Source: Paenibacillus hamazuiensis (GTDB taxonomy: Bacteria; Bacillota; Bacilli; Paenibacillales; NBRC-103111). From it: DNA of 64,000 nucleotides. The notes below the pieces were generated by a model. It ran no database searches. It saw only the letters and a list, made by a program, of their open reading frames with translations, and had not been told where the DNA came from. Where the stretch lies: contig NZ_JALRMO010000001.1 in NCBI RefSeq assembly GCF_023276405.1, positions 1,116,001 to 1,180,000 of the forward strand. Direction: 5' to 3'. The position numbers were made by a program, and so were the translations under genes. Positions 1-64,000 of this stretch are shown piece by piece (the stretch's first letter is position 1; each line of letters begins with the position of its first letter).

Positions 1-1
1 C

Positions 2-133
2 CGCAGCGGAATCGTCAAATACGACCTTCATGAGCGGGGAACGGACCGCTACCTCGAATTCGATCTGGAAGAGGATGAGGAGAAGGAGCTGGAAGCTTTT
101 TGCAGTGAGCACTGGCAGGAAGCGGAGGAATAA
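2..133 (+). CDS. C-terminal fragment of an acidic hypothetical protein
   Basis: Only the last 43 residues lie in the window. The frame is already open at base 2 and stops at TAA 131-133. The visible tail is strongly acidic, with a run of Asp and Glu in its middle and a Glu-rich end, and has no signal or membrane segment. I recognise no domain in this short piece, and its start and function are outside the window. The neighbouring gene is convergent, so this is the end of a transcription unit that comes from the left. Confidence 0.6.
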   Translation, partial: RSGIVKYDLHERGTDRYLEFDLEEDEEKELEAFCSEHWQEAEE

Positions 134-165
134 TGCGGGTGCGGCGGAAAGCCGCGCTCCCGCAG
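134..165. terminator. Hairpin between convergent genes, possible terminator
   Basis: TGCGGG-TGCGGC pairs with GCCGCG-CTCCCGCA around a GGAAA loop, directly after the stop codon of the leftmost gene and just before the end of the convergent gene. There is no good T-tract on either side, so termination is plausible but not strongly supported. Confidence 0.4.
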
Positions 166-169
166 GTTA

Positions 170-676
170 TTATCCGCGCGAGGGTACGGGGGGCTTACGA
201 TCGTCCGAACCATGAATACGCGTTTTGGCGAGGCCGATGGCCCTATGCTCCCACAAGGTTTGTTCGACAAATTTGGCTTGCTCCGCGCCGCATTTGACAA
301 TCAGGATGACGGAGCCCTGCCTGCTTTTTTTCGTTACGATCTTTTTCCGCTTGATCAAGTTTTTTGCCAAATCGATGGCGAATCCGACCGCAAAGCCGCC
401 GACCGCTCCGGCCAGACCCCAAAAAATCGGACCCCATTCGAGAATGTACCCTCTGGAAACCCCGATGGTCCCGCATATCATAGCCATGAAGAGCCCGAGA
501 TCGACCAGAGAGGTTCCGTCCGTGCCGTGCATCGTATCCATCAGCTTCATCTCTTCGCTGCGGGTATCCAGTGGAACGGCGTAAATGTCCCTGATTTCGT
601 TTTCCGCCAATTTGCTGATCGCCAGCTCCAAATAATGGGATTGTTCGAAGGTTGCGAAAATCTGGTTCACGAACAT
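170..676 (-). CDS. Hypothetical membrane protein with a glycine-rich hydrophobic core
   Basis: This is a 168-residue protein. Its first 50 residues are soluble and contain alternating hydrophobic and charged positions. Two adjacent hydrophobic segments follow (about residues 56-75 and 80-105), the second very rich in glycine. The tail is basic and then mixed. This layout resembles small general-stress or DUF1269-like proteins with a Gly-rich membrane hairpin, but I cannot assign a family. The ATG at 676 has the ribosome site AAGGAG four bases upstream. It overlaps the end of the preceding gene on the same strand by 10 bases, so the two are probably translationally coupled and may act together in the membrane. 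Confidence 0.7.
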   Translation of the reverse strand: MFVNQIFATFEQSHYLELAISKLAENEIRDIYAVPLDTRSEEMKLMDTMHGTDGTSLVDLGLFMAMICGTIGVSRGYILEWGPIFWGLAGAVGGFAVGFAIDLAKNLIKRKKIVTKKSRQGSVILIVKCGAEQAKFVEQTLWEHRAIGLAKTRIHGSDDRKPPVPSRG

Positions 677-1455
677 TTTTCTCCTTTTTCAATGACAAAT
701 GACGGGGGCTGGTATTTTCTTTTTAAAAAAGTGGACTGCTCATAGTCGAACAGTTTGTTGTAGTTCACCGTATTGATGTACGCGTCGTAGATGCCAAAGA
801 AGTAAATCGAAGGAAAGTAAAGCAGCCACTGCGCCCCGACGATTTCTCCCGATTTGCGGAAATCGCCCATGAAGAAATAATGAAGGCCTTCGATAAAGTT
901 GGAGTTTATCACAATGAGGAGCGTAATGACCAGGGTAAAGACGGCCGAAACGATCCGGTGGATGTAAAGCTGCCCCAGACTGGGAACGGTCATCGACCAA
1001 AAGGCGGCAATCCACGGTTTTTTCTTGTCCAAATAATTAATTTCGAGCGGGTTGAACGTGATGGTGGGAAACGGAGCATTTTCCCGTTTGGCCAGAAGAT
1101 AAAGCTTGTTTTCATCGACCGCCGTCCGGTAGCTGTCCCAAATCGCAAACAAATAGACCGGAATATACAGATAAACGAGCTTTACGTTTAAAACGGCTTT
1201 CGCCATTTGAAAATTGCCGGTAAACGTATACATCATCGCCGTATTGAGCAGCGTTTTCTGATTGATGTACAGCTCCCAGACAAATAAGGAGTAACCCCGC
1301 AAAAACTTGTGCAGCAAAAGATGTCCGAAGCCGGGGAACGCTGCGGACCATAGGGCAATTATCAAGGGGCTTCGCGGATGAAACTGCACTGTCCCGAACA
1401 GGCTGACCCTCGCCAAATAATAGCGGCTGCGGTATTTATTCCGGAAATTGTCCAT
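667..1455 (-). CDS. Conserved hypothetical multi-pass membrane protein
   Basis: A 262-residue protein with an internal duplication in layout: each half has an opening motif (SPLIIALWSAAFPGFGHL in the first, KKPWIAAFWSMTVPSLGQL in the second), then hydrophobic helices and an aromatic segment containing IWDSYRT or IYDAYIN. The repeated G-F/L-G-H/Q-L pattern resembles small TM2-like membrane domains, but I do not assign a family. I chose the ATG at 1455 because AAGGGG lies about six bases upstream; an in-frame ATG at 1497 lacks this. It overlaps the next gene by 10 bases and forms a two-gene operon with it. Function unknown. Confidence 0.72.
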   Translation of the reverse strand: MDNFRNKYRSRYYLARVSLFGTVQFHPRSPLIIALWSAAFPGFGHLLLHKFLRGYSLFVWELYINQKTLLNTAMMYTFTGNFQMAKAVLNVKLVYLYIPVYLFAIWDSYRTAVDENKLYLLAKRENAPFPTITFNPLEINYLDKKKPWIAAFWSMTVPSLGQLYIHRIVSAVFTLVITLLIVINSNFIEGLHYFFMGDFRKSGEIVGAQWLLYFPSIYFFGIYDAYINTVNYNKLFDYEQSTFLKRKYQPPSFVIEKGEKCS

Positions 1456-1550
1456 AGGCGTCCCCTTGTCCGTTGGTCTTGGGGACATTGTTTGCAATTA
1501 TTTTCCTTTTTATACGAACATCCCGCCCGAGTGGTACTTTCTCGGCATCG

Positions 1551-2780
1551 TCAGGAAGGCAGCTCGGGCGAAACCGACGCCGTCCGGCGCGGAGCAGGAT
1601 CGATCGCGAATTTCGGCGATTTGCTTAAGAGAGCCGTCAGCAAAATGAGGAAGCCGGTAATCAGGAAAACGACCGGAATCGAGAGCTGATTCGCCAGCAA
1701 TCCGCCGAGCAGCGGGCCGAGCATGATCCCGAGCTGGTTGGCCGTCTGATTGAGACTAAAGGCGCGGCCCCGAAAGGCCGGATCGGTAGTTTTCACAATT
1801 GCGGCGTTAAGCGCCGGAAACACCCCGGCAAAAAATAAACCGTAGCCGAAGCGAAGCGCTCCGAACCCGATCAGGCTGTGGAAGAAAAATTGCAGCAGGT
1901 TGCCGATGCCTCCGGCGAGCAGACCGATAAACAGCACCCTGCCGTAGCCGATCCTTTCCCCGATTTTTCCCCAAAACGGTGCAGCGATAAGCGTGGCGAT
2001 GCCCACGGAAGAAAAAATGATCCCCGAATACAAAGAAGCGGATTCTTGGCTCGAACCGAGCTGCAGCACATAGATCGTCAGCAGCGGCTCCAAAATCAAG
2101 GTGGAAGTGGACGTAATAAACACCATCAGCAAAATAACCATCAGGCAGCGGTTTGAGGACGCTTCCTTCAAATCGCCGAGGACATTGGAGCGCCTGGCTC
2201 CCGATTTCTTGAAATTCGGCTCCTTTACCCACAGCAGGGCGATCAGAAATGCGATAAACACGAGCACACCGGCAAGCAGAAACGTATTGCGCGGCCCTAT
2301 CCAGTGGCTGACCGCTCCGCCGACCAGCGGCCCGATGATCGAAGCGGTCGCGTTTGCGGTCGACATGATGCCGAGCGCGTAGCCGGCGTGTTCCTCCGGC
2401 GTATTGGTCGCGACGAGCGCGATCGACGACGGAATGAAGCCGGCCAGCAGCCCCTCCAGTACCCGGGCAGCCAGCATTTCGTACGGGTTGTCGACCAGGT
2501 AATACAGAAAATAAGCGCCCGACAGGCAGACTCCCGCCCGCAGCATCATCATCTTTCGCCCGTATTGGTCGGCCAGCGAACCCCAGAAGGGGGCGATCAT
2601 CGAGCTGGCCAAAAAGGTGACGGCAAAAATCGTTCCCGTCCATATTTCAAGGTGCGAATTCACACCGAGCTCATCATGCAAAAACAGCGGCATAAAAGGT
2701 ATCGATACCGAATATGCCATGCTGACCAAAAAAGCTCCGACCCATAATACGAAAAGATTACGTTTCCATGAAAAATTCAT
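1551..2780 (-). CDS. MFS transporter, MdtG-like multidrug efflux type
   Basis: About 409 residues with roughly twelve hydrophobic helices. The loop between helices 2 and 3 carries the MFS signature as GSLADQYGRKMMM, and a related GKIGERIGYGRVL motif sits in the second half, as expected from the duplicated fold. The helix-5 region GIMSTANATASIIGPLVGG matches the antiporter motif C of proton-coupled drug exporters. The family exports small organic compounds across the cytoplasmic membrane in exchange for protons; the substrate here cannot be read from sequence. ATG 2780 is preceded by AAGGAGG; an in-frame ATG 36 bases upstream lacks a comparable site. It stands alone, divergent from the universal stress gene. 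Confidence 0.85.
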   Translation of the reverse strand: MNFSWKRNLFVLWVGAFLVSMAYSVSIPFMPLFLHDELGVNSHLEIWTGTIFAVTFLASSMIAPFWGSLADQYGRKMMMLRAGVCLSGAYFLYYLVDNPYEMLAARVLEGLLAGFIPSSIALVATNTPEEHAGYALGIMSTANATASIIGPLVGGAVSHWIGPRNTFLLAGVLVFIAFLIALLWVKEPNFKKSGARRSNVLGDLKEASSNRCLMVILLMVFITSTSTLILEPLLTIYVLQLGSSQESASLYSGIIFSSVGIATLIAAPFWGKIGERIGYGRVLFIGLLAGGIGNLLQFFFHSLIGFGALRFGYGLFFAGVFPALNAAIVKTTDPAFRGRAFSLNQTANQLGIMLGPLLGGLLANQLSIPVVFLITGFLILLTALLSKSPKFAIDPAPRRTASVSPELPS

Positions 2781-2860
2781 GACGCGGCCTCCTTGTTGTT
2801 GCGCTATTCGTATCATAACACGAAACGATCGGCGTTCGGCGTATTTTTTCCATTTCGGGA

Positions 2861-2873
2861 TATAGTAACTATA
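2861..2873. promoter_or_regulatory. 13-bp palindrome in the divergent MFS / usp promoter region
   Basis: TATAGT-A-ACTATA is a perfect inverted repeat 36 bases upstream of the universal stress protein start. It overlaps a plausible -10 element (TATAGT). It could be an operator or simply an AT-rich promoter core; nothing identifies the regulator. Confidence 0.3.
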
Positions 2874-2908
2874 AAGATGGGTTAATGTCAGCTCGAAAGG
2901 GTGTTGCT

Positions 2909-3334
2909 ATGTATTCCAACATATTGGTCGCTTTCGACGGCTCGGATTTATCCAAAAAAGCGCTGAAACAAGCGGAGCGGCTCGCCGTTCGCCACGAGTC
3001 CGGGCTCGAGGTGCTGTACGTGCTGAATTCGCCGGTCATCGTCATCGGAGACGGTATTTTTCCGGCGCCGGAGGCGTCGCGGGAAAGATATGCGGAGCAT
3101 AACGAGAAGGTGATGGAAGCTGTGAATGCGGAGTTGTCCGACTTTCGCGGCGCGAAGGTTCACATCTTGGAGGGCAACCCGGCCAAGACGATATTGCGTC
3201 TTGCCGACCGGATCGGGGCGGATCTGATCGTCGTGGGGAGCAGGGGGCTGACGGGTTTGAACGAGTTTGTGCTCGGCAGCGTCAGCCATAATGTCGTACA
3301 GCACTCTAAAGTGCCGGTGCTCGTGGTAAAGTAG
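2909..3334 (+). CDS. Universal stress protein, UspA family
   Basis: A 141-residue single-domain protein of the usual UspA length. It begins with the family opening (NILVAFDGSDLSKKAL), has a central alpha/beta core, and ends with the ATP-binding signature G-2x-G-9x-G-S, seen as VGSRGLTGLNEFVLGSVS, followed by VPVLVV. UspA proteins are cytoplasmic and bind ATP or related nucleotides under starvation and other stress; a specific role cannot be inferred. ATG 2909 is preceded by GAAAGGGTG, which is better placed than the upstream in-frame ATG at 2885. It is monocistronic, with a hairpin just after the stop. Confidence 0.9.
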   Translation: MYSNILVAFDGSDLSKKALKQAERLAVRHESGLEVLYVLNSPVIVIGDGIFPAPEASRERYAEHNEKVMEAVNAELSDFRGAKVHILEGNPAKTILRLADRIGADLIVVGSRGLTGLNEFVLGSVSHNVVQHSKVPVLVVK

Positions 3335-3359
3335 GGGATGCCGCCGAACGAGCGAAAAC

Positions 3360-3381
3360 AGGAGCCGCCGCGGCAGCTCCT
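3360..3381. terminator. Hairpin between usp and the convergent kinase gene
   Basis: AGGAGC and GCTCCT pair around a GC-rich loop between the two convergent stop codons and overlap the last codon of the kinase gene. There is no clear T-tract, so this is a weak bidirectional terminator candidate. Confidence 0.35.
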
Positions 3382-4483
3382 ACTTCTCCGGTTTCGGAAA
3401 TAATATGCTGAATGTCGTTCCGTTTGAACCGGTTTTAACATCTATTTTCGCGTTGTGGCGTTTGGCGATGTCATAGCAAATGGCAAGGCCGACTCCCGTT
3501 CCGTTCGTCTTTGTCGTAACAAAGGGCGTTCCAAGTTTCTCGATCACTTGCTTGGGAATTCCCGGTCCTTCGTCGATCACTCTTAATCCCACGCAGCTTT
3601 CGGTTTCAAACGTCTCGATACAGACTTGGCCGCCCGCGGACGTAACTTCCATCGCATTTCGCACCAAATTCAAAATCAGCTGTTTGACCTCTTTGGAATC
3701 GAGCATGACATCGGAAACCCGGTTTCGCTTCAACACGAGTTTCTTTCTCGCGATGAAGGCATCGTTCTCCAAAAGGGGGAACAGACGGTCAATGACATCT
3801 ACGATGTTATCTTGGCTTAATTTCGTCTTTTGCACTTTGGTAAGCGAAAGAAAATCGGAAATGATCTCATTGGCGCGATCCAATTCTTCGAGCATCATGG
3901 CGATGATCGATTCGTCCACCGCATGTTTGTTGGTATGCATCAACTGCAGGAAGCCTTTTACCGTCGTTAGCGGATTTCTTACCTCATGGCTGATTCCCGC
4001 CGCGAGCTGAGCCACATGATTCAATCGATCCAGCTTCTCGAGTTCGATCCTTAATTGCTCCTGCGAGTTCCGCAGCCGCCGTTTTTCCATCATATAATCC
4101 GTAATATCCTCGGAGATGGATATGGCCCCGACGATTTTGCCTTGCTCGTTGAATATCGGCTTGCTGTTCCAAACGGCAATCTTTCGAACCCCATCGGGCC
4201 ATTGCAATTCCACGACCTGCTTGTTTTCCTTGCCTTCCGAAATCGCTCTTTGTATGGTTAATTCATCGGCAGTCAGCCATCTTCCATGTTCATCGAAAGC
4301 CCGAACCGAAGGGGGGACGTCCGCCGACATGGAAAAATCCTCCCCAACGTTAATGCGTAGAAATTTCGCCGCCGCAGCGTTATGTACAATTTTTTTGCAG
4401 TTGATGTCCGTGGCGACGGAAACACCGCCGGGAAGATCGAATAACTGAGCGATGATGTCCGATAACTGTCCCTTTACTATCAT
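3380..4483 (-). CDS. PAS-domain sensor histidine kinase (sporulation-kinase type)
   Basis: A 367-residue soluble kinase. A PAS-like sensor domain occupies about residues 10-135 and ends in the PAC-type motif GAISISEDIT. The dimerisation and phosphoacceptor box is GISHEVRNPLTTVKGF at about residue 165, followed by N-box NLVRNAMEVT, G1 DEGPGIP and G2 GTGVGLAI. The absence of membrane segments and the H-box style resemble the cytoplasmic sporulation kinases of bacilli (KinA/KinE group) that feed phosphate into the Spo0 relay, but that pathway is inference. No response regulator is adjacent, which is usual for orphan phosphorelay kinases. Confidence 0.85.
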   Translation of the reverse strand: MIVKGQLSDIIAQLFDLPGGVSVATDINCKKIVHNAAAAKFLRINVGEDFSMSADVPPSVRAFDEHGRWLTADELTIQRAISEGKENKQVVELQWPDGVRKIAVWNSKPIFNEQGKIVGAISISEDITDYMMEKRRLRNSQEQLRIELEKLDRLNHVAQLAAGISHEVRNPLTTVKGFLQLMHTNKHAVDESIIAMMLEELDRANEIISDFLSLTKVQKTKLSQDNIVDVIDRLFPLLENDAFIARKKLVLKRNRVSDVMLDSKEVKQLILNLVRNAMEVTSAGGQVCIETFETESCVGLRVIDEGPGIPKQVIEKLGTPFVTTKTNGTGVGLAICYDIAKRHNAKIDVKTGSNGTTFSILFPKPEK

Positions 4484-4619
4484 AGATTCTCCGATCTTAC
4501 ATGCTGTTTTCTGAGGTCATTTCGGGGAAACTTAACTGGAAGTTATATTCGACATCTTCCGGCGGATTCCTGCCGTTTCGCTTAACCGGGCGGTTTTCCC
4601 GAAGAAACGAAAACAAAGA

Positions 4620-4640
4620 AGGCCGCGAACATCGCGGCCC
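4620..4640 (-). terminator. Intrinsic terminator of the opuC-like operon
   Basis: GGCCGCGA pairs with TCGCGGCC around ACA, and on the minus strand it is followed by TTCTTTGTTTTC. It lies 28 bases after the stop codon of the substrate-binding protein gene and closes the three-gene operon. Confidence 0.8.
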
Positions 4641-4667
4641 TCGGTATAAAAAATAGGAGGAGAAAGC

Positions 4668-5564
4668 TTAGTTAATAAGTCCTTTGGTTTTCAGGAAATC
4701 GTGAGCCACGGTTTCCGCCTTAAGCCCTTCGGAATCGACCTTTGCGTTGAGCTCCTGCATGTCTTGCTCCGTTATTTTGCCTTCCAGCTTGGCCAGGGCG
4801 GTTTGAATTTCCGGATGCTTGCTCAAAACATCTTCGCGGACAAGCGGGCCTGCGTCGTACGGAGGGAAGAAGTGTTTGTCGTCTTCCAAAATGACCAGGT
4901 TGTTGACCTTGATTTGCCCGTCGGTGGAAAACGCGTCGATCACATCGACCTGCTTATCGGTGAGCGAGCGGTACATGATGCCGTGATCCATGCCTTTGAC
5001 GTCTTTGAAATTCAGATTGTATATGTTCTGGAGCCCCGGATAACCGTCGGGTCTGTCCTTGAATTCGAATTCGCAGCCTAATACCAGAGTTTCCGATACT
5101 TTGGCAAGATCGCTGAACGTTTTCAGCTTATATTTGTCCGCCGTTTCTTGGGTGACGGACAGCGTATATGTGTTGTTGAAGCCGAACTTGCTCGGGAACA
5201 CCAGGTGATCTTTTTTCAGCAGCTCCTGTGTTTTCTTAAGCGTTTCTTCGGAGGTTCCGGTTTTTTCCTGGTAGTAGTTGGCCGTAATCGTGCCTGTATA
5301 ATCCGGATACAGCTGGATATCGTTGTTCAGCAAAGCTTTCCATGCGACGTTGGAGCCGCCCAAATTCACTTTGCGGACCACTTTCAAATCGGTGCTGCTT
5401 TCAATGATGTCGGCCATCATGTGAGCGAGCAGAATGTTTTCGGTAAAATTTTTCGAGCCGACGGTGATCGACTCCTTGCTTTGGGAAGCCGCGGGGCTGC
5501 CGCAGCCGGCTGCAGTCAGGGACAATGCGATCGATATAATCACGGTCGTTATTTTTTTTCTCAT
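4668..5564 (-). CDS. opuCC: Glycine betaine/choline ABC transporter substrate-binding lipoprotein (OpuCC-like)
   Basis: A 298-residue lipoprotein. A signal peptide ends in the lipobox LTAAGC, so the mature protein is anchored by Cys20 on the outer face of the membrane. The rest is an OpuAC-type binding domain opening with ITVGSKNFTENILLAHM, and containing YPDYTGTI and DAFSTDGQI, typical of the OpuC/ProX group that binds glycine betaine, carnitine, choline or ectoine. Which osmolyte is bound is not resolved. It is the last gene of the operon, 31 bases after the permease, and is followed by a terminator. Confidence 0.88.
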   Translation of the reverse strand: MRKKITTVIISIALSLTAAGCGSPAASQSKESITVGSKNFTENILLAHMMADIIESSTDLKVVRKVNLGGSNVAWKALLNNDIQLYPDYTGTITANYYQEKTGTSEETLKKTQELLKKDHLVFPSKFGFNNTYTLSVTQETADKYKLKTFSDLAKVSETLVLGCEFEFKDRPDGYPGLQNIYNLNFKDVKGMDHGIMYRSLTDKQVDVIDAFSTDGQIKVNNLVILEDDKHFFPPYDAGPLVREDVLSKHPEIQTALAKLEGKITEQDMQELNAKVDSEGLKAETVAHDFLKTKGLIN

Positions 5565-5595
5565 TGGTTGCTCCTTCCGGGTTAATCTACAAGTT

Positions 5596-6249
5596 TTATA
5601 TCTTAAGGCCTCGCGGAGTGCTCAACCGTTCCATCGAACCGAGCAAAAAATCAAGAGCCATCGCGAGCACCGCCGCCGGCAAGGCACCTATCAGCACCAA
5701 GGCGTCAATATTCCGCGTGATGCCGAGAAAAATAAAATCGCCCAGGCCTCCGGCTCCGATGAACGCCGCCAGCGTCGCCGTGCCTACGTTGATCACCGTG
5801 GCGGTGCGGATGCCGGCCATAATGACGGATAACGCGAGGGGCAGCTCCACTTTGAACAAAATTTGCAGGTTCGTCAGCCCCATCCCGCGAGCCGCCTCGA
5901 TGACCGAACGGTCGACTTCCATAATTCCGGTGCACGTATTGCGGATGATCGGCAGCAGCGAATACAGAAAAAGTGCGGCGATAGCCGTTTTCATGCCGAT
6001 GCCGAACAAAGGGATCATGAATCCGAGCAGTGCCAGGCTCGGTACGGTTTGCAGAACGCCTGCGCCGCCAAGGATGCCGGTTCTTAACGAGGGGACCCTC
6101 GTGATCGCTATGCCGAGCGGAATCCCGACGAAGACGGCAATCGCCATCGACATAAGCACCAGATCGATATGCTGCAGCGTCGCAAGCCAAAGATCGCCGC
6201 TGCGCATATCGAACTGCTTCAGCAGTTGTTCCCACAAGCTTTGGTTCAT
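5596..6249 (-). CDS. opuCB: Osmolyte ABC transporter permease (OpuCB-like)
   Basis: A 217-residue integral membrane protein with about six hydrophobic helices. It has the binding-protein-dependent permease loop as ARGMGLTNLQILFKVELPLA, the EAA motif that contacts the ATPase. The ATG at 6249 overlaps the TGA of the ATPase gene (ATGA), which fixes the start and shows translational coupling. OpuC systems often carry two permease genes flanking the binding protein. Only one is seen here, so the transporter probably uses a homodimeric channel. Confidence 0.88.
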   Translation of the reverse strand: MNQSLWEQLLKQFDMRSGDLWLATLQHIDLVLMSMAIAVFVGIPLGIAITRVPSLRTGILGGAGVLQTVPSLALLGFMIPLFGIGMKTAIAALFLYSLLPIIRNTCTGIMEVDRSVIEAARGMGLTNLQILFKVELPLALSVIMAGIRTATVINVGTATLAAFIGAGGLGDFIFLGITRNIDALVLIGALPAAVLAMALDFLLGSMERLSTPRGLKI

Positions 6250-7376
6250 AACGCCACCTTCCTTCCTGCCCATTGATTGGCAAATGTGGTAAGCAGGCTG
6301 GATCTTGTCACGACCCCGCTGATTCTCATATCCGCATTCAACACGGGAATGACCCCGAAGCGCGTTTCGGTTATCGCAATCAATGCGTCCTGGGCGGTTG
6401 CGTCTTCATCCAGGATGCGGTCTGCTGGCGCGATGATTTCATCAATCGTCGCGATGCGGTCCATACAAGCCTGCAGCTCGTAGGCGGAGACGATGCCCTT
6501 CAGCTTGCCTTCGTCGTCACCGACAAGCAGCGTATCGGTTTTGCGCTGGCGCATGAGCGACAACGCTCGGGCCGGTTCGAGGGAAGGAGAAGCGGTGGCG
6601 GGATTCTCGCGCATGATTTCCTTCACCGAAATGAACTCGGGATTTTTATAAATGCGGTTTTTTCCGATGAACGTTTCGACAAAACCATGGGCGGGCTCGC
6701 GCAGCAGCTTTTCCGGCGTATCCATCTGCAGCAGCTCTCCGTCCTTCATGACCCCGATCCGGTCGGCCAACTTCAAAGCCTCATCCATATCGTGTGTGAC
6801 GAAAACAATCGTTTTGTTCAGCGATTTTTGCAGCCGGATAAGCTCCTCCTGCAGCTGCTCCCGTGTGATCGGATCAAGCGCCCCGAACGGCTCATCCATC
6901 AGGATGATTTCCGGATCGGCCGCAAGCGCCCGGGCGACGCCGACTCTTTGCTGCTGCCCGCCGGACAGCTCGCGGGGGTAGCGGCTCGCGTAGGCGGACG
7001 GCTCCAGGCCGATCATCCGCAGCAGCTCGCGGGCGCGCTCTTTTCTCGCGGCTTTGTTCCAGCCCTTCAATTGAGGGACGAGCGCTATATTTTCCTCGAT
7101 CGTATAGTGGGGGAACAAGCCGATCTGCTGGATCACGTAGCCGATATTCCGCCTGAGCTCCACAAGATTCTCCTTGAGGATGTCTTTCCCTTTGATGCGG
7201 ATCGTCCCGCCGGTATGGGGGATCAGCCGGTTGATCATCTTCATCGTCGTCGTTTTTCCGCAGCCGCTCGGTCCGATAAAAACGATGAATTCTCCTTGCT
7301 GGATGTCAAAGCTCATCGACTTGACGGCCGCCGAGCCGTCGGGAAACGTCTTGCTGACCTGATCGAAAGTTAGCAT
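6246..7376 (-). CDS. opuCA: Osmolyte ABC transporter ATP-binding protein with CBS domains (OpuCA-like)
   Basis: A 376-residue protein. The ATPase domain has Walker A GPSGCGKT at residues 35-42, the signature [16 protein letters not shown], Walker B IILMDEPFGALD and the switch THDMDEAL. After about residue 255 follow two CBS modules. In OpuA/OpuC transporters these sense ionic strength or bind c-di-AMP and thereby gate transport; which applies here is unknown. AAGGAGG lies upstream of the ATG at 7376. It is the first gene of the operon and sits behind a strong promoter that overlaps an inverted repeat, next to a BusR-like regulator gene one gene away. Confidence 0.92.
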   Translation of the reverse strand: MLTFDQVSKTFPDGSAAVKSMSFDIQQGEFIVFIGPSGCGKTTTMKMINRLIPHTGGTIRIKGKDILKENLVELRRNIGYVIQQIGLFPHYTIEENIALVPQLKGWNKAARKERARELLRMIGLEPSAYASRYPRELSGGQQQRVGVARALAADPEIILMDEPFGALDPITREQLQEELIRLQKSLNKTIVFVTHDMDEALKLADRIGVMKDGELLQMDTPEKLLREPAHGFVETFIGKNRIYKNPEFISVKEIMRENPATASPSLEPARALSLMRQRKTDTLLVGDDEGKLKGIVSAYELQACMDRIATIDEIIAPADRILDEDATAQDALIAITETRFGVIPVLNADMRISGVVTRSSLLTTFANQWAGRKVAL

Positions 7377-7455
7377 CTTTTCGACCTCCTTTTTTCTTTT
7401 GTTTTAAAGTTAGCGAATAATTCCTTACATTCATGATAACAGACCGACTCCAAGC

Positions 7456-7493
7456 TGACAACCCAATATAACGAAATAAGTTGTTAGTATCAA
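7456..7493 (-). promoter_or_regulatory. opuC promoter with overlapping inverted-repeat operator candidate
   Basis: On the minus strand TTGATA (7493-7488) is spaced exactly 17 bases from TATATT (7470-7465), a near-consensus sigma-A promoter. An inverted repeat with arms TAACAAC (7486-7480) and GTTGTCA (7462-7456) covers the spacer and the -10 element. A repressor bound there would block the polymerase. The BusR-like protein encoded at 8818-9441 is the obvious candidate regulator, but the pairing is inferred from proximity and family. Confidence 0.6.
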
Positions 7494-7517
7494 TTTTCCA
7501 AACGTGATTTGTCGCCG

Positions 7518-8747
7518 TCACGGTTGTCCGGCGCTCGGGGAGACAACTTCCTTTTTCATGTAAAACCAATAAAAGCACCCGGCCGCCAGCAAGGAGACGA
7601 CGAAGCAGCCGACCCACGGCAGCCAGCCCGCTCCGAGCCCGGTTCCCGTATCGTACAGCCATCCGCCGAGCGAGGTGCTGAGCGCTCCGCCGACGGCCAT
7701 CGCGTACCCGTTAAAGCCGTAATAGGAGGCGAGCTTGCCCGGCGGAGCAAAGGAAGGGATCGCATCAAGCAGCAGCGGGGCGGCAATCATCGTGCCGACG
7801 GCAAACAGCACCGAGCAGGCGCACATCGCGGCAAGCCCGTCCGCCATGCCGAACAGCAGCAGGCCGAACCCCATGCACAACGTGCCCGCGCCGATCGGCA
7901 GAAAGCGGCTGGGGAACTTTTCCGCAAGCCGGGTAACCCGCAGCTGAAGAACGATTACGGAAACCGAGACCGTGGCGTAAATGTAAGCGACGCTTGTCTG
8001 ATCTCCGGTTGCAATCGCCGCCGCCCGCGGAATCGTTAAATAGAGCTGCATGTACAAAAAGTAGTAACCGACCAAAATCAGCGTGTACAGCACAAACGGG
8101 ACGTCCTTCAAAATGGAGACGATATCTTCGGCAACGTTGTGGCCGTGTATGTCCACTTCCAGCGGACGAAGCCCTTTCAGCACGTACAGCGCCAGCACGA
8201 AATAAATGAGGCCCGTTCCGAGCGACAGGAAGCGGAAGTCGAGCGACAGAAGCAGGCTTCCGAGCAGCGTGGAGGCGATCATCGCGATGTTGACGAGCAT
8301 GTTTTTAAGGGAAAACAGCGGCTTGCGAAGCTCCTGCGGCGTCAGCCTGGCGAACGCCGCCTGAAACGCCGGCTCGAACAAAGCGCCGCCCAGTCCGGAC
8401 AACACCGCGCTGAGAAAAAATTGCCACAGCTCGCTGCATACAGCGAACGATCCGAAGCCGGCCGCGCGCACGAACAATCCGGCGACCAAAGTCGGCTTGC
8501 AGCCCAGACGGTCGGCGAGCAGACCTCCGAGAAACGTAACACCTTGCTGGGAAAGCTGCCGCACTCCGAGCAATACTCCCGTCAATGCCAAGGACCAGCC
8601 GAAACTTCCGGTTAAATAGATGCTGAGATATGGAATAAATGAATAAAAGCCCAGATTGACGCAAAGCACCGAGACGAGCAGCACCTTGCTTTCCCCCGAG
8701 GCCGATCGCCAAATATGATAAGCGTTCAAGATCCGATTCCCCCCCAT
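7518..8747 (-). CDS. MFS transporter
   Basis: About 409 residues with twelve predicted hydrophobic helices and the MFS signature in the 2-3 loop as GGLLADRLGCKPT. The motif-C region is weaker than in the other MFS gene of this window, and the substrate is unknown. The start is uncertain. ATG 8747 has only AGAGTG upstream; an in-frame ATG at 8771 falls inside the terminator hairpin that ends the upstream gene, which argues against it. It lies between the BusR-like gene and the osmolyte operon on the same strand, so it may be part of an osmotic-stress group, though nothing in the protein shows this. Confidence 0.8.
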   Translation of the reverse strand: MGGNRILNAYHIWRSASGESKVLLVSVLCVNLGFYSFIPYLSIYLTGSFGWSLALTGVLLGVRQLSQQGVTFLGGLLADRLGCKPTLVAGLFVRAAGFGSFAVCSELWQFFLSAVLSGLGGALFEPAFQAAFARLTPQELRKPLFSLKNMLVNIAMIASTLLGSLLLSLDFRFLSLGTGLIYFVLALYVLKGLRPLEVDIHGHNVAEDIVSILKDVPFVLYTLILVGYYFLYMQLYLTIPRAAAIATGDQTSVAYIYATVSVSVIVLQLRVTRLAEKFPSRFLPIGAGTLCMGFGLLLFGMADGLAAMCACSVLFAVGTMIAAPLLLDAIPSFAPPGKLASYYGFNGYAMAVGGALSTSLGGWLYDTGTGLGAGWLPWVGCFVVSLLAAGCFYWFYMKKEVVSPSAGQP

Positions 8748-8761
8748 TTGAACACACTCTA

Positions 8762-8800
8762 AAAAAAACAACCGAATGCCGAAGCAGCGGTTGTTTTTTT
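8762..8800 (-). terminator. Intrinsic terminator after the GntR/RCK_C gene
   Basis: AAAAACAACCG pairs with CGGTTGTTTTT around a 13-base loop, with runs of A and T on the two sides, so it can work in either direction. It separates the regulator gene from the MFS gene. Confidence 0.75.
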
Positions 8801-8817
8801 CCTGCCCGTTCGGCCGC

Positions 8818-9441
8818 TCACTCAGCGGCGGGACGGTTAATAAATTGTTCCGTTCTTTGATACACCTTATCGTCGCCGACGACGACCAGGATATCGTTTT
8901 CCAAAATGATCACGTGGGGCCCGGGGGAAATCGATACGTTCGTGCCTCTGCGCAGGGCGACGATGGTCGCGCCGGTATTTTGCCAAAACTGCAGCTCGGC
9001 TATCGTTTTCCCGACGATATGAGATTCGCCCAGAACCGTGATTTCGACCGGATGATACGGCTTCAGGTTCTTAAGCCGGTCGGACGCTTCGATAATTTCG
9101 GTCAGCAGCACCTCGAATTTGCGGTCGATGTCTTTTTTTGCCTCCAGCAGCTGTTCCAGATCCTGGCGCAGCGAGTAGACGGATTTCAAATAGTTGTTTC
9201 TCGTGATGTAGTCGTAAGCGTTTTGCGCCGAAACGATAATGATCTCCTTGCCTTGCGAAACGGAGACGATATTTTCGTCCCTCAGCAAGCCTACCGCTTT
9301 GCGGATCGTTTCCGGGGAAACCCGGTATTGGCTTGCGAGTAAGGTGCGCCCGGAAATTTTACTGCGTACGGGAAACTCCCCGCTCACGATTCTTTGGGCG
9401 ATATCGAGCGCTATCGACTTATAGCCGGCCATTTCCTGCAT
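8818..9441 (-). CDS. GntR-type regulator with RCK_C domain, BusR-like c-di-AMP-responsive repressor candidate
   Basis: 207 residues in three parts. An N-terminal GntR winged helix (about 5-75, with VSPETIRKAVGLL as recognition region) is followed by a charged helical linker predicted to form a coiled coil (about 85-122) and a C-terminal TrkA_C/RCK_C domain (about 128-200, with GESHIVGKTIAEL and TIVALRRG). This architecture is that of BusR, which represses betaine uptake genes in lactococci and streptococci when it binds c-di-AMP. RCK_C is the c-di-AMP-binding fold in several potassium and osmolyte regulators. The osmolyte operon lies one gene downstream. Start choice between M1 (9441) and M4 (9432) is open. 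Confidence 0.82.
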   Translation of the reverse strand: MQEMAGYKSIALDIAQRIVSGEFPVRSKISGRTLLASQYRVSPETIRKAVGLLRDENIVSVSQGKEIIIVSAQNAYDYITRNNYLKSVYSLRQDLEQLLEAKKDIDRKFEVLLTEIIEASDRLKNLKPYHPVEITVLGESHIVGKTIAELQFWQNTGATIVALRRGTNVSISPGPHVIILENDILVVVGDDKVYQRTEQFINRPAAE

Positions 9442-9485
9442 ATGTATCTGTGCCCCTTGGTTTCGACGAATGGACTGCCAATATA

Positions 9486-9515
9486 TATTCTAAGAATACT
9501 CTTATTTGGGCGCAA
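9486..9515 (-). promoter_or_regulatory. Promoter of the BusR-like gene with 13-bp palindrome
   Basis: On the minus strand TTGCGC (9515-9510) is 17 bases from TAGAAT (9492-9487). A perfect palindrome TATTCT-A-AGAATA (9486-9498) covers the -10 element. This could be an autoregulatory operator. It does not resemble the repeat in front of the osmolyte operon, so a shared regulator is not shown by sequence. Confidence 0.45.
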
Positions 9516-9580
9516 GGTAAATGGGGGAGGGACAAGTCGTCAGACCCTCGCCGGGGCAGGATGTTCAGGGCACGGACATG

Positions 9581-10588
9581 TTATTTTTTCAGTTCAAACG
9601 CTTCGGCCAGCAGCTGATAGGAACGGATGCGGGCCGCAAAATCGTGAACGGGAGTGACGACCATCAGCTCGTCTGTCCGAAACCGCTCGCTGAGCGCCAG
9701 CAGCTGTTCCTTAACCGTTTCGGGCGAGCCGACAAAGCGGCGCTGGCGGCCCCTGCGGATGATATCCATATCCAGCTCGGTGTAAGGATAGTCATAGGCC
9801 GTTTCCACCGAAGGCAGGGAATCCTGCTCCAGACCGCGCTCCAGCCGCAGGAAAAACAAATCGGAGCTTGCGGCAAGTCGGTTCGCCTCCTCGTCCGTCT
9901 CGGCGCAAATGACGAGCACGGCGGCAAGGGACATCGGCTTCTCCTGATAAGGGGAAGGCCGGAATGCTTCGCGGTAAAGGCGGAATGCTTCATCGCCGCC
10001 CGTCACGCCGAAAAATTGCGCGAACCCGTAGGAGACGCCCAGACGGGCGGCGATTCTCGCGCTTTCGTTGCTCGATCCGAGCAGCCATACCGGCGGCGCC
10101 GTCGCGATCATCGGCGATGCTTTAAGCCTGGCGTACGGATGATCTTCGGGAAGAGCGTCATGCAAATAAGCCATTACATCGGTCACCTGCTCCGGGTAAT
10201 TGTCGATGTCCGAATATTTGCCTTCCTGCAAAGCACGCGTGGACAGAGGCAGCCCTCCCGGAGCGCGGCCAAACCCGACATCGATACGTCCCGGATGAAG
10301 AGCCTCGAGCAGCCGGAAATTTTCAGCGACCTTGTAGGCGCTGTAATGCGGGAGCATCACCCCGCCGGAGCCGAGCCGGATGTGCGACGTATGCGCGGCC
10401 AAATGGGCGATCAGCACCTCGGGGCTGGAATGCGCGAGCGCTTTGAACGCGTGATGCTCGGATACCCAGAAGCGGGTATAGCCGGAATTCTCGGCCTCCT
10501 GGGCGAGGCGCGTCGTTTCGGATAACGCGTCCCGGGCCGTGCGGCCTTCGGATATATGCGATTGATCGAGCACGCTGAGTCGGATCAA
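9581..10588 (-). CDS. LLM-class flavin-dependent oxidoreductase (luciferase-like monooxygenase)
   Basis: 335 residues of the bacterial-luciferase TIM-barrel family. The opening is IRLSVLDQSHISEGRT and it contains YTRFWVSEHHAF, the family hallmark, and VDVGFGRAPGG. These enzymes use reduced flavin and oxygen on small organic substrates; the substrate is not readable. I chose TTG at 10588 because GGGAGGT lies seven bases upstream and the protein then starts as family members do. The alternative ATG at 10642 would overlap the preceding gene and has no ribosome site. It is the third gene of an operon headed by a MerR-type regulator. Confidence 0.85.
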   Translation of the reverse strand: MIRLSVLDQSHISEGRTARDALSETTRLAQEAENSGYTRFWVSEHHAFKALAHSSPEVLIAHLAAHTSHIRLGSGGVMLPHYSAYKVAENFRLLEALHPGRIDVGFGRAPGGLPLSTRALQEGKYSDIDNYPEQVTDVMAYLHDALPEDHPYARLKASPMIATAPPVWLLGSSNESARIAARLGVSYGFAQFFGVTGGDEAFRLYREAFRPSPYQEKPMSLAAVLVICAETDEEANRLAASSDLFFLRLERGLEQDSLPSVETAYDYPYTELDMDIIRRGRQRRFVGSPETVKEQLLALSERFRTDELMVVTPVHDFAARIRSYQLLAEAFELKK

Positions 10589-10620
10589 TGGGGACACCTC
10601 CCGATTCGTATGAATTAAAG

Positions 10621-10971
10621 TTATGTTTTCATAGCCGGCCATTCGGCATACGTATAATTGACCAGCGGTTTGCCTTCCTTGTAATAAAGCGAAGGGGCCA
10701 GCAGCACGAAAAAGATATGTGTCTTCGGAAAACCGCGCTGCTCCAGCTGGTCATTCAGCCATTTTGCAATGACGTCATGCGCCTCCTGGGGACGCGGGAA
10801 CATCAAAATTTCCACATACTTCGGAAGATCGGAAATCGGCTGCGAAGAAACAAGCTCGATTTTGACGATGTTTTCATGAACCCCCATGATGACGGACAAT
10901 TGTTGTTTGAGCAAAGGAGAAAAGGACTTCAGAAAGCCCTCGTCAAACCCATGGAATCGGATAAACGGCAT
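10621..10971 (-). CDS. DUF1904 family protein
   Basis: 116 residues. It begins MPFIRFHGFDEGFLKS and contains VEILMFPRPQE and an NYTYAEW-like C-terminus, all typical of DUF1904, a small fold I compare with tautomerase-like proteins. No enzymatic role is known to me. The ATG at 10971 follows GGAAGGAAATGTGGC. It lies between the MerR regulator and the monooxygenase on the same strand with short gaps, so it is probably co-induced with them. A second DUF1904 gene is found at 16521-16853 in this window. Confidence 0.75.
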   Translation of the reverse strand: MPFIRFHGFDEGFLKSFSPLLKQQLSVIMGVHENIVKIELVSSQPISDLPKYVEILMFPRPQEAHDVIAKWLNDQLEQRGFPKTHIFFVLLAPSLYYKEGKPLVNYTYAEWPAMKT

Positions 10972-10994
10972 GCCACATTTCCTTCCTGCGATAG

Positions 10995-11420
10995 CTAGTC
11001 TGCCTCTTGCTTCAAAATGTCCCGCACGCATTCGCGGAGCTGCTGCAATTCCTGCTTAAAGGCTTCCATCCGACGCAGCTTCAGCTCGATCATCGCGATT
11101 TCCTCCCGCAGACCGCAGTCGATTTGCTCGAGATCGGCTTTTCTCTGCTCCCGGTCGGATGATGTGCAGAACTTGCTCTTATGTTCCTCAATAATATCGC
11201 TTAGTTTGACAAATTGCTGGAGCTCCTGCAAGGAAAAACCGAGAACCTCTCTGGCGATCAGCAGCTTCTTGATCCGCTCCACGTCTTCGCCCGAGTATAA
11301 ACGGACGCCGCCGACCGTTCGCTGCGGCGGGGAAATAAGCCCGATTTCCTCGTAGTAGCGGATCGTTCGTTTCGTCAGCCCCGTTTCCTTGGCGACATCG
11401 TCGATTTTTAATTCCTTCAC
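10995..11420 (-). CDS. MerR-family transcriptional regulator
   Basis: 141 residues. The winged-helix domain is intact, with the family signature TGLTKRTIRYYEEIGLISPP, followed by a long helix that would form the antiparallel dimer coiled coil (about 75-140). There is one Cys in the C-terminal helical part and one near the middle, but no clustered metal-binding site, so a small-molecule or stress effector is more likely than a metal. The start is GTG at 11420, eight bases from AGGAG. It heads a three-gene operon with DUF1904 and the flavin monooxygenase, behind a promoter with a MerR-type palindrome. Confidence 0.85.
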   Translation of the reverse strand: MKELKIDDVAKETGLTKRTIRYYEEIGLISPPQRTVGGVRLYSGEDVERIKKLLIAREVLGFSLQELQQFVKLSDIIEEHKSKFCTSSDREQRKADLEQIDCGLREEIAMIELKLRRMEAFKQELQQLRECVRDILKQEAD

Positions 11421-11501
11421 GCGGTTCTCTCCTAAAAGTTTTTGCACCGGCCAAGACCGGCATCGGAAGCATAAGCTTAGTTTTTTCGGATGATATGGTT
11501 C

Positions 11502-11531
11502 ATTATAGAAAAAGTTAACGTTTACGTCAAC
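11502..11531 (-). promoter_or_regulatory. Promoter of the MerR operon with 18-bp operator palindrome
   Basis: On the minus strand TTGACG (11530-11525) is 17 bases from a perfect TATAAT (11507-11502). The palindrome GTTGACGTAAACGTTAAC (11531-11514) overlaps the -35 element and spacer, the usual place for a MerR-family operator. Autoregulation is therefore likely. The 17-bp spacer differs from the stretched 19-20 bp spacers of MerR-activated promoters. Confidence 0.7.
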
Positions 11532-11540
11532 GTGATGGGG

Positions 11541-11795
11541 TCATACCACCGTTTTTTTATTTCCTACCCAGCTTCGTATATATGCTATAAAACGGCAAGC
11601 TTCATCCCGGTCAAGTACGATTCCGTCCAGCGTAAACGAAAAGGTGTTTAAAATTTCCTCGTCAGACTTTGCCAGCATGCTTACAAACAACTCAACATCC
11701 GGATCTGTGATATTATGGCGTTCTTCAAGGCCTGCGTCCGCGGCGCTATTTTCATCCGCCTGGCCGGGTTTCCCGTTTCGTTTGTACATCATCAT
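11541..11795 (-). CDS. Small hypothetical protein
   Basis: 84 residues at most, without signal peptide or membrane segment. The first 30 residues are polar and low in hydrophobics; the rest alternates acidic and hydrophobic positions (DPDVELFVSMLAKSDEEIL), suggesting a small helical domain. The start is one of three consecutive ATG codons; AAGGAGG is three bases from the first and six from the second, so the second or third may be used. It sits just downstream of the HD-GYP gene on the same strand, 28 bases away, and could be co-transcribed. No function can be proposed. Confidence 0.6.
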   Translation of the reverse strand: MMMYKRNGKPGQADENSAADAGLEERHNITDPDVELFVSMLAKSDEEILNTFSFTLDGIVLDRDEACRFIAYIRSWVGNKKTVV

Positions 11796-11823
11796 AATCC
11801 TCCTTATTCGGTAACATGAAATA

Positions 11824-12444
11824 TTATTGAAAATAACGGCTCGCTTCCTGCAGCAATCCTTTCAGGCCGATTTGCGGCGTATGCTGAAGAAGCCCGCTCG
11901 GCAGCTCCAAAAATTGCTTGACGTAATATTCGTCAAACTGAGCTCCCGCTTGAGCAAGAAGCTCGCGTTTCGCCTCGTCGATCGAAATCCCCCGCTTGTA
12001 CACACGGTCGGTAGTCATGGCGTCAAACGCATCCGCAATAGAACACATTCGGGCCAGCTCCGGAATTTCGTACCCGGACAGCCCTACCGGATACCCTTTT
12101 CCATCCCAACGTTCATGATGATACATCACGACCTCAAGCAAAGGATGATGCATAATTTGGTGCTCGAACAACAATTCGATCCCGAACGAGGGATGGGATT
12201 TCATTTCAAGCCATTCGTCATTCTCCAGCTTGCCGCGCTTCCGCAAAATATCGCCCCGGATACGCAGCTTCCCGATATCGTGCATACAGCAGCCTAATAT
12301 AAAAACGAGCCGTTTCTCCGGTTGATCCGCCATGCAGGAGGCGGCCCAGATTTGGGCCAACCCGGCCACGCGCATAACATGACGATACGTATCCCCATCG
12401 TGCTTCGACAACATCGTCAATAGGGATTGAAATCCGTTCCGCAC
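11824..12444 (-). CDS. HD-GYP domain protein, probable c-di-GMP phosphodiesterase
   Basis: 206 residues made up almost entirely of one HD-GYP domain. The metal and catalytic motifs are in place: HDIGK, then HHERWDGKGYP (the GYP part), then ARMCSIADAFDAMTTDR. Such domains hydrolyse cyclic di-GMP, or in some branches act on other nucleotides. No receiver or sensor domain is attached, which is unusual; most relatives are fused to an input domain. The start is GTG at 12444 with AAGGGGG nine bases upstream. It is divergent from the YesN/YesM-type pair. Confidence 0.85.
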   Translation of the reverse strand: MRNGFQSLLTMLSKHDGDTYRHVMRVAGLAQIWAASCMADQPEKRLVFILGCCMHDIGKLRIRGDILRKRGKLENDEWLEMKSHPSFGIELLFEHQIMHHPLLEVVMYHHERWDGKGYPVGLSGYEIPELARMCSIADAFDAMTTDRVYKRGISIDEAKRELLAQAGAQFDEYYVKQFLELPSGLLQHTPQIGLKGLLQEASRYFQ

Positions 12445-12546
12445 TTACAGGTTCCCCCTTAATATGACATTTTTCGTTTCTAATCTTTCACTTTTTTTGA
12501 TACATTTAACTAAAAAATGAATTTGCTAGAGAGAAGGAGAGAACAC

Positions 12547-13310
12547 ATGTACCGCATACTGCTTGTGGACGATGAGTATGAAACAAGAAATGGACTATCC
12601 CATTATTTTCCATGGAGTGAAATTGGATTCCACATTGCCGCGCAAAAGGAAAACGGAAAGGAAGCGCTGGAATATATGGAGTGGCATCCTGTCGACGTGC
12701 TGTTAAGCGATATCCGGATGCCGATCATGTCCGGCCTTGAGCTCGCCAAAGCGGTTATGCTCAGAAAATGGCCGACGAAAATCATTTTGCTGACCGGGCA
12801 TAAAGATTTTGAATATGCCAGGCAAGCGGTCAATCTCGGGGCGTCACGTTTTATTACGAAGCCAAGCTCTTTCGAAGAAATCAGAGATGTTTTTTAAGTT
12901 TGAAAAAAGAGCTCGACGACCAATTTTCGCTGCCTAAATATGCGGAGACGTTCAAGTATCGGGACGACGGCCGCGCCGTCGGCAATAACGTGATAGAAAC
13001 GATTAAGCATTATACCGAAAACCATTATAAGGACATCACCCTGGACAAAGTCGCCAAAGTCGTGCATATGAACCCGAACTATGTCAGTACTTATTTCAAA
13101 GAAAAGACCGGAGAAAACTTCTCCGACTATCTGCTTTCCATCAAAATGAAAAAAGCGGCGGACCTGCTGGGGGATGTCCGGTTGAAAACCTACGAAGTCA
13201 GTCAAATGATCGGGTACAGCAATACCAAAAACTTCACCCGCACGTTCAAAAAATTTTTCGGGGTCAGTCCCCGCGAATACAGAAATAAACGAGGAATGAA
13301 CGATGTATAG
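12547..13310 (+). pseudogene. YesN/AraC-type response regulator interrupted by a frameshift
   Basis: Two adjacent frames together make one response regulator. The first (12547-12897) is a full receiver domain with LVDDEYETRNG, phosphoacceptor LLSDIRMP and FITKPSSFEE. The second, one frame back (12900-13310), is an AraC-type helix-turn-helix region with MNPNYVSTYFKEKTG and FGVSPREYR. The shift is at a run of six T (12890-12895). One extra T would give a continuous protein of about 254 residues. The start ATG 12547 has AAGGAG at good distance. It could be a real null allele, a slippery tract or a sequencing error. The kinase gene overlaps its stop by eight bases. Confidence 0.8.
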
Positions 13311-15066
13311 AAAATTGTTTGTCAAGAACCTGCTGATCTTTACGGTCCCGCTTCTCATTCCCCTCATTTTGCTTGGGACTTTAACCCAATACATTACCAA
13401 CAAGTACGTGAAAACGTCCTTCACCAAAAGCAATCTGGCGGTCCTCGGCCAGGTTCAAAACAATGTCGAAACGATCCTCGACGAGATAAACTCCCTTTAT
13501 CTGCATTACGGCGTTACATACGATGTAAAGTACGATCTGACGGAAGCTCTCAATTCGAAACAAATAAGCAGCTACCAAAGCCGCCGGTTTTTAAGCGTGT
13601 CCAGCAGTTACCTGTACACCGAATCGACAGCCAAACCGTATATTCATTCGATCTACGTCTATTTCGACAATCCTTACGGACAGTTTCTATCATCCGGCGG
13701 AGGTATCGTTCAGCTGGATCAGTTTTACGACAAAGACTGGTACGAAAGCTTTCAAAACAATCCGTCAGACAAAACGGTAAGGGTCGAATCAAGATCGATC
13801 CGCAATTCGTCCGCCGGGAAGCCCGCAGAAGTCTTAAGCCTTTATCAAAACATCTATTCCTCCGGAAATGAACAGCCCATAGGCGTTATTGTCTTAAACG
13901 TCGACAAATCGTATTTCGCTAAAGCTTTGGATAAGATCGACACTCACAGGAAGCAGGAATTTTTCATCCTGGACCAGGACAACAATCTTTTATTCCAGGC
14001 CATCTCCGCCGATTCAAAAAAAACCGGAACACTCCTTTCAAAGATTAACGATGAGGGCTTTTATTCCACCGTTACGGTGAACAAGAGATCGTTCGTCGTT
14101 TCCCATATAAACTCGTCCAGGTCGGGATGGAAATATATATCCGTCATTCCGGAAAAACGGCTGTATCGGACGCCCCATGAGCTTACTCGGTTGACCGTGT
14201 TGCTGGGACTGCTCTCTTTGCTGCTCGGGTTTGCCATCACGTTCGTGTTCATGCGCCGCAACCACGCTCGCGTTCAGGAACTCATTTCGATTGTCCGGGC
14301 GGCGGAGAAGGACGAGTATCCGCAAGCGGCCCAGGTTCCGTTTCAGGACGACGAGTACGGCTATATCGCTCACAACGTTATTAAATCGTTTATTACCCAG
14401 CATCAATTAAAGCTCATGTTGTCCGAAAAAAAACTACGACTGCAGCAGGCACAATATTTGGCTTTAACATCGCAAATGAATCCCCATTTTCTGTTCAACA
14501 CCTTGTCCACCATCTATTGGAAAGTCGTCGCATTGACGGGAGGTCCGAACGAAGTGAACCGGATGATCGAGAACTTGTCCAATATCCTGAAGTATGCGCT
14601 GGATTTGCCCGGAAAGACCGTACCTATGGAAAAGGAGATCAGCCAAACCCGAAGTTATATCGAAATACAAAAAGTGCGGTATCAAGACAAATTCGACGTC
14701 TTATGGAAAGTACCGCCCGAAATCCATCCGCTGCCGGTCATCAAAATGCTGCTGCAGCCGCTTATCGAAAACTCTCTCTATCACGGGATTAAAGAAAAGG
14801 CGGGTCCCGGGTTCATCAAGGTCAAGATCGCCAAACGGCATTCCATGATACATATCACGATCGTCGATAATGGAATCGGCATGCGAACAAGCCGCCTGCA
14901 GGAAGTCAAAAAGCTGCTTGAACTCGGCGAATTTCCTTCCGGACATGTCGGTCTGAGCAACGTTTATAACCGATTAAAATTGATGTACGATAGCCGTTTT
15001 TCCATCAGACTTTGGAGCAAGATCAACTGGGGAACGGTTATTGAAATCGCCTACCCTATCGAATAA
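13303..15066 (+). CDS. YesM-type sensor histidine kinase
   Basis: 587 residues. A first membrane helix (about 9-29) and a second (about 293-315) flank an extracellular Cache-like sensor region. A HAMP-like linker follows, then the His_kinase domain with phosphoacceptor motif SQMNPHFLFNT near residue 390 and an ATPase domain with LLQPLIENSLYHG and VDNGIGM. YesM-group kinases usually sense carbohydrates or related extracellular cues and pair with YesN-like AraC regulators, as in this location. It starts inside the end of the regulator gene (ATGTATAG overlap). With the partner gene frameshifted, signalling may be uncoupled. Confidence 0.9.
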   Translation: MYRKLFVKNLLIFTVPLLIPLILLGTLTQYITNKYVKTSFTKSNLAVLGQVQNNVETILDEINSLYLHYGVTYDVKYDLTEALNSKQISSYQSRRFLSVSSSYLYTESTAKPYIHSIYVYFDNPYGQFLSSGGGIVQLDQFYDKDWYESFQNNPSDKTVRVESRSIRNSSAGKPAEVLSLYQNIYSSGNEQPIGVIVLNVDKSYFAKALDKIDTHRKQEFFILDQDNNLLFQAISADSKKTGTLLSKINDEGFYSTVTVNKRSFVVSHINSSRSGWKYISVIPEKRLYRTPHELTRLTVLLGLLSLLLGFAITFVFMRRNHARVQELISIVRAAEKDEYPQAAQVPFQDDEYGYIAHNVIKSFITQHQLKLMLSEKKLRLQQAQYLALTSQMNPHFLFNTLSTIYWKVVALTGGPNEVNRMIENLSNILKYALDLPGKTVPMEKEISQTRSYIEIQKVRYQDKFDVLWKVPPEIHPLPVIKMLLQPLIENSLYHGIKEKAGPGFIKVKIAKRHSMIHITIVDNGIGMRTSRLQEVKKLLELGEFPSGHVGLSNVYNRLKLMYDSRFSIRLWSKINWGTVIEIAYPIE

Positions 15067-15406
15067 TGTCATTTCGATCGTATTATAGGCATAACACCAT
15101 TGCGGGCAAAAGGTACGAACTGTTATAAATGGTAGCTGCGATTCAGATATTTTGTTACAAAGGTATCCTTTCTTCAGAAAATGAGGATGTATCTTCGGAA
15201 AAGTTCCAAAATATTTGTCGTAGATTGTCGTACTTTCGGTGATTGCGAAATAAAAAAAGAACCCGCAGCAAACCGCTGCGGGTCAAGGTTTATATATTAA
15301 AAAAGGGGGTCACCTATAATATATCCCGACTACATTAAAGGAAGATGAACGCAACATTTCATTTGTGTTACAATTTACGGGACTACATAGAAAGGTGGCC
15401 TGCTGC
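15067..15406. other. 340-base intergenic region after the YesM-type kinase
   Basis: No convincing gene is seen. It is AT-rich and contains one strong hairpin (15261-15283) and the untranslated leader of the Gfo/Idh gene. The stretch 15100-15240 has no repeat or open frame that I can support. Confidence 0.5.
15252..15283 (-). terminator. Strong hairpin, best read as a minus-strand terminator
   Basis: ACCCGCAGC pairs with GCTGCGGGT around AAACC. The plus-strand side is preceded by a run of A, so the T-tract needed for termination (TTCTTTTTTTAT) is on the minus strand. No minus-strand gene lies to its right, so what it terminates is unclear; it may also weakly end the plus-strand kinase operon. 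Confidence 0.55.
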
Positions 15407-16478
15407 ATGGCAAAACGCGCGGTATTCGGAATCATCGGGGGAAGCGGGTTTCGGGCGCAGTTTTATTTACGAATCGCTCAGGCGCTTCCCGACCGGTTTA
15501 CAGTAAACGGCATGGTAGTCCGGGACGAAGAAAAAGGCCGGGCTCTCGAACGGCAGTGGCATATCCCGACATACCGGAACGTCGATCAGCTTCTGGAAGC
15601 GGGAAAACCCGACTTTGTCGTGCTTTCCGTCAGCAAGGACGCGGCTGTCGGTTATATGCTGGATTTGGCGGAGCGGGGCATTCCGGTGCTGGCCGAGACG
15701 CCGCCGGCCCCGACGCTTGAGGGACTGCTCGAGCTTCATGAAAAGCTCGGCCGGAAGGGAGCCAAAATCCAGGTCGCCGAGCAGTATCAATACCAGCCGA
15801 TGCACGCGGCCCGCTACCGGATCGTTCGGTCCGGCAGGCTGGGCAATATTACGCAGGCGACCGTGTCGATATCGCAGTTTTACCACGCGGTCAGCCTGAT
15901 CCGCAAAATGCTCGGCATCGGCTTCGAGGAGGCCGCAATCCGCGCGATGCGGTTCGAGTCGCCGCCCCGACCGGAGCGGTCCACCGAAGGACGAGAAAAT
16001 CGTCATGTCGCAGAGAGATTTGGCGTGGATCGATTTCGGCGGCAAGCTCGGCATTTACGATTTTACGAACAACCAGCACCGCTCCTGGATCCGCTCCAAC
16101 CATATTTCGATCCGCGGCGAGCGGGGGGAAATATTCGACGACCGGCTTAATGTGCTTGCAGATTTCGCGACGCCGCTCCATCTCGACCTGAAGCGGATTA
16201 ATAAAGGCGAGAAGGAAAATCTGGAAGGCCATTACCTTCAGGGCATTATCGCCGGGGAAAGCTGGGTGTATGAAAATCCGTACATCCCCGCCCGCTTGTA
16301 CGACGATGAGATCGCTATCGCCACTTGTCTCAGCCATATGGCCGACTATGCGGCCGGAGGGCCGGAGTTTTACGGCCTCGCCGAAGCGTCGCAGGATCAA
16401 TATTTGGGGCTGCTCATCGAAGAGGCGATTCGGACCGGGGAGACGGTTCGGGCTGTAAGACAGCCGTGGAGCCGGTAG
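15407..16478 (+). pseudogene. Gfo/Idh/MocA-family oxidoreductase, frameshifted
   Basis: The first part (15407 to about 15965) has the NAD-binding Rossmann start FGIIGGSGFRAQFY and the family motif AEQYQYQP near its end. The second part, one base further in frame (to 16478), has EKIVMSQRDLAWIDFGGKLG and a C-terminal domain ending in VRAVRQPWS. The shift lies in or near the C4 run at 15965-15968. Removing one C joins the two into a protein of about 356 residues, normal for this family of sugar and inositol dehydrogenases. ATG 15407 has AAAGGTGG upstream. A genuine mutation or a sequencing error both fit. Confidence 0.75.
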
Positions 16479-16520
16479 AACGGGACGAAAAACGAGGCAT
16501 CAACCAACAAGGAGGGATGC

Positions 16521-16853
16521 ATGATGCCACAATTAACGGTTCGCGGCATCGGCGAGGCTGTGATGGCTTCGATCAGCAAGCCGCTCGTCGAGGAGCTTGC
16601 ACGCGTATGCGGCTGCGGGACGGATAACTTTACGATCGACTGCCTTCGGGTTGCGTCCGTGTTCGGCGGACAAGCGGCGGAGACGTACCCGTTCATAGAG
16701 GTCGCCTGGTTCGAGCGGGGCGGCGAGGTGCGGGACCGCTTCGCTGAGGCGCTCACCCGGCATGTCCGGCAGGCGGGCGTCGCCGAAGTGGAGATCGCCT
16801 TCAAGGTATACAAGGAAGACGCTTATTATATCAACGGCAAGCCGTGCGGATAG
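16521..16853 (+). CDS. DUF1904 family protein
   Basis: 110 residues, or 109 if the second of two adjacent ATGs is used; AAGGAGG is five bases from the first and eight from the second. It begins PQLTVRGIGEAVMA and continues with pattern FIEVAWFERG and a C-terminal YYINGKPCG, matching the layout of the other DUF1904 gene at 10621-10971 (start, central beta strand, aromatic C-terminus). It contains several Cys, including CGCG. Function is unknown. It stands alone after the broken Gfo/Idh gene and is followed by a strong terminator. Confidence 0.72.
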   Translation: MMPQLTVRGIGEAVMASISKPLVEELARVCGCGTDNFTIDCLRVASVFGGQAAETYPFIEVAWFERGGEVRDRFAEALTRHVRQAGVAEVEIAFKVYKEDAYYINGKPCG

Positions 16854-16866
16854 CCGCGGGCAATCA

Positions 16867-16920
16867 AAACCTCTGTCATCGTTTCGGATTTCGACGATGA
16901 CGGAGGTTTGTTTTTTTTAT
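16867..16920 (+). terminator. Intrinsic terminator after the DUF1904 gene
   Basis: AACCTCTGTCATCGT pairs with ACGATGACGGAGGTT around a short loop and is followed by GTTTTTTTT. One of the strongest terminators in the window. Confidence 0.9.
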
Positions 16921-16998
16921 ATGTCCAAGCTTAAAAACTTGCAGTTTCATATGCTTATAGAGACAAAGCTGCTTGTTTCAGGAGAGGGGGAAATTCAA

Positions 16999-17490
16999 GT
17001 GTTAATCATGCAAATTATGCACAAAATGCACCAAAAAAACGGCGCCGACTTTGTCACCGAGCTGTTCCGGCAGCTTCTTGACAGAGAGCCGGACGAAGGC
17101 GGATTAAACTACTATATGTATTTGCTTCAATCGGGGATGAGCAAACATCAAATGATGATCGACATCATGCAAAGCCACGAGGCTTTTTTGCTGTATCACC
17201 GTCCTGCCGGGCCGGTCACCGATCCGTTTCATACAGCGGCGAGAAAACTGCGATACGTGCTGACCTTGCCGCCGGAGGAGTTCGTCGAAGCAATGTTCGC
17301 GGAGCTGCTCTGCCGAAAGCCCGATTTTTCCGGATGCGGCTCCTTCCTTCAATTGCTCCGGCAAGGTATCACGCCGTTTCAAGCATGGATGGAGGTGATG
17401 AGGTCGGAGGAATTTTCCATGCTGCTCGGGACGAACCGGACAAATTTCGCAAGAGTTGTTATCCAACATTATCTCAGTTTAGTCAGGTAG
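16999..17490 (+). CDS. Protein with two DUF4214-like repeats
   Basis: 163 residues. The same pattern appears twice: FVTELFRQLLDREPDEGG then LNYYMYLLQSG (about residues 15-50), and FVEAMFAELLCRKPDFSG then SFLQLLRQGIT (about 97-130). This is the DUF4214 signature, a helical module often attached to or encoded beside glycosyltransferases and surface polysaccharide genes. The start is GTG 16999 with GAGAGGGGG eight bases upstream; no signal peptide. It lies 39 bases before a phosphotransferase gene and close to a convergent glycosyltransferase gene, so a role in glycan assembly is possible. Confidence 0.75.
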   Translation: MLIMQIMHKMHQKNGADFVTELFRQLLDREPDEGGLNYYMYLLQSGMSKHQMMIDIMQSHEAFLLYHRPAGPVTDPFHTAARKLRYVLTLPPEEFVEAMFAELLCRKPDFSGCGSFLQLLRQGITPFQAWMEVMRSEEFSMLLGTNRTNFARVVIQHYLSLVR

Positions 17491-17529
17491 CGGTCTTGAT
17501 AACATCTTTAAGCAAGGGGGAAAACGAGG

Positions 17530-18426
17530 TTGGAAGATTATACAGAGTTCCTCATCCGGTTTCTCAAGATTAAACACCCGGAAATCCGGCCTATGACGAT
17601 GACGGTCGAACGAAGCGGGTTCCAGAATCTGGTTATCGCTGCTGAGGAGAGCTATCTGTTCCGGTTTCCGCTTGGCTTGGACGAAGAGCGCCGACTGTGT
17701 ACGGAGCTTTGGTTGCTGCCGCATCTGGAAAAACATGTATCTTTGCAAATTCCGCACTACATGGTTGTCGCCCAAGCGGAAGACCCGTTCATCTATGCCG
17801 GCTATCGCTTCATTTCCGGAGAACCGCTGCTTAAGGAAAAGCTCCGGTCCTTGTCCGCCTGGCAGAAAGGCCGAATAGCCGGAACGCTCGGCATGTTTTT
17901 GGGACAAATGCACTCGTTTGAAACAGGAAAGCATCTGCTGTACAACACCAGCGCAGAAGAATGGAGGCTGACCTGGATTTATTTTTACAATAAAGTGGAA
18001 AATACGGTATTTCCTCATCTCGATAACTGTACCCGAGTCTGGGTAACCAATGTATTTCAGTGGTATTTGCACGACCCTCTTCATTTTTCATTTCATCCTT
18101 GCCTCCTTCATGGCGATGTGAAGCCTGCGCACATTATTTTTGACGCAGATGAAGGAAACGTAAAAGGAATTATCGATTTCGGACAAGTCATGGTCGGCGA
18201 TCCCGCCTTTGATTTCGGAGTGCTGTGCTTCGAGTACGGAGACGATTTCATTTTGGATATGCTCGGCCATTACCCTATGACGACGGATCCGACGTTTGTA
18301 AGCAGAATCCGTTATTTTTACAAAATGGAGGTTGCCCTGAGAACGATTGTTTACGGCATCGAGCATAATATGCCGGACTTGATTCAATCTATGCACAACT
18401 GGCTTGAACAAGCCTCTCAAAGCTGA
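17530..18426 (+). CDS. APH-type phosphotransferase (aminoglycoside phosphotransferase fold)
   Basis: 298 residues of the protein-kinase-like APH family. The catalytic loop is LLHGDVKPAHI (HGD with the catalytic Asp) and the metal-binding motif is IIDFGQVMVGDP. The N-terminal lobe is divergent. The family phosphorylates small hydroxylated compounds, such as aminoglycosides, choline or sugars, and also includes many uncharacterised household enzymes, so antibiotic resistance should not be assumed. The start is TTG 17530, with AAGGGGG about nine bases upstream. It follows the DUF4214 gene on the same strand and ends in a terminator shared with the convergent glycosyltransferase. Confidence 0.82.
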   Translation: MEDYTEFLIRFLKIKHPEIRPMTMTVERSGFQNLVIAAEESYLFRFPLGLDEERRLCTELWLLPHLEKHVSLQIPHYMVVAQAEDPFIYAGYRFISGEPLLKEKLRSLSAWQKGRIAGTLGMFLGQMHSFETGKHLLYNTSAEEWRLTWIYFYNKVENTVFPHLDNCTRVWVTNVFQWYLHDPLHFSFHPCLLHGDVKPAHIIFDADEGNVKGIIDFGQVMVGDPAFDFGVLCFEYGDDFILDMLGHYPMTTDPTFVSRIRYFYKMEVALRTIVYGIEHNMPDLIQSMHNWLEQASQS

Positions 18427-18444
18427 AGCCCACATTAGAAACAA

Positions 18445-18484
18445 AGAAAGCAGGTTGCCTTTTTCGAGCAGCCTGCTTTCTTTT
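18445..18484. terminator. Bidirectional terminator between phosphotransferase and glycosyltransferase genes
   Basis: AGAAAGCAGG pairs with CCTGCTTTCT, flanked by A and T runs, so it serves both convergent genes. Confidence 0.85.
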
Positions 18485-19370
18485 ACGTCCATTTGGGGGC
18501 CGTTTTCCGGTGCTCCTCCAACCAATCGATAATCGCAACCGGATCGTCTGCAAGCAGTTGATAGAGACTCGATTCGGATATATCGTCGATCGCATTCATC
18601 TGCTTCAATGATTGGACGATCAGTGCGGGTTCCAAATGCAAATGAAAGGAGATCCATTCGAGCAGCCACATATTTGAAACGGATCCGAAATTTTTGATGC
18701 TTGCCCGGAAAACTTCCGGCAAACCGATATCCACATATTTCGTTATACTCTTGCTGCCGGCGTGAATTCTGGAGTTAGCGAGAACGACATCCATATATCC
18801 GAATTCGTAATGCTTGCATATTCTCATCCACATATCGTAGTCCATGCAAAATTGCAAGCTTTCATCGAAGGGGCCGACCTTTTCAAATACCTCTCTGCGG
18901 ATAAAAGCAGCAGGCTGACAGATGATGCAGGCGCGGTATAACCGCTCCAACCCGAAGGGTCTTACCGGATACGACCGAAGAAATGCGCTGTGTGCGTCAA
19001 TATAGTTTCCATCTCCGTAAACGACGCCCCAATTCGGATTCGATTGCAGCGCCTGCACGGCGCGGCTAACGGCATGAGGCTCGTACGTATCGTCGGAGTT
19101 CAGCCAGCCGATGATCTCGCCTCTGGCCATCGCCAATCCTTTATTCAGGGCGTGCGACTGCCCCCGATCCTTCTCCGATACCCAGCGAAATTTGTTTCCA
19201 TAAAACTCATACTTCTGAAGTATAGCGACAGTGCCGTCCGTAGAGCCTCCGTCCACAACGATATGTTCAAGGGCCGGATAATCCTGCGATAGGACGCTTT
19301 GAATCGTCTCTTGAATAAAACTCGCCTGTTGAAAAGATGGCGTTATGATGCTGACCAGCGGATTGTCCAT
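18483..19370 (-). CDS. Family 2 glycosyltransferase
   Basis: 295 residues. The GT-A fold begins with PLVSIITPSFQQASFI and contains VDGGSTDGT, GQSHALNKGL and the metal-binding LNSDD in place of the more common DxD. A conserved MDYDMWMRI (ED-type acceptor motif) follows. It would transfer a sugar from a nucleotide donor, at the membrane or in the cytoplasm; the acceptor is unknown. I chose ATG 19370 because AAGGAGGG lies five bases upstream. An in-frame ATG at 19427 would add 19 residues with no homologous look. It is monocistronic, next to DUF4214 and phosphotransferase genes that may belong to the same glycan pathway. Confidence 0.88.
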   Translation of the reverse strand: MDNPLVSIITPSFQQASFIQETIQSVLSQDYPALEHIVVDGGSTDGTVAILQKYEFYGNKFRWVSEKDRGQSHALNKGLAMARGEIIGWLNSDDTYEPHAVSRAVQALQSNPNWGVVYGDGNYIDAHSAFLRSYPVRPFGLERLYRACIICQPAAFIRREVFEKVGPFDESLQFCMDYDMWMRICKHYEFGYMDVVLANSRIHAGSKSITKYVDIGLPEVFRASIKNFGSVSNMWLLEWISFHLHLEPALIVQSLKQMNAIDDISESSLYQLLADDPVAIIDWLEEHRKTAPKWT

Positions 19371-19571
19371 ATTCACCCTCCTTGCGATGAATTCAGGCAG
19401 ACGGATGTCTTCTTCCTGTATAAGCACATACCCTCAAATCAGGCATGGCTTGAAGTCCTTCTTCAATGTATGCATAGGAAGACTGGCCTAGTTGGACGAA
19501 TGCCGCGCAATGCAAAAATTTGTTGCAAACGGGCTATGGGGCTATGGCTGGCTGGCGAACATAACGGCATG

Positions 19572-19611
19572 AAAAAAGCGAAACCCCGCCGGCAAAGGTT
19601 TCGCTTTTTTT
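19572..19611. terminator. Terminator downstream of the YhcN/YlaJ-like gene
   Basis: AAAAAAGCGAAACC pairs with GGTTTCGCTTTTTT around a GC-rich loop, with A and T runs on both sides. It works on the minus strand for the lipoprotein gene. Confidence 0.85.
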
Positions 19612-19631
19612 CTCGCTGCAGCCAAACGACG

Positions 19632-20351
19632 TTATTTTCCCTGCTCCGCCGCCGCCATATTGAGCAGCTTGCGCAAATCGTCCGCAACGGCGGACGCGGA
19701 TACGGACGGAGAGCCGGCGTTCTTTCTCATCCTTTCGATCGTTTGCACCGCGTCCGTCCCCGTCACTTTAAGCACCTTCACGTTGCCGCCGACGAAATCC
19801 TTGATGCGCTGCTCCGCCTGCGCCAAATTATCGTCGGTCGCGCCGCCGGAGCCCATCGTTCCGGGATTGTTCCCGGGCTCGGGGCCTCTTCCCGATTGCC
19901 CGCCGTGCGGGCTGAGCACCTTTTGCTGCAGCGGATCGTACGCAGAACCGGAGCTTTGCCGGCGTTCCGCGGCGAGAATGACCGTATCGTCGAAAACAAA
20001 CGCCTTGACACCCCCGATCCCCGCGCCGCTCAGCCGCGATTCCAGATGGGAGGAGAACCCGTCGCTGTTCAGTCCCGAGCTGCCGATCAGGCTGTAGACG
20101 GAGCTTCCGAGCCCGTAGGACGTTCCTCCTTGTTCGTTGGTGGTGCGCAGCTTATGGCTGTTCACGCTGGGAATGACACCGGCATCGTGGACGTGCATTC
20201 CTTGGGTATGGTCAGCGGATTGCGCGCTCATCTGCGTGTTCCCTGCCTGACCCGTATTCCCGGCCGCATTTTGATTGGCGCCGCGTTGGCAGGCGGTGAG
20301 CGCCAAAACGGCGCAAAATGCGGGTATGGCAAGCTTGAGCCCCTTTTTCAT
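19632..20351 (-). CDS. YhcN/YlaJ-family sporulation lipoprotein
   Basis: 239 residues. A short signal peptide ends in a lipobox (ALTAC), so the protein is a membrane lipoprotein. After a linker rich in Asn, Gln and Gly there is a domain with the HVHDAGVI-type segment, KAFVFDDTVILAA and AQAEQRIKDFV, typical of the YhcN/YlaJ group made in the forespore and needed for normal spore outgrowth. A Gly/Pro-rich insertion splits this domain (about residues 130-165). The ATG at 20351 has GGAGGGTG upstream. It is divergent from the dehydrogenase operon. Confidence 0.8.
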   Translation of the reverse strand: MKKGLKLAIPAFCAVLALTACQRGANQNAAGNTGQAGNTQMSAQSADHTQGMHVHDAGVIPSVNSHKLRTTNEQGGTSYGLGSSVYSLIGSSGLNSDGFSSHLESRLSGAGIGGVKAFVFDDTVILAAERRQSSGSAYDPLQQKVLSPHGGQSGRGPEPGNNPGTMGSGGATDDNLAQAEQRIKDFVGGNVKVLKVTGTDAVQTIERMRKNAGSPSVSASAVADDLRKLLNMAAAEQGK

Positions 20352-20472
20352 AAAAGCACCCTCCGTTTTCAAATTTTGAGTGGATAAGATTTTCCCTTCG
20401 TTTGTATAATCTCCTCTTTTTGGAAAAATAATATGAAAAATTGATTTCAGCATATATGGCGGGGTGAATGCG

Positions 20473-21246
20473 ATGGAGCAAGAAGAACAAACGAAGAAAA
20501 ACGAGGAGCCGACCGCAGCCGGGAAAAACATGTCCCGGCGCAGCTTTATCCGCAATACCGGACTCGTGCTGGGCGGAGCCGTTGTGGGCGGCGCGCTTGG
20601 CGTATTCCTGAAGAAAACGCCGCAAGCGGCGCCGGCGCCGGCACCGGCCGCGGGAACGGAGCCGAGAAACTTCAACCGGGCGCTGATGTTTTTTACGCCG
20701 GAGCAGTTCGCGATTTGCGAAGCGGCCGTCGAACGCATTTTCCCGGCCGACGATAACGGCCCCGGAGCGAAAGAGCTCGGCGTGGCGTTTTTTATCGACC
20801 ATCAGCTTGCCGGAGATTACGGATTTAATGCGAGAGACTACATGTCGCCGCCTTTTTTTGCGGGAGAAAAGGTGCAGGGTTATCAAGGGCGGCTCAAACG
20901 GCGGGAGATGTACGAAATCGGCCTGCGCGAGCTGGAAAACTACAGCCAAACCCAGTACAAAACCGGCTTCGTGCAGCTGAGCACCGAGCAGCAGGACGCC
21001 GTGCTGAAAGATTTTGAATCCGATACGGTGAAGCTGACGACGATTTCGCCGAGCGGGTTTTTCAAAACGCTGCGCAGCAACACGCTGGAAGGGGCTTACA
21101 GCGATCCGTTATACGGCGGAAACATCGACATGAAGGGCTGGCAGATGAGAAATTTCCCCGGGGCTCAGATGAGTTATGCCAACATCATCGATAAGGATTT
21201 TACGAAGATACCTCCGCAAAGCTTGCAGGAACATATGACTCATTAG
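20473..21246 (+). CDS. Gluconate 2-dehydrogenase subunit 3 family protein, Tat-exported
   Basis: 257 residues. A twin-arginine signal (SRRSFIRNTG then a hydrophobic stretch GLVLGGAVVGGALGVF) lies near residue 21, after a charged n-region. The mature part has the subunit-3 pattern LTPEQFAICEAAVERIFPAD-like, seen here as FFTPEQFAICEAAVERI then FPADDNGPGAKELGV. In the gluconate and related dehydrogenases this small subunit escorts the flavoprotein across the membrane. ATG 20473 has GGGGTG six bases upstream; the GTG at 20464 lacks a site. It is first of four genes: subunit 3, GMC flavoprotein, TatA and cytochrome c. Confidence 0.88.
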   Translation: MEQEEQTKKNEEPTAAGKNMSRRSFIRNTGLVLGGAVVGGALGVFLKKTPQAAPAPAPAAGTEPRNFNRALMFFTPEQFAICEAAVERIFPADDNGPGAKELGVAFFIDHQLAGDYGFNARDYMSPPFFAGEKVQGYQGRLKRREMYEIGLRELENYSQTQYKTGFVQLSTEQQDAVLKDFESDTVKLTTISPSGFFKTLRSNTLEGAYSDPLYGGNIDMKGWQMRNFPGAQMSYANIIDKDFTKIPPQSLQEHMTH

Positions 21247-21264
21247 CGAAAAGAGGGGCTGTGC

Positions 21265-22980
21265 ATGGCAAAGACATTGCCGAAAACGGACGTCGTGATT
21301 ATCGGCGTCGGGTGGGGAGGCGGCATTATCGCCGCGGAGCTGACCAAGGCGGGACTTAACGTCGTCGGGTTGGAGAGAGGGAAGGAACGAAAGACCGAAG
21401 ATTATTTCATGGTGCATGACGAGCTGCGTTACGCGGCCCGCTATGAATTGATGCAGGATTTGTCCAAGGAAACGATCACCTTCCGCAGCAACGAAAAAGT
21501 GCGGGCTTTGCCTATGAGGCAGTACGGCTCCTTTCTGATCGGCGACGGCCTGGGCGGGGCGGGGGTGCACTGGAACGGCCAAACCTTCCGTTTCCTTCCG
21601 TACGATTTTGAAATTCGCAGCCAGACGACCGCCAAATACGGCAAGGACAAAATTCCCGCCGAGATGACGATCCAGGATTGGGGAATTACTTACGATCAGC
21701 TCGAGCCGTATTATGACAAATTTGAAAAAATGGCCGGCATCTCGGGGGAGGAAAATCCGCTCGCAGGGAAGCGCTCCAGCCCATATCCGACTCCGCCGAT
21801 GAAAAAAACGCCGGCGATGCAGATGTTTACGGAAGCGGCGCAGAGGCTGAAGCTGCACCCTTACACGATGCCGTCCGCCAACTTGTCGGACAATTACACG
21901 AACCCCGACGGCATTGCGCGTGCCGCGTGCCAGTACTGCGCATTCTGCGAACGTTTCGGCTGCGAATACGGCGCGAAGGCCGATCCGGTCGTGACCGTCA
22001 TTCCGGTAGCGAAGAAAACGGGCAAATTCGAGATTCGCACGCATTCCAACGTGCGCCGCATTTTGCATACGGGGGGCAAAGCGACGGGGGTTATGTACGT
22101 CGATACGACGACGGGCGAGGAAATCGAGCAGCCCGCCGATATCGTCGTACTGACGGGGTATGTGTTCAACAATACCCGCCTTCTGCTGCTGTCGCAGATC
22201 GGACGCCCTTACGACCCGGCATCGGGAACAGGCGTGATCGGCAAAAACTATGCCTACCAGGTTATCAAAGGGAACGCGGTCGGCTTTTTCGAGAACAAGC
22301 AATTTAACAATTTCGCCGGCGCGGGGGCGCTCGGCATGGTCGTGGACGACTTTAACGGCGATAATTTCGACCACTCCGGCGTTGGGTTTATACACGGCGG
22401 AATGATCTCTTTGGGGCAGACCGGGGCCCGGCCGATTTTGAACAACCCGATTCCGGCGGGAACGCCTACGTGGGGGAAGGATTTCAAGGCCAACTCCATC
22501 AAATACGCCAACCGCGCCATATCCGTCGGAAGCCAAGGCTCCTCCATGCCGTTCCGGCATCATTATCTGGATCTGGACCCGACCTACAAAGATGCGTTCG
22601 GCGATCCGCTGATCCGCATCACATTTGACTTTGAAGACCAGGATCGGGAGCTGGCCAAAATGCTGGCCGGAAAATGCGCCGATATTTTAAAGGAGATGGG
22701 TGCGGATCACATCGATTCGATGAAGGAGCTGGGGCCGTACGATATTACGACGTATCAATCGACGCATAACACGGGGGGCGTGATTATGGGAGCGTCTCCG
22801 GAAACGTCGGCCGTCAATACGTATTCGCAAATGTGGGACGTCGACAATTTGTTCGTCGTGGGCGCCAGTTCGTTTCCGCATAACTCGGGTTATAATCCGA
22901 CCGGCACGGTCGGGGCGCTCGCTTACCGGGCCGCGGAAGGCATTTTGACGTACCGGCAAAAAGGAGGCGTGCTGGCCTGA
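21265..22980 (+). CDS. GMC-family oxidoreductase, membrane dehydrogenase flavoprotein subunit
   Basis: 571 residues. The FAD-binding dinucleotide fold is VIIGVGWGGGIIAAELT with acidic residue in GLERG. GDGLGGAGVHWNG is the GMC region near the flavin. The C-terminus has the catalytic neighbourhood STHNTGGVIMGASPET and FPHNSGYNPTGTVGALAYR. A cluster of three cysteines, CQYCAFCERFGC, is notable and resembles the gluconate and 2-keto-gluconate dehydrogenase type. It has no signal of its own, so it is expected to be exported with the Tat-tagged subunit 3. The substrate is a sugar, sugar acid or alcohol, not resolved here. Confidence 0.88.
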   Translation: MAKTLPKTDVVIIGVGWGGGIIAAELTKAGLNVVGLERGKERKTEDYFMVHDELRYAARYELMQDLSKETITFRSNEKVRALPMRQYGSFLIGDGLGGAGVHWNGQTFRFLPYDFEIRSQTTAKYGKDKIPAEMTIQDWGITYDQLEPYYDKFEKMAGISGEENPLAGKRSSPYPTPPMKKTPAMQMFTEAAQRLKLHPYTMPSANLSDNYTNPDGIARAACQYCAFCERFGCEYGAKADPVVTVIPVAKKTGKFEIRTHSNVRRILHTGGKATGVMYVDTTTGEEIEQPADIVVLTGYVFNNTRLLLLSQIGRPYDPASGTGVIGKNYAYQVIKGNAVGFFENKQFNNFAGAGALGMVVDDFNGDNFDHSGVGFIHGGMISLGQTGARPILNNPIPAGTPTWGKDFKANSIKYANRAISVGSQGSSMPFRHHYLDLDPTYKDAFGDPLIRITFDFEDQDRELAKMLAGKCADILKEMGADHIDSMKELGPYDITTYQSTHNTGGVIMGASPETSAVNTYSQMWDVDNLFVVGASSFPHNSGYNPTGTVGALAYRAAEGILTYRQKGGVLA

Positions 22981-23201
22981 TGGGTAATCTGATTTCACCC
23001 GGCCATTTGGTGCTTGTGCTGCTTTTCATTCTGCTGCTGTTCGGTCCGAGCAAGCTGCCCGAGCTCGGCCGGGCGCTCGGCCGGACGTTGAAGGAGCTGA
23101 AGGAAGGCGCCAGGGAGGCGACGGCGATCGTTGATCTTGACGCGGAGCAGGGGCTTGCGCAGGATCCGCCGGCTGTGTACCCGCCAAAGAAAAATGAATG
23201 A
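22980..23201 (+). CDS. tatA: TatA/TatE-family twin-arginine translocase subunit
   Basis: 73 residues. One N-terminal hydrophobic helix (about 7-21) is followed by the TatA hinge and amphipathic helix FGPSKLPELGRALGRTLKEL, then a charged tail. TatA oligomers form the pore for folded Tat substrates in the membrane. The ATG shares one base with the TGA of the GMC gene, so it is translationally coupled. Encoding a TatA inside the operon, directly behind a Tat-tagged cargo, suggests a dedicated export unit. No tatC is in the window. Confidence 0.9.
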   Translation: MGNLISPGHLVLVLLFILLLFGPSKLPELGRALGRTLKELKEGAREATAIVDLDAEQGLAQDPPAVYPPKKNE

Positions 23202-23271
23202 TCCCGCATATACAGGGAAACGTAAAACTGCATGGCCCTGCTTGAAAATACAAACTGATGGAGGCAGATGG

Positions 23272-23679
23272 ATGAGAAAGCTTGTTTTATTTGCGATTGC
23301 CGCCGTGCTGATCGTTTCCTTGGCCGCTTGCGGCACCAAAGCTCCGGGCAACACGGCGGGAGGAACGACCGGCGGAACGACCGGTGGTACGGCGCCCGGC
23401 GGTGCGCCTGCCGGCGGAACTACGGCCGGAGGCGGAGCGGGAACCGTTACCGTCGATGCGCAAGCTGTTTTTAAGCAAAACTGCGTAGCGTGTCATGGGG
23501 ACAACCTCGAAGGCAAGATGGGAGGAAATACGAACCTCCAGAAGGTCGGAAGCAGACGCTCCAAAGACCAGATTGTCACACAAATCAGCAACGGCGGCAA
23601 CGGCATGATGGCGTTTAAAGGAAAGCTGAGCGATGTTGAAATCAACGCGCTTGCCGACTGGCTCTCCGCCAAAAAATAA
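23272..23679 (+). CDS. Lipoprotein cytochrome c
   Basis: 135 residues. The signal peptide ends in lipobox SLAAC, so it is membrane-anchored on the outside. A Gly/Thr-rich linker (about 25-60) then leads to a small class I cytochrome c domain with the haem motif CVACH at about residue 73 and a Met ligand in GGNGMMAFKG. It would take electrons from the GMC dehydrogenase and pass them to the respiratory chain. ATG 23272 has GGAGG seven bases upstream. It is the last gene of the operon and is followed by a terminator. Confidence 0.88.
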   Translation: MRKLVLFAIAAVLIVSLAACGTKAPGNTAGGTTGGTTGGTAPGGAPAGGTTAGGGAGTVTVDAQAVFKQNCVACHGDNLEGKMGGNTNLQKVGSRRSKDQIVTQISNGGNGMMAFKGKLSDVEINALADWLSAKK

Positions 23680-23685
23680 TGAAAA

Positions 23686-23733
23686 TGAAAAAAAGCGCAA
23701 CCTCGGCATCTCTGAAGGTTCCGCTTTTTTTTT
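23686..23733 (+). terminator. Terminator of the dehydrogenase/cytochrome operon
   Basis: AAAAAGCG-C-AACCT pairs with AGGTT-C-CGCTTTTT and runs into a long T-tract. Confidence 0.85.
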
Positions 23734-23830
23734 GGTGCCAGGGTGATTTGTTCTAGAAAACCGGGGGATTTCCGAGTTTACGGGCTTCGGTGTGAAGTGC
23801 CGTGTAAAAAAAACGTTTATGTAGGTCGAT

Positions 23831-24007
23831 TCAAGCCCGTACGCCGCATTTTTTGGCGAGTGTCGGCCAGTGTGCCAGAAACATCGTTTTCCAGCGATCC
23901 TCCGGCAAAACCCGCAGCCAGTTGGCGATCTGGTTTAACCCCATTTCATCGAGAGTTTGGATGGCGTATTGCTTTTCATCGGTTTGTTCCTTCATGACAG
24001 TTGCCAC
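23831..24007 (-). CDS. Small hypothetical protein
   Basis: 58 residues if started at GTG 24007, which has AAGGAGGAGG upstream at about eight bases; a later in-frame ATG (23995) is also possible. The product is soluble and amphipathic, with motifs QTLDEMGLNQIANWLRV and EDRWKTMFLAHWP. No family is recognised. It stands alone in a gap between the cytochrome operon and YpsA and is on the opposite strand to both. The strong ribosome site is the main argument that it is real. Confidence 0.5.
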   Translation of the reverse strand: MATVMKEQTDEKQYAIQTLDEMGLNQIANWLRVLPEDRWKTMFLAHWPTLAKKCGVRA

Positions 24008-24163
24008 GCGCGTAACCTCCTCCTTAAGACTAACCAAAACATTATATGCAGCAAGGTGGGGCGTTGATACTCGGACTTTTGAAATATGCGCATTAATTTC
24101 ATGCTATAATGTCGGTAAGGAAACGCCGGTTGGGCGGACGGATAAGGGAGCTGTTGTCATCGC

Positions 24164-24724
24164 ATGAAAAGCGTGCTCGTCACCGGGTATAAAGCGTCGG
24201 AGCTGGGGATTTTTTCATTGAAGCACCCGGGCATCGATATTATAAAAAAGGCGCTAAAAAAGCGGATCGCCGCCTTAATCGACGACGGGCTGGAGTGGGT
24301 GATCGTCAGCGGCCAATGGGGCGTCGAGCTGTGGGCGGCGGAAGCGACGGTGGAGCTGAAAACCGAATATGACAACCTGCGCCTCGCGGTTATTACTCCT
24401 TTTTTGGACCAGGAAGAGAACTGGAGCGACCCGAAGAAAGAATTGTACAGCCGTATTACGCAGCAGGCCGATTATGTGAAAAGCGTGACGAACAGCAAAT
24501 ATGACGGACCGTGGCAGTTCAAGGAACGGGACAAGTTTTTGCTGCGCAATACGGACGGCCTGCTTCTTGTGTATGACGAGGAAAAAGTCGGCTCGCCGAA
24601 GTTCATCAAGGAGCAGGCGGAGCGGATGGCGGGCACCCGGGTTTACCCGATCATCAGCATCACGGAATACGATTTGCAAAGCATCGTCGAGGAAGAGCGG
24701 GCCGATGTTTTTTACGAGGAATAG
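24164..24724 (+). CDS. ypsA: YpsA-like SLOG-family protein (DUF1273)
   Basis: 186 residues, the usual length of YpsA. It starts KSVLVTGYKASELGIF, continues with EWVIVSGQWGVELWAAE and carries AVITPFLDQEENW and LLVYDEEKVGSPKF, which mark the SLOG (SMF/DprA-LOG) nucleotide-binding fold. In Bacillus, YpsA is linked to cell division and to protection against oxidative stress; the ligand is unsettled. The ATG at 24164 has GGGAG rather far upstream (about 13 bases). It is followed 89 bases later by a small coiled-coil protein gene. Confidence 0.85.
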   Translation: MKSVLVTGYKASELGIFSLKHPGIDIIKKALKKRIAALIDDGLEWVIVSGQWGVELWAAEATVELKTEYDNLRLAVITPFLDQEENWSDPKKELYSRITQQADYVKSVTNSKYDGPWQFKERDKFLLRNTDGLLLVYDEEKVGSPKFIKEQAERMAGTRVYPIISITEYDLQSIVEEERADVFYEE

Positions 24725-24813
24725 CGCGGGAACCATGCACCTGGACAAGCTCCGCTGCATATGCTGTTGGCATAGATTAGCCAAAAGCAGATGAGCGGGG
24801 AGGATGAAGCGCC

Positions 24814-25155
24814 ATGGACAAAAACGAGCTGCTGCGCGAGCTTCAGCTGCTGCCGGAGCGGCTGCGGCAAGCGGAGGAAACGTATTATAAGGCTGTGGCC
24901 GATTTGGAAAATGCGAAGTTTTCGCTTCAGGTGAAGAAGAGCCAGCTGTTTCATTCGGGAATGATCGGCGGCAAAAACGAGCAGCAGCGCGACGCCGAAG
25001 TATGGCAGCATACCCACGAGCTGCAGCATCTGGTTTTGAAGTATAAGCTGGACGTCGACCGCCATAAGGTCGAATGCGACTACTGGAGCAACAAGCTGCA
25101 AAACGTGCGGCTTGTGGTGGAGCTGATTTTGCAGCGTACCGCCGGAATCGAATAG
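24814..25155 (+). CDS. Small hypothetical coiled-coil protein
   Basis: 113 residues, almost entirely predicted helix. Heptad-like spacing of Leu and charged residues runs from residue 3 to 60 (LLRELQLLPERLRQAEETY) and again from 70 to 110. No signal or membrane segment, no known domain. It has GGGGAGG upstream of its ATG. It lies downstream of ypsA on the same strand and is closed by a terminator, so the two may share a transcript. I do not recognise the family. Confidence 0.65.
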   Translation: MDKNELLRELQLLPERLRQAEETYYKAVADLENAKFSLQVKKSQLFHSGMIGGKNEQQRDAEVWQHTHELQHLVLKYKLDVDRHKVECDYWSNKLQNVRLVVELILQRTAGIE

Positions 25156-25168
25156 ATGATGCGTAAGA

Positions 25169-25194
25169 AGCCCCCTGGACCAGGGGGCTTTGTT
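25169..25194 (+). terminator. Intrinsic terminator
   Basis: AGCCCCCT pairs with AGGGGGCT around GGACC, followed by TTGTTT, directly after the coiled-coil gene. Confidence 0.85.
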
Positions 25195-25235
25195 TATGCT
25201 AAAGAGTTGCATGCACCTCATGTATACGGAAAATT

Positions 25236-25420
25236 TAACGGTTGCTGCCGAGCTTATTTGGCTCAAAAACGTCATTTTTATTTTGTAACGGTTATGGCAG
25301 AGCTTATTTCTCATCTTGTATCCCATAATACGATGAAAGTTCACAAATAACCTCTCTGGCAACCGTTACCGTTCTGGAATCACCCTTTTGGCGCTAATAA
25401 GCTCACCTGCAACCGTTACA
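25236..25420. repeat. Four copies of an about 24-bp motif at 50-bp spacing, two direct and two inverted
   Basis: GTAACGGTTGC followed by GAGCTTATT occurs at 25236 and 25285 on the plus strand and at 25346 and 25396 on the minus strand, with small changes. Spacing within each pair is 49-50 bases. The two halves also match outside the motif, so the block is an imperfect inverted repeat of two dimers. No gene is supported here. Confidence 0.7.
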
Positions 25421-25469
25421 CCAAGTACCGTATGAGCCGCAGAGCCGGTTTCCCTACTTGGTGGAGGGT

Positions 25470-25640
25470 GCCCGGCACCATTTCGGCGTCAGCCGAAATG
25501 TGCCGGGCAAACGCGGGCAAGAAGCGAGCAATACCTCAAACCAGGCGGGTCCAGGGCGCCCGAGCGCCTTAAGGGCTTTGCGGAGCAAAGCCGGCTTCGG
25601 GAGCCTGGGGTCCCCGCGGCGGGGGGAGTTTAGGGGGGCG
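25470..25640 (+). repeat. Structured repeat, copy A (hairpin, linker, GC-rich cap)
   Basis: The hairpin GCCCGGCA-n-CATTTCGG / CCGAAATG-n-TGCCGGGC (25470-25508) is followed by AAACGCG, GAAGCGAGCAA, GCGGGTCCAGGGCGC, a longer insert with its own hairpin (GGCTTTGC / GCAAAGCC), then CCTGGGGTCCCC and GGGGGG. It ends next to the stop codon of the convergent corA. Copies B and C are at 34825 and 48374. No tandem array precedes this copy. Confidence 0.75.
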
Positions 25641-25644
25641 TCTG

Positions 25645-26598
25645 TCACTCAAACCACCCTTTTTTCCGGAACCAGGCGAACATGCCGAAGCCGATCAGAA
25701 ACATCGCGCCGAGCACGACAAAATACCCCCACCGCCAAGACAGCTCGGGCATATTTTGAAAGTTCATTCCATAGATTCCGGCGATAAACGTAAGCGGCAT
25801 GAAGATGGTCGTGATGACGGTCAGCGTCTTCATAATCGTATTCATGCGGTTGGAGCTGAGCGAAATGTAGCTGTCCCGCATATCCGCCGTCATGTCGCGG
25901 TTGGATTCAATCATCTCGGAAAGCTTCAGCAAATGGTCGTAAATGTCCGTGAAATACACGCGCTGTTCCTTCAGCCCCTCGATGCGTTCCGTATTCAGGA
26001 TGCGGTAGAGCAGGTCGCGCATGGGGACGATCGTTTTTCTCAGCTTCAGCAGCCGCGAGCGGATTTTAAATACGTTGTTCATCAAAGCTTCCACGCTTTT
26101 GGTGCTGTTGTCGCCGGTTTCCACTTCCAGCAGCTGATCCTCGATCTCGTACACCGCCGGAAAATAGTTGTCGACCAGCTTGTCGACGACGAGATACATC
26201 GCGTAGAGGTGGCCTTTGGCCCGCAGGTTCCCGTGTTCCGCAAGCTTGCTCCACGCATCGTCCACCTCCGGCAGTTTGTTATGGTGGAACGTTACGAGGT
26301 AATTTTTTCCGATGAACATATCCACTTCATCCGCATCCAAATTAGGGTGGTTCAAGGCGTGCAATACGAAAAAATGAACGTCCTCGTAGTGGTCCAGCTT
26401 GGGGCGCTGCAGAAGATGAAAGCAATCCTCGATGGCCAGCGGGTGAAAATGGAAATACGTCTCCAGCAGCAGAGCCTCCTCTTCCGTCGGCGCGTTAAAA
26501 TCCGCCCAAAACCAGCTGAACCCGGCGCCGCTCAATTCGTCCGGACTGCTCAGCTCGCATAGGTCCCCTTCCCGGGTTACAGCCATGATCCGCAACAA
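25645..26598 (-). CDS. corA: CorA-family magnesium transporter
   Basis: 317 residues. A long soluble N-terminal part of alternating beta and helix is followed by two C-terminal membrane helices (about 255-275 and 288-310). The loop between them begins with the family selectivity motif, seen as YGMNFQNMPELSW. CorA pentamers conduct magnesium, cobalt or nickel; some relatives move zinc. The start is TTG 26598, eight bases from AGGAG; ATG 26586 is an alternative. It is a single gene. The end of its reading frame touches structured repeat copy A. Confidence 0.92.
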   Translation of the reverse strand: MLRIMAVTREGDLCELSSPDELSGAGFSWFWADFNAPTEEEALLLETYFHFHPLAIEDCFHLLQRPKLDHYEDVHFFVLHALNHPNLDADEVDMFIGKNYLVTFHHNKLPEVDDAWSKLAEHGNLRAKGHLYAMYLVVDKLVDNYFPAVYEIEDQLLEVETGDNSTKSVEALMNNVFKIRSRLLKLRKTIVPMRDLLYRILNTERIEGLKEQRVYFTDIYDHLLKLSEMIESNRDMTADMRDSYISLSSNRMNTIMKTLTVITTIFMPLTFIAGIYGMNFQNMPELSWRWGYFVVLGAMFLIGFGMFAWFRKKGWFE

Positions 26599-26723
26599 TG
26601 TCCCTTCTCCTTTAAGCGTTTTGTACCATCATATGTTAAATGCAGTGCGATCGCAAATGGCGGGAAAACAGGGGCGGGACGGTAAGGCTTGAAGGAACAT
26701 GCGGAATGGATGGAAACGCCGGT

Positions 26724-27986
26724 TTATTTGTAGTGCCCGCCGATTTTATGCGCGCGGTCCCGCGCCTGGCCGGCTTCGGTAATCGAGGCGGCCCGCATGA
26801 TCGACGCATCGCCGAAGCGGGTTTTGATATCGTCGGTCACTTTGGCGATCTGCCGCTTCCGCTCGCGGTCGCTGAACAGCACGAGCTGGGCGATATCGTC
26901 GCTGACGAGCTGGGAGAGCGAAACGCCGATTTTTCTTACCGGCAGCCGGTCCCAATGCCGGCGGAACAAATCGCGAGCCGCGGCGTAAATTTCGTCGGTC
27001 AAATTGGTCGGATCGGGCAGCTTCATCTGGCGGTAAAAGCCGGTGGGCGCATCGAAGTTCGCCCCCTGCGCTCCCGCGCTGACGACCCAGCCCATCATTC
27101 CCTTGTCCCTGCACCGGCGGGCGACAAGCTCCGACAGCTCGAGCAAAATGACGTCGATCTCCTCCTGGGTGCCGTAATCGCGGGGCAGCGTCATCTGGTG
27201 ACCGATGGATTTTTCCGCCGCCGTCAAAGTGTAAGGATCGACCGGCGAATGGTCGATGCCGTTGGCGATTTGCCAAAACATCTCGGCCTGAATATCGCTT
27301 TGCCGGCCCAGCTTCGCCCGCAGCTTGCGCTTCAAATCCGGCAGCGGCGTTTGCGCGAGCTCCCCGATCGTATAGATGCCCATCCGTCCGAAATGTGCGG
27401 TCATGCGGGAGCCGACCATAAACATTTTGCTCACCGGCAGCTTCCACAGATCGTCAGCCAAATTTTCCTTGCGAAGATGGTAAAATCCGGCGGCATTTTT
27501 CTTCGCAAAGTTATCGCAGGCGAGCTTGGCGAGAATTTTGTTCTCGCCGTAGCCGATCCGCACCTTGACGCCGGTTTCGACCCTGACCTTTTCCTGAATC
27601 GTACGGGCCATGCGCTCCGGCTTTCCGAACAGCCTGCGGCTTCCGGTGAGATCGAGAAACTGCTCGTCGATGCTGTACGGCTCGACCAGATCGGTAAACC
27701 GCTCGTAAATTTTCGTGATTTGCAAAGAAACGTCGATGTACAGCTGCATCCGCGGCTTGATCACGACAAGCTGCGGGCATTTCGCCAGCGCCTCGCGCAG
27801 CGTCTCGGCCGTCGTAACGCCGTATTTCTTGGCAATCGGGCAGGCGGCCAGCACGATGCCCGATCTGCGCTCCGGGTCGCCGGCTACGACGACGGGTTCA
27901 TTTTCAATCCAAGGATTCATCGCCTTCTCGACACTCGCATAGAAGGACTGACAGTCGGCCAAAAAAATAACGCGATCCTGCTTCAA
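26724..27986 (-). CDS. Y-family DNA polymerase, YqjW/UvrX-like
   Basis: About 420 residues of the UmuC/DinB superfamily. The palm opens with FLADCQSFYASVEKAM, with the second acidic site in YSIDEQFLDLT (SIDE motif), and helix-hairpin-helix and little-finger regions follow. The order and Cys in place of the usual Met or Asn after the first Asp fit the Gram-positive YqjW/UvrX branch more than DinB. These polymerases bypass lesions during the SOS response. I chose TTG 27986 because GGGGTG lies at good spacing and the protein then starts just before the first motif. Two LexA boxes cover its promoter. Confidence 0.88.
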   Translation of the reverse strand: MKQDRVIFLADCQSFYASVEKAMNPWIENEPVVVAGDPERRSGIVLAACPIAKKYGVTTAETLREALAKCPQLVVIKPRMQLYIDVSLQITKIYERFTDLVEPYSIDEQFLDLTGSRRLFGKPERMARTIQEKVRVETGVKVRIGYGENKILAKLACDNFAKKNAAGFYHLRKENLADDLWKLPVSKMFMVGSRMTAHFGRMGIYTIGELAQTPLPDLKRKLRAKLGRQSDIQAEMFWQIANGIDHSPVDPYTLTAAEKSIGHQMTLPRDYGTQEEIDVILLELSELVARRCRDKGMMGWVVSAGAQGANFDAPTGFYRQMKLPDPTNLTDEIYAAARDLFRRHWDRLPVRKIGVSLSQLVSDDIAQLVLFSDRERKRQIAKVTDDIKTRFGDASIMRAASITEAGQARDRAHKIGGHYK

Positions 27987-28004
27987 GTCATCACACCCCA
28001 GGTC

Positions 28005-28056
28005 AGAACATTGGTTCGCAGTTCTATTATATAACGAACATACGTTCTCTATGCAA
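28005..28056 (-). promoter_or_regulatory. Promoter of the Y-family polymerase with two LexA (SOS) boxes
   Basis: Two near-consensus boxes CGAACNNNNGTTCG are present: CGAACATACGTTCT at 28035-28048 and AGAACATTGGTTCG at 28005-28018, with centres 30 bases apart. On the minus strand TTGCAT (28056-28051) is 17 bases from TATATA (28033-28028), so the first box fills the spacer and the second is just downstream of the start. Repression by LexA is strongly implied. Confidence 0.85.
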
Positions 28057-28162
28057 GGGTTTGGCGAAAAAATTAACCGGGCGCATCCATAATGTGAAAA
28101 GTTATCCATCATTTAGGCGGATCGGCGCGGTTCACCTTTTTCGAATACGTCGTGAATCCTGT

Positions 28163-28168
28163 TATAAT
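28163..28168 (+). promoter_or_regulatory. Putative -10 element of the SRAP gene
   Basis: A perfect TATAAT lies 22 bases before the GTG start. A weak -35 candidate TTCGAA is 17 bases upstream. Confidence 0.5.
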
Positions 28169-28189
28169 GGGTGTGGAGGCGATTTTACC

Positions 28190-28873
28190 GTGTGCGGAAG
28201 ATATACGATCACTTTAACCTATAACGAACTGCTCATCCGTTTTTATATCGACGAATCTTTCCCGCCTTATCACCAGCCGAGGTATAACGTGGCTCCCGGG
28301 CAATTCGTTCCGGCTATCATTCACGACGGCAGGAAAAACCGTCTCGGCGAGCTGAGGTGGGGGCTTATCCCGTCATGGGCCAAGGAGGAAAAAGTCGCTT
28401 TCCATATGATCAACGCGAGGGCGGAGACGCTGCTGGAGAAGCCGGCATACAGATTGCCGTTCGAGCGGAAGCGGTGCCTCATACCGGCTGACGGCTTTTA
28501 CGAATGGAAGAAGCTGGGGGACAAAGACAAGCAGCCGATGCGGATCGTGCTGAAGGACCGCGGGCTGTTCGCAATGGCCGGGCTTTACGATACGTGGATT
28601 TCGCCCGAAGGGAACAAAATCAGCACCTGCACGATCATTACGACGCAGCCTAACGAATTGATGGCCGACATTCATGACCGGATGCCGGCGATCCTGCGTC
28701 CCGAGGACGAGGCGATGTGGTTGAACCGGGAAGTGCGGCAGACGGATGCGCTGCAGGCGCTGCTTCGCCCGTACCCGGCGGAGGAGATGGAGGCGTACCC
28801 GGTCTCGAAAGCGGTCGGCAACGTGAAAAACGAGGCTCCTTTTCTTGTTGAGGAGGAGGGATCTCTCTTGTAA
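28190..28873 (+). CDS. SRAP-domain protein (YedK/HMCES-like abasic-site shield)
   Basis: 227 residues. The catalytic Cys is residue 2, directly after the initiator (GTG TGC), followed by GRYTITL. The other family residues are present: YNVAPGQF, INARAETL, ADGFYEWKK and HDRMPAIL with its His. SRAP proteins form a covalent thiazolidine link to abasic sites in single-stranded DNA and so protect them. The start is GTG 28190, fixed by the need for Cys2, with GGAGG ten bases upstream. It is divergent from a SOS-controlled lesion-bypass polymerase, a sensible pairing. Confidence 0.92.
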   Translation: MCGRYTITLTYNELLIRFYIDESFPPYHQPRYNVAPGQFVPAIIHDGRKNRLGELRWGLIPSWAKEEKVAFHMINARAETLLEKPAYRLPFERKRCLIPADGFYEWKKLGDKDKQPMRIVLKDRGLFAMAGLYDTWISPEGNKISTCTIITTQPNELMADIHDRMPAILRPEDEAMWLNREVRQTDALQALLRPYPAEEMEAYPVSKAVGNVKNEAPFLVEEEGSLL

Positions 28874-29313
28874 CGGGCCAAGTTTTTTGATTTAAGCGCG
28901 CGCGCTATCACCGGCTGCCGCGGATTGCCACGACCCTTATCGGCTTTTACCGGCAAAGCCACCCGCGCTCGGGCGAAGATTGAACCCGAAGGTAGTGGCC
29001 GAAGGGGGAAACGAGGGAGAAGCCGGCGTTTTTATTGTTAGACTGACCCCAGAAATCGAAACAGCGACAGCTTGGACGAGAAAATAAAATCATAGACTGT
29101 CGCTGTATTATTGAACGCTATCGTCTTCGTTTAGCTTAACCAGGATGGCGATATTGTTCATTTAAATCATGTTTATACATTCTTAATTAACCATTCAATC
29201 ATATTCTTTAGTAATTGTATTTCTATGAAAGCGTTGAATGTTCATACTTATAGGTACTCGACGACCGTCATAGATAATATTCTAGTCTAAAGAATTATCC
29301 TCTCATCTGACCA
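28874..29313. other. 440-base region with inverted repeat and possible transposase remnant
   Basis: No intact gene. The perfect inverted repeat ACAGCGACAG (29061-29070) / CTGTCGCTGT (29097-29106) flanks 26 AT-rich bases. On the minus strand about 29109-29165 encodes NNIAILVKLNEDDSVQ and a stop, which looks like the end of a transposase-type protein but is too short to assign. From about 29040 the base composition becomes much more AT-rich. Confidence 0.35.
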
Positions 29314-30513
29314 TTATTTATTTTGAATTTGGAACGACGCTCCTGAATCAGATTTCAGGTAATAAGACCAGTCTGATGCCCTTAAAGCGGAAGTAATCCA
29401 AAATCGTCTTTCCTTCCCTTTCTGAAGAAACTCCGTTGGATCACTAGGTAGGGTCACTATACCGTGATCGTTCGCAAGCGTTTGATCTAATCCGTTAAAG
29501 GTAATAAGAGAATTGGCGAATCCTTGGTTAACTGCAATATAGTCTTGTTCAGAAAGATTAGATATGAACGTAACATCAACAAAGGTTCTGTACCCTCCGG
29601 TCTTATACCCACCGGAAAGAAAAAGTGGTGCGTAAATCCCACTAGGTTTGTCTGTACGTGCATCAACTACGATAAGTTTATTTATCTTCAGCACTCCAGC
29701 GCTCGACGTGACATTTGAGAGGTCGGAGATTTTTACAGAGCTGGCGACGTATTTATAATTGCTAATCGAAGTAAGATTGGTTCCGGTGGTTCCAACCTCG
29801 CGCATCTCGTTGAGATCCTGATAGGAATCTGCTTCCTTTCCTTCGACATCCATGTAACGCAGGAGAATTGCGGCTACCTCGGCTCTTGTCGTGGTACTTT
29901 TCGGACGAAGAGTTCCATCTTCAAAGCCAGTGATAATTCCAGTGCCACGTACCAACGCCATGTAAGGTACCTCATCTGTACTGAGTTCGCCCTTAACTGC
30001 TTCAGGTGTCGGAAGTAAAGTGTTCTTAGTATCCTCGAATGATTGCTTAAAGGATGCATTGGATTTCATCAAGCCGTTTGCAATCCAATTCATCATTTCA
30101 TAGCGAGTAAGCTCTGCATTGGGGTTAAATCCGTTCGGGTAATCGCTTGGGTTAATAAACCCTTGAGCCACTACTTGCGTAATTGCAGATTCAGCCCAGT
30201 GTCCCTTTGCATCACTAAATGGATTGCTGCCATTGGCAACAGAAAGCTTCGTTGCACGGCTAAGAATAGTAGAAAATTCAGCACGGGTGATCTTGCCATC
30301 AGGTCGAAAAGTTGCATCCTCATAGCCAGAAATAAGTTTTGCTTCGTAGGCTTTACCTATAACATCCTGGGCCCAGTGTCCTTCAACGTCTACGAACTGT
30401 TCAAAGACAGTGGTAGGAGAGTCCTTGGCTGCTTCCACATTTGTGATGAAGGAAGTAACACTTAGAATAAAAAATGTAGCCATTGCAGTTATGGAAACTA
30501 AGGCTTTTTTCAT
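29314..30513 (-). CDS. SLH-domain surface protein
   Basis: 399 residues with an N-terminal signal peptide (about 1-28, ending in VEAA). Three S-layer homology repeats follow, at about residues 38-85, 95-145 and 175-225. They contain FVDVEGHWAQDVI, the variant FSDAKGHWAES, and FRPDGKITRAEF, FNPNAELTRYEM and LRPKSTTTRAEV. SLH repeats bind pyruvylated secondary wall polymer on the Gram-positive cell wall. The remaining 170 residues show no family I know. The gene is visibly more AT-rich and uses different codons than its neighbours, a possible sign of transfer. ATG 30513 has GGAGGGAG upstream. Confidence 0.85.
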   Translation of the reverse strand: MKKALVSITAMATFFILSVTSFITNVEAAKDSPTTVFEQFVDVEGHWAQDVIGKAYEAKLISGYEDATFRPDGKITRAEFSTILSRATKLSVANGSNPFSDAKGHWAESAITQVVAQGFINPSDYPNGFNPNAELTRYEMMNWIANGLMKSNASFKQSFEDTKNTLLPTPEAVKGELSTDEVPYMALVRGTGIITGFEDGTLRPKSTTTRAEVAAILLRYMDVEGKEADSYQDLNEMREVGTTGTNLTSISNYKYVASSVKISDLSNVTSSAGVLKINKLIVVDARTDKPSGIYAPLFLSGGYKTGGYRTFVDVTFISNLSEQDYIAVNQGFANSLITFNGLDQTLANDHGIVTLPSDPTEFLQKGKERRFWITSALRASDWSYYLKSDSGASFQIQNK

Positions 30514-30793
30514 TCATAACTCCCTCCAAATTAAATTCGTCAGTAAGATTTTCACTTTAATATCGGCTACCTTAACTTGATTTGAGATATGGTGATCAAT
30601 GAAATTTCTAATGAAAATGCCAGTTAGTTTACACCCTCGCCAGTCTGTTACTTTATTTTCCAGTCTATCCGCCCGAAGATGCCGGGAGGCACGGCTGCCG
30701 GATCATCCGGCCGGTATCCGCAGAAGCGCTGCCGCTCCTCGCCGACAGGCCGCCCGTACCGACCGAGGCTCAAGTCTGCGGGCGGTCTCAAAA

Positions 30794-30994
30794 AAGGCGG
30801 GAGCGCGCAGGCGGATCCTGCGGCCGATCGGCTTGGGCCGGAGGCGGGTTGTGCCGTTTGGGGCGTGTAACGCTTACAAGGCGGAGCTTCGGCCGCTTCG
30901 CCGCCCTTTTTTGCATGATAAAACCGGGCAAGTACAGCACTGCGGAAACGAGAAGCACAAACGCAATTACGGCAACATCGGTATACATAGCCAT
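30794..30994 (-). CDS. Small single-span membrane protein, tentative
   Basis: About 68 residues, reading on to the stop at 30788. One hydrophobic helix (TDVAVIAFVLLVSAVLYLPG) is at the N-terminus, followed by a basic tail rich in Arg and Pro. ATG 30994 has GGAG at five bases. The tail is rather compositionally biased and the gene could be longer if a frame change near 30790 exists, but I cannot show that. No family is recognised. Confidence 0.4.
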
Positions 30995-31104
30995 CACCAC
31001 TCCGGGTAAAATGTGAACATTTTGTGTCTGTGCTCATTTTACCAGAGAAAGAGAGCGGGCAGAAATGCCGATTGCGGATAACGATTTATGCAAAATCGGC
31101 ATCT

Positions 31105-31884
31105 CTACGCGAGCCGGACGTACGCTCGCCGCTCTTCCCAGCTTACTTTGACCGGGTTTTCGAAAAAGCTGCTCAGCGTCTGCTCGCTTAAGGTTTCTTC
31201 CGTTTTTCCGCTGCGAAACACTTCTCCCCGCCGCAGCAGCAAGGTATGGGTGAACACCGGCAATATTTCCTCGGTGTGATGCGTCACGTAAATAAATGTA
31301 GGCGCATCGGCCTGCCGCGCCAGCTCCTGGATGCTGTCCAAAAGCCGCTCGCGCGAAAACAGATCGAGCCCGTTGCACGGCTCGTCGAGAATGAGCAGCT
31401 TGGGATTCGCCATCAGCCCGCGGCCGATGAGAAGTTTCTGCTTCTCTCCCTGCGAGCACGTTCGGTATTCGCGGTCCCATAGATGCGGGCATCCGAGAGC
31501 GCGCATGATCGCTTCGGCCCGGCCGAGATCGTCGTCCGTCGGTTTTTCGTACAGGCCGATCGTGGCGTGTTTGCCGCTGATGACGACGGACTGGGCTTTG
31601 TCCGTTCCGTACAATTTTTCCTGCAAAGAGGAGCTGACCCATCCGATCGACTGCCGCAGTTCGCGCAGGTCGATTTCTCCGAAGCGCTCGCCCAGCACGG
31701 TGATCGAGCCTTTGGTCGGCCACAGGTAGCCGGTGATCATGTTCAGCAGTGTCGTTTTGCCCGAGCCGTTCAATCCGAGCAAGGCCCAATGCTCGTTTTT
31801 GCGGATCGTCCAGTTGATGTTTTTCAGCAGCTCCTGCTCTCCACGCCGCCATGTAACTCCTTCCAGCTGCAGTACGGTTTCCAT
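31105..31884 (-). CDS. ABC transporter ATP-binding protein, YlmA-like
   Basis: 259 residues. Walker A is GLNGSGKTT, the Q-loop region is GWVSSSLQEKLYG, Walker B is LLILDEPCNGLD and the switch is VTHHTEEI. The signature is SQGEKQKLLIGRGL rather than LSGGQ, a feature seen in YlmA/ModF-like single ATPases. No permease or binding protein is encoded nearby, so its membrane partner, if any, is elsewhere. I chose ATG 31884, since it starts where the family does and has AAAAGGTG upstream. Confidence 0.82.
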   Translation of the reverse strand: METVLQLEGVTWRRGEQELLKNINWTIRKNEHWALLGLNGSGKTTLLNMITGYLWPTKGSITVLGERFGEIDLRELRQSIGWVSSSLQEKLYGTDKAQSVVISGKHATIGLYEKPTDDDLGRAEAIMRALGCPHLWDREYRTCSQGEKQKLLIGRGLMANPKLLILDEPCNGLDLFSRERLLDSIQELARQADAPTFIYVTHHTEEILPVFTHTLLLRRGEVFRSGKTEETLSEQTLSSFFENPVKVSWEERRAYVRLA

Positions 31885-32057
31885 GAGATTCACCTTTTCT
31901 TTTGATTTGATGAGATTCAATGTAATTCTCTCATTTTATACTGGAAATCGTCTGGGAGCAATCCGTTTTCATAGAGTCGCCGCGGAAGGTGGAATACGCT
32001 ATACTTAAACCAAAGCAGCCGGAATTACGATTTGGGAAAAACGAAAGGCGGGAGTGT

Positions 32058-32567
32058 ATGTCCAACGTATTTGTCATATCCGACCACCATTTCGGCCACA
32101 GGCAAATTATCGACTTCGAATCGAGGCCGTTTGCCGATGCGGAAGAGATGACGGAGGTCATGATGCAAAAATGGAATGCGGCGGTCGGGCCGCAGGATAA
32201 AGTATTTCATCTTGGCGATTTCTCGTTTCTGAACCTTGCGAAGACAAAGGAGATCGTTGCGGGATTAAACGGCCGCAAGACGCTGATTTTAGGCAATCAC
32301 GACCGCGGCAGGCCGAGAAGCTGGTGGCTGGAAGCGGGGTTTGACGAGGTGTCGGAATATCCGATCGTGTATAACGGGTTTTTCTTTTTATCCCACGAGC
32401 CGATGTACATGAACAAACATATGCCTTACGTCAACATCCACGGCCATATTCACGGGCAGCAATATGAAAGCCGCCAGTACGTGAACGTCAGCGTGGAGCT
32501 GTGGGACTATACGCCGGTTTCGTTTGAGGCAATCCGCGAGGCGGTCGTTCCGAACGAGGAGCAATAA
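32058..32567 (+). CDS. Metallophosphoesterase
   Basis: 169 residues. The calcineurin-like metal ligands are all seen: SDHHFGH, HLGDFSF, LGNHDRG and HGHIHGQ. Compared with typical members it has the short loop of the YvnB/YkuE-like and phage-like small phosphoesterases. It would cleave a phosphomonoester or phosphodiester; substrate unknown. ATG 32058 has GGGAG close upstream; the earlier in-frame ATG (31989) has none. It is a single gene between convergent and divergent neighbours. Confidence 0.85.
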   Translation: MSNVFVISDHHFGHRQIIDFESRPFADAEEMTEVMMQKWNAAVGPQDKVFHLGDFSFLNLAKTKEIVAGLNGRKTLILGNHDRGRPRSWWLEAGFDEVSEYPIVYNGFFFLSHEPMYMNKHMPYVNIHGHIHGQQYESRQYVNVSVELWDYTPVSFEAIREAVVPNEEQ

Positions 32568-32584
32568 ATGCCGGGGCCGCATTT

Positions 32585-32887
32585 TTAGAGCAGACCGAAT
32601 CTCTTAAGCTGCTCCCACTGCCGCTCCTTCTGCAAAATTTCCTTTTGCCTGCTTCCCATCAGGTCGAAGTGGGGAAAGGGGGGGCGGCGGTGGATATAAG
32701 CCGGATTCAGCCCCTGCTCTGTGCACCACGCGGACAGCCGCTCCAAATCGGCGCAGCCGACCTTCGTCACCGTACGGATATCCGGAAACCGCGAATCCAC
32801 CCAATAATGCGTCAAAAAGGCGATTTCCCCCCGTTTCACCGCCTCTTTCCATCTGTTCAACTCTTCGCGTTTGATTCCGAATGCCAC
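32585..32887 (-). CDS. Conserved hypothetical protein (resembles YneQ-type small proteins)
   Basis: 100 residues. It starts GTG-Ala-Phe-Gly-Ile-Lys and contains AFLTHYWVDSRFPDIRT, VTKVGCADLERL and PFPHFDLMGSRQ. I recall this pattern from small conserved proteins of bacilli such as YneQ, but I am not certain of the name and give no symbol. It has no signal or membrane helix and a single Cys. The ribosome site is weak (AAAGGA at 13 bases). It is convergent with the phosphoesterase gene, whose stop is 18 bases away. Function unknown. Confidence 0.65.
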   Translation of the reverse strand: MAFGIKREELNRWKEAVKRGEIAFLTHYWVDSRFPDIRTVTKVGCADLERLSAWCTEQGLNPAYIHRRPPFPHFDLMGSRQKEILQKERQWEQLKRFGLL

Positions 32888-33052
32888 TTATCGTTCGCCG
32901 TCCTTTATGGTTGATACAGCTATTATAGCAATCGCGAAGCCTTCGCACACGTCCTGCCGCCGGAAGCGAAAAAAGTCGAGGCTCGAAACGTTTTGTCCCT
33001 TGCCATAACTTGGGAAGACAATCCCATCTATTTTGGCCTAATTTTACAGAAT

Positions 33053-33090
33053 TCCAAAAAAAAGAGCCCGGTCAAGGAAACCGGACTTGT
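33053..33090 (-). terminator. Intrinsic terminator of the 35-residue ORF
   Basis: On the minus strand AAGTCCGGTTTCC pairs partly with GACCGGGCTC and is followed by TTTTTTTT. It sits 40 bases after the small gene at 33130-33237 and has no other gene to serve, which supports that gene. Confidence 0.8.
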
Positions 33091-33129
33091 CGATGCTTTG
33101 ATAGTATTCGACTGGGTACGTAAACAGCT

Positions 33130-33237
33130 TTACTTCGATTGTTTTTGCACTCCGGTTCTTCCTTGATCGTTCGGATCGTTCGATCGGGACGTGGCATGTT
33201 TTGGGTTGTTAGTGTCCTTGGTTTTGCTCATGTTCAT
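33130..33237 (-). CDS. 35-residue hydrophilic protein, possible minor spore protein
   Basis: A short frame not easily found by length filters. It has AGGAGGTGAGCG directly upstream of the ATG at 33237, a clean stop and a terminator 40 bases downstream. The product is Asn, Lys, Ser and Thr-rich, without hydrophobic segments (MNMSKTKDTNNPKHATS at the start). This composition recalls minor small acid-soluble spore proteins of the Ssp H-P groups, but I do not see a diagnostic match, so the identity is a guess. Confidence 0.6.
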   Translation of the reverse strand: MNMSKTKDTNNPKHATSRSNDPNDQGRTGVQKQSK

Positions 33238-33339
33238 CGCTCACCTCCTGTTTTATTCCGTAAAGAGTATTTCTCCAAACCGCAATCCTTATTAGAAAAA
33301 TGTTTATACTTCCGGAATACGCTGCTTTTGCTTGCATTT

Positions 33340-34140
33340 TCAACGATGTTTATCCAACGCCGCATCCATGTTCGATTCCGGAATTTTCCCCCTGACGGTC
33401 CAACCGCCGTCAACGAAAAACAATTGTCCGGTCATATAAGCGGAATCATCGGAAGCTAAAAATACGGTTGGTCCCACCATATCTTCCGGCTCAGCCGTTC
33501 TTCCCAGCGGAACCATCGCACCCCAAGTGGTTTTATAGCTTGGATCATCCTGCAGATTGCGATCCACGTTCGTTGCCCCCGGCCCAAACGTATTGATTCT
33601 TATGTTAAAAGGCGCAAGTTCCACCGCCATCTGCTTGGTCATGGCATGAATGCCGCCTTTGCTGCTCGCGTAGGCAACAAGATTTTTCACGCCGAGTTCC
33701 GCGCAAATGGTGGAAATATTGATAATGCTTCCGCCTGCGGCTTCCTTCATCATTTTGGCTGCCTCAAGAGAGCAAAAAAACGTTCCCCTCAAGTTAGTGT
33801 TGATCACAGTATCCCATTTTTCTTCCGTCACCTCGAACAAGTCCGTCCAACCGGTAATGCCGGCGTTATTGATCAGCACATCCAGTCTGCCGAACTTGTC
33901 GGCGATCACTCCGAACATTTCTTTAATTTGTCCTACGTCGGCTATGTCCGCGCGAACAGCAAACGATTGGCGCCCCATTGCCGCGATTTCCTCCACAACC
34001 TCGTCGGCGCCCGCCTTGTCGCTGTTATAGTTCACGGCCACGTGCGCCCCTTCTCTTGCCATGCCCAACGCGATGGCTTTTCCGATTCCCTTGCTTGCCC
34101 CTGTAACCAGCACATACTTGTCCCGCAGTTTCAATTTCAT
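33340..34140 (-). CDS. Short-chain dehydrogenase/reductase
   Basis: 266 residues, classical SDR. Cofactor motif TGASKGIGKAIA, NNAGIT, catalytic Ser in INISTICAE and YASSKGG with Tyr and Lys. NYNSDKAGADEV after the second strand suggests NADP preference. The C-terminus GQLFFVDGGWT is normal. These enzymes interconvert a hydroxyl and a keto group on sugars, lipids or similar; the substrate is unknown. AGAAAGGAAAG lies before ATG 34140. It is a single gene; the large hairpin array begins about 100 bases upstream of its start. Confidence 0.88.
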   Translation of the reverse strand: MKLKLRDKYVLVTGASKGIGKAIALGMAREGAHVAVNYNSDKAGADEVVEEIAAMGRQSFAVRADIADVGQIKEMFGVIADKFGRLDVLINNAGITGWTDLFEVTEEKWDTVINTNLRGTFFCSLEAAKMMKEAAGGSIINISTICAELGVKNLVAYASSKGGIHAMTKQMAVELAPFNIRINTFGPGATNVDRNLQDDPSYKTTWGAMVPLGRTAEPEDMVGPTVFLASDDSAYMTGQLFFVDGGWTVRGKIPESNMDAALDKHR

Positions 34141-34240
34141 CTTTCCTTTCTATGTGAACTCTTTCTTTGAACTTTTTGCTGCATTAACAAAAATATGACC
34201 TGCGGACAGCGGTAATTCCAATCCTTACGGTTAAAAGCAC

Positions 34241-34276
34241 AAATGGTTGTGTCGCGATACTGCGACACAACCATTT
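34241..34276. repeat. Perfect 15-bp inverted repeat at the front of the hairpin array
   Basis: AAATGGTTGTGTCGC and GCGACACAACCATTT flank GATACT. It is followed by GAGCAA, as the hairpins of the array are, and appears to be its first, divergent member. Confidence 0.65.
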
Positions 34277-34327
34277 GCGTATACGAGCAAGGTGCCCATA
34301 GGGGAGAGGGCGACCTCCAACGCATCA

Positions 34328-34807
34328 CTCCAAGGTAAAGCGTGTCGGCCATAGGTTTTGCACGAGCAAACCCATGGCTGACAAACGCGTGCACGAGGCA
34401 CGCACTCGCTCCTCACATCATCGCTCCAAGGTAAAGCGTGTCGGCCATAGGTTTTGCGCGAGCAAACCCATGGCGGACAAACGCGTGCATGAGGCACGCA
34501 TCCGCTCCCCACATCATCGCTCCAAGGTAAAGCGTGTCGGCCATAGGTTTTGCGCGAGCAAACCCATGGCGGACAAACGCGTGCACGAGGCACGCACTCG
34601 CTCCCCACATCATCGCTCCAAGGTAAAGCGTGTCGGCCATAGGTTTTGCGCGAGCAAACCCATGGCGGACAAACGCGTGCATGAGGCACGCATCCGCTCC
34701 CCACATCATCGCTCCAAGGTAAAGCGTGTCGGCCATAGGTTTTGCGCGAGCAAACCCATGGCGGACAAACGCGTGCACGAGGCACGCACTCGCTCCCCAC
34801 ATCATCG
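34328..34807 (+). repeat. Tandem array of five 96-bp units, each with a hairpin
   Basis: Units start at 34328, 34424, 34520, 34616 and 34712 with CTCCAAGGTAAAGCGTG. Each holds an imperfect hairpin: GTCGGCCATAGG and CCCATGGCGGAC outside, TTTTGC / GCAAA inside. Two versions alternate (GCACGAGGCACGCACTCG and GCATGAGGCACGCATCCG), giving a 192-bp higher-order period. Because 96 is divisible by three, frames stay open on both strands; I do not regard those frames as genes. Confidence 0.9.
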
Positions 34808-34824
34808 CTCCCAAAGTAAAGCGT

Positions 34825-34981
34825 GCCCGGCATAAGATTTTTGTGCGAAGCCCAAAAATCTATGTCGGGCAGACGCGAACTAGAAGCAAGCATGACCTCC
34901 CGGCGGGCGGGTCCAGGGCGCTTGGGGCGCCTGGGGTCCCCCTTGCAGGGGGATTTAGGGGGTGATCCCCGATTTAGGGGG
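34825..34981 (+). repeat. Structured repeat, copy B, ending the 96-bp array
   Basis: The hairpin GCCCGGCAT-n-AGATTTTT / AAAAATCT-n-GTCGGGC (34825-34870) is followed by ACGCG, TAGAAGCAAGCA, GCGGGTCCAGGGCGC / GCGCCTGG and CCCCCTTGCAGGGGG, then GATTTAGGGGG twice. Its end overlaps the last codons of the protease gene. Confidence 0.8.
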
Positions 34982-37447
34982 TAGAAATCTCATCGACTCC
35001 AAACAATCGTTTATCCGTTTCACAGCCTCTTCCGTTTTAACCGCTTCGTTGATCTTGTAGCGCACGGTGTAGGTGATGCCGCCGCGGCTGAACACGTACT
35101 CCGTCTGCGTATACGGTACGTTTTTCGACTTATAGGTAAGGCTGTATTTTTTCGCGGCGCCGCCGAGCAGTTCCTCGTCGGTTTCGGTGTACCGGTAGTC
35201 GGCGTCTTCCTCCGCATTTTTCTTATAAGATTGAGACGTCTTTTTCAACGCATCCTCCAGGCTGGTGCGATCGTCCGCTTCCACCGTGAAGCTGCCGCCG
35301 AAAAACGAGAACGTTTTGACCTGGCTGTCGGGCGCCCCATCCTGGTCATAACCGCCGGAAAACCATATTTCCGGCACGCGAAGCGAATATTTGTAGGTGG
35401 CATTGTTGTAAGTGTAGCTCTTTGAGGCATCCACCAAATCATCGTCGTCCTGAATGAAGCCGAGCATCTTGTTCAGCGATTCCTTGTTGAACGAGAGCGA
35501 TTTGAGCGTATCGGCGACCAGCGTTTCCGCTTCGTCCGCGTTCGTATCTTTCGGGAACGAGATTTCAAGACGGTACTTATACTTATCCTTGAGAAAATAG
35601 ACGACATGGCGCGTGGTCCATTTATCCCCCATAGTGGAGGAGAAACGGTTGACATAGGCCGGAACCCCGGCTGCAGTCGTCTCTTTCAGGCCGGACACCT
35701 CCCGGTATTGTTCAACGTAGCTATTCTTGAATTTGAGCTCCTGCCGGGAGGCCCATTCCTTCAGCGTATCTCCCGACGAAGCGGAGGTGACCCTCAGTGT
35801 AATTGACCGATTCCCGTCCTGGCTCGTATAGGACAAATCAGCGGAAAGTGAGCTCGGCGTCCATTCCCCGGGGACATCCAGGGAAAGCCCGTATTCGGTC
35901 GTAACCGTATTTTTGTTTTGATATACGGAAACATCCTTGAGCAGGTTATCCTCGGCATCGAAGCTGAGCTGGAACGTATCGAGCAGGTCGTTGTAGCTGT
36001 TTTGCTTGGCAGGGTTCTGGTAATTCTCTTCTTTATCCACATACAGTGTCACATAGTAGATTCGATCTTTATTCAAAAAAGCGCGAACCTGATAATATCC
36101 GTCGGAGTCGGTTTTTCCGATCAGCTTGGCGTAAGGATGCGGCGCCGTATCCACATACTGCTTCTCCAGCACGGTATCGGTCGCGTAGCCGGTCAGCTTT
36201 TGCAGAAGACCGTATGGAGACAGGTCCTCGCTCTGCTTCTCGCTGACCGAAATGATGATCGCAAATTCGCCCTTGCTGTCACCGAAGCTGATGCTGTCGC
36301 CGGAATCGGACTGCTTCGCTTTGACGAGGCCGGACGGATAATTCATCGACCAGCCGTAGTGGCTGTCGCCGATGCGCGTTTTGCCCTGGTCCGAATCGAT
36401 GTAGGCCCCATCCTGGTCGGGGCCGGCCTGCGATGCACCGGCCGGGTCTTCTTCGAACGTAACGTCCCGCTGCACGATTCCGGAGGCGGTTTGCAGCTTC
36501 AGGGCAGCGCTCTGCCCGGGCAAATAATTTTTCAACGTTTCATTATAATCGACCAGATTGCTCACGGCGGCGTTTCCGACGGAAAGCAAAATATCGCCTT
36601 TTTTGATTTCCGCCTTCGCCGCCGGCGAATCCGGCTGGACGTAAGATACTTTCAACCCGTCCCCGGAAGGAAGACCGACGACGGATTCCCAGCTTTCCTC
36701 CAGCTCAAGTCCGAGGTAAGGGCGCTTCACTTTCCCGTATTTGAAAAATTGGTCAAGCACATACTGCACCGTATTGACCGGTATCGCAAAGCCGAGTCCG
36801 TCCACGCCGACGGAAACATACTTCAGCGTGTTGATGCCGACCACCTGCCCCTTCATATTGACGAGAGCGCCGCCGCTGTTGCCGGGATTGATCGCGGCAT
36901 CGGTCTGAATAAGCTGGTATTGCGACTGGACGGAGCGGTCCATGCCGCTGATAATGCCGACCGTGACGGAGTTTCGCAGAGCGAACGAAAGCGGGGTGCC
37001 GATCGCGATCACCGACTGGCCTACCTGAATATCCGACGCTGAGGCAAAAGTGGCGGCGGGAAGTCCCGTCGCTTCGATTTTCACCAAGGCAAGGTCGCTT
37101 TCCTCGTCAAAATGCGTCGTTTTGCCGGAGTATGATTTTCCTTCGGACGTAACGACAATAATGTTTCGCATGTCTTTTACCACATGGGCGTTGGTCACGA
37201 TGTACCCGTCGCTGCGGACGATGACGCCGGTGCCGTGCGCCAGATTGAAGCGGTTGTTGTCGATCGTTTTCTCTTCGGAACTCGGCTTGCCGATAATGGC
37301 GACGACCGACGGCGTCGTTTTCTCAATCACCGCGGGAACGGGATCGGCTTCGGCGGCGAGGGTAAGGGTAGGAGCGGCGCCAATAAGCAAGCAGCTTAAA
37401 ACAAGCGCATGCAGAAACTTCTCCCCGCAAAATTTTCGGTTGAACAC
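34955..37447 (-). CDS. Large HtrA-like serine protease with PDZ and extra C-terminal domains
   Basis: 830 residues. A signal peptide (cleavage near TLTLAA) precedes a trypsin-like domain with triad His in VTNAHVV, Asp in DLALVK and Ser in PGNSGGALV. A PDZ domain (about residues 230-330) follows, then about 480 residues with repeated beta-rich stretches of PsbP or DUF-like type, which HtrA/DegP proteins normally lack. The GTG start at 37447 has AAAGGAG nine bases upstream. It would act outside the membrane, in protein quality control or processing. The last eight residues are encoded by the structured repeat, so the natural C-terminus may have been replaced. Confidence 0.85.
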   Translation of the reverse strand: MFNRKFCGEKFLHALVLSCLLIGAAPTLTLAAEADPVPAVIEKTTPSVVAIIGKPSSEEKTIDNNRFNLAHGTGVIVRSDGYIVTNAHVVKDMRNIIVVTSEGKSYSGKTTHFDEESDLALVKIEATGLPAATFASASDIQVGQSVIAIGTPLSFALRNSVTVGIISGMDRSVQSQYQLIQTDAAINPGNSGGALVNMKGQVVGINTLKYVSVGVDGLGFAIPVNTVQYVLDQFFKYGKVKRPYLGLELEESWESVVGLPSGDGLKVSYVQPDSPAAKAEIKKGDILLSVGNAAVSNLVDYNETLKNYLPGQSAALKLQTASGIVQRDVTFEEDPAGASQAGPDQDGAYIDSDQGKTRIGDSHYGWSMNYPSGLVKAKQSDSGDSISFGDSKGEFAIIISVSEKQSEDLSPYGLLQKLTGYATDTVLEKQYVDTAPHPYAKLIGKTDSDGYYQVRAFLNKDRIYYVTLYVDKEENYQNPAKQNSYNDLLDTFQLSFDAEDNLLKDVSVYQNKNTVTTEYGLSLDVPGEWTPSSLSADLSYTSQDGNRSITLRVTSASSGDTLKEWASRQELKFKNSYVEQYREVSGLKETTAAGVPAYVNRFSSTMGDKWTTRHVVYFLKDKYKYRLEISFPKDTNADEAETLVADTLKSLSFNKESLNKMLGFIQDDDDLVDASKSYTYNNATYKYSLRVPEIWFSGGYDQDGAPDSQVKTFSFFGGSFTVEADDRTSLEDALKKTSQSYKKNAEEDADYRYTETDEELLGGAAKKYSLTYKSKNVPYTQTEYVFSRGGITYTVRYKINEAVKTEEAVKRINDCLESMRFLPPKSGITP

Positions 37448-37712
37448 GTTGTCCCTCTCCTTTGGAACTAAATAAAATATAGGATATCTACTAGAAACTA
37501 CCACCTTTTTGCCGTTTAGTCCACAATTTTTTCGCAAGAAAAAGACCGAGAAACGGCCTTTCTCATCAGGCACGCCGATCGCTTGCTTCGCGAGTGGCCA
37601 CTTCATAGGAGCGGTGTTTTACCCAATAGCAGGGAATAAGACTTCTCTCCGAGAAGATATTCGTATCACACGCGTCGCCGCATTTGTGCGATAAAAGGGA
37701 GTGGACAGCCAA

Positions 37713-38765
37713 ATGATACACGAACACGTCTGTTTTCATAATGTGGAAGAGCTGGAGCTGCGGACGGGAATGCCGGGCTGGGTTTTACAAAGGTACCCGA
37801 AACGGGTGAGAGACCGGCTCGGCGAAGGTTACGATGAGCGGGGCCGGTACGTGGCCTCGATGTCCACGGGGTGCGAAATGCGCTTCGTCACGTCCTCCGG
37901 CCGCATCCGCATCACGCTTTCCGCGCCGGTGGAGGAGGGGGACATCGTCGTATATAACGGCGATTTTTTTCATTCGCTGCACAGGCTGGAATCGGGAAAA
38001 ATCCAAACGCTGCAGCTGGAGAGAAGCGACCGGTTTGCCGAGGTGCCGAAAGAGGCGCTGCAGACGGGGCGTTTTTCGCCGGACGTATGGCGCATCTTCG
38101 TCAGCCGCCGCTATGTCGCGGGCCCCGGCTTTCAGGTCGCGTACCACCATCTGGAAACGTTCGGCCACCCGGTCCGGCCGCCTGCGCCGGATGAGGTGCC
38201 GTCCGTTCGCTGGCTCGCTTACGGCTCTTCGATTACGCATGGGTCCGGGGCGACGGTGAACCCTAACAGCTACATCCAGCAGGCCGCCCGGCGTCTCGGC
38301 TTCGACGTGCTGAACAAGGGCCTCGGCGGCTCGTGCTTTTGCGAGAAGGAGACGGCGGACTTCTTCGCCGCGCATCCGGGCTGGGACGTGGCGACGCTGG
38401 AGCTCGGCGTGAATATGCGCGGGTTCTTTACGACGGAGCAATTCGCGGAGCGGGCGGGCTATTTGGTACGCAGCATGGCCGCAGCTCATCCCGGTAAGCC
38501 GATTTTCCTGATCACGCTGTTTCCGAACTCGGCCGACCATCATATGTCGAAAGACCATGCGGCGAAAAAAGCAAACCGGGAATTTGCGGATGTGCTCCGC
38601 GGCTTGCACCGCGAGCTTGCTTCGCCGAACGTGCATCTGCTCGAAGGGCATGAGCTGCTTCCCGATTTCGGCGCGCTGGCCGCGGATCTGATCCATCCTT
38701 CCGATTATGGGCACATTGTAATCGGCGAAAATTTGGCGAAGCGCATGAAGGATTTTCTTTTATGA
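37713..38765 (+). CDS. SGNH/GDSL-family hydrolase
   Basis: 350 residues in two domains. An N-terminal beta-sandwich (about 1-145) precedes an SGNH hydrolase domain with block I WLAYGSSITHGSGA (nucleophile Ser), block II GLGGSCF, block III LELGVNMRG and block V DLIHPSDYGH (catalytic Asp and His). Members deacetylate sugars or polysaccharides, or hydrolyse esters. There is no signal peptide, so a cytoplasmic or intracellular substrate is implied. ATG 37713 is preferred over GTG 37701, which would touch its ribosome site. It is a single gene with a terminator. Confidence 0.82.
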   Translation: MIHEHVCFHNVEELELRTGMPGWVLQRYPKRVRDRLGEGYDERGRYVASMSTGCEMRFVTSSGRIRITLSAPVEEGDIVVYNGDFFHSLHRLESGKIQTLQLERSDRFAEVPKEALQTGRFSPDVWRIFVSRRYVAGPGFQVAYHHLETFGHPVRPPAPDEVPSVRWLAYGSSITHGSGATVNPNSYIQQAARRLGFDVLNKGLGGSCFCEKETADFFAAHPGWDVATLELGVNMRGFFTTEQFAERAGYLVRSMAAAHPGKPIFLITLFPNSADHHMSKDHAAKKANREFADVLRGLHRELASPNVHLLEGHELLPDFGALAADLIHPSDYGHIVIGENLAKRMKDFLL

Positions 38766-38910
38766 CGCAACGAATTTTTCATCATCACCGTATTTGCATT
38801 TGTTCGTATGATTAAAGGTGTACTTCCAAGCGGCAGCTTGCAAGAAAGATCGAAACATATGGGTTCGGAAGTAGAGACGCTGCACTTTACGAGGCAGGAA
38901 ACTGAACAAA

Positions 38911-38958
38911 GGGCCGTTGCACGCTCGAAAAGGGCATGCAGCGGCCTTTTTGTCTTTT
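38911..38958 (+). terminator. Intrinsic terminator of the SGNH hydrolase gene
   Basis: GGCCGTTGCA pairs with TGCAGCGGCC and is followed by TTTTTGTCTTTT. Confidence 0.8.
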
Positions 38959-39086
38959 AGGATTTTTAGGAAATTAGTCAGCTCATTTTGTGGATAACCG
39001 GGGGCTCCCAATGTGCAGAATGATTCCAAAACTATAATGATTCGGTTATGATGTGATCTTTATTTGCCTCCAGTCCATTTGCTATT

Positions 39087-39265
39087 TGTATGATTTTTCA
39101 AATACATTATAGTAGGATCTGACGCAAAATGAAAATTATATCAGATTTTTCATACATATTGCTCGATTTTACCGTCCCGGGGTATGGATGTATATGAATT
39201 TTCATATAAAATGGTCTGTTTTACGATTATTGCGCAACTTTTATACGATTTTTCATATAGAATCC
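39087..39265. repeat. Four copies of a GATTTTTCATA motif at 51-52 bp spacing
   Basis: Copies begin at 39092, 39144, 39196 and 39247. The third is part of the palindrome TATATGAA-TT-TTCATATA. Outside the core, GC-richer parts also match between copies 2 and 3 (TTTTAC). The spacing equals about five helical turns. It lies between convergent genes. Confidence 0.65.
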
Positions 39266-39289
39266 ACATGCACAGCGGCCTTTTGGCTT

Positions 39290-41341
39290 CTATACGGTAA
39301 CGAGCTTCTTCTCTTCAACCGAAGCGGCGGCGTTTCCATCGCTTCCTTGACCGCCGGCAGGGGCAGGCTTCGACGTCGCCGCCGGGGCATTGCCGGGCGC
39401 CGCTTCCGAGCCCGCTCCGGTGGCTGCGCCTTGGCCGCCCTCAGCGTCGTCGCCTGCATCTCCGGCTCCGGCCGCTATGCCGGGCACCGAGCCGGCCTCC
39501 GCCGCTGACGCCTCGCCGCCGGCTTCGACCCCCGCCGTCCGCCCACGCGTTAAGCCGTGCGCCGGCTCGAGCGGCCCGCCCGGCTGCGCGGCGTCCGCCA
39601 CGCCGGCTGCCGCTCCGGCGCCTCCGCCGGCATCAAGCTCCGCGTCGTCGATGCGGAACATGCCGATCTCGCGGAACAGCTTCTGCGAGAGCAGGCTGAT
39701 ATCGTCCGCCTCGGAAACGATCCGCCGGATCGACGCGTCCTGCGTCAGCGAAGCGGAGTTCACCTCCTCGACGCCGGCGGCCGTTTCTTCCGCGATGGAA
39801 GCTACGAACTGCACCGACTCCACGAGCGTCCCGTTTTTTTGCTTGGCGAACGCGATTTTTTCATGGATATGCCGGATATGGCCGCTCAGCTCGTCCACCG
39901 AGATGCGGATCGCATCGAAAGCCGTTTTCGTTTCATCCAGCTTGCCGGACTGCACGCTCATCATGCCGCGGGCGGACTGGAGTCCGTCCTGCAGCTCGAC
40001 GATGCGGCTTTCCAGCGAGCCGATAATGTCTTCCACCATCTTCGCGGAACGGGACGTTTGCGCGGAAAGCCCCCGCACCTCATCGGCGATGACCATAAAG
40101 CCTTTGCCGTGCACTCCGGCGCGCGCCGCTTCAATAGAAGCGTTTAACGACAGCACGTTCGTTTGCGTGGAAATTTCCTGAATCGACGCGATGATACGCC
40201 CGATCTGCCGCGAGCTTTCCTGCAGCGAATCCATCGCGGACAGCACGGCAGCGAAAACGGCTTGCGACTCGGCCGCCGCCGCTTGCAGCGAATCCATCGC
40301 GCGGACGCCGTTTTCCGTGTTGCCAGCGGCCGCGGAGCTGGCCTCGCGCATTGCTCCGGCGGCTCCGGAAATGACGTCCATTTCCTGCTGCAGCTCGGCG
40401 ATGATATAGACGCTTTTTTCAGAATGGGCGGCCTGCTCGCCCGCTCCTTGCGATATTTCCTCAATCGCCCGCACGATTTCGGAATTGGCTGCGGCCGTCT
40501 CGTCCGCGAACCCGTGGAATGTGCGCGCATGGTCCGACAATGAAGCGGCGATCGCCTGCGTATTCGCCAGCATGTCGCGGACTCGTTCGATCATATGGTC
40601 GAAGCTGGCGCTGAGCTCGCCGAGCTCGTCCTTCGAGCGGCTGCCGATCGTATGGCGCAAATCGCCTTCCGCAATGCGCCTTACGGCATGCTGAATGCGT
40701 CCGATCGGCTTCGTGAACGAGCGGATCAAGGTGAAAGCGATGATGCCGGCCGCGACGAACACAAGCCCGAAAGCGGTGATCATGACCGTCGCCGTGCGGC
40801 TGAGCAGCGTCTGCGAGCTTTCGATCGCCGCCTGCGCCTCGCCCGAATAGACGACGTAAAAATTGTCGACATAGGTAAAAATTTGATCCTTTTGCTTTTG
40901 CGACTCGTTGTACAAATACTCCATATTCTTGTCCATATCCGCGGGCGGCAGCTTGTTTTCCTGAACGAGCTTCGCCGCGACGTCGAACGTGTTCGCATAA
41001 TCGACGGTCAGCGAAATCAGCTTGCTGCGCCAGGCGATCTGATCGGGCGTCGTCGCGGTATCGCCGATCCGCTTGATCATTTGGTCGAATTGCTTTCGTT
41101 TTTCATTATATATAGGTATGTATTCGACTTTCTTGGAAATTTCCAGCCCCGACGCTATGACGTTAAGCTCCTGTACCGTCTCCTTAAGCTCTAAAGCCAT
41201 CTGCTTAAGCTCGACTTTTTCGTTTTGAAACATAAGCTGAGCTTGAATCGCCTCCACCTGGTTCAGGTTAAACAAGGCGACACACAGGAAAGCGGCCAGC
41301 ATTCCGGCAAAACCCGCGATCAGCTTCATTTTTAACGACAT
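39290..41341 (-). CDS. Methyl-accepting chemotaxis protein with long low-complexity tail
   Basis: 683 residues. A first membrane helix (about 8-28), an extracellular helical sensor, a second helix (about 185-207) and HAMP (about 208-265) precede a cytoplasmic signalling hairpin with the CheA/CheW tip, seen as QTNVLSLNASIEAARAG and HGKGFMVIADEVR. Such receptors bias flagellar rotation. After about residue 555 comes a roughly 125-residue tail made mostly of Gly and Ala with Glu and Pro, ending EEKKLVTV. It is not the NWETF-type methyltransferase tether. ATG 41341 has GGAGGGG upstream. No chemotaxis genes are nearby. Confidence 0.9.
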   Translation of the reverse strand: MSLKMKLIAGFAGMLAAFLCVALFNLNQVEAIQAQLMFQNEKVELKQMALELKETVQELNVIASGLEISKKVEYIPIYNEKRKQFDQMIKRIGDTATTPDQIAWRSKLISLTVDYANTFDVAAKLVQENKLPPADMDKNMEYLYNESQKQKDQIFTYVDNFYVVYSGEAQAAIESSQTLLSRTATVMITAFGLVFVAAGIIAFTLIRSFTKPIGRIQHAVRRIAEGDLRHTIGSRSKDELGELSASFDHMIERVRDMLANTQAIAASLSDHARTFHGFADETAAANSEIVRAIEEISQGAGEQAAHSEKSVYIIAELQQEMDVISGAAGAMREASSAAAGNTENGVRAMDSLQAAAAESQAVFAAVLSAMDSLQESSRQIGRIIASIQEISTQTNVLSLNASIEAARAGVHGKGFMVIADEVRGLSAQTSRSAKMVEDIIGSLESRIVELQDGLQSARGMMSVQSGKLDETKTAFDAIRISVDELSGHIRHIHEKIAFAKQKNGTLVESVQFVASIAEETAAGVEEVNSASLTQDASIRRIVSEADDISLLSQKLFREIGMFRIDDAELDAGGGAGAAAGVADAAQPGGPLEPAHGLTRGRTAGVEAGGEASAAEAGSVPGIAAGAGDAGDDAEGGQGAATGAGSEAAPGNAPAATSKPAPAGGQGSDGNAAASVEEKKLVTV

Positions 41342-41472
41342 CAATTGCCCCTCCCATTCGGCGTATATTATTTATCTACAAAATTACTCTACATTCTACA
41401 TATTAAGAAAATAATATTAAAAGAAGAGATGTGTTGTGTTAAGGAAATGTCAAAATTCGCCACAATAAAACT

Positions 41473-41526
41473 TTTACATTCCGTTAACGAAGAGTGGGCG
41501 CAGAGTTAACAAAACGCTGTTACGAT
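41473..41526 (+). promoter_or_regulatory. PhoP-box promoter of pstS
   Basis: TT-N-ACA-like half-sites on an 11-base period, TTTACA (41473), TTAACG (41484) and TTAACA (41506), stand before TACGAT (41521), a plausible -10. This is the layout of PhoP-activated promoters in Bacillus, where phosphate starvation turns on the pst operon. Confidence 0.75.
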
Positions 41527-41565
41527 GGTTGAGGTGAGAACAAATTAAAGGAGGACATACTGAAA

Positions 41566-42477
41566 ATGTTCAAGCAAATGTCTAGAAGAAGTTTGAGCCT
41601 GGCCATGATCGCGGTATTATCGATGGGGGTACTTGGAGCGTGCGGCAGCAAGACGGCGGAACAGCCGAAAACAAATACAGGCGCTGCACCCGCACAAACG
41701 ACGGCGCCGACGCCGCAACCGACTAAAGAACTGAGCGGCACCGTAACGGCTTCCGGTTCCAGCGCACTGCTTCCTCTCGTGAAGCAAGCTGCGGAAGATT
41801 TCATGAAAGCCAATCCGAAGGTCACTGTCAACGTAACGGCAGGCGGCTCCGGCACAGGGCTGAAAAACGTGGCGGACGGCACGTCCGACATCGGCAACTC
41901 CGATATCGAAGCAGGTCCGGAGTACAAAGACAAAAACCTGGTCGACCACGTTGTAGCAATCGCACCGTTTGCACTTATCGTTCATAAAGATGTGAAAGTC
42001 GACAACCTGACCAAACAGCAAGCAGCCGACATTTTCATGGGTAAAATCACCAACTGGAAAGACGTAGGCGGTGCGGATGCGAAAATCGTCGTCGTACACC
42101 GTCCGGACAGCTCCGGTTCCCGTGCGCTCGTGAAGAAAATCGTGCTTGACGGCCAAGAATTCACGAAAGACGGCGTAACTCAAGAATCCAGCGGTGCTGT
42201 TGCTACGGCTGTTGGCCAAACGGCTAACTCCATCGGTTACGTGGATACGCCTTACCTGAACGACACGATCAAGGCGCTGAAATTCGAAGGCGTGGCATTC
42301 AGCAAGGATGCGATTAAAGACGGCAAATATCCGCTGTACGGCGTAGAGCATATGTATACTAAAGGCGAGGCGAAAGACGCAGTTAAAGCGTTCCTCGATT
42401 ACATCATGGGAAGCGAATTCCAAACGAAGAAGGTTGAAGAGCTGAAGTTCCTGCCGGCCAACCTGCTGAAAAAATAA
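41566..42477 (+). CDS. pstS: Phosphate ABC transporter substrate-binding lipoprotein PstS
   Basis: 303 residues. The signal peptide ends in lipobox VLGAC, giving a membrane lipoprotein, then a Thr/Pro-rich linker. The binding domain starts with VTASGSSALLPLVKQAA and contains GGSGTGLKNVADGTSDIGNSD-like segments (GGSGTGLKNV, DGTSDIGNSD) and RPDSSGSRALVKK, which hold the phosphate. It captures inorganic phosphate outside the cell and hands it to PstC and PstA. It has a Pho-box promoter and is followed by an intrinsic terminator, so it can be made in excess over the rest of the operon. A group II intron sits directly after that terminator. Confidence 0.95.
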   Translation: MFKQMSRRSLSLAMIAVLSMGVLGACGSKTAEQPKTNTGAAPAQTTAPTPQPTKELSGTVTASGSSALLPLVKQAAEDFMKANPKVTVNVTAGGSGTGLKNVADGTSDIGNSDIEAGPEYKDKNLVDHVVAIAPFALIVHKDVKVDNLTKQQAADIFMGKITNWKDVGGADAKIVVVHRPDSSGSRALVKKIVLDGQEFTKDGVTQESSGAVATAVGQTANSIGYVDTPYLNDTIKALKFEGVAFSKDAIKDGKYPLYGVEHMYTKGEAKDAVKAFLDYIMGSEFQTKKVEELKFLPANLLKK

Positions 42478-42491
42478 CATCGCAGTGCATG

Positions 42492-42522
42492 AAAAGCTGT
42501 TCTCCCAAGGACAGCTTTTCTT
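42492..42522 (+). terminator. Terminator after pstS and insertion target of the intron
   Basis: AAAAGCTGT pairs with ACAGCTTTT around TCTCCCAAGG and continues CTT before the intron begins with GTGCG. Class C group II introns insert after such hairpins. Confidence 0.9.
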
Positions 42523-44577
42523 GTGCGCTTGGCAGCGCATCGTACTAACGGGTGAAAGTCCCGAGCGCACCGCGGGGTGGCGGAAGCGCATAGCCGACTG
42601 GTAGTGCTCTGGCCGTAAGGGAGGGTGCGGAGGATCAGAAGGCAAAACCCGGAACAGGCGGCATGAACCATGTTGGCTGGCGAAGCCGGATAACCCTGCA
42701 AGAGAAGGGGACGTCCTATACCACCATAGGCTTCGAAAGTTAGGAGGACTGGATTCGGGGGAAAGACGATGACGTGACCCAAGGAGGGCTTATCGTCTTC
42801 CGCATAGCGGTAAACTCTTTTCAAGGCTTATAGGGCTAAGACAGAATGATGGATGGTGAGCAGTCATACGAAGGGATAGTAGTGAGAAAGCTTGCCGGAA
42901 AAGCCGCAATGGCAAGTGAACCGACACCAACGTTGTCGGTGCAAGCTTAGACCCAAAAGGCAAAGACTTGGTGCGAAGCCCGGAACCGTGGAAGAAAAGC
43001 ATAACCACCTAGGAAGCCGTCATGTGCCAGACAGAAGCCGGGGAGCCAAGAAGAGCGAAGAGCCGGGGCTGAACAAAAGGGTAGGCCGTCTGGGGCGGAG
43101 TACCGAAGGGGAACCGGAAAGGCTGAAAGATTAGCTATACGTCCGGAAACTGAAAGGGAAGGAACACGAGACATGAAGGAAGGAAAAGGAGAGGTAGGCT
43201 TTCGTGAGGGAGTAGAAGTCCCGAGAAAACGCAGATGGCACAGCCTCATCGACAAGATATGGGCGATGCCGAACCTTGAGGAGGCATTCCGGGAGGTCAA
43301 GCGCAACCGGGGAGCAGCGGGAGTAGACGGAGTGACCATAAAGGTATTCGAGAGTGAACTGGAGCGTAACTTAAGAACGCTTCAGCAGGAGCTGCGGGCG
43401 AAGGCATACAAGCCGATGCCGGTCAGGCGCATGTACATTTCCAAGGAAAATGGGGGTCAAAGGCCGCTCGGGATACCCGCAATTCGCGATCGCGTAGTAC
43501 AGGCGGCGACCCGCCGAATCCTCGAACCGATTTACGAGGCGACATTTATGGAGTGTAGTTTTGGGTTTCGCCCGGGACGCAGTGCACACATGGCGCTGGA
43601 GAACATTCGGAAAGATCTCATGGATGGATACGTTTATGTGATCGACGCCGACCTGAAATCGTATTTCGATCTCATTCCACATGACAAGTTGCTTAAGGCC
43701 GTCAAGGAAGAAGTGGTGGATGGTAGTGTCCTAAAGCTCATAGAAAGCTTCTTAAAGTCCGGAGTCATGGAGAACGGAAGTTTTCACCTGAACGAGCAAG
43801 GAAGTCCACAGGGTGGGGTTATTAGTCCGCTTTTGGCGAATATCTACCTAAACCCGCTGGATAAGCTCATGACTGAACGGAAGCACCGTATAACACGGTA
43901 CGCCGATGATTTTGTGATCTGCTGCAAATCCCAAAAGGGGGCAGAGAGGGTACTCCAAGGTGTTATTCGTCTACTGGAACAAGAGCTTGGGCTCAAAGTA
44001 CACCCGGAGAAAACCAAGATCGTGAACAACTTGGAACAGTCCTTTATGTTCCTAGGTCATGAGTTTAAACCGGGATTTTGGGTTACTCCATCCTCGAAAG
44101 CCAAACAGAAATTTAAAGAACGCGTGAAAGCAATTACGCGGCGGAACCAAACGGTGAATGTGGAACAGCTGATCCGAAAGAAGTTGAATCCATATTTACG
44201 TGGATGGGGTAGCTATTTTGGCTGGGGCAACGTAGGAAGTCTGATGAGAGAGTACGATGCATGGATAAGGAGAAGGCTCCGGATGGTACAGTTGCGGAGC
44301 TGGAAAAAGCCGAAGAACTTCTACAGGGCACTAAGAAAGAATAAGTGGAGGGGAGAGCTTCCCAAGATGCGTATGTTCGCATGGAGAAGCTCGCTATCCA
44401 AGCCAGCCAGTGTTGCAATGCCAAACGATTGGTTCAGAGAAAGAGGTCTCGTTTTTCTCGTAGACATCTATAATGAACATCATCCCCAGCGGGGATAAGC
44501 GCGGAGGAGCCGGATGCGATGACCCGCACGTCCGGTTCTGTGAGAGGCCCATGAATTCATTCATGGGCCTACTCGAT
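42523..44577 (+). mobile_element. Group IIC intron
   Basis: The 5' end GTGCG (42523) fits the GUGYG consensus and follows the T-tract of an intrinsic terminator, the hallmark target of class C. About 650 bases of structured RNA precede the ORF at 43173-44498. Domain V is seen around 44506-44540 (stem GAGCCGGA / TCCGGTTC), and domain VI is GGCCCATGAAT / ATTCATGGGCC with an unpaired A at 44571, seven bases from the proposed 3' end AT at 44577. All parts look intact, so it may still splice and move. The 3' boundary is inferred. Confidence 0.88.
43173..44498 (+). CDS. Group IIC intron reverse transcriptase/maturase
   Basis: 441 residues. Reverse transcriptase blocks are in order: GAAGVDGVTIKVFE, RPLGIPAIRDRVVQ, SFGFRPGRSAHMAL, IDADLKSYFDLI, GSPQGGVISPLLANIYL, the catalytic RYADDFVICC (YADD) and GLKVHPEKTKI. 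A maturase (X) domain follows, with NPYLRGWGSYFGW. No HNH endonuclease domain is attached, which fits class C. The protein helps its own intron fold and splice, and copies it into new DNA targets. The ATG follows AAGGAAC. It lies in domain IV of the intron inside the pst operon. Confidence 0.93.
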   Translation: MKEGKGEVGFREGVEVPRKRRWHSLIDKIWAMPNLEEAFREVKRNRGAAGVDGVTIKVFESELERNLRTLQQELRAKAYKPMPVRRMYISKENGGQRPLGIPAIRDRVVQAATRRILEPIYEATFMECSFGFRPGRSAHMALENIRKDLMDGYVYVIDADLKSYFDLIPHDKLLKAVKEEVVDGSVLKLIESFLKSGVMENGSFHLNEQGSPQGGVISPLLANIYLNPLDKLMTERKHRITRYADDFVICCKSQKGAERVLQGVIRLLEQELGLKVHPEKTKIVNNLEQSFMFLGHEFKPGFWVTPSSKAKQKFKERVKAITRRNQTVNVEQLIRKKLNPYLRGWGSYFGWGNVGSLMREYDAWIRRRLRMVQLRSWKKPKNFYRALRKNKWRGELPKMRMFAWRSSLSKPASVAMPNDWFRERGLVFLVDIYNEHHPQRG

Positions 44578-44607
44578 TTTTTCGACATTTTCCGCCTTTC
44601 ATTAATT

Positions 44608-44661
44608 TTTACATTGGCTTAACAATTCGAACGTTTTCTTCTTACAAAAGTTTAATATACT
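44608..44661 (+). promoter_or_regulatory. Second Pho box, in front of pstC
   Basis: TTTACA (44608), TTAACA (44619) and CTTACA (44641) fall on an 11-base grid (the position at 44630 is weak), and TATACT (44656) is a possible -10. The block lies after the intron and 50 bases before the pstC start, so pstC can be transcribed without reading through the terminator and intron. Confidence 0.65.
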
Positions 44662-44710
44662 GACGGAAGACTTGCATGTATGTTTGATTTTTAAGAGGGG
44701 GCAGTAACCA

Positions 44711-45643
44711 GTGGAAGAAACACTTGCCGGAAACGTAACGAACAAAAAGGAAAAGAAATCGATCCTCACCAGGTGGAGCCGCGTGCAAAACCGGACGGAC
44801 GATTTGATGCGCCTTGTATTTGTCGGCAGTGCGGTGCTCGTTTCCGCGATCATCTTTTCCGTGATGATTTTTGTCGGCATGCAGGGGGTAAAAACGTTCC
44901 AGGGCGTAAGCCCGATGGAATTTTTCTTCTCGACCGACTGGACCCCGAGCAAAGATCAATTCGGAGCGTTTTCCTTCTTATACAGCACGATGCTGCTTAC
45001 GCTGCTTTCTGTCGTATTATCGGTGCCTTTGGCGCTTTCGGGAGCTATTTTCATGGCGAAAATCGCGCCGAACTGGATGCGGGAAATTTTGCGTCCGGCG
45101 ACCGATCTGTTCGTCGGCATTCCTTCGGTCGTCTACGGATTGATCGGATTGACCGTCATCGTGCCGTTTTTGGCCAAGTTCAACGATGGCCTCGGTTACG
45201 GCATACTGCCTGCGGCGATCATTTTGGCGATCATGATTTTGCCGACGATTTTGTCGATTTCCGAAGATGCGATCCGCGCGCTGCCGCCGCGATTTGAAGA
45301 GGCGTCGCTGGCGCTCGGCGCAACGCGCTGGCAGACGATTTGGCGGGTGCTGCTGCCGGCGGCGCGTCCGGGAATACTGACGGGTATCATCCTCGGCATG
45401 GGCCGGGCGATTGGCGAAACGATGGCGGTATTTATGGTCATCGGGAACTCGCCGCAAATGCCGGAATCGCTGCTCGATTCCACGACGGTGCTGACGACGG
45501 CGATTGTAAAGGACATGGGTAATACGCACTACGGCTCGACCTGGAACAACGCGTTGTACCTGATGGCGCTGCTTCTGCTGCTGATCTCGCTGTCGCTTAT
45601 TCTCATCATCCGCATCGTCGCCAAAAGGAGTGAACTGAAATGA
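44711..45643 (+). CDS. pstC: Phosphate ABC transporter permease PstC
   Basis: 310 residues with about six membrane helices. The N-terminus is cytoplasmic and basic. The conserved permease loop is EEASLALGATRWQTIWRVLLP (EAA motif), followed by GRAIGETMAV. It pairs with PstA to form the phosphate channel. The start is GTG 44711, preceded by AAGAGGGGG. Its last codon and the next ATG overlap (ATGA). It is the first gene after the intron and has its own Pho box. Confidence 0.95.
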   Translation: MEETLAGNVTNKKEKKSILTRWSRVQNRTDDLMRLVFVGSAVLVSAIIFSVMIFVGMQGVKTFQGVSPMEFFFSTDWTPSKDQFGAFSFLYSTMLLTLLSVVLSVPLALSGAIFMAKIAPNWMREILRPATDLFVGIPSVVYGLIGLTVIVPFLAKFNDGLGYGILPAAIILAIMILPTILSISEDAIRALPPRFEEASLALGATRWQTIWRVLLPAARPGILTGIILGMGRAIGETMAVFMVIGNSPQMPESLLDSTTVLTTAIVKDMGNTHYGSTWNNALYLMALLLLLISLSLILIIRIVAKRSELK

Positions 45644-46497
45644 CCAGCAAACGCGCCGACCGGCTTGCAACCGGATTTTTCTGGGCAACAGGCTTTACGA
45701 TTATATTGCTTCTCTTATGGTTTCTTATACGCATTCTGGGGGACGGATTGCCGGTATTGTCATGGAAATTCATCACCGGCAAACCTCAGGAGATTATGGC
45801 CGGCGGCGGGGTAGGGCCGCAGCTGTTCAACTCTTTCTACATTTTGTTCCTTTCGCTGCTGTTTTCGCTGCCGATCGGAATCGGGGCGGGCGTTTACCTG
45901 GCCATCTATGCGAAAAAAAACCGGTTCACCGATGTGATCCGGATCTCGGTCGAAGCATTGTCTTCCGTTCCTTCCATCGTATTCGGGCTGTTCGGCTACC
46001 TGATTTTCGCCAACTTGCTCGGGCTTAAGTTCTCCATCCTCGGCGGCGCCGCTACGCTATCGCTGCTGAATTTGCCGGTGCTCGTCCGCGTGACGGAGGA
46101 AGCGCTCCGCTCGGTGCCGGAGTCGTATTGGGAAGCGTCGCTTGCGCTCGGCTCGACGCGCTGGCAGGCGATTCGCAAGGTGCTGCTGCCGGCGGCCATG
46201 CCGAGCCTGATCACGGGAATTACGCTGGTCGCCGGCCGGGCGCTCGGGGAATCCGCGATTTTGATCTATACGGCAGGTTTGTCCGTATCGAGATTTTTCC
46301 CGGACTGGAATCCTCTGACGATGGGGGAAACGTTGTCCGTTCACTTGTGGTACGTGCAATCCGAGGCGATCGTACCTGACGCCAAGCAGATTGCCAAGGG
46401 CAGCGCAGCGCTCCTGCTGATCGTCGTCCTGATCTTTAACCTGCTGATCGGCGTGCCGAGCCGACTGCTGCAAAAACGACTTTCCGGGGGGAAATAA
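45640..46497 (+). CDS. pstA: Phosphate ABC transporter permease PstA
   Basis: 285 residues with six predicted helices. It has the family segments [24 protein letters not shown] and the EAA loop [20 protein letters not shown], then [10 protein letters not shown]. It partners PstC as the second channel half. The ATG overlaps the pstC stop by four bases, which couples their translation and balances the two subunits. pstB follows after two bases. Confidence 0.95.
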
Positions 46498-46499
46498 CC

Positions 46500-47270
46500 G
46501 TGACGACTACAGCAACCAAGCATAAAATCAAAGTGGAGCAACTAAATTTATATTATGGGGACAACCATGCGCTTCATGATATCGATCTGAACATCGAAAG
46601 CAATCATATCGTGGCGCTGATCGGTCCGTCGGGCTGCGGCAAATCGACGTTTCTGCGGACGCTGAACCGGATGAACGATCTGATCGACAACGTACGGATT
46701 ACGGGCAATATTTTTGTCGACGGTCAAAATATTTACGATTCCCAGGCGGACGTCGTCTCCTTGCGCAAAAGGGTCGGCATGGTGTTTCAGCGGCCGAACC
46801 CGTTTCCGATGAGCATTTACGACAACATCGCCTACGGACCGCGCATCCACGGCACGAAAAAGAAATCGGTGCTCGACGACATCGTCGAACGGAGCCTGAA
46901 GCAGGCCGCTTTGTGGGATGAAGTGAAGGACCGGCTGAACAAGTCCGCACTCGGGCTTTCCGGCGGTCAGCAGCAGCGGCTGTGCATTGCCAGACTGCTC
47001 GCCGTGGAGCCGGATGTGCTGCTGATGGACGAACCGACGTCGGCGCTCGATCCGATTTCGACGCTGAAGGTCGAGGAGTTGACGCAAACGCTGAAGGACA
47101 AATACACGATCATCATCGTGACGCACAACATGCAGCAGGCGGCACGGATTTCGGACTACACGTCCTTTTTCCTCAACGGCATTTTGGTGGAAACCGATAA
47201 AACCGATAAAATTTTCACAAACCCGACCGACCAAAGAACGGAAGATTACATCACCGGACGTTTCGGCTAG
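46500..47270 (+). CDS. pstB: Phosphate ABC transporter ATP-binding protein PstB
   Basis: 256 residues. Walker A is [19 protein letters not shown], the signature is [16 protein letters not shown] and Walker B is [13 protein letters not shown], followed by the switch [15 protein letters not shown]. PstB has the usual extra loop after the Q-loop ([18 protein letters not shown]). It powers phosphate import by PstC and PstA. The start is GTG 46500, with CGGGGGG at eight bases. Only a short gap separates it from pstA, and phoU follows. Confidence 0.96.
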
Positions 47271-47300
47271 GACTAATCATGCGCACAAGGGGCTGAATTC

Positions 47301-47960
47301 ATGGACAATCGATTAAACTTTCATCATTCTCTGGAGGAGCTGCAAAGCGATTTGCTGGACATGGGCTCTTCCGTAGAGCAAGCGATTCACTCTGCCGTCG
47401 AATCGCTGAGCCGGCTTGACGAGCAGATGGCTCGCCGGACGATCGAAAACGACGACGCCATCGACGCGGCGATGCTGCAGATCGAGGAGCGCTGCCTGCG
47501 GCTTATCGCACTGCAGCAGCCGATGGCGAGCGATCTGCGCGTGATCGGCATGGTCATCAAAATCGCGACGGATCTGGAACGCATTGCCGACCACGCTGTG
47601 GACATCGCCAAAATCGCGATTCGCCTCACGGGCGAGGAGCTCGTAAAGCCGCTGATCGACATCCCGCGCATCGCGGAAATGGTGAAAGAGATGCTGAAGG
47701 AAAGCCTCCTCGCATATACGGAACGGAACGTGCACCGCGCCGCGGCGCTGGCGGAAAAAGACGACGAGGTCGACAAGCTGTACAGCACGGTGCTGAGCGA
47801 CATCGTCGGCATGATGTCCACGGATTTGGCCCGCAACCGCCAATTGTCCAGCCTGATGCTGGTCGCCCATTTCCTCGAACGCGTCGCCGACCACACCACC
47901 AACATCGGCGAAGGCGTCATCTACATGGTGACCGGCAAGCGAAAAGATTTGAATATTTGA
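47301..47960 (+). CDS. phoU: Phosphate-signalling protein PhoU
   Basis: 219 residues, two copies of the PhoU three-helix module. The metal-binding motifs appear as DLERIADHAVDIAK in the first and FLERVADHTTNIGEG in the second, both E-R-x-A-D-H. PhoU links the Pst transporter to the PhoR kinase and lowers signalling when phosphate is plentiful. The start ATG 47301 has AAGGGGC upstream. It closes the pst operon and is followed by a terminator. Confidence 0.94.
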   Translation: MDNRLNFHHSLEELQSDLLDMGSSVEQAIHSAVESLSRLDEQMARRTIENDDAIDAAMLQIEERCLRLIALQQPMASDLRVIGMVIKIATDLERIADHAVDIAKIAIRLTGEELVKPLIDIPRIAEMVKEMLKESLLAYTERNVHRAAALAEKDDEVDKLYSTVLSDIVGMMSTDLARNRQLSSLMLVAHFLERVADHTTNIGEGVIYMVTGKRKDLNI

Positions 47961-47973
47961 TCTATGCCGAAAA

Positions 47974-48000
47974 AAGGAGTCCCTGCCGGGGCTCTTTTTG
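47974..48000 (+). terminator. Terminator of the pst-phoU operon
   Basis: GGAGTCCC pairs with GGGGCTC and is followed by TTTTTGG just after phoU. Confidence 0.75.
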
Positions 48001-48075
48001 GCTTTTTGGGAAAAATATCTCGAGCCGGTGGATGGGGCGGGGATATGGAGCGGCTGCCAAGTCAGAAGTGAGGCA

Positions 48076-48373
48076 CGGCAGACGTAGGAGCTGCGCAAGC
48101 TGGTCCACGCCCGGCAAGGCGCGAGGAAGAGGCACGTATTCGCTCCTATGGCGTCGCACCAAATAGTGAAGCGCGGCAGTCGTAGGAGCTGCGGAAGCAG
48201 GTCCACGCCCGGCAAGGCGCGAGGAAGAGGCACGTACCCGCACTCCTATGGCATCGCACCAAATAGTGAAGCGCGGCAGTCGTAGGAGCTGCGGAAGCAG
48301 GTCCACGCCCGGCAAGGCGCGAGGAAGAAGCACGTACCCTCGCTCCTATGGCGTCGCGCCAAACGTACAGCGT
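48076..48373 (+). repeat. Tandem array of three about 98-100 bp units with hairpins
   Basis: Units start at 48076, 48174 and 48274 with CGGCAG. Each has a hairpin GGAGCTGC / GCAGGTCC and a small one GCC-CGGCAA-GGC, followed by GAGGAAGAGGCACGTA and CGCTCC. The ending AGGCACG then CGCTCC is shared with the 96-bp units at 34328, although the hairpins differ. Confidence 0.85.
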
Positions 48374-48515
48374 GTCCGGCGTGGGATTTATTGCCAAACA
48401 GCAATAAATCCATGCCGGACAAACGCGCACTAGAAGCGAGCAACCACGCGAACCGGGCGGGTCCAGGGCGCCCGAGCGCCTGGGGTCCCCCCAGTGGGGG
48501 GATTTAGGGGGGAGG
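48374..48515 (+). repeat. Structured repeat, copy C, ending the second array
   Basis: The hairpin GTCCGGC-n-GGATTTATTGC / GCAATAAATCC-AT-GCCGGAC (48374-48420) is followed by AAACGCG, TAGAAGCGAGCAA, GCGGGTCCAGGGCGC / GCGCCTGG and CCCCCCAGTGGGGGG, then ATTTAGGGGGG. It ends beside the promoter of the chromate transporter genes. Confidence 0.85.
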
Positions 48516-48519
48516 GGAG

Positions 48520-48548
48520 GGGACATACGAAAAAAAGTATCGTATAAT
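48520..48548 (+). promoter_or_regulatory. Promoter of the paired chromate transporter genes
   Basis: GGGACA (48520-48525) is 17 bases from a perfect TATAAT (48543-48548), 34 bases before the start codon. Confidence 0.55.
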
Positions 48549-48581
48549 GAAAACAATTTCAACGGAGGGGCGGAGTTGCGC

Positions 48582-49220
48582 ATGACATGGCGGTGGGGAA
48601 TGCTGGCCTCCATTTTTTGGGCTTTTTTCAAGATGGGACCGGTGACGTTCGGAGGAGGTTATGCGATGCTTCCTGTCATAGAACGCGAAGTGGTCGGTAA
48701 CAAGGGCTGGGTCGAGGAAGAGGAGATGGCGGACATCGTATCGATCGCAGGCTCAGCTCCCGGGGGGATCGGCGTAAATACCGCCGCTTTTATCGGATAT
48801 CGGCTGTGCGGCATCCCGGGGGCAACCGCTGCGGTGCTTGGCATCGGGCTGCCGACATTTTTGATCATCTTCGCGTTCAGCTTGGTGCTTGGGCTCATCC
48901 GCGACAATCCGCTTGTCGACTCGGCATTCAAAGGCATTCATGCGGCTATTGTCGCCTTAATCGCCGTTGCCGCTTACAAGATGGGACGCACCGCGATACA
49001 GGATAAGACCACGCTGGTGACGGCTATCGCGACGGTACTGGTGCTCGTTGATTTTCACATTCATCCGATGCTTTTAATCATCGGTGGTTTGTTTCTAGGC
49101 ATCGTGCTCGTGCGGGTTAAAGAGCATTGGGGAATGCCTGTGCCGCTTGAAACGCTGCCGCAGACGGATCTGCATGGCGACTACAGGCAATTGGAAAATT
49201 ATTACGGTGACGGCATATAA
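48582..49220 (+). CDS. Chromate transporter, first half of a paired CHR system
   Basis: 212 residues holding one CHR domain: PVTFGGGYAMLPVIEREVV, DIVSIAGSAPGGIGVNTAAF and GIPGATAAVLGIGLPTF. Long ChrA proteins have two such domains in one chain; here they are split in two genes, which is a known short-chain form. The pair forms an exporter for chromate or, in some cases, sulfate. ATG 48582 has CGGAG six bases upstream. The partner is 139 bases downstream. Confidence 0.88.
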   Translation: MTWRWGMLASIFWAFFKMGPVTFGGGYAMLPVIEREVVGNKGWVEEEEMADIVSIAGSAPGGIGVNTAAFIGYRLCGIPGATAAVLGIGLPTFLIIFAFSLVLGLIRDNPLVDSAFKGIHAAIVALIAVAAYKMGRTAIQDKTTLVTAIATVLVLVDFHIHPMLLIIGGLFLGIVLVRVKEHWGMPVPLETLPQTDLHGDYRQLENYYGDGI

Positions 49221-49359
49221 AATCCGAAAGCCGGCAAATCGGCCCTACAGCCCCGCGTGAAGGACGCGCGCGAGGCCGAGAGCCGGTAAATCCGCCTAAA
49301 GGCAAGCTCGGCTGCAGTGGAAGCGCTCTGCCGGGCCATCACATTCAGGGGGGAACATC

Positions 49360-49896
49360 ATGGTCTGGTCGCTGTTTATCACATTTTTAAAAATCGGCTT
49401 CATCTCGTTCGGCGGAGGGTATGCGATGATCCCGGTCATTGAGCGGGAGGTGGCATCCCACGGCTGGATGACGGACGAACGGTTTCTTGAGGCGGTATCG
49501 GTGGCCGGCATGTCGCCCGGTCCGATCGCCACCAACTGCGCAACGCTGATCGGCTACGGCACCGCCGGCTTACCGGGAGCGATCGCCGCCACGGCAGGCA
49601 TGATCCTCCCGTCGCTGCTGCTCATTATTTTGCTGGCCGCGTTTTTCTATAAAATCGGGCGGAACAAACTCGTGCGCGCTTCGTTTTACGGGCTTCGCCC
49701 CATAGTGACCGGCCTTGTCGCATATGCGGCCATTCGCTTTGCGGTCAGCGGTGGGTATACGCAAAGCTTGAACTGGCAGACGGTCGTCTTTGCGGTCATG
49801 GTCGTCGCCGCGGTGATCGGCATACTGCGCTTCCGCGTTCATCCGATTGCGGTTATTGCGATGTCGGGGATTGTCGGCATGCTCGTATTTCACTGA
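49360..49896 (+). CDS. Chromate transporter, second half of a paired CHR system
   Basis: 178 residues with one CHR domain: GFISFGGGYAMIPVIEREVA, AVSVAGMSPGPIATNCATLIG and GLPGAIAATAGMILPSL. It mirrors the first half residue by residue in these motifs, as expected from a split duplicate. It works with the 48582-49220 product as a heteromeric exporter. The start ATG 49360 has GGGGGG nearby. The gap between the two genes holds no feature I can support. Confidence 0.88.
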   Translation: MVWSLFITFLKIGFISFGGGYAMIPVIEREVASHGWMTDERFLEAVSVAGMSPGPIATNCATLIGYGTAGLPGAIAATAGMILPSLLLIILLAAFFYKIGRNKLVRASFYGLRPIVTGLVAYAAIRFAVSGGYTQSLNWQTVVFAVMVVAAVIGILRFRVHPIAVIAMSGIVGMLVFH

Positions 49897-50000
49897 TTTT
49901 AACAAAACGTTAACACTTTTCCGCCGTCCCTTGATATTCCGATAAATTTCCTGTGCTACGATGAATCCAACACAAAATGGTAAAATAGGGATGATGAAAG

Positions 50001-51833
50001 TTGGCCGATCTTAACGTGAACGAGGCAAGCAAGGCAGATGCAACGTACGAAAATCCCGATCGACATATGAGGGAACAGTTTTTCGATATATTAAACCGCA
50101 AGCGGATATACTCGGTATATCAGCCGATCGTCTCCTTGACCGACGCCGGCGTTTTCGCATATGAAGCGCTGACCCGCGGACCGGGACAAAGTGTGTTCGC
50201 CTCTCCGCTGGCCCTGTTCGAATACGCGGAGAAACAGGGGCTATTGTACCAGCTCGAGCGCATTGCACGGGAGAGGGCGATTCAAGGGGCGCATTTACCG
50301 CAAAGAAAGCAGCTGCTTTTCCTGAACATTTCCGCCGCTATTTTGCAGGACCCGCGGTTTGTGCCCGGACAAACGTTGGAATTGCTTGAGGAGCAGGGAC
50401 TCGCGCCGGGCAATGTGGTGCTCGAGCTGACCGAGCGGAGCTCGATCGAAGATTTTACGATGGCCAAAAAAGTGCTGGAGCACTACCGCAACCAGGGTTA
50501 TAAAATCGCGATCGACGACGCCGGTGCCGGGTATTCCTCCCTCCAGGCGATCGCCGAGCTGAATCCGGATTTTATCAAAATCGACCGGTCGCTCATACGT
50601 TCCATACATACGAACAAAACGAAGGAATACATCGTCGAAACGCTTGTGACGTTCGCAAGAAAGCTGAACATCGAAATTATCGCGGAAGGCATCGAAGAGG
50701 AAGAGGAACTGGTCAAGCTGACCCGGATGGGGGTTCATTTCGGCCAAGGGTACTTGCTCGGCCGTCCGGACGAACGGTTTCAAAGCGTCCCGGAGGCATG
50801 CCGCAACCTTATTATTCAGCACCGGAAAATCGGCTTCGGGGACGGAAGCGCATGGGCGATCGGCGACCTGAAACGGCAGGTGCAGCTGTTTTCCGTGGAT
50901 ACGCCGATTTCCGAAGTGGCCGGTTATTTTAAGATGAACAAGCGGGCTACCGGGGCTGTCGTTGTGGAGGACGGGGCGCCGGTCGGGCTTGTGATGAGGG
51001 AGAGGCTGTTCCAGCAGCTTGCGGGGCAATACGGATTTTCGCTGTTTTGGAACCGCTCGGTCGATCAACTGATGGACAAGCAGCCGCTTATCGTCGACGA
51101 GCAGACGCCGGTCGAGCACGTTTCGCAGCTGGCGACGTCAAGGGACATCGACAATTTGTACGATCTGGTCATCATCACGAGCGGCGGTAAAATGGCGGGG
51201 GTCGCCTCCATCCGTTCCATCCTGGAGTCGATCACAAATGCGCGGATGGAATCGGCCAAAGTAGCGAGCCCGCTGACCGGGCTTCCGGGCAACATCCAAA
51301 TCCATCGCGAGCTGAGCCGCAGACTTAACGAGAAAAAGCGGTTTTCGGTCATTTATGCCGATCTGGATTATTTCAAGTGGTTCAACGACAGGTACGGTTT
51401 TCAAAAAGGAGACCAGCTGATCCAATTCACAGCGGACGTCATTCAGCAAGCGATCGCGGAATACGGCACCCCGCTCGATTTTGTCGGACATATCGGGGGC
51501 GACGATTTCATCGCGTTATCTTCGGCGGCCGATCCGGACAGGCTGTGCCGGGAAATTATTCGCCGGTTCGATGCCGGCGTGAAGAAGTTTTACGAGCCGG
51601 GAGATTGGACGTACGTGGAAGACCGGAGCGGACAGCGGGTGGAAAGCAGCGGGGTCACCGTATCGCTCTCGGTCATCGTATGCCAAACGCTCGTCCCGGC
51701 ATCGCTGGAGCATATTTCGGAAGCGGCCGCCCGGCTGAAAAAGAAATCGAAAATGTCGCCCGGCAGCGTGTACGTGATAGAGGAGCTGAGGCCCGACGTA
51801 TCGTCGGAGGCGGCCGGCCAAAGCTTTAAGTAA
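50001..51833 (+). CDS. EAL-CBS-GGDDF cyclic di-GMP protein
   Basis: 610 residues. An EAL domain (about 30-275) keeps YQPIVSL, the EALTRG loop, LNISAAIL, DDAGAGYSSL and IIAEGIE, so phosphodiesterase activity is likely. A region with two CBS-like halves (about 295-420) follows, then a GGDEF domain (about 430-590) in which the signature is GGDDF. The change of Glu to Asp keeps an acid but is unusual; cyclase activity is uncertain. The start is TTG 50001 with AGGG about ten bases upstream. It is monocistronic and its end overlaps the convergent HAD gene by eight bases. Confidence 0.9.
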   Translation: MADLNVNEASKADATYENPDRHMREQFFDILNRKRIYSVYQPIVSLTDAGVFAYEALTRGPGQSVFASPLALFEYAEKQGLLYQLERIARERAIQGAHLPQRKQLLFLNISAAILQDPRFVPGQTLELLEEQGLAPGNVVLELTERSSIEDFTMAKKVLEHYRNQGYKIAIDDAGAGYSSLQAIAELNPDFIKIDRSLIRSIHTNKTKEYIVETLVTFARKLNIEIIAEGIEEEEELVKLTRMGVHFGQGYLLGRPDERFQSVPEACRNLIIQHRKIGFGDGSAWAIGDLKRQVQLFSVDTPISEVAGYFKMNKRATGAVVVEDGAPVGLVMRERLFQQLAGQYGFSLFWNRSVDQLMDKQPLIVDEQTPVEHVSQLATSRDIDNLYDLVIITSGGKMAGVASIRSILESITNARMESAKVASPLTGLPGNIQIHRELSRRLNEKKRFSVIYADLDYFKWFNDRYGFQKGDQLIQFTADVIQQAIAEYGTPLDFVGHIGGDDFIALSSAADPDRLCREIIRRFDAGVKKFYEPGDWTYVEDRSGQRVESSGVTVSLSVIVCQTLVPASLEHISEAAARLKKKSKMSPGSVYVIEELRPDVSSEAAGQSFK

Positions 51834-52578
51834 ACCACTCGAGCAGCTCGTCAAGCTGCCGGACGATCGTCAGCTTTTTTCGGCCGCGTGCCGGAGCGGG
51901 CACTTTTTTCGGCGCGGTGCGCTGCACCCAGATGGCATCGATACCGGCTTTCCAGGCGCCGCAAACATCATGCCGATACGAGTTGCCGATCATCACGCAT
52001 TCCGCAGCCGCAGCACCGAGAGCTTTCATCGCCTCCTTGAACAGGTGCGCATTCGGTTTTTTATCGCGCGGCCTGCTTGCGGTAAACCAAATCTCCTCGG
52101 GGAAATAGGCGGAGAGCCCGAGGTGCCGCATCACTTCGGCCACCTCTTCGCGCCGGCTGTTCGAAATAATCGCCAGCCGATACCGGGGGGCAAGCGCCGC
52201 GAGCGTTTCGTTTACCCCGGGGTACAGCGCCCTTCCGCCCATTTGCTTTTGCCTCACCTGCGAAAAAAAAGCGCGCGCGAACGTTTTGGAAACCGCCATG
52301 CCGGTATCCTGCACAGCCTCTCTCAGCGCCTTTTCCTGAAGCTCCTGCTTGTCGCTGCCGGGCCGCTTCATCTTCGAGCGGGCAAACCACGCCGTCCGGT
52401 ATTTGCGATATATATGATCGGCATTCCACTCGCTGTCATCGCCTTCCGCAAGGCGGGCCGTGTACTCTTTCCACGTTTCCTTGAAGCAATCTTCGAAGCT
52501 CGCCGTGCGCATGACGAGCGTTTGATTGACGTCGAAAAACAGCACTTTTTTCTGGTTCGGCGAAAAACCCGGCTTCAT
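51826..52578 (-). CDS. HAD-family protein with altered motif I
   Basis: 250 residues. Motif I is FFDVNQTLV, where the usual second Asp (DxD) is Asn. Motif II is AIISNSRREEV, motif III includes the Lys in RPRDKKPNA, and motif IV is VMIGNSYRHDVCGA. The second Asp of motif I is the acid/base residue of phosphatases, so simple phosphatase activity may be lost or changed. The nucleophile Asp is kept. ATG 52578 has GGAGGTG upstream. It is a single gene, and its C-terminal part is basic and Pro/Lys-rich before the end. Confidence 0.8.
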   Translation of the reverse strand: MKPGFSPNQKKVLFFDVNQTLVMRTASFEDCFKETWKEYTARLAEGDDSEWNADHIYRKYRTAWFARSKMKRPGSDKQELQEKALREAVQDTGMAVSKTFARAFFSQVRQKQMGGRALYPGVNETLAALAPRYRLAIISNSRREEVAEVMRHLGLSAYFPEEIWFTASRPRDKKPNAHLFKEAMKALGAAAAECVMIGNSYRHDVCGAWKAGIDAIWVQRTAPKKVPAPARGRKKLTIVRQLDELLEWFT

Positions 52579-52723
52579 CGTTTTCACCTCCGCTCCGTGG
52601 GAGCGCCTTTTTACCCAGTTTATGCGGCTCAACCGGGAATCACCCCTGTTTTCTCTGTTTTATTGTTAGGTCCCCATATGCTATGATGAAAAGAAGTATG
52701 CGAATAAAATGAGGTGAACGGCC

Positions 52724-55393
52724 ATGCCCAAATTAATATTGATTGACGGCAACAGCATTGCGTTTCGCGCGTTTTATGCGCTGCCGCTGCTGAGCAATTC
52801 GCAGGGACTTCATACGAATGCGGCTTACGGTTTTACCACAATGCTGCTGAAGCTGATCGAAGAGCAGAAGCCGACGCATTTTCTCGTCGCTTTCGACGCG
52901 GGGAAAGTGACGTTCCGGCATAAGGAATATACCGAATACAAAGGCGGCCGCGCCAAAACGCCGCCGGAGCTCGGCGAGCAGTTTCCGCTGATCAAGGAGC
53001 TGCTGAAAGCGTTCCAGATACCGCAATTTGAGCTGGACGGTTATGAGGCCGACGACATCATCGGCACGCTGACGCGCCTTGCGGACGAGTCGGAGCAGAT
53101 GGAAGTGCTGGTCATCACCGGGGACCGGGATATGCTTCAGCTCGCTTCGGATCGTGTAACGATCGGGCTTACGATCAAAAAAGGAATCAGCGACATGGAG
53201 CTGCTCGGCCCCGAGCAAATTAACGAAAAATACGGTCTTGTGCCGAAGCAGATCATCGACCTGAAAGGTCTGATGGGCGACGCCTCAGATAACATCCCGG
53301 GCATTCCGGGGGTGGGCGAGAAGACGGCGCTCAAGCTGCTCCACGAATACGGGTCGGTGGAAAATGTCATCGCCCACGTGGAAGAAATCAAAGGCAAGAT
53401 GAAGGAAACGATACAGCAGCATACGCAGGATGCGATCATGAGCAAGGAGCTGGCGACGATTTTCCGCGAAGTGCCCGAGCTGTCCGCCGAATGGGACAAG
53501 CTCCGCTTCGAAGGCTACGATCCGAAATCGCTGCAGGCGATGTTCCGCAAGCTCGAATTCAAGTCCCTGCTGGAAAAAATGGACTTCTCCGGCGCCGGGG
53601 ACGGCGCGGAGGACGCGGTGCCGCAGGAAAACCTCGACGTCGTCATCGTGAAAGACAGCGACACGGCGGCCCGGCTCGCGGGCCGGCTCGGCGACGTGCA
53701 GGCGGTGCACGTCGAAGTGATCGGCGACAACCCGCACGCGTCGGACGTGCTTGGGGTCGCTTTTTATACCGGCGGCGGCAAAGCCTACTACGTGCCGATG
53801 GACACGCTGGCCGGCGCTGAAGCCTCCGCCGTGCGCGAATGGCTCGAGAGCGCCGAATCGGCGGTGCCGGTCTACGACCTGCACCGCGCGAAGGTGGCGC
53901 TCGAATGGCAGGGCGTGGCGGCTCGCGGGCTCGACTTCGACGTGCTGCTCGCCGCCTATTTGCTCGACCCGACGGAGTCGGCGCTGTCTCTGGACGGCCT
54001 GGCCGCGAAATACGGCCTGCCGCATCTGGCGCCCGACGAAGCGGTGTTCGGCAAGGGCGCCAAGTTCCAGGTGCCCGCGCTGGACAAGCTCAGCGAGCAC
54101 CTGTGCCGCAAAGCGGCGACGATCGCGAAGCTCGTGCCGCTGCAGAAGCGCGAGCTCGAGGAGAGCGGCATGCACGAGCTTTTTTACGATCTCGAGCTGC
54201 CGCTTGCGACCGTGCTCGCCCGCATGGAGCGGTACGGCATCAGCGTCGACATCGAGGGGCTGAAGAAATACGGCGAGGAGCTCGCCGTACAGCTGGAGAA
54301 AATCATGAAGGAGATTTACGGGCTGGCGGGACTTGAGTTCAACATCAATTCCCCGAGACAGCTCGGCGACATCCTGTTCGAAAAGCTCGGCCTGCCGGTA
54401 TGGAAAAAAACGAAAACCGGCTATTCGACCGACGCCGAAGTGCTGGAAAAGCTGGAGCCGCACCATCCGATCGTCGGACAAATCCTGAATTACCGGTCGC
54501 TGGCGAAGCTGCAGTCCACTTACGTCGAGGGGCTCTTGAAAGAGGTGCGTCCGGAGACGGGCAAGGTGCATACGTATTACCGGCAAACGATCGCCGCCAC
54601 CGGCCGTCTGTCCAGCCAATACCCGAACCTGCAAAACATCCCGATCCGCCTCGAGGAAGGGCGCAAAATCCGCAAGGTGTTCGTGCCGTCCGAACCCGGC
54701 TGGTCGATTTTGACGGCGGACTACTCGCAGATCGAGCTGCGCGTGCTCGCCCATATCTCGCAGGACGAACGGCTGAAGGATGCGTTCCTGAACGACATGG
54801 ACATTCATACGAAAACCGCCAGCGACGTGTTCGGCGTAGCTCCGGAAGAGGTCGACTCGAACATGCGCCGCCAGGCGAAGGCCGTCAACTTCGGCATCGT
54901 TTACGGCATCAGCGACTACGGTTTGTCGCAAAACCTGAATATCACCCGCAAGGAAGCGGCTCAGTTTATCGAGCAGTATTTTGCCGTATTCCAAGGGGTT
55001 CGCAAATATATGGACGATATCGTGAAGCAGGCGCGCGAGAACGGCTACGTGACGACGCTGCTGCACCGCCGCCGCTATTTGCCGGAAATTACGGCTTCCA
55101 ATTTCAATTTGCGCTCTTTCGCGGAGCGGACGGCGATGAACACGCCGATCCAGGGCACCGCGGCCGACATCATCAAGCTCGCCATGGTCCAGCTCGCGCA
55201 GCGGATGAAGGACGAGCAGCTGAAGAGCCGCATGTTGCTTCAAGTGCACGACGAACTCGTATTCGAGGTACCGGAGGAGGAGCTGCCGGTCATGCGCCGC
55301 ATCGTGCCGGAAGTGATGGAAAGCGCGCTGAAGCTCGACGTGCCGCTGAAGGTTGACGTCGACGCGGGACACAACTGGTACGAGGCGAAATAA
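52724..55393 (+). CDS. polA: DNA polymerase I
   Basis: 889 residues. The 5'-3' exonuclease domain (1-290) has LILIDGNSIAFRAFYAL, VAFDAGKVTFRH and GDASDNIPGIPGVGEKTA. The middle domain (about 300-490) is degenerate; the acidic residues needed for 3'-5' proofreading are not seen (VHVEVIGDNP at its start), as in other bacilli. The polymerase domain has motif A TADYSQIELRVLAH, motif B RRQAKAVNFGIVYG and motif C LLQVHDELVFEVP. It fills gaps and replaces primers. The start ATG 52724 has GAGGTG upstream. It is followed by mutM after 25 bases. Confidence 0.97.
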   Translation: MPKLILIDGNSIAFRAFYALPLLSNSQGLHTNAAYGFTTMLLKLIEEQKPTHFLVAFDAGKVTFRHKEYTEYKGGRAKTPPELGEQFPLIKELLKAFQIPQFELDGYEADDIIGTLTRLADESEQMEVLVITGDRDMLQLASDRVTIGLTIKKGISDMELLGPEQINEKYGLVPKQIIDLKGLMGDASDNIPGIPGVGEKTALKLLHEYGSVENVIAHVEEIKGKMKETIQQHTQDAIMSKELATIFREVPELSAEWDKLRFEGYDPKSLQAMFRKLEFKSLLEKMDFSGAGDGAEDAVPQENLDVVIVKDSDTAARLAGRLGDVQAVHVEVIGDNPHASDVLGVAFYTGGGKAYYVPMDTLAGAEASAVREWLESAESAVPVYDLHRAKVALEWQGVAARGLDFDVLLAAYLLDPTESALSLDGLAAKYGLPHLAPDEAVFGKGAKFQVPALDKLSEHLCRKAATIAKLVPLQKRELEESGMHELFYDLELPLATVLARMERYGISVDIEGLKKYGEELAVQLEKIMKEIYGLAGLEFNINSPRQLGDILFEKLGLPVWKKTKTGYSTDAEVLEKLEPHHPIVGQILNYRSLAKLQSTYVEGLLKEVRPETGKVHTYYRQTIAATGRLSSQYPNLQNIPIRLEEGRKIRKVFVPSEPGWSILTADYSQIELRVLAHISQDERLKDAFLNDMDIHTKTASDVFGVAPEEVDSNMRRQAKAVNFGIVYGISDYGLSQNLNITRKEAAQFIEQYFAVFQGVRKYMDDIVKQARENGYVTTLLHRRRYLPEITASNFNLRSFAERTAMNTPIQGTAADIIKLAMVQLAQRMKDEQLKSRMLLQVHDELVFEVPEEELPVMRRIVPEVMESALKLDVPLKVDVDAGHNWYEAK

Positions 55394-55418
55394 GCTTTTG
55401 ACGAGGTGACATCCAGAT

Positions 55419-56264
55419 ATGCCGGAACTGCCTGAGGTAGAAACCGTTAGAAGAACGTTAAACAAGCTGGTGGCAGGTAAAACGATCGGCAAAGTGACCG
55501 TGCACCTGCCCCGCATTATTCAAAAGCCGGACGATATCCGGCAGTTTGAGCTGCTGCTTGCGGGACAGACGATTCACAGCGTGGAGCGGCGCGGCAAATT
55601 TTTGCGCTTCCTGCTGGACGATTATGCGCTCGTCTCGCATCTGCGGATGGAAGGCCGGTACGGCGTCTACCCCGCGGAGGAGCCGCCGGAGAAGCACACG
55701 CATGTCGTTTTCGAGCTGACGGACGGCACAGAGCTGCGCTATAAGGACGTGCGCCAGTTCGGCACGATGCATCTGTTTCCGAAAGGCCGCGAGCTCGAGG
55801 AGCCGCCGCTCGGCAAGCTCGGCATCGAACCGCTGGACGAAGGATTTACGTTCACCGCGTTCCGCGAGGCGATCGCCGGACGTTCGACGAAGATCAAGCC
55901 GCTGTTGCTCAATCAGGAATATATCGTCGGCCTCGGGAATATTTATGTGGATGAATCGCTCTTTCTGGCGGGCATTCATCCTGAACGTGAGGCGGATTCG
56001 CTTTCGAAAAACGAGCTGCAGCGGCTTCACGAAGCGATCGTGCAGACGCTTCAGAGCGCGGTGGAGGCCGGCGGCTCGTCGATCAAGTCGTTTGTGAACG
56101 GGCAAGGCGAAATCGGCATGTTCCAGCACCGGTTCACCGCCTACGGACGGCAAAACGAGCCGTGCACCCGCTGCGGCAAGCCTCTCGTGAAAACCGTAGT
56201 GGGCGGCCGAGGCACCCATTTCTGCCCGAAATGCCAGCCGCTTAAACGCCGAAAGGCAAACTGA
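55419..56264 (+). CDS. mutM: Formamidopyrimidine-DNA glycosylase
   Basis: 281 residues. The catalytic N-terminus is Pro1-Glu2 (MPELPEVETVRR). The lesion-recognition and helix-two-turn-helix region includes YIVGLGNIYVDES. The C-terminal zinc finger has four Cys (C-x2-C and C-x2-C, with TRCGKP and FCPKCQ). It removes oxidised purines such as 8-oxoguanine and nicks the strand. It sits immediately downstream of polA, an arrangement that recurs in Bacillales, so excision and gap filling share a transcript. Confidence 0.97.
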   Translation: MPELPEVETVRRTLNKLVAGKTIGKVTVHLPRIIQKPDDIRQFELLLAGQTIHSVERRGKFLRFLLDDYALVSHLRMEGRYGVYPAEEPPEKHTHVVFELTDGTELRYKDVRQFGTMHLFPKGRELEEPPLGKLGIEPLDEGFTFTAFREAIAGRSTKIKPLLLNQEYIVGLGNIYVDESLFLAGIHPEREADSLSKNELQRLHEAIVQTLQSAVEAGGSSIKSFVNGQGEIGMFQHRFTAYGRQNEPCTRCGKPLVKTVVGGRGTHFCPKCQPLKRRKAN

Positions 56265-56352
56265 CTTAAAACCGCCATGATTCTATGCACGCGCCCAGGT
56301 TTCGCTCCATATATTAGGGATATGACATCCAGAGTATGAAGGAGGAACTCCC

Positions 56353-57027
56353 TTGGTGCCGCTGCTGTCTTTGTTGTTTTTGGCATTCGCCGTCAGTCTT
56401 GACGGATTTGGCGTCGGCGTGACGTACGGGCTGCGCAAAATCCGCATACCGCTGCTGTCCGTCGCCATCATCTCCTGCTGTTCCGGTGCGATCATTTTTA
56501 CTTCCATGCAGATAGGCGTTTATCTGAGCCGGTTTTTACCCCCGGTGTATGCGAAAGTCGCCGGAGCCGTCATCCTTATCGGAATCGGCGTTTGGGCTCT
56601 GTATCAGCTTACCCGGCAAAAGCAAGAGGAGGCCGAAGAGCAGGCCCCTGAAGAAGCTTCCCCGCCGGATGCCGTTCCATCCGTCCGGCAAGTGATCAGC
56701 ATCGAGCTGAAGCGGTTGGGGCTTGTCATACAAATCCTGCGTACGCCGTCCATCGCGGACGTGGACCGCTCCGGCAACATCTCCGCCTCCGAAGCGACGC
56801 TGCTCGGACTCGCCTTGTCGCTCGACGCATTCGGAGCCGGCATCGGCGCCGCTCTGATCGGATTTGCTCCGCTGCTGACGTCGGCGGTCATTGCGCTGGC
56901 GAGCGGAACGTTTTTGGCCGCCGGACTGCGGGTCGGTTTTATGTACGCCGAATTGTCATGGGTACGAAAATTATCGGTTTTGCCGGGATGCGTGCTCATC
57001 ATTATGGGTATTATGAAATTGTTATAA
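56353..57027 (+). CDS. ytaF: Sporulation membrane protein YtaF
   Basis: 224 residues with about six hydrophobic helices of the MntP/YtaF fold. The twice-repeated signature is SLDGFGVGVTYGLR and SLDAFGAGIGAALIG. A charged loop with Glu-rich stretch lies between the halves (about 78-100), followed by DVDRSGNIS, an acidic loop. YtaF is required for efficient sporulation in Bacillus; its transport activity is unknown. TTG 56353 has AAGGAGG seven bases upstream; GTG 56356 is a possible alternative. It sits between mutM and coaE, as in other bacilli. Confidence 0.9.
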   Translation: MVPLLSLLFLAFAVSLDGFGVGVTYGLRKIRIPLLSVAIISCCSGAIIFTSMQIGVYLSRFLPPVYAKVAGAVILIGIGVWALYQLTRQKQEEAEEQAPEEASPPDAVPSVRQVISIELKRLGLVIQILRTPSIADVDRSGNISASEATLLGLALSLDAFGAGIGAALIGFAPLLTSAVIALASGTFLAAGLRVGFMYAELSWVRKLSVLPGCVLIIMGIMKLL

Positions 57028-57045
57028 TGCGTAAGGAGCTTGAAG

Positions 57046-57642
57046 ATGAATATAGGACTTACCGGAGGAATCGCCTGCGGCAAAAGCACGGTGGCGGCCA
57101 TGCTCGTGCGCCGCGGGGCGGTTCTGGTCGATGCCGACCAAATCGCCAGAGAAGTCGTTGAACCCGGCAGCCCGGTACTGGCCCGGGTTGCAGACCGTTT
57201 CGGACAAGCCGTGCTGCTGCCGGACGGACAGCTTCACCGCAAGAAGCTGGGGGAAATCGTGTTTAACGATCCGGCTGCGAGGGAGGATTTGCAAAACCTG
57301 CTGCACCCCGCTATCCGCGCTACGATGCGCGAGAGAATGGAGCGGTACGAAGCGGAAGATCCGCAGCGTCTCGTTGTCGTAGACGTGCCGCTTTTGTTCG
57401 AGTCGAAGCTGGAGTGGATGTTTTCGGAAATCATGCTGGTGTATGTGCCCAGGGAAATTCAGCTGGAAAGGCTGATGGCGAGAGACGGGCTCACGGGTGA
57501 GCAGGCGGAAAACCGTTTAAAGGCGCAAATGCCGATTGAGGAGAAAAAAGCTCTGGCCGATATCGTGATCGACAATCAGGGTACACGGGAGGATACGGAA
57601 CGGCAGATCGAATCCTTCTGGCGTGAAAGGGGGCTTCCATGA
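57046..57642 (+). CDS. coaE: Dephospho-CoA kinase
   Basis: 198 residues. The P-loop is LTGGIACGKSTVA, followed by DADQIAREVV and VVDVPLLFESKLEWM, and the lid contains a Arg-rich segment (LMARDGLTGEQAENRL). It adds phosphate to the 3' hydroxyl of dephospho-CoA, the last step of coenzyme A synthesis. ATG 57046 has AAGGAG seven bases upstream. Its stop codon overlaps the start of the transglycosylase gene (ATGA). Confidence 0.96.
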   Translation: MNIGLTGGIACGKSTVAAMLVRRGAVLVDADQIAREVVEPGSPVLARVADRFGQAVLLPDGQLHRKKLGEIVFNDPAAREDLQNLLHPAIRATMRERMERYEAEDPQRLVVVDVPLLFESKLEWMFSEIMLVYVPREIQLERLMARDGLTGEQAENRLKAQMPIEEKKALADIVIDNQGTREDTERQIESFWRERGLP

Positions 57643-58265
57643 GTTTTTGGCGGAAAAAACGCGTTTTCGCTGTTCTGCTGCTGTCCTTTCTGCTCATCTT
57701 GTTTTATTCCAGCCCGTTTTTAAGCAGGCTGCTGTATCCGATCAAATATAAGCAGGAAATTTTACAAAATGCGGCGAAGTATGACATGGATCCTTTTCTG
57801 ATCGCCGCGATTATCCGCGTGGAAACGAATTTTCAGCCGAACATGACGTCTCGAAAGGGCGCATACGGCTTGATGCAGCTTATGCCGGAAACGGCGGAGT
57901 GGATTTTGGAAAAAGGCCGGTTTTCACCGGAATGGATCCATCAGTTGGACAAGCCCGAGGTGAACATTGAAATCGGGTCGTGGTATTTAAACTGGCTGCA
58001 TAAGCAGTTTAACGGCAACGATTACGCGGCCATCGCCGGCTATAATGCCGGTCAGGGGAAAGTGGCCAAATGGATGCAAAACGGCGAATGGGACGGCACG
58101 CTCGAGCAAATCGAGCAAATCCCGTACGGGGAGACGCGGCATTATTTGCAGCGCGTGCTTTATTATTATAAAAAGTATCACAAAATTTATGCAGACGATT
58201 TCTCCGGAGTCCGGGATACGTTAAAAAAAGAAGCATCGGTCATGACTCCTTCAAGGGGGTCATGA
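57639..58265 (+). CDS. Membrane-anchored lytic transglycosylase
   Basis: 208 residues. An N-terminal helix (about 8-28) anchors the protein outside the membrane. The SLT domain has the catalytic Glu in IIRVETNFQP, followed by GAYGLMQLMPET and AIAGYNAGQGKV. It cleaves the peptidoglycan glycan strand between MurNAc and GlcNAc. The start is fixed by the ATGA overlap with coaE. In bacilli this neighbourhood (ytaF, coaE, transglycosylase) is common. A terminator hairpin overlaps its stop codon. Confidence 0.92.
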   Translation: MSFWRKKRVFAVLLLSFLLILFYSSPFLSRLLYPIKYKQEILQNAAKYDMDPFLIAAIIRVETNFQPNMTSRKGAYGLMQLMPETAEWILEKGRFSPEWIHQLDKPEVNIEIGSWYLNWLHKQFNGNDYAAIAGYNAGQGKVAKWMQNGEWDGTLEQIEQIPYGETRHYLQRVLYYYKKYHKIYADDFSGVRDTLKKEASVMTPSRGS

Positions 58266-58280
58266 ACCGACACTTCTTTT
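58230..58280. terminator. Bidirectional terminator between transglycosylase and SASP genes
   Basis: GAAG-CA-TCGGTCATGAC pairs with GGTCATGAA-CCGA-CA-CTTC and is followed by TTTT. It includes the stop codon of the transglycosylase gene and also lies after the SASP stop codon on the other strand. Confidence 0.8.
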
Positions 58281-58300
58281 CCTAAGCTACAAATAAGTCA

Positions 58301-58525
58301 TTATTTGAATTGGCCTGCCAGCGTTTGCTCAGCGATTTGCACCAGGCGACGAGTGATGTGACCACCGATTGCACCGGTGTCGCGGGTAGCCATGTTACCG
58401 TAGTAACCATCTTGCGGGATAGCAATACCCAGCTCTTGAGCTACCTCGTACTTCAGTTGGTCCAAAGCCTGGTTCGCTTGAGGAACAACCAATACGTTGC
58501 TGCTGCGGGATTGTCCTGCACCCAT
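58301..58525 (-). CDS. Small acid-soluble spore protein, alpha/beta type
   Basis: 74 residues. The SASP signature halves are present: [17 protein letters not shown] and [17 protein letters not shown]. The EVA-type site before the middle is where the germination protease GPR cuts. These proteins coat spore DNA and protect it from UV and damage. The ATG at 58525 has AAGGAGGTG upstream; a longer reading frame to the right is not coding. It is monocistronic and convergent with the transglycosylase gene. Confidence 0.95.
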
Positions 58526-58636
58526 TGTATTCACCTCCTTGTCGTTGGTAGTCCTATTATGTGCGATCTTGTAAAGATCATGAGAGGAAACGAATGGGAA
58601 GGTCCTATAAAGATGCTGTCGTGGAGGCCAGAAATT

Positions 58637-59116
58637 ATGAAATGTCCTTATTGCGATTACCCCGGCACCAAAGTGCTGGATTCGCGTTCCGCCAATGAAA
58701 ACAAATCGATCCGCCGCCGCCGGGAGTGCGAAAAATGTACGAAACGCTTCACCACCTTCGAGATGGTCGAGGAAACCCCGCTGATCGTGATCAAAAAGGA
58801 CGGCAGCCGCGAGGAATTCAGCCGGGAAAAAATTTTGCGCGGCCTGATCCGCGCTTGCGAGAAACGTCCGGTTTCCGTAGAGAAGCTCGAGTCGATCGTC
58901 TCCGAAGTGGAAAAGCAGCTGCGCAATACGGCGCATGCGGAAGTCGACAGCCGGGAAATCGGCGAGTTTGTGATGGAACAGCTTTATCCGGTCGACGAAG
59001 TCGCCTATATCCGCTTCGCTTCGGTATACCGCCAGTTCAAGGATATCAACATGTTCATGCGGGAATTGACCGATATTTTAAGCAAACATCAGGAGCCGGA
59101 CGATCGGCGAAAATAA
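58637..59116 (+). CDS. nrdR: Transcriptional repressor NrdR
   Basis: 159 residues. The N-terminal zinc ribbon has two Cys pairs, [10 protein letters not shown] and [10 protein letters not shown]. An ATP-cone domain follows, with [16 protein letters not shown] and [13 protein letters not shown]. NrdR senses ATP and dATP and represses ribonucleotide reductase genes. The ATG 58637 has GGAGG at 11 bases. No NrdR boxes are seen in this window; its targets lie elsewhere. It is followed by the tRNA-Ala gene. Confidence 0.96.
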
Positions 59117-59141
59117 GATCAAATTTTTGTGGACGAAAGTG

Positions 59142-59171
59142 TTGACAATGGCTCCAAAGCTGTGCTATTAT
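59142..59171 (+). promoter_or_regulatory. Promoter of tRNA-Ala
   Basis: A perfect TTGACA (59142-59147) is 18 bases from TATTAT (59166-59171), 16 bases before the tRNA. Confidence 0.75.
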
Positions 59172-59187
59172 CGTACTTGTCCGCTTC

Positions 59188-59260
59188 GGGGCCATAGCTC
59201 AGCTGGGAGAGCGCATCGCTGGCAGCGATGAGGTCAGGGGTTCGATCCCCCTTGGCTCCA
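59188..59260 (+). tRNA. tRNA-Ala (anticodon GGC)
   Basis: 73 bases that fold as a full cloverleaf. The acceptor stem is GGGGCCA / TGGCTCC, the D arm GCTC / GAGC, the anticodon stem CATCG / CGATG with loop CTGGCAG, so the anticodon is GGC, and the T arm AGGGG-TTCGATC-CCCCT. CCA is not encoded, which is common in Bacillales. It is single, with its own promoter and terminator. Confidence 0.96.
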
Positions 59261-59266
59261 TAAATA

Positions 59267-59303
59267 AAGAAGTCTCACTCGACAGAGTGGGGCTTCTTTT
59301 TTT
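59267..59303 (+). terminator. Terminator of tRNA-Ala
   Basis: AGAAG-n-CACTC pairs with GAGTG-n-CTTCT and is followed by a run of seven T. Confidence 0.9.
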
Positions 59304-59357
59304 ATGAGCCGACGAAGGGAGCGAGCCCCAAGGGGCGAAGGGCCGCGCAGATTTATT

Positions 59358-59542
59358 TAACGGACATATCATCACCTTAGCAATCTGTTTTTGAACTTCC
59401 GTATTTCTTACGGACATGTTGTCCACTTAGCGGACATAGTTAAGTAGAAAATAGCCAATTGGGCACGCTGAGAGGATAAAATGTCCGTTAGGCGAGGTCA
59501 GCATCTTAAAATCCGGGTTTGGCGTCCCCTTATGTCCGTTAG
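59358..59542. repeat. Five copies of a CGGACAT motif, about 50-bp spacing, three direct and two inverted
   Basis: ACGGACAT-type copies start at 59358, 59408 and 59429 on the plus strand, and ATGTCCGTTA at 59481 and 59532 marks the minus strand. Spacing between successive like copies is 50-51 bases (59358 to 59408, 59481 to 59532). The last copy overlaps the stop codon of the convergent gene. Confidence 0.65.
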
Positions 59543-60192
59543 CGACTGTCCGCCAGCTGCCACATACGATACCTTTGTTTCCCGTTTACAATAGTCAACA
59601 TATGCTTTTCCGTAAGCCTTTTAAGGATACGCCGAGAATGTTTGTCGGAGCAATGGAGATGGGAGGCGAGTTCCTCTGCAGGAAATGGCCGCAGCTTTCG
59701 CCTGGCGAAACGTATAGTTTCCGCTTCAATCCAATCCAATGAGTGTGAAATGGGCAATGAGGTAAACTTCCCGACAAAAGAGAGAACAAGTTGTTTGCAG
59801 ATCGAAGGATCTTCCTTGATCGATAAATATGCGATAGGAAGGAATGACCAATCGTCAAGAACCAACATGGCCTGCTTCATGCATAAGTCTTTAAACCGCC
59901 ATGTTTCGATATCTCTGGCATGGGTGCTATAGCCGTGAATTTCTATGCACCCTTTCACTCCGGCCGGCATATAGGCAAGATCGAGGTAACGATAGCGATT
60001 GTGCAAATCCCGCACTTCCCATTCGGGATACAAATCATTGAAATTCCCAATTGCCGGATACCATATTTGTTTTAGAAATTCTGTTGTTCCATGTCCCAAA
60101 CCTTTCCTTAGCAGCTCTCGCCGTCTGGGATTTGATTCATTGTTCACTTGCTCGGAAAGCCACTCCTTCATTGCTGCCTCAAAGCGTTTCAA
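59539..60192 (-). CDS. Hypothetical protein: possible VSR/DUF559-like nuclease fold plus winged helix
   Basis: 217 residues. A central stretch (about residues 65-135) has the order of the VSR/DUF559 restriction-endonuclease-like fold: LDLAYM with Asp, CIEIHGYSTHARD with Glu and His, RFKDLCMKQAMLVLDDW and a hydrophobic strand. The C-terminal 60 residues look like a winged-helix DNA-binding domain (AEELASHLHCSDKHSRRIL). I have no clear family name; both assignments rest on pattern. TTG 60192 is chosen because GGGGAGGAG lies upstream. It is monocistronic, and its 3' end overlaps the 50-bp repeat array. Confidence 0.65.
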   Translation of the reverse strand: MKRFEAAMKEWLSEQVNNESNPRRRELLRKGLGHGTTEFLKQIWYPAIGNFNDLYPEWEVRDLHNRYRYLDLAYMPAGVKGCIEIHGYSTHARDIETWRFKDLCMKQAMLVLDDWSFLPIAYLSIKEDPSICKQLVLSFVGKFTSLPISHSLDWIEAETIRFARRKLRPFPAEELASHLHCSDKHSRRILKRLTEKHMLTIVNGKQRYRMWQLADSR

Positions 60193-60332
60193 TGATACTC
60201 CTCCCCAATCGTTGTAAAATAAAAATGCCGCTTTGTTCCATAAAACCCCGAAGGCTTCATAGATCAAAGCGGCATGTTCTTCACGCCTTTAATTTTGAAA
60301 ATAGTCTATCATAGCGGGTCGATTCAATCAAC

Positions 60333-60896
60333 CTATTTTTTCTCATAATACAAACCGATTACGCCGTTGCCAAACGATTTGTTCTTTGTTAAATGCAAAA
60401 CTTGCTTATCTCCGGAAGCCTCGAACAATTTCTCGCCTTGGGAAGCAATCACAGGATGAACGAACATCCAAAGATCGTCGAAAAGTCCATTTTGAATGAA
60501 CAGCTGCCAGGTTTTCAATCCGCTCTCGACGGAAATATTACTTTCCGTATTTTTCAGAGCCTGCATCTCTCGGACGAATGATTCATGATCTTCGATCACG
60601 ATCTGCTCGGAATTTCTCCAAACAAGGTCTTTTCGCGAACGGGAGATCACGATTTTCGGAATGTCGTTAATATTCTTTGCAATCGAGCGCTCGAGAACGG
60701 ATTCGGACGATTGTTCCGCATTTTGCCAGTATTCGGCCAGAGCCGGATAAGTATTTCCCCCGACGACGATCCTGTCGATACCGTTGTAGTATTCCTTGTA
60801 TTCTTCAAGAATTTCATCGCTGAATGTCATCCATTGATCTTCATTGGTAACGACGCCGTCCAGCGACGTGTGCATCGTCAATATGATTTTTCCCAT
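60333..60896 (-). CDS. Dihydrofolate-reductase family protein (RibD C-terminal-like)
   Basis: 187 residues. The N-terminus ILTMHTSLDGVV, then DRIVVGGNTYPALAEYW, PKIVISRSRKDL and SGLKTWQLFIQNGLFDDLW follow the RibD_C/DHFR-like reductase pattern. These small proteins reduce a pteridine or pyrimidine-like substrate with NADPH; their substrates are mostly unknown, and they are not the essential folate enzyme. It is 18 bases after the VOC gene on the same strand, so the two form an operon divergent from the HxlR regulator. Confidence 0.85.
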   Translation of the reverse strand: MGKIILTMHTSLDGVVTNEDQWMTFSDEILEEYKEYYNGIDRIVVGGNTYPALAEYWQNAEQSSESVLERSIAKNINDIPKIVISRSRKDLVWRNSEQIVIEDHESFVREMQALKNTESNISVESGLKTWQLFIQNGLFDDLWMFVHPVIASQGEKLFEASGDKQVLHLTKNKSFGNGVIGLYYEKK

Positions 60897-60914
60897 GGGC
60901 GGTTTCTCCTTCTA

Positions 60915-61388
60915 TCAAGATCCTTCGTAGGCTTGAATCAATTTATCAATTTCGATCTTCGACATTCGTTCTATTGCGGCCATAACTCTTCGTGATTTGA
61001 CGGGATCCGGGTCATTAACCATCTGCCAAGCGATCTTGGGATTGATTTGCCAATATACGCCGTATTTATCTTTTAGCCAACCGCATTCTTCCTTGGTCCC
61101 GTCCTCCGAAAGCTTTTCCCACAGTTCGTCAATCTCTTCCTGCGTATCGCAGCTCACGTAAAGCGATAACCCGTCGCTGAACCGAAAGGCAGGTCCGCCG
61201 TTTACCGCGATGATTTCCTGACCGCCGAGGTGGAACCGGACCGTTCTTACGGAGCCGGCAGGCCCATATTCTCCTTCTCCATAACGAGTGACATTCAAAA
61301 TAGCCGAATTTCTAAAAACGGATACATAAAAATGAACCGCTTCCTCAGCTTGATAGTCGAAGCATAGATGGGGAGTGATTTTGGGCAT
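60915..61388 (-). CDS. VOC-superfamily protein, PhnB-like
   Basis: 157 residues. The motif PKITPHLCFDYQAEEAVHFY opens the fold, and GGPAFRFSDGLSLYV and DKYGVYWQINP close the first and last modules, as in PhnB-type proteins (3-dmu-9-3-mt). The fold is the glyoxalase/bleomycin-resistance type; most members of this branch have no known enzyme activity. The last 40 residues are an extra helical tail. The start is uncertain: ATG 61388 is far from AAGGAGG, and a TTG or CTG closer to it is possible. Confidence 0.8.
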   Translation of the reverse strand: MPKITPHLCFDYQAEEAVHFYVSVFRNSAILNVTRYGEGEYGPAGSVRTVRFHLGGQEIIAVNGGPAFRFSDGLSLYVSCDTQEEIDELWEKLSEDGTKEECGWLKDKYGVYWQINPKIAWQMVNDPDPVKSRRVMAAIERMSKIEIDKLIQAYEGS

Positions 61389-61416
61389 AAAGATGCTCAG
61401 AACTTTCAATCCTCCT

Positions 61417-61478
61417 TTTCACTTTGATAATGATAGTGATCTAACGGGAATATACCATATTTCACTTTGATTATCAAA
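61417..61478. promoter_or_regulatory. Operator candidates in the HxlR / VOC divergent region
   Basis: A 17-base direct repeat TTTCACTTTGAT-n-AT occurs at 61417 and 61460. The second includes the perfect palindrome TTTGAT-T-ATCAAA (61466-61478). These are probable binding sites for the adjacent HxlR regulator, affecting both directions. Confidence 0.6.
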
Positions 61479-61501
61479 TTGAAATTTGCTATGATACAAT
61501 T

Positions 61502-61960
61502 ATGAAACGGGAAGACAATAAATCACAATGTCCTATTAATTTCACAGTGGAAATCTTGGGCGACACTTGGTCGCTTCTTATTGTGCGGGATATGCTTGCC
61601 CTCGGCAAAAAAACGTTCGGCGAATTTCTGGATTCAAAAGAGCGAATCGGTCCCAGCGTGCTCACGGAGCGGCTTGTCCACTTGGAGAGGAAAGGGATCA
61701 TATTCAAGGAGCCGAGCCTCACCGACAAGCGGAAATTTAACTATTCACTTACGGAGAAAGGATTGGAGTTAATACCCATTGTTTATGAAATCGCCGTGTG
61801 GGGTTCGAAAAACAGCCCTAATCCGGAGGCACCGGAAGTATGGTTCCAGTCTTTGAAGCACGGTAAAGAAAAAGTAATAAACTTGTGGTACGAAGCGGTG
61901 AGGTCCGGCAGTTCTTTCTTTAACGGTCCTAACAGCGTTGTGAAAATGCTGGAACTATAG
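61502..61960 (+). CDS. HxlR-family transcriptional regulator
   Basis: 152 residues. The winged helix has the family motifs CPINFTVEILGDTWSLLIVR (near-complete HxlR opening with its single Cys), then KTFGEFLDSKERIGPSVLT and the wing SLTDKRKFNYSLTEKG. HxlR regulators respond to aldehydes, quinones or redox signals, often through the first Cys. It is divergent from the VOC and DHFR-like genes and probably controls them. The last 40 residues extend beyond the usual family length. Confidence 0.9.
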   Translation: MKREDNKSQCPINFTVEILGDTWSLLIVRDMLALGKKTFGEFLDSKERIGPSVLTERLVHLERKGIIFKEPSLTDKRKFNYSLTEKGLELIPIVYEIAVWGSKNSPNPEAPEVWFQSLKHGKEKVINLWYEAVRSGSSFFNGPNSVVKMLEL

Positions 61961-62004
61961 ATGTCCCGGTGACGAGGGGCGACCGTGCGCAAATCTGGCG
62001 TGGT

Positions 62005-62062
62005 TTGCCAAACCAGCCGGAAAGCAATATAATGACCATAGTCATTTATGACTGTGGTCATT
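62005..62062 (+). promoter_or_regulatory. Promoter and TetR operator of the tetR-GDPD operon
   Basis: TTGCCA (62005-62010) is 17 bases from TATAAT (62028-62033). Directly at the -10 begins an inverted repeat with 15-base arms, AATGACCATAGTCAT (62031-62045) and ATGACTGTGGTCATT (62048-62062), one mismatch. It is placed to block transcription and lies 20 bases before the regulator start. Confidence 0.8.
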
Positions 62063-62081
62063 TTTTGCAGGAGATGATTGT

Positions 62082-62666
62082 ATGCGGAGAGAATCCAGAA
62101 AAAGAGATACGAAGGAAAAGATCGTACGTCACGCCATCCGGCTGTTTAAAGAAAAGGGATATGACAATGTGACCGTGGATGAAATAACGCAAATTTGCGG
62201 AATCGCCAAAGGAACGTTTTTTAATTATTTTCCCAAGAAAGAAAATGTCCTGCTGCACTTGGTCGATTCCTATGGGGAACTGATGAAAGAGATTGTCCTC
62301 AAGCATCGGGAAGAGCGTTTACAAGACCGGCTGATGAATATTTTTCGCGAATTACTGCATATTTATTTGCGGCATGCCGACCTGCTGCGCCTGACCCTGA
62401 TCGAAACGATCAAATCGGCGATGGAACCGGGGGGAAGCTCTACGAATTTATTCGTATTTCAGGAAACGCTGCGCGAAATGCTGGAGGGGGCCAAAGCCGA
62501 CGGCCTAATCCGCAGCGGCACGGATTCGGGTGTAAGCGCCTCGGTGCTTGCAGCCATTTTTTATCATACGCTGATTAATTGGTCGGGAGCAGCCGATGAA
62601 GAAACGATGGCAGCTATTTTGCAGCAGCATCTCAATGCCGTTTGGGAGGGGATGGCCGGTGAGTAG
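62082..62666 (+). CDS. TetR-family transcriptional regulator
   Basis: 194 residues. The N-terminal helix-turn-helix is IVRHAIRLFKEKGYDNVTV, with IAKGTFFNYFPKKENVL as the recognition helix. The rest is the helical ligand-binding and dimerisation domain. It is preceded by an exceptionally good palindrome at its own promoter, so autorepression is likely. Its end overlaps the GDPD start by eight bases, suggesting it controls that gene. The ligand is unknown, perhaps a lipid-derived compound. Confidence 0.9.
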   Translation: MRRESRKRDTKEKIVRHAIRLFKEKGYDNVTVDEITQICGIAKGTFFNYFPKKENVLLHLVDSYGELMKEIVLKHREERLQDRLMNIFRELLHIYLRHADLLRLTLIETIKSAMEPGGSSTNLFVFQETLREMLEGAKADGLIRSGTDSGVSASVLAAIFYHTLINWSGAADEETMAAILQQHLNAVWEGMAGE

Positions 62667-63651
62667 ACTCCAAAAAATATGGAGAAAGAAAAGCCTTTTA
62701 TTCTTCGCGGTACTCATCGTTTTCGTTTACTTCAATAACAGCCCGCTGTTTGCGAAACAGCGGAGCGGGCCCCCGCTTCTCCTCGCACACCGCGGACTTG
62801 CGCAAACTTTTACGATGGAAGGTGTGACAAACGATACTTGTACCGCCCAGCGCATCTATGAGCCTGAGCATCCCTATTTGGAAAATACGATTTCCTCGAT
62901 GGAAGCGGCATTTCAGGCCGGAGCGGATATAGTTGAATTCGACGTACATATGACGAAAGACGATCAATTCGCCGTTTTTCATGATTGGACGCTGGATTGC
63001 CGCACCAATGTGCAAGGGGTGACCAGGGACTATTCCATGGCTGAATTAAAAAAAGTCGATATAGGATACGGTTATACGGCCGATGGCGGTGCGACGTACC
63101 CATTTCGCGGAAAGGGGGTCGGGTTGATGCCGTCATTGACGGAAGTTTTGGAGCGGTTTCCCGATAAGCCGTTTTTGATCGATGTGAAGAGCAGCGATCC
63201 CGCGGAGGGGCAGCTTCTTGCCCGGTATTTGTCGAAGCTTCCGAAGCGGCAGCAAAACCTGCTCGCGGTCTACGGGGGAGACGAGCCTGTAGCCGCATTG
63301 AAGGAACAGATGCCCGATATGCGCGTCATGTCCAAAGCGACAATGAAAAGTTGTCTGATTCCTTATCTCGCCGTAGGTTGGACCGGGTATGTACCTGCCG
63401 CGTGCGAGCATACCGAGCTGCATATACCGGATAAAATAGCACCCTGGCTGTGGGGCTGGCCCGAAAAATTTCTGAATCGGATGGAGCAAGCCGATAATCG
63501 CGTCATCGTCGTCGGAGGCGATGGCAGCGACTTTTCGAGCGGATTCGATACGCCGGAGGACATCAAGCGGCTGCCGCATAACTATTCGGGCGGCATATGG
63601 ACGAACCGGATAGATCGGATTGCTCCGTTGTACCGGTATCCTCCAGGGTAA
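62659..63651 (+). CDS. Glycerophosphodiester phosphodiesterase-family protein, membrane-anchored
   Basis: 330 residues. An N-terminal hydrophobic segment (about 12-28) may anchor it outside the membrane or act as a signal. The GDPD domain has LLLAHRGLAQ (metal and catalytic His), VEFDVHMTKDDQFAVFHDWTLD (in two parts, VEFDVHMT and FAVFHDWTLD) and FLIDVKSSD. It would cleave glycerophosphodiesters into glycerol-3-phosphate and an alcohol. The start is GTG 62659, seven bases from GGAGGGG. An insertion after the first His is longer than usual. Confidence 0.85.
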   Translation: MSRLQKIWRKKSLLFFAVLIVFVYFNNSPLFAKQRSGPPLLLAHRGLAQTFTMEGVTNDTCTAQRIYEPEHPYLENTISSMEAAFQAGADIVEFDVHMTKDDQFAVFHDWTLDCRTNVQGVTRDYSMAELKKVDIGYGYTADGGATYPFRGKGVGLMPSLTEVLERFPDKPFLIDVKSSDPAEGQLLARYLSKLPKRQQNLLAVYGGDEPVAALKEQMPDMRVMSKATMKSCLIPYLAVGWTGYVPAACEHTELHIPDKIAPWLWGWPEKFLNRMEQADNRVIVVGGDGSDFSSGFDTPEDIKRLPHNYSGGIWTNRIDRIAPLYRYPPG

Positions 63652-63781
63652 TCTCCTGTTGACGGAGACCGCGCCGGGCCTGAGCGAAAAACGATTTTTT
63701 TAGAAATCAAGCGATCTTAATTGTTACCTGCAGGACCATTACAATCTTGCTCATGTTGATTATGTATCGTTTGGCCGATTC

Positions 63782-63814
63782 ACGGCAAAAGCGACAAGGC
63801 TTTTGCCGTTTTTT
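63782..63814 (+). terminator. Intrinsic terminator after the GDPD gene
   Basis: ACGGCAAAAG pairs with CTTTTGCCGT around CGACAAGG and is followed by TTTTT. It lies 130 bases after the GDPD stop codon and beside the end of the convergent gene. Confidence 0.8.
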
Positions 63815-63816
63815 CG

Positions 63817-64000
63817 TTACACGCGAATCGATTCGGCCAGCTTCTTAAGCTCAAGCGCCTGCGTCCATCGATCCGAGATCTCTTGGCCGGCGCCGGTTTT
63901 TATGGCATAGGGGGGCGGTCCCAATTCGCATACAAACGGCAAGTAATCTCCCGGCGCCGCGTTCTGCAGCCAGTAGTTCATTCCTTTTTTCCACCAGTTT
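63817..64000 (-). CDS. C-terminal part of a sugar isomerase/epimerase-like TIM-barrel protein
   Basis: The last 61 residues are in the window; the frame runs off the right edge. The sequence NYWLQNAAPGDYLPFVCELG and PPPYAIK then DRWTQALELKKLAES looks like the end of an AP-endonuclease/xylose-isomerase-type TIM barrel, where a PELGPPPY-like turn is common. These proteins isomerise sugars or sugar phosphates. The start and active site are outside the window. Confidence 0.55.
   Translation of the reverse strand, partial: NWWKKGMNYWLQNAAPGDYLPFVCELGPPPYAIKTGAGQEISDRWTQALELKKLAESIRV

Follow-up and report, generated by a model that had tools for sequence, protein, structure and literature searches.

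The analysis of a 64-kb stretch of the Paenibacillus hamazuiensis genome (the window) indicated that a group IIC intron has, in all probability, been inserted at the seam between two Pho transcription units, pstS and pstCAB-phoU. The gene row in the window was pstS, pstC, pstA, pstB and phoU, and the intron occupied the gap between the first two genes (Table 1). The initial annotation had described an intact group IIC intron between the pstS terminator and a Pho box in front of pstC, and all of these elements (the RF02001 and RF00029 matches, the IEP, the hairpin and the box) were recovered. A terminator-like hairpin was located 3' of phoU, from position 47972. Minus-strand frames with a repeated peptide, containing for example SRLAGRGPASAAPTTAALHYLV, were also observed behind phoU (47960-48640), which suggests an array of direct DNA repeats in this region.

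Table 1. Positions of the pst genes, the intron and the predicted control elements in the window.
Feature	Position	Strand	Remarks
Predicted pstS Pho-box promoter	41473..41526	+	TTTACA 41473, TTAACG 41484, degenerate unit 41495, TTAACA 41506, -10 TACGAT 41521-41526
pstS, phosphate-binding lipoprotein, 303 aa	41566..42477	+	TIGR02136, E 3.6e-69, above cut-off
pstS intrinsic terminator, 13-bp hairpin and left part of T-tract	42491..42522	+	End is the 5' exon boundary
Group IIC intron, complete, 2055 bp	42523..44577	+	Rfam matches; edges from identical copies
EBS1 loop AAGAG (inferred)	42700..42704	+	Pairs with IBS1 (YTYTT-type) of insertion sites
IEP, intron-encoded reverse transcriptase/maturase, 441 aa, YADD motif	43173..44498	+	TIGR04416, E 2.3e-128; PF00078; PF08388
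Intron domains V-VI	44505..44577	+	RF00029, 45.2 bits (Rfam)
3' exon, rest of interrupted pstS T-tract, TTTTTCG	44578..44584	+	IBS3 = T
Predicted pstC Pho-box promoter	44608..44661	+	TTTACA 44608, TTAACA 44619, AACGTT 44630, CTTACA 44641, -10 TATACT 44656-44661
pstC permease, GTG start	44711..45643	+	TIGR02138, E 6.4e-86
pstA, pstB, phoU	45640..47960	+	45640-46497, 46500-47270, 47301-47960; tight spacing

The 5' end of the intron, GTGCGCTTGGCA, was set at 42523 because 14 letter-identical copies, lying in unrelated flanks, share this edge, and the 3' end, CTACTCGAT, was found at 44577; the splice junction positions proposed earlier (42522/44578) were therefore exact. Domains I-IV were recognized by the Rfam model RF02001 (42609-42773, 59.2 bits). 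When domains V and VI were folded (-42.5 kcal/mol), a single bulged A appeared at 44571, the seventh base from the 3' end; this is the predicted branch-point, and its presence as the only bulge in domain VI makes the ribozyme look intact. The IEP carried the RVT_1 (PF00078) and GIIM (PF08388, maturase domain X) domains, and no match to an endonuclease domain was obtained in the profile search of its 441 aa. The nearest relatives found for it were 67-72% identical, and its best PDB matches included 7uim and the GsI-IIC RT 6ar1. The homology to GsI-IIC RT and other IIC RTs (6ar1, 7uim, 5hhj and 5hhl) extended over residues 24-435 of 441 (E 1e-83 to 1e-82), but the protein is distinct in sequence from those structures.

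A total of 15 copies of the intron, including that of the pstS-pstC gap, were found in the 8.8-Mb genome, and 14 of them were letter-identical, which implies recent mobility. The remaining copy (L015, G000:C1:721184-723239) carried a one-base insertion that frameshifted the IEP, although its ribozyme may remain open to mobilisation in trans. All 15 copies were placed directly behind a terminator hairpin and on the sense strand. At every site the EBS1 sequence AAGAG could form four or five pairs, G-U pairs allowed, with the five bases that end the 5' exon, and the first base of the 3' exon (+1) was a T; IBS3 = T was assigned from this base, whereas the EBS3 base itself was not located. Two homologous introns from family relatives and seven homologues from other Bacillales also started with GTGCGCTTGGCA; all of them stood behind T-rich tracts, and the two of the family followed clear hairpins.

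The element thus showed the ribozyme domains with V/VI and a branch A, an IEP with RT and domain X that lacks an endonuclease, a site behind a terminator, and short IBS1-EBS1 and IBS3-EBS3 recognition, as is characteristic of class C, whose sites lie behind an intrinsic terminator or an attC hairpin. Insertion behind intrinsic terminators is a known rule for this class (PMC4424553; PMC8919778). Since 15/15 copies sit behind terminators, the choice of the target at pst is generic and no pst-specific cause for it is needed. The IIC ribozyme, the endonuclease-less IEP, the terminator-hairpin sites, the multicopy occurrence in Firmicutes and the small effect on coding sequence are all shared with described class C introns such as B.h.I1 (PMC4424553; PMC8919778), from which nothing basic differs except that the host site here is pstS. 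Hence, both the element and its target rule are already known, and the insertion is an ordinary one of a known kind.

Two of the copies, L001 (G000:C1:8766933) and L011 (2605789), had common junction flanks, with about 30 bp upstream and about 60 bp downstream being identical. This identity extended to the downstream transposase ORF, and both copies adjoined the same transposase gene; the intron therefore lies there in the terminator of an insertion sequence, which it entered twice or with which it moved. The copy L014 was found behind another copy of this transposase gene.

The pstS terminator hairpin (GAAAAGCTGTTC paired with GGACAGCTTTTC, 13 pairs) ended two bases before the intron, and the last bases of the terminator, TTCTT, constituted IBS1. 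The intron had been placed directly behind the T-tract in the initial annotation. It did lie immediately after the hairpin, but inside the T-tract and not after the whole of it (GCTTTTCTT^TTTTTCG). When the bases following the closing G-C pair of the stem were scored, the T-score of the pstS terminator was 2.24 with the intron and 4.79 for the empty site. The score was lower with the intron at all 15 sites, the value for L010 being unreliable because a sub-optimal stem was picked by the script. As the T-tract is split, the pstS terminator may be weaker than before; some pstS transcripts may run into the intron through the shortened tract, so that the separation of the two units may be incomplete.

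The pstC Pho box had been described as an 11-bp-periodic array of TTTACA, TTAACA and CTTACA located about 30 bases after the intron. It was found there as four repeats at exact 11-bp steps, of which the third (AACGTT) was degenerate, followed by 9 nt and the TATACT motif; its first base was 31 nt beyond the end of the intron, which leaves 30 nt between the two. The box matched 18/18 positions and, with a matrix built from relatives only, reached a score of 51.9, the highest in the 64 kb; the next score was 16.3, corresponding to the pstS Pho box, and the mean was -79. Judged by these values, the pstC box is not a product of chance. Both boxes had the same 54-bp layout. A strict 54-bp pattern matched only three times in the 8.8 Mb, before pstS, before pstC and before the gene of an OmpR-type response regulator (L125, G000:C1:8492038), and the reversed control pattern gave no match in the same sequence. 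A sensor-kinase-like ORF was located just upstream of the response-regulator gene. Such a small set of matches is as expected for the site of a phosphate regulator. The pstC promoter was not picked up in a scan for the sigma-70 consensus, as would be expected of an activator-dependent promoter whose -35 is poor. The literature search yielded no account of a pair of Pho boxes at the pst locus of Paenibacillus.

A divergent Pho-box-like site (16/18) was also observed at 41453-41400 on the minus strand, facing an MCP gene (39290-41344). Its units were TTGACA, TTAACA, a degenerate one and TTAATA, followed by 9 nt and TAATAT. In the congener G001 a 16/18 site was present at the same place and in the same orientation before the MCP gene, and a phosphate-controlled chemoreceptor is possible at this locus.

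Whether the Pho box was missing in intron-free relatives had been set beforehand as a test of the proposed reading, which survived it. The box was found before pstC in 29/29 other family genomes, one congener included, with 16-18 of 18 positions matching, and no intron was found at the pstS-pstC gap in any of these 29 genomes. The automatic search of the sequence scanned upstream of the box detected a terminator separating it from pstS in 27/29 relatives. In the two exceptions, G001 and G024, the genes are set apart by added DNA, with the terminator directly behind pstS. The pstS Pho-box layout was present in 26/29 relatives at 17/18 positions in a fixed-window scan, and also in two of the remaining three (G001 and G024) when longer stretches were used. 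The distances between pstC and pstA and between pstA and pstB were within about 33 nt in 28/29 relatives, the exception being L073, where the pstA alignment was broken. In contrast, no comparable box was detected before pstC in 29 loci from outside the family (best score 13/18), so that, in this sample, the second Pho promoter seems confined to the family.

Furthermore, the pstS-pstC gap was measured in 85 genomes in which both genes share a contig and a strand, with the first position of the PstC match taken as its end. Its median length was 237 bp, and it exceeded 1 kb in six genomes, which represent at least five separate events and five unrelated kinds of DNA. Besides the intron of P. hamazuiensis, the inserts were a DDE transposase gene (IS) in reverse orientation in the congener G001, an ArsB-like transporter gene in G024 (a name taken from reading the sequence and not from a profile), a gerA-gerC-gerB germination set in G082 (L174) and G090 (L175), and the gene of a 1951-aa SLH/phosphoesterase protein in G009 (L176). 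The pstC Pho box was kept in all six genomes, and the inserts were upstream of it. An intron was also considered at a contig break in G037, where pstS and pstC are on separate contigs, and was rejected, as an SLH-domain-like protein was encoded upstream of pstC instead; the Pho box was located behind this gene and before pstC, as in G009. The non-intron inserts cannot splice and are therefore natural tests of the need for co-transcription, suggesting that joint transcription of pstS and pstC is not required in those hosts. Gaps over 1 kb in the Pho-box genomes (6/85) and in the sampled box-less loci (0/29) did not differ significantly (Fisher p 0.34), and the large-gap cases were used as direct examples only and not as a statistical contrast.

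Taken together, these results are best explained by the following sequence of events. A recently active group IIC intron would have reverse-spliced into the pstS terminator, with the hairpin and the T-rich IBS1/IBS3 as its target. PhoP would activate the promoter before pstS, most transcripts ending at the hairpin behind this gene, and would also activate a second promoter, built in the same way, before pstC. As the insertion falls after the first unit has ended and before the second begins, it leaves the reading frames and the pstC promoter untouched, and phosphate uptake would be expected to continue. Binding of PhoP, use of the promoters, efficiency of the terminator and splicing are all predicted here from sequence. 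The proposal that the intron is tolerated because it fell where transcription stops and starts again was supported by the conservation of the box (29/29) and by the opening of the gap in 6/85 genomes, with the qualifications that the site choice is generic for class C and that the split T-tract may weaken the terminator.

The gene order, and the Pho control before pstS that is suggested here by the box, resemble the pst operon of B. subtilis, which has a phosphate-regulated promoter (Qi et al., 1997, as cited in PMC6232261). If pstS and pstC likewise formed one operon, with the hairpin acting only as a leaky attenuator or processing site and pstC expressed mostly by read-through, the intron would have to splice from the read-through transcript for normal expression. 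The lack of a comparable box before pstC in the 29 loci outside the family and the shortened T-tract of the pstS terminator would also agree with this organization. Nevertheless, it is unlikely, as a second Pho box with a -10 lies directly before pstC in this genome and has been kept in 29/29 family members, and as the relatives have retained pstC and its box in spite of unspliceable inserts in the gap (the reverse IS, the ArsB-like gene, gerABC and the 1951-aa gene). The insertion at the seam between two Pho units, which we prefer, is closer in one respect to the ABC importers of Clostridia, in which a terminator between the binding-protein and permease genes is reported to set an excess of binding protein (PMC9045158). 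By analogy, the pstS terminator would set an excess of PstS over the permease; in pst, unlike in those importers, a second promoter of the same regulon would restart transcription, rather than read-through alone supplying the permease genes.

An adaptive insertion, by which the intron would tune the PstS/PstC ratio or couple phosphate starvation to its own mobility through a weaker terminator, appears still less probable. The T-score dropped at 15/15 sites (at pstS as given above), and the intron is oriented in the sense direction downstream of a phosphate-controlled gene; however, insertion into any T-tract would mechanically produce the same weakening, and the location of the 14 identical copies behind genes of unrelated function indicates a recent burst without selection. 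Identical 2-kb copies are also a type of repeat prone to misassembly, but a misplacement of copies is extremely improbable, given that the genome is in two contigs, that every copy has a coherent terminator junction whose flanks rejoin the T-tract, and that one copy differs by an insertion. It is conceivable, albeit doubtful, that PhoP-driven transcription of pstS enters the intron through the weakened terminator, the pst copy being then a phosphate-inducible source of RNA and IEP for the 15-copy family. If this were true, nutrient stress would be linked to intron mobility.

Class C introns are said to be rarely transcribed, and this can be tested with a copy located behind a gene that is strongly inducible. 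Moreover, the insertion illustrates neatly, in a natural setting, why introns that target terminators do little harm. It also brings to light a layout of the phosphate uptake locus, shared across the family and apparently absent outside it, in which the binding protein and the permease would form two Pho units with a terminator between them. Having received an intron, an IS, an ArsB-like gene, a germination operon and a surface protein gene, the pstS-pstC gap can serve as a marker of sites at which an operon may be opened. The interest of the locus rests on this conserved split-operon design and on the repeated invasion of its seam.
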